Notes under the pieces: generated by a model
Databases searched by the model: none
The model's input: only the letters and a program-made list of their open reading frames with translations
What the model was told of the DNA's origin: nothing
Assembly (NCBI GenBank): GCA_016931955.1
Contig: JAFGDV010000004.1
Span: 1-29,519, forward strand
DNA: 29,519 nt
DNA from: Candidatus Altarchaeota archaeon
Lineage (GTDB): Archaea; Altiarchaeota; Altiarchaeia; IMC4; QMZM01
Reading direction: 5' to 3'
Part shown: positions 1-29,519 of the stretch, piece after piece
Numbering within the stretch: position 1 is the stretch's first letter
Layout of the letters: every line of letters begins with the position of its first letter
Position numbers and translations under genes: made by a program

Positions 1-35
1 TGATGGATGTTTTTGTCTTTCTTTGGGGTGAAGCA

Positions 36-54
36 CTTTCTTTTCTAAAGAAAG
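36..54. repeat. Short hairpin with 8-bp stem and three-base loop
   Basis: The arms CTTTCTTT (36-43) and AAAGAAAG (47-54) are perfectly complementary around the loop TCT. The hairpin is followed shortly by the string ACAGGTTGC. A similar hairpin upstream of the tRNA gene (19143-19163) is also followed by ACAGGTTGC, so the two may be members of one dispersed hairpin family. It lies about 55 bases upstream of the rqcH-like start codon. Confidence 0.5.
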
Positions 55-109
55 GGCTCGTGGGTAACAGGTTGCATGCTCATAAGGCTATCTTGTTGAG
101 GTTGTTGGG

Positions 110-1270
110 GTGAAGAAGACTGGTTTAACCTCTTTTGACGTGTATTTTCTCGTGAGGGAGTTGGGTGGTTTGCTCCGCTCTGGGAGGGTTGATAAGGTCT
201 ATCAGATCTCTGAGAGGGAGCTTAAGGTAAGGTTGCGGATTCCGGTGGAGGGTTCTTCTGAGCTTGTCGTCGCGCCAAACTATCTGTGTCTTAGTAGGTA
301 TCCTAGGGACGTGCCTGAGCAGCCGTCGTCTTTTGCGATGCAGTTGAGGAAACATTTGAGGGGTTCCTTGGTAAGGGAAGTCAGACAGCATGGGTTCGAC
401 AGGATAGTGGAGTTTATATTGGAGAGGGGTGATGTATCCTATACTCTGGTGGTTGAATTATTCAGCAAAGGCAATGTCATACTCTGTGATGCTGGGTGGA
501 AGATTCTGGGTCTGCTTGAATGGCAGAAGTGGAGGGATAGGCGTCTTGCAGTCGGGCAGAGATATGAGCACCCCCCAGCCGGAAGGAATCCTCTTGAGGT
601 TGATCTGGCAGCCTTCCTTGATGTATTAGGGAGCTCAGAGAAGATTGTTGTTTCAACACTTGCAACAGACGTTGGCTTAGGGGGCTTGTATGCGGAGGAG
701 GTCTGCCTCAGGTCGGGTGTGGGCAAAGAGAAAGCATCTGGTGAATTGTCTGACGAGGAAAAGATGGTTTTGTTTCAGGAAATACAGAAGTTGCTTGATT
801 CCATTGAAGGTGGGGTCTTGGAGCCAATGATCGTCTTAGATGAGGGGGGAGGATACCTTGATGTTCTGCCCTCCCCGTTGGGTGTTTACGAAGGCTGTGA
901 TAAAAAAAAGTTCCCAGCATTTAATGATGCCGTTGATGCCTACTTTAGCGAGGAAGCGTTCTCCAAGAGGAGGGATGAGAGGGAGGAAAAGGTCAGGGAA
1001 AGGCTTGAGAAGATCCTGAAGATTGAGGAAAAGCAGAGAGAAACCATCAGAAGGTTGGAAGAAAAAGCAGTGGAATATCAGATGATCGGTGACCTGATCT
1101 ACCAGAAACTCACGGCCCTGAATACGCTATTGGAGGCTGTGCGGGGGGAGAAGAAGAAGGGTGCTAAGTGGTCTGAGATCAGAGAAACGGCTGCAGGGAA
1201 AAGCTTTGATGGTATAAGGTTCGTTGACGTTGATGAAGGTGGTGTTATAACATTGGAGGTTGAAGCTTGA
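110..1270 (+). CDS. rqcH: RqcH/NEMF-like (NFACT-N) protein lacking the C-terminal NFACT-R domain
   Basis: This 386-residue protein belongs to the RqcH/NEMF/Tae2 family, which binds stalled large ribosomal subunits and recruits tRNA for C-terminal tailing in ribosome quality control. The NFACT-N domain is clear: SFDVYFLVREL near residue 8, PSSFAMQLRKHLRG at 72-84, GFDRIVEF with the conserved Asp97-Arg98 pair, and VELFSKGNVILCD around 115. A charged coiled coil covers about 285-340. Family members are usually about 550-680 residues and continue into NFACT-R (DUF814). Here the protein ends at ITLEVEA, just where NFACT-R would begin. The start is GTG at 110, preceded by GAGGT at 99-103. The stop overlaps the next gene in a TTGA junction, so the two are probably translationally coupled. 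Function without NFACT-R is uncertain. Confidence 0.85.
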   Translation: MKKTGLTSFDVYFLVRELGGLLRSGRVDKVYQISERELKVRLRIPVEGSSELVVAPNYLCLSRYPRDVPEQPSSFAMQLRKHLRGSLVREVRQHGFDRIVEFILERGDVSYTLVVELFSKGNVILCDAGWKILGLLEWQKWRDRRLAVGQRYEHPPAGRNPLEVDLAAFLDVLGSSEKIVVSTLATDVGLGGLYAEEVCLRSGVGKEKASGELSDEEKMVLFQEIQKLLDSIEGGVLEPMIVLDEGGGYLDVLPSPLGVYEGCDKKKFPAFNDAVDAYFSEEAFSKRRDEREEKVRERLEKILKIEEKQRETIRRLEEKAVEYQMIGDLIYQKLTALNTLLEAVRGEKKKGAKWSEIRETAAGKSFDGIRFVDVDEGGVITLEVEA

Positions 1271-1755
1271 TAGGCATAATGTCGGATTCCCACGACGACC
1301 TTGAGGGGATAAGGATGGCCGTGGAATTCTTCAACACAAAGAAAACAAGCCTCGTAGTCCATGCAGGCGATATCATCTCACCGTTCACGTTCAAGGAGTT
1401 CAGGAAACTGGGCTGCAGCCTTAGAGGGGTTTTCGGAAACAACGACGGAGAGCGGAAGGGTCTTAACGAGAAGTTCTCTGTATTAGACATGGAGTTCAGG
1501 GACATACTGGAGATGGAATACGACAACGTTAAGGTTTGCGTTTATCATGGCACATACGAGGAGATCGTTCATGCGCTCGTGGAAAGCGGGAGATACGACG
1601 TCGTCGTAAGAGGTCACAATCACAAGGCGGAGGTCTGGAGAAAAGAAAAGACATTGGTCGTGAATCCTGGGGAGGTATGTGGCTATTTGACTGGGCGAAA
1701 GACCGTAGCACTACTTGATCTAGAGGATTTGTCTGCTACTATATATGAAGTCTAG
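1267..1755 (+). CDS. YfcE/MJ0936-type metallophosphoesterase
   Basis: A 162-residue calcineurin-like phosphoesterase of the compact MJ0936/YfcE type. These act as metal-dependent phosphodiesterases on small substrates, and the physiological substrate is usually unknown. All metal-ligand blocks are present in order: MSDSHDD (DxH) at the N-terminus, VVHAGDII (GD), VFGNNDGE (GNND), YHGTYEE (His) and VVRGHNHKAEV (GHxH), followed by VNPGEV. Length is normal for the family, so the protein looks intact. The start is TTG, which overlaps the stop of the RqcH-like gene by four bases. An internal ATG five codons in would remove part of the first strand. No link to ribosome quality control is implied beyond co-transcription. 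Confidence 0.88.
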   Translation: MIGIMSDSHDDLEGIRMAVEFFNTKKTSLVVHAGDIISPFTFKEFRKLGCSLRGVFGNNDGERKGLNEKFSVLDMEFRDILEMEYDNVKVCVYHGTYEEIVHALVESGRYDVVVRGHNHKAEVWRKEKTLVVNPGEVCGYLTGRKTVALLDLEDLSATIYEV

Positions 1756-1791
1756 GCAAATTATTATCTAAGCTGATCTGGTTTATGGAAG

Positions 1792-3816
1792 ATGATTGAA
1801 AAGATAAGGAAACGAGACGGCAGGGTCGTAGGCTTTGAGCTGGGGAAGATAGAGAACGCAATATATAAAGCCACATGTGCGGTGAAGAAGGGAGATAGGG
1901 AGCTGGCTGAGCGGCTTGCTTCGAAGGTCTCACAGATACTGAGAAAGAGGTTCGAGGGGAGGATACCTACAGTAGAGGATGTACAGGACGTAGTTGAGAA
2001 TGTCCTCATAAAGGAGGGCTGCTCTGATATTGCGAAGGCATACATCCTCTACAGGAGGGGGAGGGAGGAGATAAGGAAGACCAAAGCAGTCTATGGAGTC
2101 TACGATGAGCTTAAGCTTTCCGTTAACGCTATAAAGGTCTTGGAGAGGAGATACCTCAGAAAGGACGAAGGTGGGAGGATAGTCGAGAATCCTGAGGGGA
2201 TGTTCAGGCGCGTCTCAAAGGCGGTTGCTTTGGCTGACAGCCCCTACAACAGAAAAGCGGATCTTGGGAAACTGGGAGACGAATTCTATGCTGCGATGGC
2301 TTCATTGGAGTTTCTCCCGAATTCGCCGACCCTTATGAATGCAGGAACCGATGTAGGGCAATTATCTGCGTGTTTTGTTCTCCCGGTCGAGGATTCGATG
2401 GAGAGTATCTTCGATGCAGTGAAGAACGCTGCATTGATCCATCAGAGCGGCGGCGGGACTGGTTTCTCGTTCTCAAGGTTGAGACCTAAAGACGACATAG
2501 TCAAATCCACTGGAGGTGTCGCCTCCGGTCCAGTGTCTTTTATGAGGGTATTCAATACAGCAACTGAGGTCATCCGCCAGGGCGGGAGGAGGAGGGGCGC
2601 CAACATGGGGATCCTGAGGATCGACCACCCAGACATCATGGAGTTCATTACGGCAAAGGAGCATGAGAACGAATTCAGGAACTTTAATCTCTCTGTTGCA
2701 GTGACTGATGAATTCATGGAGGCTGTCATGGAGGGCGGAGACTATGGGCTGGTGAATCCTAGAACGAAGGGCGTCGTGGGCAGGCTGAATGCTAGAAAGG
2801 TTTTTGACCTCATCGTCATGATGGCTTGGAAGAACGGCGAACCGGGGTTGATATTCTTGGACACGATAAACAAGCATAATCCCACACCCAAGCTTGGTGA
2901 GATAGAAGCCACCAACCCTTGTGGTGAGGTCCCCCTGCTGCCCTATGAAAGCTGCAACCTTGGTTCAATAAACCTTTCAAGGATGTCTTCAGATGGCGAA
3001 GTAGACTGGGAGAAGTTGCGGAAAACCGTTGATCTGGGGGTGCACTTCCTGGATAATGTGATCGATGTGAACAAGTACCCGTTATCGATTATAGAAAAAG
3101 CGACAAAGGCGAACAGGAAGATCGGACTAGGGATCATGGGGTTCGCTGATCTATTGGTGGAGTTGGGTATAGCATACAATTCTGAGGAAGGTATAAAAAC
3201 CGCGGAAAAACTGATGAAGTTCATACAGGGGAGGTCGAAGGAATCCTCTATGGGTCTAGCGGAGGAGAGGGGTGTTTTCCCGAACCTTGAGGGCAGCGTC
3301 TATGGTGGGGAGATGATGTTGAGGAATGCCACCATCACAACTATAGCGCCCACCGGGAGCATAAGCATAATAGCTAATTGCTCCTCTGGCATAGAGCCGC
3401 TCTTCGCTGTATCATACATAAGGAATGTTCTTGGGACGGAGCTCGTCGAGATTAACCCAATATTCGAGAGGTTGGCGAGGGAGCAAGGTTTCTATAGCGA
3501 AGAATTGATGAGGAAGATCGCCTCCTCTGGGTCTGTTCAAGGCTTCGATGATGTTCCTGAGAACGTTAGAGGGGTTTTCGTGACAGCCCATGAGATAAAG
3601 CCTGAGTGGCATATAAGGATGCAGGCGGCATTCCAAAAGCATGTGGACAACTCTATATCCAAGACGATAAACTTTCCAGAGAATTCGACGTTGGATGATG
3701 TCGAGGAAGCATTCCTCTTAGCCCACAGGCTTGGGTGTAAGGGCATCACAGTCTATAGGTATAGGAGCAGGGGTGAACAGGTTCTTGACATAGGATGTGC
3801 TGTGTGTTCAACCTAA
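1792..3816 (+). CDS. nrdJ: Adenosylcobalamin-dependent ribonucleotide reductase (class II)
   Basis: A 674-residue class II ribonucleotide reductase, which converts ribonucleotides to deoxyribonucleotides using adenosylcobalamin to make a thiyl radical. An ATP-cone regulatory domain occupies roughly residues 1-95 (IRKRDGRVVGFELGKIENAI). The catalytic barrel shows LPNSPTLMNAG, LSACFVLPVEDS (first redox Cys), HQSGGGTGFSFSRLRPKD, NPCGEVPLLPYESCNLGS (catalytic Asn-Cys-Glu with Cys377, then the second redox Cys) and PTGSISIIANCSSGIEPLFA. The C-terminus ends CAVCST, a CxxC pair suited to re-reduction by thioredoxin. The gene is followed after two bases by the adenosyltransferase that makes its cofactor. 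No class I small subunit or class III activase is nearby. Intact and confidently assigned. Confidence 0.96.
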   Translation: MIEKIRKRDGRVVGFELGKIENAIYKATCAVKKGDRELAERLASKVSQILRKRFEGRIPTVEDVQDVVENVLIKEGCSDIAKAYILYRRGREEIRKTKAVYGVYDELKLSVNAIKVLERRYLRKDEGGRIVENPEGMFRRVSKAVALADSPYNRKADLGKLGDEFYAAMASLEFLPNSPTLMNAGTDVGQLSACFVLPVEDSMESIFDAVKNAALIHQSGGGTGFSFSRLRPKDDIVKSTGGVASGPVSFMRVFNTATEVIRQGGRRRGANMGILRIDHPDIMEFITAKEHENEFRNFNLSVAVTDEFMEAVMEGGDYGLVNPRTKGVVGRLNARKVFDLIVMMAWKNGEPGLIFLDTINKHNPTPKLGEIEATNPCGEVPLLPYESCNLGSINLSRMSSDGEVDWEKLRKTVDLGVHFLDNVIDVNKYPLSIIEKATKANRKIGLGIMGFADLLVELGIAYNSEEGIKTAEKLMKFIQGRSKESSMGLAEERGVFPNLEGSVYGGEMMLRNATITTIAPTGSISIIANCSSGIEPLFAVSYIRNVLGTELVEINPIFERLAREQGFYSEELMRKIASSGSVQGFDDVPENVRGVFVTAHEIKPEWHIRMQAAFQKHVDNSISKTINFPENSTLDDVEEAFLLAHRLGCKGITVYRYRSRGEQVLDIGCAVCST

Positions 3817-3818
3817 AG

Positions 3819-4328
3819 ATGATTCACGTCTACACTGGTGAGGGGGCGGGGAAGACCATAACAGCGTTGGGGCTTGCTTTAAGGGCTATGGGTCATGGCA
3901 GGAAGGTTGTCATGATACAGTTCATGAAGGGTAGGAGGGATACTGGGGAGTATAAGATAGCTAAGAGGCTTGCTCCGGGTTTTGAGGTCTACCAGTTTGG
4001 CAGGGAGGACTTTGTTGACATGGAGGAACCAATGGAAGAGGATTTTTCCCTGGCTAATAAGGGGTTTTCCTTAGCTAAGGAGATGCTGAAAAAGCGACCT
4101 GATCTCCTTATCTTGGATGAGGTAAATCTTGCTGTTTCTATTGGTTTGATTAACTTAGATGAATTTCTGGATTTCTTGGATAGCATTCCAGAAGACATGA
4201 CTGTTGTCTTAACTGGTAGGAGGGCGCCGAAGGAGTTCATTGAGAAGGCTGATCTTGCTACAGAAATGATCTACATCAAACACCCTTTTGATAGGGGTGT
4301 TGAATCCCGGGAGGGTCTGGACTACTGA
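3819..4328 (+). CDS. btuR: Cob(I)alamin/corrinoid adenosyltransferase (CobA/BtuR type)
   Basis: A 169-residue P-loop enzyme of the CobA/CobO/BtuR family, which transfers the adenosyl group of ATP to reduced corrinoids to form adenosylcobalamin. The protein opens with MIHVYTGEGAGKTITALG, carrying the P-loop GEGAGKT. It then shows VVMIQFMKG, LLILDEVNLAVSIGLI (Walker-B-like strand and family signature), VVLTGRRAP and DLATEMIYIKHPFDRGV. An ATG at 3795 would add eight residues overlapping nrdJ, but the family begins at the ATG at 3819, which lies two bases after the nrdJ stop and is chosen here. The tight junction with a B12-dependent reductase suggests that cofactor supply and use are coordinated. 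The family's usual GKGKTT loop is GAGKTI here, which should still bind ATP. Confidence 0.93.
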   Translation: MIHVYTGEGAGKTITALGLALRAMGHGRKVVMIQFMKGRRDTGEYKIAKRLAPGFEVYQFGREDFVDMEEPMEEDFSLANKGFSLAKEMLKKRPDLLILDEVNLAVSIGLINLDEFLDFLDSIPEDMTVVLTGRRAPKEFIEKADLATEMIYIKHPFDRGVESREGLDY

Positions 4329-4752
4329 ATTTCATTGTTGATTGAATAATATCCATAAAATCTCGAATAAAAAATACGTTTAAAAAAAATATTTTCTTCC
4401 AATTTTTTTGGTATGAAAAATGACCCAAAATTGTAATGATGTTATGGAAAAATGAACAATAAAGAATGTTATAAAAATTCCAATGGTTCATTTAATCCTA
4501 AAGATAAAGAATAATATATAATAAATACTAACAAAATCCGAAAATATTGAAATAGAATTTTCATAAATGCCTTTTAGAATGATCTGCTGAATAATAAGAA
4601 AAAAATCATACGATTTTTTAAGATTATTATTGTTTTGCAGTCATATGTCCCTTTAGAACGCCTAATAAATGGTGTATTATACAGATATTCGGATAAATGT
4701 TCAATATAAATTCAAATATAATATACAATCTCTATGAAATTTCCCCGAATAC

Positions 4753-4760
4753 TTTTTATA
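4753..4760 (+). promoter_or_regulatory. TATA box, probable promoter of the glycogen operon
   Basis: TTTTTATA lies in an otherwise promoter-free AT-rich tract. Archaeal initiation about 25 bases downstream would start the transcript near 4785, leaving an untranslated leader of roughly 120 bases before the ATG at 4910. No strong Shine-Dalgarno sequence sits directly before that ATG. Confidence 0.45.
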
Positions 4761-4789
4761 TTCAGTTTTTCAATAAATAAACAAGTGGG

Positions 4790-4875
4790 GAGGGGTGTTC
4801 AAGAAAGACAGTTTGTACGTTAAAAAGTAGGGGGCACCGATTCAAGCGTTAACATTTTCTTGGTTTGGACACCTC
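4790..4875 (+). promoter_or_regulatory. Possible structured 5' leader of the glycogen operon
   Basis: Bases 4792-4800 (GGGGTGTTC) can form nine consecutive pairs, two of them G-U, with 4867-4875 (GGACACCTC). Directly inside, 4801-4806 (AAGAAA) pairs with 4856-4861 (TTTCTT) across a five-base bulge. This gives a stem of about 15 pairs closing a loop of about 49 bases. It would lie in the untranslated leader. I do not recognise it as a known riboswitch, and the pairing is by eye without an energy calculation. Confidence 0.4.
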
Positions 4876-4909
4876 AGTTATAGTGGATCTCATGTAAGCC
4901 CTCTGTAGG

Positions 4910-6175
4910 ATGAGTACCAGAACACAGAACATCAAGGTATTGATGTTTGGATGGGAGTTCCCGCCGTTCAACAGCGGGGGATTGGGCGTAGCATGCCAAG
5001 GTTTAACTAGAGGTCTGACTAGGCAGGGCGTTGAAATCCTGTTCGTTCTACCAAAAATACACGGGGCTTTAAATGAAGACTACATGAGAATCCTGTCAGC
5101 GGAGAGTTTCAACAAAAAAGTAGGAAAGATCACATTCAAGGCGGTTGACTCCATATTGAAACCCTACATGTCCTCCAAGAATTACAGATTAGAGATCACA
5201 GGACTTGAGGCGTTCATGGGAGAAGCGAAAGACATCTATGGATCAGACCTGTTCTCTGAGGTGAGGCGCTACTCAGCACACGCAAAAAACATAGCATTGC
5301 ATGAAGACTACAATGTGATACACTGTCACGACTGGCTTACCTTCCCAGCCGGCATCGTTGCAAAGAAGATGGCAGAGCTGCGGGGCTTAAAAACATCATT
5401 GATAACACATGTGCATGCGACGGAGTTCGACAGAACAGGCGGCATTCCAAATCAGTACGTGTATGACATAGAGAAGGTGGGAATGCATCATGCAGACTAC
5501 ATAATAACCGTGAGCGAGTACACGAAGAATATTGTCACAAAACACTACGGCATTGATCCGAAAAAGGTCCACGTAGTCCACAACTCGATCGATTTCAGCG
5601 AAAACGGAACCGAAGAGGAATTCAAGATAAAGAAACACTATAAGACCGTTCTCTTCCTCGGTAGGATGACCATACAGAAGGGACCAGACCACTTTCTATG
5701 GATCGCTAAGAGGATCTCTGAGCTAGATGACAACGTAAGGTTCATCATGGTGGGAAGTGGAGACATGTCAAGATACATAGTCGAGGAGGCTGCAAACATG
5801 GGCATAGGAGACAAGGTGCTCTTCTCAGATTTCCTTAATGGAAGAGACGTCGACAGGGCTTACAGGATGGCGGACGTCTACGTTATGAGCTCCATCTCGG
5901 AGCCATTTGGGATCACAGCATTGGAAGCTATGAAGAATCACACACCAGTTGTTATATCAAAGCAATCAGGCGTTTCAGAGATCCTGAAGAACTGCCTTGT
6001 CGCGGATTTCTGGGACGTGAATCTTATGGCTGACAAAATACTGTCTGTCCTCTACAACCCTGAATTGAGGAATCAGCTATTGGAGGAGGGGCTGAAGGAG
6101 ATCAGAAAATTCAGCTGGGACAGACCAGCAAACCAGTGCATAGAGATCTACAAAAGAGCGCTAGCAGGGTGTTAG
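4910..6175 (+). CDS. GT4-family glycosyltransferase (glycogen-synthase-like)
   Basis: A 421-residue retaining GT-B glycosyltransferase of family GT4. The N-terminal acceptor domain opens with LMFGWEFPPFNSGGLGVACQGLTRGL, the glycine-rich start typical of glycogen/starch-synthase relatives. HCHDWLTFPAGIVAKKM and ITHVHATEFDRTGG follow. The C-terminal donor domain has VLFLGRMTIQKGPDHFL, VGSGDM and SSISEPFGITALEAM, which contains the ExxxxxxxE motif that contacts the nucleotide-sugar. It is the first gene of a five-gene glycogen locus that matches the genes grouped in Methanocaldococcus (MJ1606-MJ1611 region). It may elongate or initiate the glucan, and the donor sugar nucleotide cannot be told from sequence. 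The next gene starts two bases after its stop. Confidence 0.88.
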   Translation: MSTRTQNIKVLMFGWEFPPFNSGGLGVACQGLTRGLTRQGVEILFVLPKIHGALNEDYMRILSAESFNKKVGKITFKAVDSILKPYMSSKNYRLEITGLEAFMGEAKDIYGSDLFSEVRRYSAHAKNIALHEDYNVIHCHDWLTFPAGIVAKKMAELRGLKTSLITHVHATEFDRTGGIPNQYVYDIEKVGMHHADYIITVSEYTKNIVTKHYGIDPKKVHVVHNSIDFSENGTEEEFKIKKHYKTVLFLGRMTIQKGPDHFLWIAKRISELDDNVRFIMVGSGDMSRYIVEEAANMGIGDKVLFSDFLNGRDVDRAYRMADVYVMSSISEPFGITALEAMKNHTPVVISKQSGVSEILKNCLVADFWDVNLMADKILSVLYNPELRNQLLEEGLKEIRKFSWDRPANQCIEIYKRALAGC

Positions 6176-6176
6176 A

Positions 6177-7373
6177 ATGGTTTCTGTCTGTTTTTACTTC
6201 CAAGTGCATCAACCTTACAGGCTGAAGAAGTACTCCATATTCGAAATAGGCAACGGCGGAAAATACTTCGACGAAGAAAAGAACAGGGAGATACTCAACA
6301 AGGTAAGTGGGAAATGCTATCTGCCTGCGAACAACCTGATACTCGACCTGATCCATGAAACAGACGGCAGATTCAAGGTAGCTTATAGTTTGACTGGCAT
6401 CATTCTAGAGCAATTTGAGGAACACAGGCCGGATGTCTTGGAGAGCTTCCAACGGCTGGTGGATACGGGATGCGTTGAGCTTCTGGATGAAACCTACCAC
6501 CATACACTGGCAGCGTTATACTCCGAGAAAGAGTTCAAAGAACAGGTGAAGCTCCACCGGAAGAAGATAAGGCAGTTGTTTGGATATAAACCAAAGATCT
6601 TCAGGAACACGGAACTGGTCTACAACAACCGGATAGCTTATCTTGCGGAACAGATGGGCTATGCAGGTGTTCTGGCTGAGGGGGCAGACTATATACTGGG
6701 CTGGAGGAGTCCCAATTTCGTCTACAGGGCAAAGATGGCGAAAGACATCAGATTACTGTTGAAGAATTATCGGCTATCGGATGACATAGCGTTCAGGTTC
6801 TCTCAGAGGGGGTGGGAGGGCTGGCCCCTAACAGCGGACAAATTCGCGGCCTGGGTTAACGCAGTGAATGGAAACGGCAACGTAGTTAATCTGTTCATGG
6901 ACTACGAAACCATTGGAGAGCACCAGTGGGAGGATACGGGGATCTTTGAGTTCCTACGCTATCTGCCGCGTGAAATACTGAGGAATCCGGACAACGACTT
7001 CAAGACGCCCTCTGAGGTGGTAGAAGCCTACGAACCAGTTGCTGAAATAGACATGAGGCAGGTGGTTTCGTGGGCAGACATCGAACGAGACCTCTCCGCT
7101 TGGCTGGGCAACCAGATGCAGAGGACGTCAATATCCAAGCTTTATGAACTGGAGGATAAGATAGAGAAAACTGGCGACCAAAAGCTGATAGATGACTGGC
7201 GGAGGCTTCAGACGACGGATCACTTCTACTACATGTGCACCAAGTGGTTTAACGACGGCGACGTGCACAAGTACTTCAATGCATATGATAGACCGCATGA
7301 CTCATTCATAGCGTTCACTAATGTTCTCACAGACCTAAGGATGAGGTTGAACGAGAAATCAATGTCGGCATAA
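6177..7373 (+). CDS. GH57-family alpha-amylase/glucanotransferase-like enzyme
   Basis: A 398-residue family 57 glycoside hydrolase acting on alpha-glucans. The conserved regions appear in order: VCFYFQVHQPYRL (region 1, HQP), GCVELLDETYHHTLAAL (region 2), FRNTELVYNN with the probable nucleophile Glu146 (region 3) and LFMDYETIGEHQW with the probable acid/base Asp242 (region 4). The C-terminal block QTTDHFYYMCTKWFNDGDVHKYF is typical of archaeal members. There is no signal peptide, so it is probably cytoplasmic and remodels or degrades storage glycogen. It sits between the GT4 gene (one intervening base) and the DUF5752 gene. Intact. Whether it is a hydrolase or a transferase cannot be decided here. 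Confidence 0.92.
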   Translation: MVSVCFYFQVHQPYRLKKYSIFEIGNGGKYFDEEKNREILNKVSGKCYLPANNLILDLIHETDGRFKVAYSLTGIILEQFEEHRPDVLESFQRLVDTGCVELLDETYHHTLAALYSEKEFKEQVKLHRKKIRQLFGYKPKIFRNTELVYNNRIAYLAEQMGYAGVLAEGADYILGWRSPNFVYRAKMAKDIRLLLKNYRLSDDIAFRFSQRGWEGWPLTADKFAAWVNAVNGNGNVVNLFMDYETIGEHQWEDTGIFEFLRYLPREILRNPDNDFKTPSEVVEAYEPVAEIDMRQVVSWADIERDLSAWLGNQMQRTSISKLYELEDKIEKTGDQKLIDDWRRLQTTDHFYYMCTKWFNDGDVHKYFNAYDRPHDSFIAFTNVLTDLRMRLNEKSMSA

Positions 7374-7388
7374 AAAAAGAGGTGAAAA

Positions 7389-7706
7389 ATGGCAAAAACA
7401 AAAAAGAAAAAAACAACAAAAACAGCAATCAAGGATGCGAAGAAGTTTTTGAGCGACGTACCGGCTGATAAGTGCTTCTGGGTTAACAACGGTTGGATAA
7501 TGAGAAACCTGCAGGAGCTACCCCTCGCATTGGAAAACATGGGTGAAGAAACCTTCGTCTACCACGTGAACAAGGCCAAGAACGACTTCCACAACTGGAT
7601 AACCCATGTGATCGGGGATAAGACGCTCGCACAGGGTATAAAGAGTTCCAATAAAAAAGACATGTTAGCCAAAGTCAAGAAAAGGATAGCGCAGCTTAAA
7701 GGATGA
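7389..7706 (+). CDS. DUF5752 family protein linked to glycogen synthase
   Basis: A 105-residue protein that matches the DUF5752 pattern as I know it: CFWVNNGWIMRNLQELPLAL, then METFVYHVNKAKNDFHNWI-like wording (here GEETFVYHVNKAKNDFHNWITHVIGD) and DKTLAQGI. The function is not established. The first 20 residues are very lysine-rich and encoded by A-rich DNA. Its stop overlaps the start of the GT3 glycogen synthase in an ATGA junction, so the two proteins are likely made in fixed proportion. A clear AAAGAGGTGAAAAATG ribosome-binding context precedes the start. I infer a structural or regulatory partner in glycogen synthesis from position only. Confidence 0.8.
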   Translation: MAKTKKKKTTKTAIKDAKKFLSDVPADKCFWVNNGWIMRNLQELPLALENMGEETFVYHVNKAKNDFHNWITHVIGDKTLAQGIKSSNKKDMLAKVKKRIAQLKG

Positions 7707-9481
7707 ACAAGAATTACCTCTTTGAGGTTAGCTGGGAGGTCTGCAACAAGGTCGGGGGGATAAATACTGTTATAGTATCGAAGACCCCCTATCTGGTTAG
7801 GCACTACAAGGAAAACTACTGCCTCATAGGCCCCCACCTACCTGAGAAGGCGGTTGCCGAATTCCAAGAGAAGATCCCGCCAGATAAGCTGCACCACATC
7901 TTCGAGAGATTACATGGTGAGGGCATAGTATGCCACTACGGCAGATGGCTTATAAACGACAATCCATCGACGATATTAGTCGATTACACAGGATACACCA
8001 AAAAGAACAACGATATAAAGGCTAGACTCTGGGAGGAATACAAGATAGATTCTCTGGGGACATACTTCCATGACTTCGATGAGCCTATCCTATGGGGGCA
8101 CGCCGTCGGTAGACTACTTGAGGAGATATGCCAGTCATACAAGCGAAAAAAGGTCGCACAGTTCCATGAATGGTTGAGCTGCGGGGCCCTACTATACCTC
8201 AAGATGAGGAAGGTCAAGATAGGAACGGTTTTCACAACCCACGCCACGATGCTTGGGAGGACTCTGGCCGGCAATAATGTCGACCTGTACAACCTCCTTG
8301 GGAAGATAGATCCAGAAGAGGAAGCGTATAACTGGAATATGGCGGCAAAACACCAGGTTGAAAGGGTTTCAGCGCATGTCTGTGACGTCTTCACCACAGT
8401 AAGCGAGATAACGGCGATTGAGGCAGAACACTTCCTGAAAAAGAAACCGGATATCTTATTGTTTAATGGCATCGACCTAAAGAATCATCCAAGCTTCGAC
8501 GAGGTGGCAGTGAAGCATAGACTCTACAGGGAGAAGATAAAGGACTTCATACAGTACTACTTTTTCCCCTACTATTCCTTCGACTTGGATAACACACTCA
8601 TATACTTTATATCAGGTAGGTACGAGTTCCACAACAAGGGGTTGGACGTATTCATCCAAGCACTTGGTAAACTGAATCAAAAACTGAAAAACGAGAAATC
8701 GAAGAGATCCATTGTAGTATTCTTCTGGATTCCGGCCGACGTGGTGAGGATAAAACCAAGCCTGTCGAAGGCGCGGGCATATTATGATGACATAAAGGAT
8801 TCCATCAACGACGACATAGATACGATAAAGAAGAAGATGATCACATGCCTAGTATCCAAGCAGTCAATAACCGAATGCAGGCTGTTCTCTAATGATTTCA
8901 TGAATCAGACCGATAAGAAGGTCCTCAGGTTTCTGATACAGGGGAACCCACCACTCTGCACCCACGACCTCAAGAACGAAGAAAATGATCCGATACTTAA
9001 GAGCTTCAATGAAGAGGGCTTACTGAACAGAAAAGAGGATCCAGTGAAGGTCGTATTCTATCCCATATACCTGACAGGAGCAGATAGTCTATTAGACCTA
9101 ACCTACGACGAAGCAGTCATTGGATCACATCTGGGGGTTTTCCCATCATATTATGAGCCATGGGGTTACACCCCCCTCGAAACCGCCGCACTTGGTGTGG
9201 CATCTGTGACAACAGATTTCAGCGGATTCGGCAGATACCTTGAGATAGATTCTGCGAGGGATAACATGGGCGTGTTCGTCATAGACATGCTGGGTAAGAG
9301 TGACAGGAAAAAAGTGGATAACCTCTATGAGTCACTATACAATTTCTCTAGCTTAAGCACCGACGAGAGGGTGAGGAACAAGGTCGAAGCACAGAGGTTA
9401 TCGATCCTCGTGGACTGGGAGATACTCATCCACAACTATCTGAAGGCTCATCAGTTGGCTTTAGAAAGGGCATACAGGTAA
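7703..9481 (+). CDS. GT3-type (eukaryote-like) glycogen synthase
   Basis: A 592-residue glycogen synthase of the GT3 class, which includes yeast and animal enzymes and some archaeal and bacterial ones. It adds glucose from a nucleotide-sugar to alpha-1,4-glucan. The N-terminus FEVSWEVCNKVGGINTVIVSK is diagnostic. QFHEWLSCGALLYL and TTHATMLGRTLAG follow. The donor site SYYEPWGYTPLETAALGVASVTTDFSGFGRYLE contains the ExxxxxxxE pair. A lysine-rich segment around residues 320-420 resembles the insertion between the two Rossmann domains in GT3 enzymes. The start is fixed by the ATGA overlap with the DUF5752 gene. The next gene begins one base after the stop. Intact. UDP- versus ADP-glucose use is undetermined. 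Confidence 0.93.
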   Translation: MNKNYLFEVSWEVCNKVGGINTVIVSKTPYLVRHYKENYCLIGPHLPEKAVAEFQEKIPPDKLHHIFERLHGEGIVCHYGRWLINDNPSTILVDYTGYTKKNNDIKARLWEEYKIDSLGTYFHDFDEPILWGHAVGRLLEEICQSYKRKKVAQFHEWLSCGALLYLKMRKVKIGTVFTTHATMLGRTLAGNNVDLYNLLGKIDPEEEAYNWNMAAKHQVERVSAHVCDVFTTVSEITAIEAEHFLKKKPDILLFNGIDLKNHPSFDEVAVKHRLYREKIKDFIQYYFFPYYSFDLDNTLIYFISGRYEFHNKGLDVFIQALGKLNQKLKNEKSKRSIVVFFWIPADVVRIKPSLSKARAYYDDIKDSINDDIDTIKKKMITCLVSKQSITECRLFSNDFMNQTDKKVLRFLIQGNPPLCTHDLKNEENDPILKSFNEEGLLNRKEDPVKVVFYPIYLTGADSLLDLTYDEAVIGSHLGVFPSYYEPWGYTPLETAALGVASVTTDFSGFGRYLEIDSARDNMGVFVIDMLGKSDRKKVDNLYESLYNFSSLSTDERVRNKVEAQRLSILVDWEILIHNYLKAHQLALERAYR

Positions 9482-9482
9482 G

Positions 9483-11222
9483 ATGCGGGTTCTTCACACA
9501 TTGGGCGATAAGACCATCTCCAGAAACGTTGAGGAGGATGTCGCCTTCATGCTGGGAAACAAGAAAGGCGGTTATGTCTATTTTTCTACAGGAAAGAAGA
9601 GCAGATACGAGGGCGTGTTCCTGCAACTGAACAAGAGGATGTACAGGGTCATCGCATACATCGGCCTTGAGAAAAAACCAGATAAGATAGTGAACAGGTT
9701 CCACTCAGTTGAGAGACACGTGAATGAGAACAGGGAGAGGTTTATGATGCCCTACAACCTAAACTCGATAGTCTACGAACTGGAGAAGGCTGATTGGATA
9801 AACATCTCGTTGGATGTTAGGGAGTCCTACGACACCTCAGCCCCTGGTTCATATGAGATCCTTGAGAAAGATAAAGCTGTGATAGTGAAATGCAGCAAAG
9901 ACGGTAAAGAATCCTTTGTCTCCATCAAGGCGGAGAGGCCAAAATATGAGCTCTTGGGGGAGTTCAATACAGACTACAATGAAAGAGACATGGAGAGGAA
10001 TTCCCCACCATATGAGATAATCGTACATAAAACATTGAGGGTCAGGTCAAAAAAGCTTGCAGTAGCTTTCTCAGACGACATGGAAACAGCAGTCAATGAG
10101 TCAACTCACGTGCTAAAGAACTTGAAGAGGATCAAAGAGGAACAGGAAAATCATGTGAAAGATCTCATAAAAAAGGAGGCTGTTGGATCAGATGAGACCT
10201 GGATGGCATACAACTGCTGCATCAACTCCCTGGATCAGCTCACCTGCCCTGATGGAATAGTTGCCGGATTCCCATGGTTCTTCCAACCTTGGACGCGGGA
10301 TGAACTGGTGTCTGTAAAGAAGGTAAGAAGCGATCTAGGAAAAAGAATACTCCTCAAGAATCTGGGTTACATCATGGACGACGGCAGGATACCCAACATG
10401 TTGTCTAACACAGAGGTCGTTAATGCTGACAGCATAGGATGGCTCTTCAAGAGAATAGATGAGTCACTACCTATGTTCAACAAAAAAGAGCGCAACCTCC
10501 TCAAAGAAAAATTAATCGAGAGCATAATGCGTCTCAATGAAACCCATGTGAAAGACCTGCTGGTATACAACAAACGAGGAGAGACTTGGATGGATTCATC
10601 CTACGATGATAATGGAAGAGAGGGCGCAAGAATCGAGATACAGGCACTGACGGTCTGCATGTATGGCATGGCATACAGGCTCACACATAACGAGAAATTC
10701 CTGCAGCTGAAGAGATTCTTGATTGAAAAGGTGAGACAGAGATTCTGGGATGGGGGCTACCTGAAGGATGGTTCAGATGATCCTACAATAAGACCCAATG
10801 CATTCATTGCGGCATACCTCTGCCCCACGATCCTAACCATGGATGAGTGGGCGACTTGCTTTGAGATGATCCTACCAAGGCTGTGGTGTGAATGGGGTGG
10901 ACTGTCTTCGATCGATAGAAAACATCCGCTCTACACTGAACGCTCTACTGGGGAGGACACTAAGAGCTATCATCGCGGGGATTCATGGTATTTTCTAAAC
11001 AACATGGCAGCACTTGTACTGCACAGGATTGACCGAAAGAGATTCCTGAAATACATCGGGGACATAGCTGAAGCATCAACAGAAGACATACTATGGAAAG
11101 GAATGATCGGGCACCACTCAGAGATAAGCTCTGCAGCCGAACAAAAGGCCGAAGGCTGCGGCGCCCAGGCATGGAGTGCGGCATTGTATCTTGAAATGAT
11201 AGACGAACTTTTTCTGAATTAG
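9483..11222 (+). CDS. Amylo-alpha-1,6-glucosidase (glycogen debranching enzyme, GH133 type)
   Basis: A 579-residue debranching-enzyme-like protein. An N-terminal beta-rich domain (about 1-200) precedes an alpha/alpha-barrel C-terminal catalytic domain. Recognisable blocks are DGIVAGFPWFFQPWTRDEL near 260-278, GRIPNMLSNTEVVNADSIGWLFKRID, WMDSSYDDNGREGARIEIQALTVCMYGMAYRL and the terminal EGCGAQAWSAALYLEMID. These match the archaeal/bacterial GDE family, which hydrolyses alpha-1,6 branch points of glycogen. It is the last gene of the operon. The next gene has its own TATA box about ten bases after the stop. Intact. A glucoamylase-like activity is an alternative name used for some homologues. Confidence 0.9.
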   Translation: MRVLHTLGDKTISRNVEEDVAFMLGNKKGGYVYFSTGKKSRYEGVFLQLNKRMYRVIAYIGLEKKPDKIVNRFHSVERHVNENRERFMMPYNLNSIVYELEKADWINISLDVRESYDTSAPGSYEILEKDKAVIVKCSKDGKESFVSIKAERPKYELLGEFNTDYNERDMERNSPPYEIIVHKTLRVRSKKLAVAFSDDMETAVNESTHVLKNLKRIKEEQENHVKDLIKKEAVGSDETWMAYNCCINSLDQLTCPDGIVAGFPWFFQPWTRDELVSVKKVRSDLGKRILLKNLGYIMDDGRIPNMLSNTEVVNADSIGWLFKRIDESLPMFNKKERNLLKEKLIESIMRLNETHVKDLLVYNKRGETWMDSSYDDNGREGARIEIQALTVCMYGMAYRLTHNEKFLQLKRFLIEKVRQRFWDGGYLKDGSDDPTIRPNAFIAAYLCPTILTMDEWATCFEMILPRLWCEWGGLSSIDRKHPLYTERSTGEDTKSYHRGDSWYFLNNMAALVLHRIDRKRFLKYIGDIAEASTEDILWKGMIGHHSEISSAAEQKAEGCGAQAWSAALYLEMIDELFLN

Positions 11223-11230
11223 TCCGCATT

Positions 11231-11238
11231 TTTATATA
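11231..11238 (+). promoter_or_regulatory. TATA box of the nfn/sud operon
   Basis: TTTATATA lies 41 bases upstream of the ATG at 11279, immediately after the glycogen operon. Initiation near 11262 would leave a short leader containing GGTGAT just before the start codon, a suitable ribosome-binding site. Confidence 0.65.
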
Positions 11239-11278
11239 CCTCAAGTACGTAATAACTATTCTGACATGCGGTGATTTC

Positions 11279-12109
11279 ATGTACAAGATAATCCGAAAAG
11301 AGGACCTCTCGCCTGTGGTTAAACTCCTTGAGGTCTCAGCACCACTTATCGCGGACAAGGCGCAGCCAGGTCAATTCGTGATCCTCAGATTGGATGAGGA
11401 AGGTGAGAGGATTCCTCTGACGATAGCGGACTTTGACAGAGAGAAGGGGACTATCACGGTAATCTTCCTCGAGGTCGGGAAGACAACCACACAGCTGGGG
11501 AAGATGGTGGAAGGCGACAAGATACTGAATCTCATAGGGCCGCTTGGAAATCCGTCGGAGATGGAAGACTTCGGAACAGTGGTCTGCATCGGCGGTGGAG
11601 TAGGCGTCGCCCCACTCTATCCTATCGCCAGGGCACTGAAGGAGAGCGGCAATACTGTGATATCCATTATCGGGGCGAGGTGCAAGGACCTGTTGATTCT
11701 GGAGGATGAGATGCGTGAAGTAAGTGATGAACTCTACATAACGACCGATGATGGTTCTGTGGGGCATCACGGCTTTGTATCTGATATACTCAAGAGGCTG
11801 ATAGAAGAGGGCAGAATAATAGACAGGGTCATTGCCATAGGGCCTCTCATAATGATGAAGGTCGTCGTCGGTGTAACAAAACCGTATGATATAAAGACTA
11901 TAGTCAGCCTGAATCCTATAATGGTCGATGGAACGGGGATGTGCGGCAGTTGCAGGGTCATCGTCGGCGGAGAAGTGAGGTTCGCATGCGTCGACGGCCC
12001 GGAATTTGATGGACACCTTGTTGATTTCGATAACCTGATGAAGAGAAACACCAGATTCCTTGAAGAAGAGGCTAAGAGCGTGGAGGAATACAAGAGAAGA
12101 TGCCGGTGA
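11279..12109 (+). CDS. nfnA: NfnA/SudB-type flavoprotein subunit (ferredoxin-NADP reductase-like, 2Fe-2S)
   Basis: A 276-residue FAD- and NAD(P)-binding subunit of the kind that pairs with a GltA-like subunit in NADH-dependent ferredoxin:NADP oxidoreductase (Nfn) or sulfide dehydrogenase (Sud). The FAD domain has PGQFVILRLDEEGERIPLTI. The nucleotide domain has VVCIGGGVGVAPLYPIARAL. The C-terminal [2Fe-2S] site is GTGMCGSCRVIVGGEVRFACVDGPEF, with four cysteines. The DHOD electron-transfer subunit PyrK is related, but the partner gene downstream identifies this version. It overlaps the partner by ten bases. Electron bifurcation is inferred from the family, not from sequence alone. Confidence 0.9.
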   Translation: MYKIIRKEDLSPVVKLLEVSAPLIADKAQPGQFVILRLDEEGERIPLTIADFDREKGTITVIFLEVGKTTTQLGKMVEGDKILNLIGPLGNPSEMEDFGTVVCIGGGVGVAPLYPIARALKESGNTVISIIGARCKDLLILEDEMREVSDELYITTDDGSVGHHGFVSDILKRLIEEGRIIDRVIAIGPLIMMKVVVGVTKPYDIKTIVSLNPIMVDGTGMCGSCRVIVGGEVRFACVDGPEFDGHLVDFDNLMKRNTRFLEEEAKSVEEYKRRCR

Positions 12110-13482
12110 AAAAGACCAGGCAGAAGATGCGGGAGCAGGATCCAAAGGAGAGGATCAAGAACTTCAGGGAGGTCCCATTAGGCTATACAAGAGAGCAAGC
12201 CATCGAGGAGGCGAAGAGATGCCTTCACTGCAAGGATCCGCCGTGTATGAAGGGCTGTCCCGTTGGAATAGAAATACCCCGATTCATAAAACACATAGCT
12301 GATGGAGAATTCGATAAAGCCATAGCAGCCATAAAGGAGAAGAACGCCCTGCCGGCGGTGACTGGGAGGGTCTGCCCCCACGAGATACAGTGCGAGGGTC
12401 AATGCACCATGGGTAAGTTAGGGGAACCCATAGCCATTGGGAGGCTTGAGCGCTTCGTAGCGGACCTCGAGCGAGATAAAGGCTCCAAGATCCCGGAAAG
12501 GATGAAGCCCACAGGTAAGAAGGTTGCAGTAGTCGGCTCCGGACCGGCGAGCCTCACATGCGCAAGCCATCTTGCAATGAAGGGACACAAGGTTATAGTA
12601 TTCGAGGCCCTCAGCGAGGCAGGCGGTGTTCTCCGCTATGGTATCCCTGAATTCAGGCTCCCAAAAAAGATACTCGACGAAGAGCTGAACTATGTGAAAA
12701 AACTCGGCGTCGAGGTAAGAGCAGACACGCTCATAGGGAAGACCATGACCCTGAAAGAATTGCAGAAAGAATATGATGCAGTCTTCATTGGAACAGGGGC
12801 CGGGCTTCCGATGTGGATGGGGGTTCTGGGAGAGAACCTCTGCGGTATATACTCAGCTAACGAGTTCCTGACGAGGGTCAACCTCATGAAAGCCTACAGG
12901 TTCCCAGAATACGACACCCCAGTCAGGATCGGGGAAAGGGTCGCAACCATCGGCGCAGGAAATGTTGCAATGGACTGCGCGAGAACAGCCCTTCGCCTGG
13001 GGGCGAAGGAATCATATATAATCTACAGAAGATCAGAGGAGGAGGCTCCCGCGAGGAGGGAGGAGATAGTGCATGCTAGGGAAGAAGGTGTAGTCTTCAA
13101 GTTCCTGACCCAGTCAGTGAGATACATCGGCGACGAACACTGCTGCGTGAAGGCGATGGAGTGCATTAGGATGGAGCTTGGGGAGCCTGATAAGTCTGGG
13201 AGGAGGAGTCCTGTTCCAGTGGAGGGCTCAGAGTTTGTCATGGATGTGGACACCGTTATTGTCGCAATAGGTCAGAGACCCAATCCATTGCTTACTCGAG
13301 CAGATAAGCGACTTGAAGTAACAAGCCATGGAACCATCAAGGCGGACGAAGACGGCAGAACCTCGATCCCAGGAGTATTCGCGGGAGGCGATATCACAAC
13401 CGGCGCAGCTACTGTGATACTTGCCATGGGTGCGGGGCAGAGGGCTGCCAAGGCAATCGATGAGTACCTAAAAAATGCATGA
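12100..13482 (+). CDS. nfnB: NfnB/SudA-type flavoprotein subunit (GltA-like, two 4Fe-4S)
   Basis: A 460-residue protein of the glutamate-synthase small-subunit family. The N-terminal ferredoxin-like domain carries CLHCKDPPCMKGCPVGIEIP and TGRVCPHEIQCEGQC for the iron-sulfur clusters. The FAD fold starts VAVVGSGPASLTCASHLA. FEALSEAGGVLRYGIPEFRLP is the classic GltA block. The NAD(P) fold has VATIGAGNVAMDCARTALRLG. It ends with VFAGGDITTGAATVILAMGAG. No large glutamate synthase subunit is nearby and an NfnA-like gene overlaps its start, so the Nfn/Sud pair is the best reading. It also overlaps trxB by eight bases. Together the three would link ferredoxin, NADH and NADPH pools to thiol reduction. 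Confidence 0.92.
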   Translation: MPVKKTRQKMREQDPKERIKNFREVPLGYTREQAIEEAKRCLHCKDPPCMKGCPVGIEIPRFIKHIADGEFDKAIAAIKEKNALPAVTGRVCPHEIQCEGQCTMGKLGEPIAIGRLERFVADLERDKGSKIPERMKPTGKKVAVVGSGPASLTCASHLAMKGHKVIVFEALSEAGGVLRYGIPEFRLPKKILDEELNYVKKLGVEVRADTLIGKTMTLKELQKEYDAVFIGTGAGLPMWMGVLGENLCGIYSANEFLTRVNLMKAYRFPEYDTPVRIGERVATIGAGNVAMDCARTALRLGAKESYIIYRRSEEEAPARREEIVHAREEGVVFKFLTQSVRYIGDEHCCVKAMECIRMELGEPDKSGRRSPVPVEGSEFVMDVDTVIVAIGQRPNPLLTRADKRLEVTSHGTIKADEDGRTSIPGVFAGGDITTGAATVILAMGAGQRAAKAIDEYLKNA

Positions 13483-14398
13483 CGTAATCATCATCGGAGG
13501 GGGGCCGGCAGGGCTTTCCGCCGGCATATATGCTGTGCGTAGGGGCCTTTCAACCCTCATCCTCGAGAAGAAGATCCTCGGCGGCCAGTTACCCTTCGTA
13601 AGGGAGGTAGAGAACTATCCTGGATTCAAGAGCATCCTTGGGAAGGAGCTAGCAGACAGGATGGTAGAACAGGTGAAACAGCTTGGTGTGGAATTCCTTG
13701 TGGGAGAGATGGAGGACATGAACCTTAAAGGAGAGATTAAGTCGATAAAGACCAAAGAGGGCGAGCACGCATGTAGAGCAGTAATAATCGCAACAGGCGG
13801 TGAATACCAGAAGCTTGGAGTAAGCGGAGAGAAGGAATTCACTGGAAGGGGGGTAAGTTATTGTCCAACATGTGATGCGCCCTTCTTCAGGGACAAGATC
13901 GTTGCGGTGGTCGGCGGCGGAAACAGGGCAGTAAGTGACGCACTCTACCTGTCAGATGTGGCAAAGGAGGTCTACCTGATACATAGGAGAGACAAGCTGC
14001 GCGCTGAGCAAGCAAGTCAGGAGAAGCTTAAGGAGAAGGGCGTGAAGCCCATCCTAAACGCAGTGGTTGAGGAATTTCACGGCGACGTGATGCTTAAGTC
14101 GATCAGGATAAAGGACGTGGAAACAGGCATACCTGCGGTGTTGAATGTTCAAGGCGTGTTCATCTCTGTGGGAACCATACCCCACACAGAAGTCGAGAAA
14201 AAAAACGGGGTCGCAGTCGATGAAAAGGGTTTCATCAAAGTGGATAGGAATCAGAAAACAAACATATCTGGGGTATATGCAGCCGGCGACGTTACCGGTG
14301 GAGTGATGCAGATCTCCACAGCAGTGGGTGAAGGATGTGTTGCAGCGTTATCAGCATACGAGCACATAAGAGAGCCCTACTGGAAGAAAAAGGGTTAA
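13475..14398 (+). CDS. trxB: Thioredoxin reductase-like flavoprotein
   Basis: A 307-residue low-molecular-weight thioredoxin reductase. FAD-binding is IIIGGGPAGLSAGIYAVRRG at the N-terminus and VYAAGDVTGGVMQISTAVGEG at the C-terminus. The redox pair is Cys130-Cys133 in SYCPTCDAPFF; most relatives have CATC, so the proline is a mild variation. The nucleotide domain reads VVGGGNRAVSDALYL where the usual wording is GGGDSAxEEA. It keeps HRRDKLRA, which in relatives contacts the NADPH phosphate, so cofactor choice is open. It ends the nfnAB unit and could feed electrons to the class II reductase near the start of the window. Its stop codon overlaps that of eL39 on the other strand. Confidence 0.92.
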   Translation: MHDVIIIGGGPAGLSAGIYAVRRGLSTLILEKKILGGQLPFVREVENYPGFKSILGKELADRMVEQVKQLGVEFLVGEMEDMNLKGEIKSIKTKEGEHACRAVIIATGGEYQKLGVSGEKEFTGRGVSYCPTCDAPFFRDKIVAVVGGGNRAVSDALYLSDVAKEVYLIHRRDKLRAEQASQEKLKEKGVKPILNAVVEEFHGDVMLKSIRIKDVETGIPAVLNVQGVFISVGTIPHTEVEKKNGVAVDEKGFIKVDRNQKTNISGVYAAGDVTGGVMQISTAVGEGCVAALSAYEHIREPYWKKKG

Positions 14399-14550
14399 AA
14401 GATGCTGTCGCGTCTCCAGTTCCTGTTCGATTTGGGGCTGTCCCTCACCTTCCGATTGGTTTTCGCGAAAACCCATATCGGTGCCCTCTTCCTCGTCTTG
14501 TTCTCCTTGATCAGGATGCCCTTCTTGGATTCTGACTTAACTCGCGCCAT
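14395..14550 (-). CDS. rpl39e: Ribosomal protein eL39
   Basis: A 51-residue, very basic protein on the minus strand. The segment KRAPIWVFAKTNRKVRDSP, followed by a Trp-Arg-Arg near the end (residues 45-47), is the conserved core of eL39, a small large-subunit protein near the exit tunnel found only in archaea and eukaryotes. The start is ATG with GAGGAGAT just upstream, an excellent ribosome-binding site. Most of the length, the spacing of the tryptophans and the RKV block match the family. The stop codon shares the palindrome TTAA (14395-14398) with the stop of the convergent trxB-like gene. Its promoter would have to lie in the leader or 5' end of the divergent nmd3 gene, 42 bases away. Confidence 0.93.
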   Translation of the reverse strand: MARVKSESKKGILIKENKTRKRAPIWVFAKTNRKVRDSPKSNRNWRRDSIF

Positions 14551-14592
14551 TTTATCTCCTCTGAATTAAAAATAGAGAATGCAGGTTAAAAT

Positions 14593-15528
14593 ATGGAGAC
14601 ATTTTGTCCGAAATGCGGTAGAAAGGGAAGGGGCCTATGTGTTGAATGCTTCCTTGAAGAACATCCTATAGGGTTAAAACCAGTGAGGCTTTCCCTCTGC
14701 GGTTGTGGGAACTTCATGTACGGAAAAAGCTGGCTGAAGAACGTGAGAGAATCCATCCACGGTATCGTCGAAAGAAACCTCGAGCTTTCGGAGGGAATAA
14801 ACATCAAAGACTTGAAGGTAAATCCCGAGTTCAAGGAGGACAGGATCGATCTCATGATCCAGGTTAAGGGGGAATATAATGGAGAGACGTTCACTGAAGT
14901 TTTTCCTTCAAGGGTGAGGGTGTCTAAGGCGGTATGTCCCGAATGCAACAAGCTGAGGTCTGGCTACTATGAGGCTATACTGCAGCTGCGGACGAAGAAG
15001 AAGCCTGAAATAGAAGTCGACTCAAATTTTGTTTCTAATGTGGAAAAAGTCCGTGGCGGCTTTGACCTATACCTGACCTCCCTACAGTATGCTAGACAAC
15101 TGAAGAAAATCTTCCGTGAGAGGGGTTTCTCCGTCAACGAGTCCTCTAAGCTTTATGGCATGAAGGATGGGAAAAATGTTTACAGGGTTTCGATAGCCGT
15201 GAAGGAGCCGCACTTTTCGGGAGGGGATTTCATAGAATATGGAGGCGATATCCTTAAGGTGGTGAGGATGGGCAAGAAGATACTCTGCAGAGACGTTGGA
15301 ACAAGAAAGGATAGGGTGATCAATGTTGACAAAGCAGCTCAATCCAGGGTAGTCGCCCACAAATCCGACCTAAGGGATGGTATTGTTACCATGGTTTCTC
15401 CCTCAGAGGTTCAGGTCCTTGATCTAGAAAGTAATGAAACGCATGAACTGAGAAACGAAGGACTGAATCTGGAGCCCGGCCAAGAGATCAATATCCTCAA
15501 GGTAGGTAAGAAGGTCTACATCTTGTGA
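14593..15528 (+). CDS. nmd3: NMD3 family protein
   Basis: A 311-residue archaeal NMD3. In eukaryotes NMD3 is the 60S export adaptor; the archaeal protein is thought to act in large-subunit maturation or turnover. The N-terminal zinc-binding region has FCPKCGRKGRGLCVECFLEEHP, LCGCGNFMYG and later VCPECNKLRSGYYEAILQLR. The C-terminus forms a small beta-rich RNA-binding region ending GQEINILKVGKKVYIL. It is divergent from eL39 across 42 bases, a sensible pairing for 50S assembly. Its last 13 bases overlap the end of convergent purB. No nuclear export segment is present, as expected. Confidence 0.9.
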   Translation: METFCPKCGRKGRGLCVECFLEEHPIGLKPVRLSLCGCGNFMYGKSWLKNVRESIHGIVERNLELSEGINIKDLKVNPEFKEDRIDLMIQVKGEYNGETFTEVFPSRVRVSKAVCPECNKLRSGYYEAILQLRTKKKPEIEVDSNFVSNVEKVRGGFDLYLTSLQYARQLKKIFRERGFSVNESSKLYGMKDGKNVYRVSIAVKEPHFSGGDFIEYGGDILKVVRMGKKILCRDVGTRKDRVINVDKAAQSRVVAHKSDLRDGIVTMVSPSEVQVLDLESNETHELRNEGLNLEPGQEINILKVGKKVYIL

Positions 15529-16865
15529 ATGTAGCCCAGGTGTTGTAACACTAGGTCGACTTGTTTGACTGCCGTTCCAACGTATTTCTCCGGATTCAAA
15601 GCCGAATCAAGCTCGTCCGCTGTAACGTATTTGACGATTTTGGAGTTCTTTATCAGCACATCCCTTAAAGGCACGCCATTCTGTGAACTCTTCATCGAAC
15701 ACTCCCTCAACAACTCATGAGCTTCCTGGCGGCCCATACCCTTCTTTGTCAGCAGAATCATCACGGACTCGGCCATGATCCTACCCTGCGACAGGTGGAG
15801 GTTATCCTCTATGTTCTTGTAGTCGAATACCAGGTTCCTGAAGAGATCAATGCTGAGGTTCAGGATATAGTCAGTGAGGATGCATGCTTCTGGAATGATC
15901 ATCCTCTCACAGGAGGAATTCGTGAGGTCGCGTTCATGCCACAAAGGGATGTTCTCTAATGCAACTATGGCGTCTGCTTTAATGACCCGAGACAAACCGC
16001 AGATTCTCTCAGAGTATATGGGATTCCTTTTGTGGGGCATCGTAGATGAACCAACCTGTTTCCTCTCAAATGCCTCAGATACCTCAGCTATCTCCGTCCT
16101 CTGCAGGTTACGAATCTCTGTCCCGATCTTATTCAATGTCTCAGCTATTAACGCCAGATTGAAAAGGAATTCAGCGTGCCGGTCTCTCTGGATCACCTGA
16201 TTGGAGACTAGGACTGAATTCAGACCCAGATCTTTCATGACATACTTTTGTATCCTGATAGCGTTCTTGCCTAAGGCGGCCTGTGTTCCCACAGCCCCAG
16301 TCATCTGGCCTACCAGGATCCTCTTCTGGCATTCTTTCACCCTGTCAATGTGTCTCTGCACCTCAGCCGCCCAGATAGCGAACTTCAGTCCATAGGTTGT
16401 GGGCACAGAATGTTGACCGTGTGTCCTGCCAACACAGATTAAGTGTTTGTTTTTTTCGGCTAATTCAATCAAAGTCTTCCTTAGTTTCCTCAAGTCCTTG
16501 AATAAAAACTCTAGGAACTTCTTGATCTGTAAAGCAAGCGCTGTATCCGTTATATCATTACTTGTGGCGCCGAGGTGCACATACCTCCCAGCGTTACCGC
16601 ATTGTTCAGTCAGTGCTTTAACGACAGCCATCACGTCGTGGTTGATCTCCTCCTCAAACTCCTTAACCCTACCAATCCTCACGTATTTTGTGTTAGCTTT
16701 CTCCTCTATCTTGTCCGCAGCAGCCTCAGGTATATCCCCAACCGCCGCCTGGGCGCGGGCGAGCGCAGCCTCCACATCAAGTATCTTCTGCAGACGGTAT
16801 TCTTCGTCGAAGATCTGCCTCACCACCTGCCTCCCATACCTTTTCTCTATTGGGTGAACAGCCAT
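15516..16865 (-). CDS. purB: Adenylosuccinate lyase
   Basis: A 449-residue fumarase-superfamily enzyme that cleaves SAICAR and adenylosuccinate in purine synthesis. Key blocks are HPIEKRYG at the start, HLGATSNDITDTALALQ, GRTHGQHSVPTTYG with a catalytic histidine, and the signature GSSTMPHKRNPIYSERICGL. Length is typical. It is the last gene of a minus-strand operon after arvA, arvB and arvC. GAGGTAAA directly before the ATG serves as its ribosome-binding site and overlaps the end of arvC. Nothing suggests a functional link to the Arv proteins beyond co-transcription. Confidence 0.96.
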   Translation of the reverse strand: MAVHPIEKRYGRQVVRQIFDEEYRLQKILDVEAALARAQAAVGDIPEAAADKIEEKANTKYVRIGRVKEFEEEINHDVMAVVKALTEQCGNAGRYVHLGATSNDITDTALALQIKKFLEFLFKDLRKLRKTLIELAEKNKHLICVGRTHGQHSVPTTYGLKFAIWAAEVQRHIDRVKECQKRILVGQMTGAVGTQAALGKNAIRIQKYVMKDLGLNSVLVSNQVIQRDRHAEFLFNLALIAETLNKIGTEIRNLQRTEIAEVSEAFERKQVGSSTMPHKRNPIYSERICGLSRVIKADAIVALENIPLWHERDLTNSSCERMIIPEACILTDYILNLSIDLFRNLVFDYKNIEDNLHLSQGRIMAESVMILLTKKGMGRQEAHELLRECSMKSSQNGVPLRDVLIKNSKIVKYVTADELDSALNPEKYVGTAVKQVDLVLQHLGYIHKM

Positions 16866-16866
16866 T

Positions 16867-17244
16867 TTACCTCTTTTTTTTCATTGAATAGGCGATGTCT
16901 ATATAATATACTCCGTCTTTGACTTTCACAACCAATGGGTCTCCTTTCATCAAGGACGCAATATCCAATCTATACCTGCCTTCATCCAGCCTCAGCAGGT
17001 TCTCCACATCGAGGTGAATCGTCTTATCCGTTTTCTTTAATTCTTCGCCGAATCTATCATCCAGCCACCGGAGATCCTTTTTATCTAGTCTCTGATTCTT
17101 TAATTCATTGATCGCTTCTCTCCTGGACATGTCCTCCTTCTCCCGCAGGAAGAGGAAAACCCTGGCTCCGCAACCGCAGCCGTTGATCAGTTCAGGGGCG
17201 TTGTCTTCATATATCTTATTGCAGCGCGCACATTTATGTGGCAT
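16867..17244 (-). CDS. arvC: OapC/ArvC family zinc-ribbon protein
   Basis: A 125-residue protein with an N-terminal zinc ribbon (CARCNKIY, then GCGCGARVF) followed by a charged helix and a C-terminal beta-rich part ending in a run of lysines. The order GTPase, DUF2073 protein, zinc-ribbon protein is the conserved oapA-oapB-oapC/arvA-arvB-arvC arrangement of Euryarchaeota. In haloarchaea the GTPase of this set drives extracellular vesicle formation; the role of the zinc-ribbon partner is not defined. A GAGGTAAG ribosome-binding site precedes the ATG. The purB start follows one base after the stop. Confidence 0.82.
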   Translation of the reverse strand: MPHKCARCNKIYEDNAPELINGCGCGARVFLFLREKEDMSRREAINELKNQRLDKKDLRWLDDRFGEELKKTDKTIHLDVENLLRLDEGRYRLDIASLMKGDPLVVKVKDGVYYIDIAYSMKKKR

Positions 17245-17250
17245 CTTACC

Positions 17251-17616
17251 TCATTTTTCTTTTTCCTTCTCGGCGAAGAGCAGTATCTTCTGAGGCTCTT
17301 TCTTCAGCTTTTTTATGAGCTTCGACGGTCCTATGACTGTTAAACCCCCGACTCTTCCGCCAAGCATCCTTATGAGTTTTTGCCGGATACCACCCTCAAT
17401 CTTCTCCTTCAAGGTGGATATCTCAATGCCCCTGAATTTATCATCTATTGCAGCCATAGTCTCCTCGATCAGCATGGTCTCCTCTAAGGTTGTAAGGCTT
17501 TCCTCTAAGACAAGGATCTTATCCCTCTTTATCTTCTTGAGGATGAACCTTATCTTCTCCTCCTTTTCCCTGTTATACAGGGCATCCGAAGATATGAACT
17601 CGATCTCTATCCCCAT
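17251..17616 (-). CDS. arvB: OapB/ArvB family protein (DUF2073)
   Basis: A 121-residue protein matching DUF2073/OapB as I know it. It has an N-terminal IEFISSDAL stretch, a central run of glutamate-rich text (LTTLEETMLIEETM) and a GGRVGGLTVIGPSKLIKKLKK segment near the C-terminus. It is the constant middle partner of the small GTPase ArvA and the zinc-ribbon protein ArvC. Its molecular function is unknown to me. A GAGGTAAT ribosome-binding site overlaps the arvA stop. The protein is intact and of usual length. Confidence 0.85.
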   Translation of the reverse strand: MGIEIEFISSDALYNREKEEKIRFILKKIKRDKILVLEESLTTLEETMLIEETMAAIDDKFRGIEISTLKEKIEGGIRQKLIRMLGGRVGGLTVIGPSKLIKKLKKEPQKILLFAEKEKEK

Positions 17617-17620
17617 CCTA

Positions 17621-18244
17621 TTACCTCGAATGTTTTGCTATCGTATCATAGAGTTCCTCAAGGTGTTTGCCTTTAAGCCCTGACACCTTGACTACGGGAT
17701 GCTGCGGGAAGGCCTCCTGTATCTGTTCAGGTTTAGCATCCTCCAAATCGATCTTATTGGCTATTATGATCACGGGAATACCCCTTGCTTCCAGGTTCCC
17801 GATTATTGTGATGTTCACCTGAGTGTAAGGATCCTTCGTGGAATCCATGACGACCAATGCTGTGTCAACGTTCTCAAGCCATTTTATGGCCTCAATAACC
17901 CCCTTCGTGGCTTCCTTAGCCCTCTGCTTCGCCTCCTCAACCGTCAGGCCGTGGCTGAGAAAATCCTCGTAGTCGATTTTCGTTGCAATCCCCGGCATAT
18001 CCAATAGATTCATGATAAGTTTCTTACCCCTGCTCTGGATCACGACACGCTCTTTTTTCTGCACCTCACGTGTCTCATGAGGGATCTCTGAGACGGTGCC
18101 GACTGGCTCTCCAGTCCAATCCATAGAAATCTTGTTCGCCAGAGTGGTCTTACCAGCATTCGGCGGTCCATAGAATCCCAACCGAATGATCTTTCGTCCG
18201 CCGAACATCCGCTTGAACCAACCGACCAGACGTCTCCAAGGCAC
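17621..18244 (-). CDS. arvA: Era-like small GTPase OapA/ArvA
   Basis: A small GTPase of about 207 residues. G1 is GFYGPPNAGKTTLANK, G3 is LLDMPGIATKIDY, G4 is IIANKIDLE and a G5-like VKVSGLKG follows. In haloarchaea the orthologous ArvA promotes membrane vesicle release; in other Euryarchaeota the role is inferred. The reading frame could begin at a TTG at 18250, but AGGTGAT lies only one base before it. The same site is five bases before the GTG at 18244, so that start is chosen. A TATA-like element at 18280-18290 may serve both this operon and divergent eL15. First gene of arvA-arvB-arvC-purB. Confidence 0.88.
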   Translation of the reverse strand: MPWRRLVGWFKRMFGGRKIIRLGFYGPPNAGKTTLANKISMDWTGEPVGTVSEIPHETREVQKKERVVIQSRGKKLIMNLLDMPGIATKIDYEDFLSHGLTVEEAKQRAKEATKGVIEAIKWLENVDTALVVMDSTKDPYTQVNITIIGNLEARGIPVIIIANKIDLEDAKPEQIQEAFPQHPVVKVSGLKGKHLEELYDTIAKHSR

Positions 18245-18279
18245 AGTCAATCACCTGTTATGAATTTGTTTTTAATCAT

Positions 18280-18290
18280 GAAATATAAAG
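18280..18290. promoter_or_regulatory. TATA-like element between arvA and eL15, possibly bidirectional
   Basis: GAAATATAAAG reads as a TATA box on the plus strand, and its complement CTTTATATTTC reads as one on the minus strand. It lies 76 bases before the eL15 ATG and about 36 bases before the chosen arvA start. The eL15 start at 18366 is preceded by a very strong ribosome-binding site, GGGGGTGAT (18354-18362). Confidence 0.45.
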
Positions 18291-18365
18291 TATTAAGTCA
18301 GCATTGGTATTATATCCCCGCCTGGAGATGTGAACATGTTTTGAATCCTTAAAGGGGGTGATCTT

Positions 18366-18971
18366 ATGGGCTACTACAAGTACGTCAAGGAAGCATATGA
18401 GGGCATAAGAGATAAGATAAAGCATCCTGAAAACAAGGACATGAGGGACCTGATTTTTGAGAGGAAACTGGATTGGCGTCGCGGCCCTTCTGTCGCACGC
18501 GTTGAAAAGCCGACCCGAATCGACAGAGCAAGACAATACGGCTACAAGGCTAAGCAGGGATTCATAGTCGCCAGAGTACGCGTCAGAAGAGGCGGCATGA
18601 GGAAGAGCCGCCCGACGAGGGGGCGCAAACCCAAGAGGATGGGAGTGAACAAGATCACGCCCGCTAAATCCATTCAACGCATCGGCGAGGAGAGAACACA
18701 GAGGCGGTTCCCGAACCTGGAGGTCTTAGGCTCCTACTGGCTCTGGGAGGACGGACAATACAAGTGGTATGAAGTAGTCCTAGTGGACCCCAGTCATCCC
18801 TCCATAGAGAGCGACAAGGAAGTGAACTGGATCTGCGGTTCACAGCATAGGCGCCGAGTATTCCGCGGATTAACCCCAGCAGGCAAAAAAGGCCGCGGCC
18901 TACTTAACAAAGGCAAGGGCGCGGAGAAGGTGAGACCCAGCCTAAGAGCAAAAGGGAGAAGAGCCAAATAA
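18366..18971 (+). CDS. rpl15e: Ribosomal protein eL15
   Basis: A 201-residue basic protein of the eL15 family, a large-subunit component shared by archaea and eukaryotes. [12 protein letters not shown] at the N-terminus, [28 protein letters not shown], the arginine-rich [19 protein letters not shown], and [25 protein letters not shown] near the C-terminus are all characteristic. Full length. It is divergent from the Arv operon, and a T-run at 18988-18993 after the stop could end transcription. Confidence 0.97.
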
Positions 18972-18999
18972 ATCTTTTCAATCCCCATTTTTTATTAAA

Positions 19000-19172
19000 G
19001 GTTGCCTCGCAGCCCTTTTCTTTGCGAAAGAAAAGCGCTGTCAGCAAAACAGCGTTGCTGTCTTGTCTGAGTCGAGACCATGAAGTGTTTCGCTCAGCGG
19101 AAAAGAAAGAGGAATTCGCCTTACGGCGAATTCAGTTTTGATCAACCTTTTACGAAAAGGTTGTGACAGGTT
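19000..19172. repeat. Cluster of short perfect hairpins upstream of tRNA-Asn
   Basis: This non-coding stretch holds at least three perfect 9-bp inverted repeats: 19015-19035 (CTTTTCTTT, loop GCG), 19112-19133 (GAATTCGCC, loop TTAC) and 19143-19163 (CAACCTTTT, loop ACG). A shorter one sits around 19037-19056 (CGCTGT/ACAGCG). The string GGTTGCCTCG occurs at 19000-19009 and again at 19169-19178, where it runs into the tRNA 5' end. The last hairpin lies where the tRNA promoter would be expected. Confidence 0.65.
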
Positions 19173-19317
19173 GCCTCGGTAGCTCAGCTGGTAGAGCGTC
19201 CGACTGTTATCAGCCTTTTAGGAAAAGGCTGGCGAAAACCCCCCCTCAAGGGGGTTGCCGGCTTTTATCCAGATGGCAGACATCGGATGGTCGCAGGTTC
19301 AAGTCCTGTCCGAGGCG
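19173..19317 (+). tRNA. tRNA-Asn(GUU) with a 72-nt intron at position 37/38
   Basis: Exon 1 is 19173-19209 and exon 2 is 19282-19317, giving a 73-nt tRNA. Acceptor arms GCCTCGG and CCGAGGC pair perfectly, with discriminator G. The D arm is GCTC/GAGC. The anticodon arm TCCGA/TCGGA closes the loop CTGTTAA, with anticodon GTT. The T arm GCAGG/CCTGT encloses TTCAAGT. CCA is not encoded. The intron (19210-19281) sits at the canonical archaeal site one base after the anticodon. Bases 32-35 (CTGT) can pair with GCAG just before the 3' splice site, leaving three-base bulges, as in a bulge-helix-bulge; the outer intron helix is only partly paired. The intron contains two strong hairpins. Confidence 0.93.
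19211..19256 (+). repeat. Two hairpins inside the tRNA-Asn intron
   Basis: The first has a perfect 9-bp stem, CAGCCTTTT (19211-19219) with AAAAGGCTG (19223-19231) and loop AGG, the same stem length and loop size as the hairpin just upstream of the tRNA. The second pairs AACCCCC (19237-19243) with GGGGGTT (19250-19256). Together they fill most of the intron. Confidence 0.7.
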
Positions 19318-19362
19318 TAGTAAAACACTGCAACTCCCTTCCGCACAAGTCGATTGGGGTTG

Positions 19363-19458
19363 AAATAATATACGTGTTTCATAGACTTGAGCGGCTGAAA
19401 AACGTATCCCTTGGAGGTGAATAAGATGCCTGCAAGGGCGGAAGAGTTTATTTCTTGA
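19363..19458 (+). pseudogene. Orphan promoter, ribosome-binding site and ten-codon gene start
   Basis: A TATA-like AAATAATATA (19363-19372) is followed by a strong ribosome-binding site GGAGGTGA (19413-19420) and an ATG at 19426. The reading frame ends after ten codons (MPARAEEFIS) at a TGA inside the 3' end of the opposite-strand HEPN gene. The signals are those of a well-expressed gene whose body is missing. The simplest reading is a gene cut short when the neighbouring toxin-antitoxin segment arrived. A functional micro-ORF or leader peptide is an alternative. Confidence 0.4.
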
Positions 19459-19912
19459 CTTTTATCGTTTCCAGTAACCTGCCCATCCTCCCAACGAATT
19501 CCCTTGCAGTCCCCAGTGCATTTTCAGCTTCCTCCTCCGTCGTAAAGAAGCTGATGCTATACTGGTCCTCATGCCTTAATTCCCTGTAATGATCCAAGAG
19601 TTCAACCCACTTGCTCTCCAATAAGTTCTTCTTAACGTACCTATCTTGGAGATATCTTGCTATGCAGAAGTGGCTTTTCTCTCTGAAGCCATCAAAGAAA
19701 AGTATCGCCCTTGCGGAATGGAACATTGCAAGATAAGATGATAGAATAGACGAATTGAACGTTCCTGCTCTCAAATCCTTTTCAGCATCGCCCAACCATC
19801 TCCTAGCAGCATTTATACTGTCTTCTGCTTTTTTCTTTGAGGGTGGTATTCTCCGGAGCAAACCAGAACTCAAACAATCCTTTAGATTAGATACCCTCAA
19901 TTCCCTCACCAT
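19448..19912 (-). CDS. HEPN domain protein, toxin-like partner of the upstream MNT gene
   Basis: A 154-residue all-helical HEPN protein. LLRRIPPSKKKAEDSINAARRWLGDAEKDL, SSYLAMFHSARAILFFDG and the terminal RELRHEDQY are typical of HEPN proteins encoded beside minimal nucleotidyltransferases. Many HEPN toxins are RNases with an Rx4-6H motif. Here Arg113 is followed at the expected position by Tyr118 (RHEDQY), so the classical catalytic histidine is not obvious and RNase activity is uncertain. It overlaps the end of the MNT gene by 26 bases. The start at 19912 keeps the whole domain but has no good ribosome-binding site, consistent with translational coupling. Confidence 0.85.
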   Translation of the reverse strand: MVRELRVSNLKDCLSSGLLRRIPPSKKKAEDSINAARRWLGDAEKDLRAGTFNSSILSSYLAMFHSARAILFFDGFREKSHFCIARYLQDRYVKKNLLESKWVELLDHYRELRHEDQYSISFFTTEEEAENALGTAREFVGRMGRLLETIKVKK

Positions 19913-20429
19913 ACACAGTTATCGAACCAAAAACAAGAGAATGGTAAAATACCATATCATCCTTTTTTAATGTTTTAATTTTGTCCTCTGTAAGATACAA
20001 AGGTCTTACGTTCCCATACCTCCTCTTTAATTCATTCGTCAGTTTTGCAAGATCCACATCATCCGTTTTCTCAATAAATATCCACAAATCCATATCGGAC
20101 TCTTCCGTGTTCATGCCTCTGACAAAGCTACCATATAACCCAGCACCCCTCACGAATCCATATCTTCTGAACACCCGGTGGTCGATACTGCTCAGGTTCA
20201 GCAGCATCTTAAGGGACCTCACATATACGTTATCAAGAACACCGAATTCACCGTTCAGCCTCCTTAAAATCCCGTTCTTGATAAGCAAAGCGAAGTACTT
20301 GGAGACCATGCCCTTACTCAGTTTTGTTTCGCTGGCAACTTCATTCACGCCTAACGATTCGATTCTGTAAATAACTCTTTTGAGTATCTCCACCCTTTCC
20401 TTCGTTGAAAGCAAAGTTTCTAAGTTCAC
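19887..20429 (-). CDS. HTH plus nucleotidyltransferase (MNT) protein, antitoxin-like
   Basis: A 180-residue protein with an N-terminal winged-helix region (about 1-60; VNEVASETKLSKGMVSKYFALLIKNGIL) and a nucleotidyltransferase domain with LYGSFVRGMNTEESDMDLWIF, the GSx(n)DxD catalytic motif (Gly100-Ser101, Asp112, Asp114). In studied HEPN/MNT pairs the MNT enzyme neutralises the toxin by adding AMP. The added HTH suggests that the antitoxin also controls its own operon. It starts with GTG at 20429. Three GTTCAYG repeats spaced exactly 22 bp lie across the start and promoter, listed separately. Transcript start by TATA spacing would be near the start codon. Confidence 0.87.
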   Translation of the reverse strand: MNLETLLSTKERVEILKRVIYRIESLGVNEVASETKLSKGMVSKYFALLIKNGILRRLNGEFGVLDNVYVRSLKMLLNLSSIDHRVFRRYGFVRGAGLYGSFVRGMNTEESDMDLWIFIEKTDDVDLAKLTNELKRRYGNVRPLYLTEDKIKTLKKDDMVFYHSLVFGSITVYGEGIEGI

Positions 20430-20480
20430 GATTTATATATATGTTGTTCATGATTTATAAACTCTTTGTTCACGTTATGG
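20424..20480 (-). promoter_or_regulatory. Promoter/operator of the HEPN/MNT operon with three 22-bp-spaced repeats
   Basis: GTTCACG (20424), GTTCATG (20446) and GTTCACG (20468), as read on the plus strand, begin exactly 22 bases apart. The first two extend to GTTCAYGATTTATA, matching at 13 of 14 positions. On the minus strand the middle copy contains TTTATAAATC, a TATA box about 28 bases before the GTG start, so the transcript may be leaderless. Direct repeats spaced by two helical turns across TATA and start are what one expects of an operator bound on one face of DNA, most simply by the HTH domain of the MNT protein. Confidence 0.6.
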
Positions 20481-20504
20481 AAACATCAGCTTCAGCGTCT
20501 TCTC

Positions 20505-20643
20505 TCTCGACCCTTTGTTCCTGTAAGCCGCCGGGTTGTTCTGGTGTATCATACCTTACAGTTTAGTTTATGGGTTTGGCAGGGCATTATCCTCTGCCAG
20601 CCAGTCATCCCTGTTTTCCTGTTTTGGACTCGACGGCTTTTTA
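20505..20643. repeat. Copy A of a ~140-bp repeat upstream of a toxin-antitoxin operon
   Basis: It aligns with copy B at 22348-22487 with shared blocks such as TTGTTCCTGTAAGCCG, TTGTTCTGGTG, TGGGTTTGGCAG and CTGTTTTC-TGTTTTGG, at roughly three-quarters identity by eye. Both copies have the same orientation and lie just upstream of a minus-strand TA operon. Open frames in the two copies resemble each other loosely, but I do not trust them as proteins. The rest of this 360-base gap (20644-20792) shows only an 18-bp string also found at 29444. Confidence 0.75.
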
Positions 20644-20698
20644 TTCTCTGGTTCACTATCCCTTTTTATAGGACAAATGCACCAGTGATACACACATA

Positions 20699-20716
20699 GG
20701 GGATACGTGGTCGATC
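20699..20716. repeat. 18-bp repeat, copy 1
   Basis: GGGGATACGTGGTCGATC occurs here and again at 29444-29461. Weaker similarity continues about a dozen bases to the left in both places (GTGATAC/GTGGTAC followed by an A-rich link). Exact matches of 18 bases are not expected by chance in a window of this size. Confidence 0.7.
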
Positions 20717-20792
20717 TGTTTTCTTGTCCAAAGGCGTGTTCTAATAAGGGCTCTTGCATCTTTACGTTATATCTCCCAAGATTTATATCTTA

Positions 20793-21563
20793 CTAATGGA
20801 GATCAGAGATATGCTGTTTGTTGGGCCTTATTTTTGCAAGTATGTTTTTTTCGGTTTCTTTCAGGTCTGGGAGTGATGGCACTAGGGGTTGCAGTTCGGT
20901 TTTCCATGCTTTTTCTGTTATGTTGAGTTTTTTTCTGAAGTTTTTCGGATCCCATCCCTTGCCGTAGTACTTCATCTTTTCTTTGGCGAGTTTTTTGTCG
21001 AATCCGATGCCTTTCGTTAGTAGGAATTGTAGGTCGTAGATGTCTCTGGCTTTGTTTCTCGTTAATATTGCCCTGATTTTTTCTGCTAGTATCTCTTTTT
21101 CCTGCATTACGTAGACGTCGAATGAGGGTATTTCGTTGAGGAATCTGCCGATTGTTTTCACTTGAGGCGGCAGGATGACGTTTTCTCTGAAGCTGAGGTC
21201 GACTATGAATTTGCAGAGCGTCTGACGTATTCCTGTATAAAGGGGTCCATGTAGTCGGTAGATTGTTTTGATGCCGTTGGGGTATTTTTCGGCTTCTTTT
21301 TCGTATTCTATTCCGAACCTCTTTAAGCCGCGGTCAAGGATTTTGGTGTCTGTTTTTTCTGTTGAGGTGAAGTCCAAGTCTTCGCTGAATCGGTCGAGGC
21401 CGTAGCATTTCTTCAGTGCCGTGCCTCCTTTGAAGATCAGTTCTTTTCCGTATTCCTGATACAGGACGAACAAGGCTATGCTTTGGAAGTAGTCTTTCTC
21501 TGCTTGTCCGAGGTTTAGGCGGGTTGTTTTCGCGTATTCCTGCAGTTCTTTTTTTGTTATCAT
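20793..21563 (-). CDS. abiEii: AbiEii-type nucleotidyltransferase toxin
   Basis: A 256-residue protein of the AbiEii/MenA nucleotidyltransferase family, the toxin of AbiE type IV-like systems; related MenA toxins modify tRNA. The core is LIFKGGTALKKCYGLDRFSEDLDFTS (GGTxLxK and DxD), with LAEKIRAILTRNKARDIYDL further on, both hallmarks. An in-frame ATG at 21578 would add five residues. The ATG at 21563 has GGAGGGTGA upstream and overlaps the AbiEi stop in an ATGA junction, so it is chosen. It is the distal gene of the abiEi-abiEii operon and looks intact. Confidence 0.9.
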   Translation of the reverse strand: MITKKELQEYAKTTRLNLGQAEKDYFQSIALFVLYQEYGKELIFKGGTALKKCYGLDRFSEDLDFTSTEKTDTKILDRGLKRFGIEYEKEAEKYPNGIKTIYRLHGPLYTGIRQTLCKFIVDLSFRENVILPPQVKTIGRFLNEIPSFDVYVMQEKEILAEKIRAILTRNKARDIYDLQFLLTKGIGFDKKLAKEKMKYYGKGWDPKNFRKKLNITEKAWKTELQPLVPSLPDLKETEKNILAKIRPNKQHISDLH

Positions 21564-22243
21564 GTCTTCACCCTCCACTTGGCATTTGATTTAATTCCCT
21601 CAGAGAATGGATCCAGTGATACATAATTTCTGTCGAGCCGGAATTTTTTAGAGATATCGATTCCCTTAGCCTCTTCAAGCAGGTAGCCGGACCTTTTTGT
21701 GACCGCCTGTTTGTTTACTCTCTTTAGGTATTCGACCAGTTTTTCCGCGGATAGGTCGGCTTTTTTGAATATGTTCCGTATTTCGTCGATGTTGCCTGCT
21801 TTTTCGGGTCGTAGGAGGCAGTCTATTGCGAGTTTTTCGTCTTCTGAGATGAACAGTTCTCCCTCATCTGTCCTGATTTTCCGGTATCCGAAGAAGTGTT
21901 TAATGGGTATGAACTCTATCCTGTATCCCTCAAATTGGATGGGAAGTATCCTTCTTCTCGTGGCTACGTGTACTGTTTTGAGTATCTGCTCCGTGTATCC
22001 CAGGAAGGCGGACGCAGACCAGAAGGATATGTATGAAGGGTATGTTATGTTGCTTGCTATGAGGTGTATGTCTGTTTTTGTCGTGTATGCGTTTCTCCTC
22101 ACTTTTTTTATTAGTTTTTTTGCTTTCAGCCTCTGTATCATCTGTTTTGCATTTTGTCTGCTGTGTCCTGTTAGCCGTTCCACGTCCTGGATCCTGAAGA
22201 CCGGCTTTGCGCGTAGTCTGTCAAGCAGTTCGATGTTTTTCAT
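21560..22243 (-). CDS. abiEi: AbiEi-type winged-helix antitoxin
   Basis: A 227-residue protein with an N-terminal winged helix (FRIQDVERLTGHSRQNAKQMIQRLKAKKLIKKVRRNAYTT) followed by an AbiEi-like C-terminal region. The YISFWSASAFLGYTEQ and RIEFIPIKHFFGYRKI stretches are typical. In bacterial systems AbiEi represses its own promoter by binding inverted repeats and counteracts the AbiEii toxin. Here the start codon is buried in a perfect 15-bp palindrome, and GTATAC repeats lie just upstream. It is translationally coupled to abiEii through ATGA. Intact. Confidence 0.88.
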   Translation of the reverse strand: MKNIELLDRLRAKPVFRIQDVERLTGHSRQNAKQMIQRLKAKKLIKKVRRNAYTTKTDIHLIASNITYPSYISFWSASAFLGYTEQILKTVHVATRRRILPIQFEGYRIEFIPIKHFFGYRKIRTDEGELFISEDEKLAIDCLLRPEKAGNIDEIRNIFKKADLSAEKLVEYLKRVNKQAVTKRSGYLLEEAKGIDISKKFRLDRNYVSLDPFSEGIKSNAKWRVKT

Positions 22244-22298
22244 GTTACAGTAACATATTTCTTATTTTAAGTATAAAAAGTATACTATTTAGTATACC
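22242..22298 (-). promoter_or_regulatory. Promoter/operator of the abiEi-abiEii operon
   Basis: ATGTTACAGTAACAT (22242-22256) is a perfect palindrome around one central base and overlaps the abiEi start codon. On the minus strand CTTTTTATACTT (about 22269-22281) is a good TATA box roughly 30 bases before the start, implying a leaderless or nearly leaderless mRNA. Two further GTATAC sites, one in the palindrome AGTATACT (22279-22286) and one at 22292-22297, lie at and upstream of the TATA box. Both sets are candidate sites for autoregulation by AbiEi. Confidence 0.6.
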
Positions 22299-22347
22299 TT
22301 CAAGCCAGTAAAAAAGAAAAAGGCCCTCACATGGAGATATCTTCACG

Positions 22348-22487
22348 TCTCGATTCCCTTGTTCCTGTAAGCCGTCCGTTTGTTCTGGTGAGGTATCCTT
22401 CACAGATTGGTTTCTGGGTTTGGCAGAGTATATCTCAACTAGCCCATCATCTCTGTTTTCTTGTTTTGGGGTTGAAGACTTCTATTT
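22348..22487. repeat. Copy B of the ~140-bp repeat upstream of abiE
   Basis: Partner of copy A (20505-20643), same orientation. It starts about 105 bases upstream of the abiEi start, while copy A starts about 75 bases upstream of the MNT start. The remaining bases of this ~390-base gap hold the abiE operator on the left and the kaiC-like promoter on the right. No convincing gene is seen. Confidence 0.75.
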
Positions 22488-22578
22488 TTGAGCGTTTTTT
22501 TTGGAGGCAGATAATAGGTGGTGTTTCATTCTCCTGTTTTTTATTCCCCTGTTTGTTGGAATTGTGGTGGCTGGGAAA

Positions 22579-22587
22579 GTATATATA
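22579..22587 (+). promoter_or_regulatory. TATA box of the KaiC/V4R gene set
   Basis: GTATATATA lies about 50 bases before the ATG at 22635. The ribosome-binding site GAGGTG (22622-22627) precedes that ATG by seven bases. As the next five genes are tightly spaced or overlapping, this is the most likely promoter for all of them. Confidence 0.55.
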
Positions 22588-22634
22588 ATCAAACTATCTA
22601 ATCATTTATAGAATCCTATGTGAGGTGGCTTTGA

Positions 22635-23375
22635 ATGGCTGTTAATCGCGTTAAGTCAGGTATCTCTGGTTTAGATGAGTTGATTCAGGGTGGTTTTCCT
22701 GAAGGTTCTTCAGTCCTTGTTACTGGCTCTCCAGGTACAGGGAAAACGATTTTTGGTTTGCAGTTCCTCGTTGAAGGAGCGAAAAACAACGAACCTGGAA
22801 TCTATCTGACCTTCGAGGAAACCAAGAAAAAGGTCTTAGATCAGGGCGAACAATTTGGCTGGGATCTTGGAAAATTGGAGAAAGAAGGTAAGCTGATTAT
22901 TAACTCTGTTAGTGATGCCGACATTGGTGAGATATTAAAGAATTTGTCGGATGAGACCAAGAAGATCAAGGCTAAAAGGCTCGTCATAGATTCTCTTTCC
23001 ACTCTTTTGGAGTCGGCTCGTCGTTATACTTCCAAGCTTCAGAAGGAAGTACACAAGCTTGGTAAGGGGGAGCATGGTATATGCTTGCCTGAGCCGATGG
23101 AGAAGGTTACTCGTGAGGATGTCTTCTATATCATCCGTGAGATAAACAAGCTTGAACTAACAACGTTAATGATATCCGAGGCTCCTAAGGAGGGGGACTA
23201 TCTTTCAAGAGATACGATTTCAGAGTTTGTCTGCGATGGTGTTATCGAATTAAAGGCGATAGGGGGTATAGGTAAGAGAACGTTAACGATCAGTAAGTTG
23301 CGATCTACCCAACACAACATTACTTCCTTGGATATGGGGATCACAGATAAGGGCATAGCTATTGAAGCAACGTAG
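22635..23375 (+). CDS. KaiC-like single-domain ATPase (first copy)
   Basis: A 246-residue RecA-fold ATPase of the KaiC family, one domain long. Residues 8-20 (SGISGLDELIQGG) are the KaiC lead-in. Walker A is GSPGTGKT at 31-38. The catalytic glutamate pair follows strand IYLTFEET (Glu61-Glu62). Walker B is RLVIDSLSTLLE. LSRDTISEFVCDGVIEL and ISKLRSTQHN near the end are family features. A short segment around GEHGICLPEPMEKVTRED is unusual to me and absent in the same form from the second copy. Archaeal KaiC-like proteins are thought to act as ATP-driven signalling hubs. Twelve bases separate it from the second kaiC-like gene. Confidence 0.93.
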   Translation: MAVNRVKSGISGLDELIQGGFPEGSSVLVTGSPGTGKTIFGLQFLVEGAKNNEPGIYLTFEETKKKVLDQGEQFGWDLGKLEKEGKLIINSVSDADIGEILKNLSDETKKIKAKRLVIDSLSTLLESARRYTSKLQKEVHKLGKGEHGICLPEPMEKVTREDVFYIIREINKLELTTLMISEAPKEGDYLSRDTISEFVCDGVIELKAIGGIGKRTLTISKLRSTQHNITSLDMGITDKGIAIEAT

Positions 23376-23387
23376 TTTTGATTAATC

Positions 23388-24128
23388 ATGGAAAGAACCA
23401 ATACAGGGATTAAAGGACTTGATAAGTTATTAGGTGGGGGAATACCTAAAAATCACTTGGTACTTTTAACAGGACAGACAGGAGCAGGCAAGACCATTCT
23501 TGGACTTCAATACTTAATAAAAGGAGCAATAGATTATGGTGAAAAAGGAATTTACATAAGCTTTGAGCAGGGGAAAGAAGATATCCTCCTACAAGCAAAG
23601 CAGTTGGGGTGGGATGTAGAGGATCTTGAAAAAAAAGAATTGGTTAAGGTTCTCACCTTCAAACCAGGGAAAACACATCTTACAGTGATAACAGAAAATC
23701 TTGAAGAAAATGTTAAGAAATTCAACCCAGAAAGATTAGTTTTTGACTCAATCTCTACGTATGGCATCTACGCTGAAACTTTCAGCTTTTTTGAGATGGC
23801 AATGGACTTGGGGCTGAATAAAGAGAAAGTCAATTTTGGTTTGACTCCAGAATCAGCCACAAGAAAAACTATAATGAATATAATGGAAAAGATAAAATCT
23901 TTTAATGTAACCTCTTTAGTAATTTCAGAACTCCCAGAAACAACGAGTTATCTCAGCAGAGACACGATTTCGGAGTTCATCGCTGATGGTGTTATAATCC
24001 TAAAACATGTGCCAATAGGTAATAATCTTAATAGGAGCATTGAAGTACGGAAAATGAGATGCACTGAGATGGGAGAAGGAACCTATTCTTACACTATAAC
24101 TAAAAAAGGTATTGTGGTGGAGGGATAA
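23388..24128 (+). CDS. KaiC-like single-domain ATPase (second copy)
   Basis: A 246-residue paralogue of the preceding gene. It has IKGLDKLLGGGIP, Walker A GQTGAGKT (29-36), IYISFEQG and Walker B RLVFDSIST, then LSRDTISEFIADGVIIL and VRKMRCTEMGEGTYSYTIT. The usual glutamate pair is Glu60-Gln61 here, so it keeps one acidic residue of the pair. Identity to the first copy is moderate, which argues for an old duplication and perhaps a hetero-oligomer rather than redundancy. The stop and the next start share a base in a TAATG junction, suggesting coupled translation with the V4R-like protein. Codons are more AT-rich than in the metabolic genes on the left. Confidence 0.93.
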   Translation: MERTNTGIKGLDKLLGGGIPKNHLVLLTGQTGAGKTILGLQYLIKGAIDYGEKGIYISFEQGKEDILLQAKQLGWDVEDLEKKELVKVLTFKPGKTHLTVITENLEENVKKFNPERLVFDSISTYGIYAETFSFFEMAMDLGLNKEKVNFGLTPESATRKTIMNIMEKIKSFNVTSLVISELPETTSYLSRDTISEFIADGVIILKHVPIGNNLNRSIEVRKMRCTEMGEGTYSYTITKKGIVVEG

Positions 24129-25264
24129 TGGACTTGAAGGATAGCGCACTCAGGTTTTATGTGAAGGGATATATTATACCAAGAGCTCTTATTTTCGACA
24201 AGCCAGGTTTCGTTGATTTTAGGATATCTGGGAAAACCGAAATTTTTGCAAGACAACTTATCCTCCCAGAAAGTTTTTTTGTGAAACTGGAACAAAATTT
24301 AATCGAAAAATTTGGTGAATCTGCTGAAAGAATGATGTATTCTCTCGGTAAAAGATTTGGATATAGTTTTGCCCAACAAGGAAGATTTGAAAATACTAAA
24401 GATCATCCTGGAGATAAAGTGAAAAATTGGATTGTTGTGGCAAGTAAATTCGTTGAAGGAACTTACGCTAGTAATATCTCTCAGACAATAGATGTAAAAA
24501 AGAAAATTGTAGATTATACCCTGAAGAACTTTGTCGTATGTAGGAAATTAGGATATGACTTCTTCTTCGCTACAGGTGGCGCAGCAGGTCTTATTGCATG
24601 GATTCTGCAAGATCCAAAAATAGAGGGGCGACTATATGACAGCAAATTTAATGAAGAAGAACATGTTTGCAAAGTTAAATGTGCACCGATGGAAATATTA
24701 AAAGAATCATTTGAGGATAGACTTTACGTTGAGACTAACCTTGGTGGTTTAGAGCAAGATCCTGCGACATACCGAGATTTCAACCGTGAAGTAGATATCC
24801 AATGGAAAAAATCATTCCAGACTTTCTTGGATGCTAAAATATTCAACTATGCCGGCGGTATAATATCCTATAAAAATGAGCGTTTTTTCCTTATGGAAGT
24901 GAGTGGCGTGTACCTATTGGAAAAGGGGATGGAAACCGAAGATATGAAAAAAATAATGTTTGATTCAGCGTTTTCTGTGGGAAAAGAGATATTTAGTGAC
25001 ATAGGAAAAAACGATGTTTTGAGTATCATGGAGTTGCTTTCAGCTTTGGGTTGGGGTGAGGTCTCTATATATCCCTCATCCAAAACGAAGGTTATAATGA
25101 CCCATTTTCCTTGGACAAAATATTATAAAGACGTGGAGTATATACTCATCAGGGGACTGCTTTCCGGGATTATCTCAAGAATATACGGTAAAGATATCAT
25201 CTATGGAAAGCCCGGTTTGGATATATCAACTGGTCATTTATCCCTGATTTTTGAGCCGAATTAA
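24128..25264 (+). CDS. V4R-like double-domain protein beside kaiC
   Basis: A 378-residue soluble protein. I read it as two V4R (4-vinyl-reductase/ligand-sensor)-like halves. The first spans roughly 50-200 (PESFFVKLEQNLIEKFGESAERMMYSLGKRFGYSFA and GAAGLIAWILQD), the second roughly 245-375 (FDSAFSVGKEIFS, LSALGWGEVSIYPSS and LIRGLLSGIISRIYGKD). V4R domains are thought to bind small, often hydrophobic ligands. The cysteines that mark many V4R domains are missing from the second half, so the relationship is distant. It is translationally linked to the second kaiC-like gene. A ligand-sensing subunit that feeds the ATPases is an inference from position. The fold call is tentative. Confidence 0.6.
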   Translation: MDLKDSALRFYVKGYIIPRALIFDKPGFVDFRISGKTEIFARQLILPESFFVKLEQNLIEKFGESAERMMYSLGKRFGYSFAQQGRFENTKDHPGDKVKNWIVVASKFVEGTYASNISQTIDVKKKIVDYTLKNFVVCRKLGYDFFFATGGAAGLIAWILQDPKIEGRLYDSKFNEEEHVCKVKCAPMEILKESFEDRLYVETNLGGLEQDPATYRDFNREVDIQWKKSFQTFLDAKIFNYAGGIISYKNERFFLMEVSGVYLLEKGMETEDMKKIMFDSAFSVGKEIFSDIGKNDVLSIMELLSALGWGEVSIYPSSKTKVIMTHFPWTKYYKDVEYILIRGLLSGIISRIYGKDIIYGKPGLDISTGHLSLIFEPN

Positions 25265-25265
25265 A

Positions 25266-26048
25266 ATGAAAAAAATAGGGCCTGTGGAAAGGAAGATATA
25301 CGAACTAAGACAAGAACACCCATTTGTTATACCCCAAGTTGATCCTGATAAATTTAACTCTGATACAGTTACTGAACTTTTCAGTGATATCAGAGAGATG
25401 GGCATAAACCATATTGCAGTAGGAGGAACAATACTCGATATGACCTCTTTTCAAAAAATCGTTGACATAGCGGTCAAAGATTTTGATTTCACTCTCGTTA
25501 CATATATGACAAATACTGCTATTGGTCTTCTTCAAGGTTACTCCAAGAAAACAGCCGTTTATTGGATGACTGTTCTGAATTCAGAAAATCCCTTTTATCT
25601 GAGGGATTCACTGATTATGTGCTCCATTGCAGTATCACTCCACGATTTTGAACCGCTTCCGACAGCATACGTTTTTGATGACCGTGGTTCTTTCATGGCG
25701 GCTAATTGGCTTGCCCGCGTGGTTCCTGTGCCTCGGGAGGAGCAGTCGATTAGTCTATCTATCGCATTGGCAGCTGAATTTTCAGGTTCCAGGTTTTATA
25801 TTATGGCGGGGGGTTCTGAGAGTAAACTCCACCCCCCCGCAGACCATGTGAGATTATTAACAAAGGAAACAGACTTATTTGTTATCCCTACAAGTGGAAT
25901 TAGAACGCTAAAACATGCAGAGGAAATGTTTGAGGCCGGTGCGGATGCCATACATGTCGGAAGATTGATTGAGGATAAAAAAGGCTTAGACATATTATCT
26001 AAGATTGTTAAATCATCGAAAAAGTATCCTGGTAAAGAGTTTTTATGA
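25266..26048 (+). CDS. Divergent geranylgeranylglyceryl phosphate synthase-like TIM barrel
   Basis: A 260-residue protein with the GGGPS/PcrB pattern: IPQVDPDKFNSDTV, INHIAVGGTILD, TAYVFDDRGSFMA, the A-x-FSGSRFYIMAGGSESKL region and VIPTSGIRTLKHAEEMFEAGADAIHVGRLIED. True GGGPS joins glycerol-1-phosphate to geranylgeranyl diphosphate for archaeal lipids. Several active-site positions differ: the YLExGSG stretch reads YIMAGGSE, GGGIR reads TSGIR, and the final VGN is HVGR. It may therefore use another phosphorylated substrate. A TTG at 25251 would add five residues inside the V4R gene; the ATG at 25266 is chosen. Its stop overlaps the HAD gene in an ATGA junction. Confidence 0.78.
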   Translation: MKKIGPVERKIYELRQEHPFVIPQVDPDKFNSDTVTELFSDIREMGINHIAVGGTILDMTSFQKIVDIAVKDFDFTLVTYMTNTAIGLLQGYSKKTAVYWMTVLNSENPFYLRDSLIMCSIAVSLHDFEPLPTAYVFDDRGSFMAANWLARVVPVPREEQSISLSIALAAEFSGSRFYIMAGGSESKLHPPADHVRLLTKETDLFVIPTSGIRTLKHAEEMFEAGADAIHVGRLIEDKKGLDILSKIVKSSKKYPGKEFL

Positions 26049-26752
26049 AAAAATCAGTTCTCTGGAAGAAGATACGTGACATAGAGTATATTGTCTTTGA
26101 CTTTGATGGCTCTATTTACCCATGCATCCTCTTACTTGACTTGGCCCTAGACTTCTTTTATTCTTATAGTGGAGAAAAGGGGGAGTTTATGGCAGAAAAA
26201 CGCTCGAGACTCCTTAGTTTGATTGGTGAAAAAAACAAAAAAAGTTTTTATGAGCTTTCGTTAGAGTTTGCCTCTGTTCTTGAAGGGATTCCATGCGTTG
26301 AATTCAACAAAAAAATCCCTGTTTTTCTGCAGAATTGTTATCCAAATGCCTTAAAGTTTATTAATGCCTTAAAGAAGCGGGGGAAAAAATGTTTTCTTGT
26401 TTCTTTGACTTCTGAGGCAGTTTCTAGAGAGGCTATGCAGATGTTCGGTTTTGATGGCTACTGGTGTAGGACACTAAGAAAGACAATAAAAGAAGGAGTT
26501 GAGTTCTTTGATGGAAATTATGTTGACAACATTAATGATCTTACCGAATTCAAAGCTAGGTGCTTAGATGAATTCAAAATCCGAGATGAAGTTTTTGGTA
26601 TGGTAGGAAATGATGTAGAGGATGTTCTATTGTTTGAATCGGCCTATCTAAAAGTTGGTGTTAATCCAACAAAAGAATTAATGGATGAGGTCGATTTGGA
26701 TTTTGTTTTGGTTGACAGAAAAGATCCGTGGAGTAAATGCATTGATTTTTAG
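26045..26752 (+). CDS. HAD-superfamily hydrolase
   Basis: A 235-residue HAD hydrolase. Motif I is IVFDFDGSIYP with Asp19 and Asp21, motif II is FLVSLTSEA, motif III is the lysine in TEFKARC, and motif IV is MVGNDVEDVLLFESA. A helical cap lies between motifs I and II (about 30-100). Such proteins usually remove phosphate from small molecules. It overlaps the GGGPS-like gene by four bases, which suggests consecutive chemistry, for example making a prenyl or other phosphate ester and then dephosphorylating it. That pathway is speculation. Substrate unknown. Intact. Confidence 0.88.
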   Translation: MKKSVLWKKIRDIEYIVFDFDGSIYPCILLLDLALDFFYSYSGEKGEFMAEKRSRLLSLIGEKNKKSFYELSLEFASVLEGIPCVEFNKKIPVFLQNCYPNALKFINALKKRGKKCFLVSLTSEAVSREAMQMFGFDGYWCRTLRKTIKEGVEFFDGNYVDNINDLTEFKARCLDEFKIRDEVFGMVGNDVEDVLLFESAYLKVGVNPTKELMDEVDLDFVLVDRKDPWSKCIDF

Positions 26753-26772
26753 CAGAACCGAACTAAATAACT

Positions 26773-27060
26773 ATGAAGTTAATAGTCTTTGTTTTTATAT
26801 CCCTTGTTGGGGCTTATTTGGGAGATTTTTTTAGTTGGTTTTTGTTTTTTTATGTCTATATACCTTATTGTTGGTGGTTTTTTATGTCGGAGGATTTTAG
26901 GGGTTTTTTGATTTTGTTTTTGGTCGGCTGTTTCATTGCATTCATGTGGTTTGGCGGTTTTGTTAGGGGCTCTTTTATCGAGTTTGTTGTTGGAAGTTTC
27001 CTGCTTTTTTCAGGCATTCTAATGTATCTGATTTATGAACACATCTATGACCCTAGGTGA
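26773..27060 (+). CDS. Small membrane protein, unknown function
   Basis: A 95-residue, strongly hydrophobic protein rich in Phe, Trp and Tyr, with about three membrane segments (roughly 1-37, 44-63 and 68-88). I recognise no family. It follows the HAD gene after 20 bases on the same strand, so it may be the last gene of the KaiC/V4R set, though the gap and lack of a clear ribosome-binding site leave this open. The DNA is T-rich, as expected for a hydrophobic protein, and part of the reading frame could be fortuitous. Confidence 0.5.
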   Translation: MKLIVFVFISLVGAYLGDFFSWFLFFYVYIPYCWWFFMSEDFRGFLILFLVGCFIAFMWFGGFVRGSFIEFVVGSFLLFSGILMYLIYEHIYDPR

Positions 27061-27180
27061 CCCCCTCTTAAAACTCTTTATACTCTCTTCCACCAACATA
27101 AAAACACGTCCATAGACGTTATTTAATCTCTCACCCATCCTAAAGGAACACAGGATAAAACAGCCAAGAAGATGATATGT

Positions 27181-27188
27181 GATATATT
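27181..27188 (+). promoter_or_regulatory. TATA-like element before the zinc-ribbon/V4R gene
   Basis: GATATATT sits about 26 bases upstream of the ATG at 27211, which would place the transcript start at or near the start codon, as in leaderless archaeal mRNAs. No Shine-Dalgarno sequence is seen before that ATG, which fits. Confidence 0.4.
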
Positions 27189-27210
27189 CTCTGGTGTGTA
27201 AGATTATTTT

Positions 27211-28443
27211 ATGTTGAAGTGTCCTGTCTGTAGGGAAAAGGTTCAGAAGGTGTGGGTTTTCTGTCCGAGGTGCAGTGCGAGGCTGGATTCTAGCTTAGAT
27301 AATAAGTATCATTTAGAAAGTATACGGTATCTCTGGGAGCGGCAGGAGGGTGGGAAGTTTTTGTATTCGAATTTTGAGGCAGTAAAAAATGCAGGTATTA
27401 TGCCGTACAAGAAAGTTGAATCCATACGTTCTGTTTTAGGAGATTTTGCGCATATATACTTCCATGGCTTATATGAACTTTCACTTCTTTATGTGGTTCC
27501 TGCTTTTGCGGCAGAGTTCTACAAAATCGGCAAGTTCATAGGATATTATAGTGCATATGAAGCCATAGAGACGTTAAGATTGGAAAAGCTTGTGAACGCC
27601 CTAAGTAAAACAGCTTTGTTTTGGGAGATTTTTCAGAATAGTAAGGTACAGGCCGCTCAAAAGAGAGGATGGAGGGCTGTAGGGGCTGCAGTTATTGATC
27701 TGACAGAAATTGATAAAGAAAAAAGGATGCTGAAGTATGTGATGGACTATTCGGTTGAGTCAATATTCCATAACACGTCTAAGCCCACTTGTTTTCTAGC
27801 GTGCGGTATCTTGTGTGGCAATGTTGAGTCTCTTTTTGGCGACTTTTGTGATGGAATCGAAACAAAATGCAGATCTACCGGAGATCTACAATGCGAAATT
27901 GAAGCTTATCTGCATGAAAGGGAAGAGAAGCCAAAAATAATCCCCTTAACACGAGATGAAGCCGACACACTACTTAATGAGTTAATCGGGTACGTTATCA
28001 ATAAAAGAATCCTAGATAGGAAGGAATTAGGTGATTCTGTTCATATTATATCCCCCCAGTGTCAAAATTACCTGCTACTTTCGATTTCGCCCGGCCACGC
28101 GGTTCTTTCGAGATATGCTGGGAGGGTCTGCGGGGAAAGGATTGCAAGAGAATCAGAGCTCCAAGGATTAGAAAACGCACTGGAATATCTGGAAGACCTT
28201 TTCCTCCACTTGAAGGCAGGCATACTTCAATGTGAAAAAAGGCAGGATAGGCTCATAATCAGGATGCGTGAATCTGTCTATGCCTCAGGCGTAAACAACA
28301 TCCACATGAATCTGTGCATCTTTCTTGCTGGAATCATGGAAGGAATACTGAATGAGGTGACAGATAAGAAGTGGGACGTCAACGAAATAAAATGCATCGC
28401 AAGCGGCTTCTCAGAATGCGAATTCTGGTGTAAGACTATTTGA
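27211..28443 (+). CDS. Zinc-ribbon protein with two V4R domains
   Basis: A 410-residue protein. Residues 1-25 form a zinc ribbon (CPVCREK, then FCPRCSARL). The first V4R domain covers roughly 55-235: LSLLYVVPAFAAEFYKIGKFIG, then HNTSKPTCFLACGILCGNVESLFG, then ETKCRSTGDLQCEIEAY, the typical cysteine-bearing pattern. The second covers about 265-410 and ends MNLCIFLAGIMEGILNEVTDKKW, then CIASGFSECEFWCKTI. V4R domains are considered sensors of small ligands, and the zinc ribbon suggests contact with nucleic acid or a protein partner. It may be a stand-alone sensor or regulator related to the V4R/KaiC genes upstream. No membrane segment. Intact. Confidence 0.82.
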   Translation: MLKCPVCREKVQKVWVFCPRCSARLDSSLDNKYHLESIRYLWERQEGGKFLYSNFEAVKNAGIMPYKKVESIRSVLGDFAHIYFHGLYELSLLYVVPAFAAEFYKIGKFIGYYSAYEAIETLRLEKLVNALSKTALFWEIFQNSKVQAAQKRGWRAVGAAVIDLTEIDKEKRMLKYVMDYSVESIFHNTSKPTCFLACGILCGNVESLFGDFCDGIETKCRSTGDLQCEIEAYLHEREEKPKIIPLTRDEADTLLNELIGYVINKRILDRKELGDSVHIISPQCQNYLLLSISPGHAVLSRYAGRVCGERIARESELQGLENALEYLEDLFLHLKAGILQCEKRQDRLIIRMRESVYASGVNNIHMNLCIFLAGIMEGILNEVTDKKWDVNEIKCIASGFSECEFWCKTI

Positions 28444-28467
28444 GAAGAATAGAGAGGCTTCTGCCTT

Positions 28468-29123
28468 TTATTTCATGCATTTTGTGAGTATGATGTTTTT
28501 GTCTATGATCCAGTGGGGTAGTTTTTCTCTGAGTTCGCGGGAATAGCCTGCTGGTACGGATGTGCTATATACTTGCTTATTGTGGTATTTTATTATTTCT
28601 GCGGCAGGCAGAAAGTCGGCGTCTCCGGAGAATAGGATACATTGGTTGCATTCGTTTTTGATTATGCATATGTCGAGCATATCCACCGCCATCATGACGT
28701 CAACCCCCTTCTCTCTTTTCCTGATGTTCCCTATGCAGCCCCTACAGTTAGCCTCTATCAGAGGACGGTAGCTGTCACACAAATCAAGGCTGTCTATTAT
28801 CGCCTGCTTCTCTGCTAACACTTCCTGGGTTGAGTGCCTCTGCAGCTTCCTTGTTTTAACAACAAAACCAGGCAGCTTACGTATATCCTCTAAGAACCTC
28901 ATATGATCATATACATTTTTTCTCCGTCACTGATGCTGGGAACCGAATTATAGTAATAGGTTTTACTTCGAATGCAATTAAAATGCTGACAGACAAGTTC
29001 ACTTAACTTGTAAAAATCTACGAAACTCGGCTTTATGTCCATTGATCTTATGTTGTGGTAGAAGTTGTTACCGTCTATGAAAACAATTGCGTGCCTCTCA
29101 GAAGAAGTTCTTCCAGCCATCAA
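28468..29123 (-). pseudogene. NYN-domain (LabA-like) nuclease split by a frameshift in an A-run
   Basis: Two adjacent minus-strand frames form one NYN (PIN-like) RNase domain. The first (29123-28899, 74 residues) has AIVFIDGNNFYHNIRSMD. The second (28902-28468, 144 residues) continues with RFLEDIRKLPGFVV, KGVDVMMAVDML and ILFSGDADFLPAAEII, the remaining acidic motifs. Neither half alone carries all catalytic aspartates. The break follows a run of six A on the coding strand (T at 28916-28921). A seventh A would give GEKNVYDHMRFLEDIRKL and restore one protein of about 218 residues. The frames overlap as ATGA, which can be mistaken for coupling. Sequencing error, true mutation and slippage are all possible. 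Confidence 0.8.
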
Positions 29124-29519
29124 TAGTATATAGAAAAACAGCCATAATATAAGAAAAAAAAGAGAAGAATACCCAGCATTCCCTCCGAAGAGGTCATACT
29201 GGGGACTTAATAATTAATAATAACGTAAAACCCCCTATAAATGCTACTATTCCTCTCCTCTTAAGGCCTCAATATCCCCCCCACCTTAGAACCTTATCCC
29301 GGGTTCCTAGTAACCTCCCCAACTCAGCAGATTCAAGGAGAACCAGCCGGTTTTCTCATTCGTTTGGAGGTTCATCTTGTTACTGTATAGGTGATGCGGT
29401 GGATTTTGGTATTTAAAGACTAAATGTACTGTGGTACTATAAGGGGGATACGTGGTCGATCAGCTCCCCTGTCGGAGACGTATGAGTTTCTTTATTACAA
29501 AGTCGGCAGAATACAGCAA
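29124..29519. other. Gene-free right end of the window
   Basis: About 400 bases upstream of the NYN gene. The part next to the gene is A-rich, then come C-rich stretches (around 29230-29330). I see no convincing gene. It contains the second copy of the 18-bp repeat at 29444-29461. Confidence 0.5.
29444..29461. repeat. 18-bp repeat, copy 2
   Basis: GGGGATACGTGGTCGATC, identical to 20699-20716 and in the same orientation, 8.7 kb apart. Both copies lie in non-coding DNA, on the 5' side of minus-strand defence-like genes (HEPN/MNT here 270 bases away, NYN 320 bases away). Confidence 0.7.

Follow-up and report, generated by a model that had tools for sequence, protein, structure and literature searches.

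A recurrent KaiC–V4R–prenyltransferase-like gene set in archaea with a remodelled GGGPS-family protein

Layout of the locus and recurrence of its gene order

Five open reading frames lie on the same strand at positions 22635–26752 of the window, i.e. the whole analysed stretch of 29,519 nucleotides from a Candidatus Altarchaeota archaeon (Table 1). The gaps between them are 12, −1 (TAATG), 1 and −4 (ATGA) bases, in agreement with a preliminary description of this DNA, and the two KaiC proteins, the GGGPS-like barrel and the HAD protein named there all score above their Pfam cut-offs. The region from K2 to HD is AT-rich, with a GC content of 0.36–0.40 compared to 0.47 in the upstream 20 kb, so that this set probably arrived as a block.

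Table 1 Features of the KaiC–V4–GG–HAD locus (positions within the window)
Feature	Position	Strand	Basis
TATA-like promoter element TATATATAAT	22578..22590	+	~50 bases 5′ of the K1 ATG; consensus match only
K1, extra single-domain KaiC ATPase, variable, outside the core	22635..23375	+	Pfam PF06745, 204.5 bits; motifs
K2, core single-domain KaiC ATPase adjoining V4	23388..24128	+	Pfam PF06745, 195.4 bits
V4, tandem XylR_N-like + V4R-like protein, putative ligand binder	24128..25264	+	AlphaFold2 model
GG, barrel of the GGGPS family, acceptor site remodelled	25266..26048	+	Pfam PcrB/GGGPS PF01884, 47.8 bits (cut-off 23.9); residue table, model, tree
HD, predicted HAD-IB type phosphatase	26045..26752	+	Pfam HAD PF12710, 30.7 bits (cut-off 27); DxDG motif

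The proposal of a functional gene set had been tied beforehand to its recurrence in related genomes. Indeed, the order KaiC-V4-GG-HAD is present in all ten complete loci of the GG clade, comprising the window and nine relatives from four archaeal phyla, and chance adjacency is ruled out by this recurrence. An eleventh locus (L021) begins at a contig end inside GG and was excluded from the order count. When the GG protein was used to scan named genomes, four further archaeal loci were found, one in Diapherotrites (L018) and three in Micrarchaeota (L019–L021). The neighbouring genes follow in the same order at L018–L020, where V4 is 51–54% identical to that of the window; across the GG-clade loci V4 orthologs are 51–71% identical. 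The gaps within complete loci are mostly about −26 to +25 bases, and at L059 KaiC and V4 are 126 bases apart.

The GG clade is rare and patchy in its distribution and is cleanly set apart from canonical GGGPS by profile score. Profile scans found it in 1 of 29 genomes of the window's phylum (the window's own only), in 5 of 301 genomes of the Micrarchaeota phylum, in 3 of 87 genomes of the phylum of L018 and in 2 of 34 genomes of the fourth phylum. In the Micrarchaeota phylum full-length members of the clade reached at least 376 bits, compared to 129 bits for the next best match.

All five genes are found at L064, which belongs to a different phylum. Identity to the window is 70% for K2, 71% for V4, 64% for GG and 48% for HD, and only 37% for the KaiC in the place of K1, which argues against K1 being part of the core. 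A KaiC in the place of K2 is present in 10/10 complete loci, and a further KaiC in the place of K1 occurs only at L064 and L058; in the remaining loci with the window set aside (7/10) a single KaiC lies upstream of V4. According to this, the unit described previously is real and recurrent, while its core consists of four genes (K2-V4-GG-HD) and not of five obligatory ones. For the four core proteins, all of them small, no membrane parts are predicted. An FAD protein of the geranylgeranyl reductase (GGR) type is inserted between GG and HAD at L018 and between V4 and GG at L020, and a GGR is present in 3 of the 11 loci of the GG branch. Across the loci, the set is not accompanied by any conserved gene for a dedicated output (transcription factor, pilus, transporter).

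HD keeps its DxDG nucleophile motif and its gene position in the ten complete loci, and the HD proteins fall into two rather different HAD branches. The match of HD to TIGR01490/HAD-IB is weak, and a phmmer search found no PDB relative. A role in anti-phage defence was also considered and rejected, since PADLOC matches were weak and at the level of the ATPase only.

Properties of the GG, V4 and KaiC proteins

GG is placed among GGGPS proteins by NCBIfam, yet it remains under every specific cut-off (best 133.8 of 247 bits). Its predicted structure (pLDDT 79.6, pTM 0.83) is closest to group II GGGPS (Z 23 to TaGGGPS), followed by MoeO5 (19.9) and PcrB (18). With the group II enzymes MtGGGPS (4MM1) and TaGGGPS (6JO3) it shares the TIM-barrel (Z 22–23), sequence homology, the Mg/diphosphate Asp and one conserved Tyr.

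Active-site positions were compared in a table of ten GG-clade members and nine canonical proteins, with the functional roles of canonical residues taken from PMC9385802. Residues were mapped by motif, as the Tyr/Tyr/Glu of MtGGGPS are numbered 134/178/180 in that paper and 130/172/174 when counted on the 4MM1 chain. The GG clade has kept D26, the Asp for Mg/diphosphate binding and counterpart of MtGGGPS D25 (10/10 members), as well as Y135, S184, G211 and G232. In contrast, the catalytic carboxylate, Glu or Asp in 9/9 canonical proteins, is replaced by A181 in 10/10 members of the clade, and the loop-7 glycines, the second of which is Gly in 9/9 canonical proteins, have become T209-S210, again in 10/10. 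GG thus fails two defining features of GGGPS. In addition, the Tyr two residues before the catalytic Glu is changed to Ile or Val, and no intact YLEAGSG motif is left, whose Tyr and Glu bind and polarise glycerol-1-phosphate in canonical enzymes. Q24, D138, R140 and H194 are new and invariant in the clade at an overall identity of about 50%. The family match and the substitutions common to all ten members bear out the GGGPS-like barrel with altered active site that had been read from the window.

In the tree the GG clade is monophyletic (98/100) and stands on a long stem apart from canonical GGGPS; one row (c_L032), whose branch is very long and whose frame was probably extracted wrongly, was left out of the reading. 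A separate canonical GGGPS is encoded in 5/5 genomes checked, which makes GG an extra, changed enzyme. In the genome of the window the canonical gene adjoins one which we take, from reading by eye, to encode glycerol-1-phosphate dehydrogenase. A plain second GGGPS, comparable to the haloarchaeal paralogs, was rejected because the catalytic Glu and the phosphate loop are changed in every member. Since GG retains its D26 side and has new invariant residues on a rebuilt acceptor side, the pattern is that of a changed enzyme and not of a decaying one. Judged from these residues, GG would most simply use an acceptor other than glycerol-1-phosphate; with the catalytic carboxylate missing it may also be inactive or perform other chemistry. 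That a GGGPS relative can use another phosphorylated acceptor is known from the moenomycin farnesyl transferase MoeO5, which has the same fold and transfers to 3-phosphoglycerate (PMC9385802). Nevertheless, MoeO5 is only 14% identical to GG in the structural alignment and belongs to a bacterial antibiotic pathway with no KaiC or V4R.

For V4 no Pfam family passed the cut-off: the best match was XylR_N PF06505 (E 0.021, 15 of 23 bits), and no V4R match was obtained. The AlphaFold2 model is of moderate quality (pLDDT 63, pTM 0.66), its alignment being limited to the sequences of the window and L018–L020 and hence shallow. In structure searches residues 34–204 of this model matched the phenol sensors PoxR/MopR/DmpR (Z 12.9), and residues 233–378 matched the V4R protein MJ1460 (Z 10.1), followed by Bet3/TRAPP subunits. 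V4R folds in both halves of the moderate model support a tandem XylR_N-like/V4R-like protein and speak for the probable double V4R sensor suggested earlier. The cysteines of the Zn site in PoxR/MopR/DmpR are not conserved in V4. V4R domains are predicted to bind hydrocarbons (PMC2253512), and cavities related to V4R bind palmitate or phenols (PMC10933270).

Archaeal KaiC proteins are numerous and mostly without known function. K1 and K2 both carry the Walker A motif GxxxxGKT (GSPGTGKT in K1); the catalytic pair is kept as EE in K1 and is EQ in K2. All V4-adjacent KaiC proteins that could be read have an intact Walker A, but nearly all of them carry a substitution at the second position of the EE pair (EQ, DM, DS and so on). 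To judge from this replacement, the V4-adjacent KaiC would fit better as a slow switch than as a motor. Both proteins of the window are single-domain and, with 118.7 (K1) and 107.9 (K2) of 546 bits, far under the cut-off of the double-domain circadian equivalog TIGR02655, and a circadian KaiC was rejected on these grounds. An obligate KaiC pair was rejected because of the single KaiC upstream of V4 in most loci, and the KaiC1/KaiC2 hetero-oligomer of the preliminary description is not supported by these loci.

Linkage of V4 and KaiC with prenyltransferases in other archaea

A V4 profile matched in 11 of 394 sampled archaeal genomes, in 32 of 301 genomes of the Micrarchaeota phylum and in 7 of 87 genomes of the phylum of L018. 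V4 proteins of the GG type scored above 550 bits; all others scored below 340 bits and are found in genomes without a GG-clade gene. For the analysis of linkage 47 loci of the V4 family away from GG were considered, and genes within three genes of V4 were counted as neighbours. KaiC is a neighbour in 39/47 of these loci and a prenyltransferase of the UbiA or cis type in 33/47 (26 UbiA, 4 weak UbiA, 3 cis-prenyltransferase). GGR-like genes were found in 5 and methyltransferase genes in 6 of the 47 loci, and 36 loci have at least one isoprenoid-type enzyme (UbiA, cis-prenyltransferase, GGR or methyltransferase). With 2.8 UbiA genes per genome on average (34 genomes scanned), the chance of finding one within three genes of any gene is about 1.5%. 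The binomial probability for the linkage of V4 and UbiA is about 1e-35, a figure inflated by shared ancestry, although the effect is still large.

The order and orientation of V4, KaiC and prenyltransferase vary between these loci. Most of the genomes carry several UbiA copies, among them the V4-linked one. Away from V4 and KaiC, the same genomes have their canonical GGGPS gene and the majority of their DGGGPS-type UbiA genes. The archaeal UbiA proteins beside V4/KaiC (DGGGPS relatives) have the same neighbours and the same position in the module as GG, but differ from it in being integral membrane enzymes with an unrelated fold.

The GG-type proteins group together in the V4 tree as a single clade (100/100), and their sister group consists of V4 proteins whose neighbours are weak UbiA, methyltransferase and cis-prenyltransferase genes. 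This suggests that a GGGPS-like enzyme was adopted once by V4 modules. The main groups (window with L064; L019/L020/L055/L056) are common to the V4 and GG trees, as expected if V4 and GG travel together. The gene set of the window thus belongs, as one branch, to a broader theme of KaiC, V4R and prenyltransferase genes. An isoprenoid-like small molecule had been proposed from the window, and it remains the best inference; it is strengthened by the UbiA proteins, cis-prenyltransferases, GGR-like reductases and methyltransferases beside V4/KaiC elsewhere.

Possible function of the gene set

We favour, with a probability of about 0.42, a self-contained module for both the synthesis and the sensing of an isoprenoid compound. 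This reading builds on the conserved gene order, the common descent of the parts, the remodelled active site of GG, the V4R folds and the pairing of V4 and KaiC with three kinds of prenyltransferase; chemistry, ligand and output would be as follows. GG would ionise a prenyl diphosphate with Mg2+ and transfer the prenyl group to a phosphorylated acceptor other than glycerol-1-phosphate. The HAD protein would then strip the phosphate to give a hydrophobic product, whose chain may in some genomes be reduced by the GGR-like flavoprotein. The product could be held in the cavity of the tandem V4R protein, which would act in trans on the single-domain KaiC and change its nucleotide state or its assembly, by analogy to the sensor-ATPase DmpR, and KaiC might relay the signal to further targets. 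A more far-reaching and improbable version is an archaeal circuit resembling autoinduction, in which a prenyltransferase (GGGPS-like or UbiA) and HAD would produce a diffusible or membrane-borne isoprenoid signal that is detected by V4 and read by the KaiC ring in Micrarchaeota, Diapherotrites and others.

The main rival, to which we give appreciable but clearly lower weight, is that V4 and KaiC regulate or scaffold the enzyme: V4 would sense a membrane lipid or precursor, and KaiC with ATP would switch prenyl transfer and so tune lipid composition. That V4/KaiC occur beside prenyltransferases whose folds are unrelated (GGGPS-like, UbiA, cis type) is what a general regulator of prenyl transfer would lead one to expect, and the hosts are archaea, whose membranes require these chains. 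Against it speak the location of the canonical GGGPS and of most DGGGPS-type UbiA genes elsewhere in their genomes and the rebuilt acceptor site in GG, of which bare regulation would have no need. Less likely, and in our view doubtful, is a pathway for a prenylated cofactor or redox lipid (quinone- or chromophore-like) with V4 as carrier or enzyme and KaiC as ATPase for assembly or remodelling, without signalling. The tailoring-type enzymes beside V4 elsewhere (UbiA, GGR-like reductase, SAM methyltransferase, cis-prenyltransferase) resemble a small pathway of this kind. However, conserved ring-forming or redox enzymes are lacking, HAD and an occasional GGR are all that the GG branch offers, and most V4R proteins with a known function sense ligands.

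The loss of the catalytic Glu and of the loop-7 glycines would also suit a barrel without catalytic activity, which would do no more than bind a prenyl (di)phosphate or another phosphate and serve the KaiC hub as a second sensor. We regard this as quite unlikely, given the invariant Mg-binding Asp and several new polar residues in otherwise diverged proteins and the prenyltransferases of other folds that hold the same place in other V4/KaiC loci. That the adjacency has no functional meaning, for example as unrelated genes on a horizontally transferred island, would agree with the rarity of the set and its probable arrival as an AT-rich block. It is hardly credible for an order kept in all complete loci of four phyla at about 50% protein identity, and the V4-KaiC-prenyltransferase pairing recurs elsewhere in varying gene orders.

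The module of making and sensing can be compared to several known systems. In DmpR/XylR/MopR/PoxR, the best structural match of the N-terminal half of V4, a V4R-type ligand domain is likewise coupled to a P-loop ATPase, and the ATPase of DmpR is held in check by its V4R sensor (PMC7264223). These regulators combine sensor, AAA+ ATPase and DNA-binding domain in one protein, whereas in the window the tandem V4R protein and the RecA-like KaiC are encoded by separate genes. The archaeal KaiC signalling modules of Makarova et al. (2017) also have a single-domain KaiC beside a probable sensor gene; as far as the accessible part of that paper goes, the dedicated isoprenoid-transfer enzymes and the phosphatase distinguish the window from them. 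From group II GGGPS, finally, GG differs not only by its substitutions but also by its constant location in a KaiC-V4 operon. The parts come from known families, and no description of the KaiC–V4R–prenyltransferase combination was found in the literature searched, which covers the key paper on KaiC hubs by its abstract and citations, so that it looks like an undescribed system.

If the favoured reading is true, archaeal KaiC would gain a concrete input in the form of an isoprenoid ligand from the enzyme encoded next to it, and the resemblance to autoinduction, if it holds, would mean KaiC-based isoprenoid chemosignalling in archaea. With its rebuilt acceptor site GG points to a new GGGPS-family branch, and so perhaps to an undescribed prenylated compound in archaea.

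Base composition and surroundings of the five-gene set

The four genes of the conserved core (window 23388-26752), encoding the second KaiC protein (K2), the tandem V4R-like protein (V4), the GGGPS-like barrel (GG) and the HAD phosphatase (HD), are AT-rich, with a GC content of 0.36-0.40 and a GC3 of 0.33-0.35, compared to a GC content of 0.47 upstream and 0.43 in the first KaiC gene (K1). This AT-richness is consistent with arrival of the core as one block, beside or together with K1. The AbiE-type pair lies immediately upstream on the opposite strand.

Other genes in the window (window positions)
Feature	Position	Strand	Remarks
Glycogen/alpha-glucan gene set	4910-11222	+	glycosyltransferase, GH57, glycogen synthase, amylo-1,6-glucosidase
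AbiE-type toxin-antitoxin pair	20793-22243	-	AbiEii 119.8 bits; partner AbiEi-like
Small hydrophobic protein, 95 aa	26773-27060	+	downstream of five-gene set
Zinc-ribbon + V4R protein	27211-28443	+	PF02830 74 bits; partial MsvR match
NYN-domain protein	28468-28902	-	weak match to LabA-like model

Another V4R protein this near the set is suggestive, but the genes for the small hydrophobic protein and the zinc-ribbon protein are not kept in the related loci (GG-clade loci with KaiC, V4, GG and HAD genes). LabA is a KaiC-related cyanobacterial clock factor, and the proximity of the NYN-domain gene to the KaiC genes may be due to chance.

Ordinary GGGPS of Micrarchaeota

The Tyr and Glu residues of the GGGPS motif YLEAGSG were described as strictly conserved (PMC9385802). 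The ordinary GGGPS of several Micrarchaeota (L036, L037, L043, L060, L062) departs from this, carrying ITD.GSN at this position with Ile replacing Tyr and Asp replacing Glu.

Other V4-family loci

At locus L012 (G040:C4, 8581-9708) an in-frame TAG, which may reflect a sequencing error, decay or readthrough, breaks a V4-family gene adjoining UbiA. At eight further loci (L114-L118, L144, L145, L148) V4-family and KaiC genes occur with a SAM methyltransferase, a weak UbiA match and/or a cis-prenyltransferase (PF01255), forming a second and perhaps richer isoprenoid cluster.
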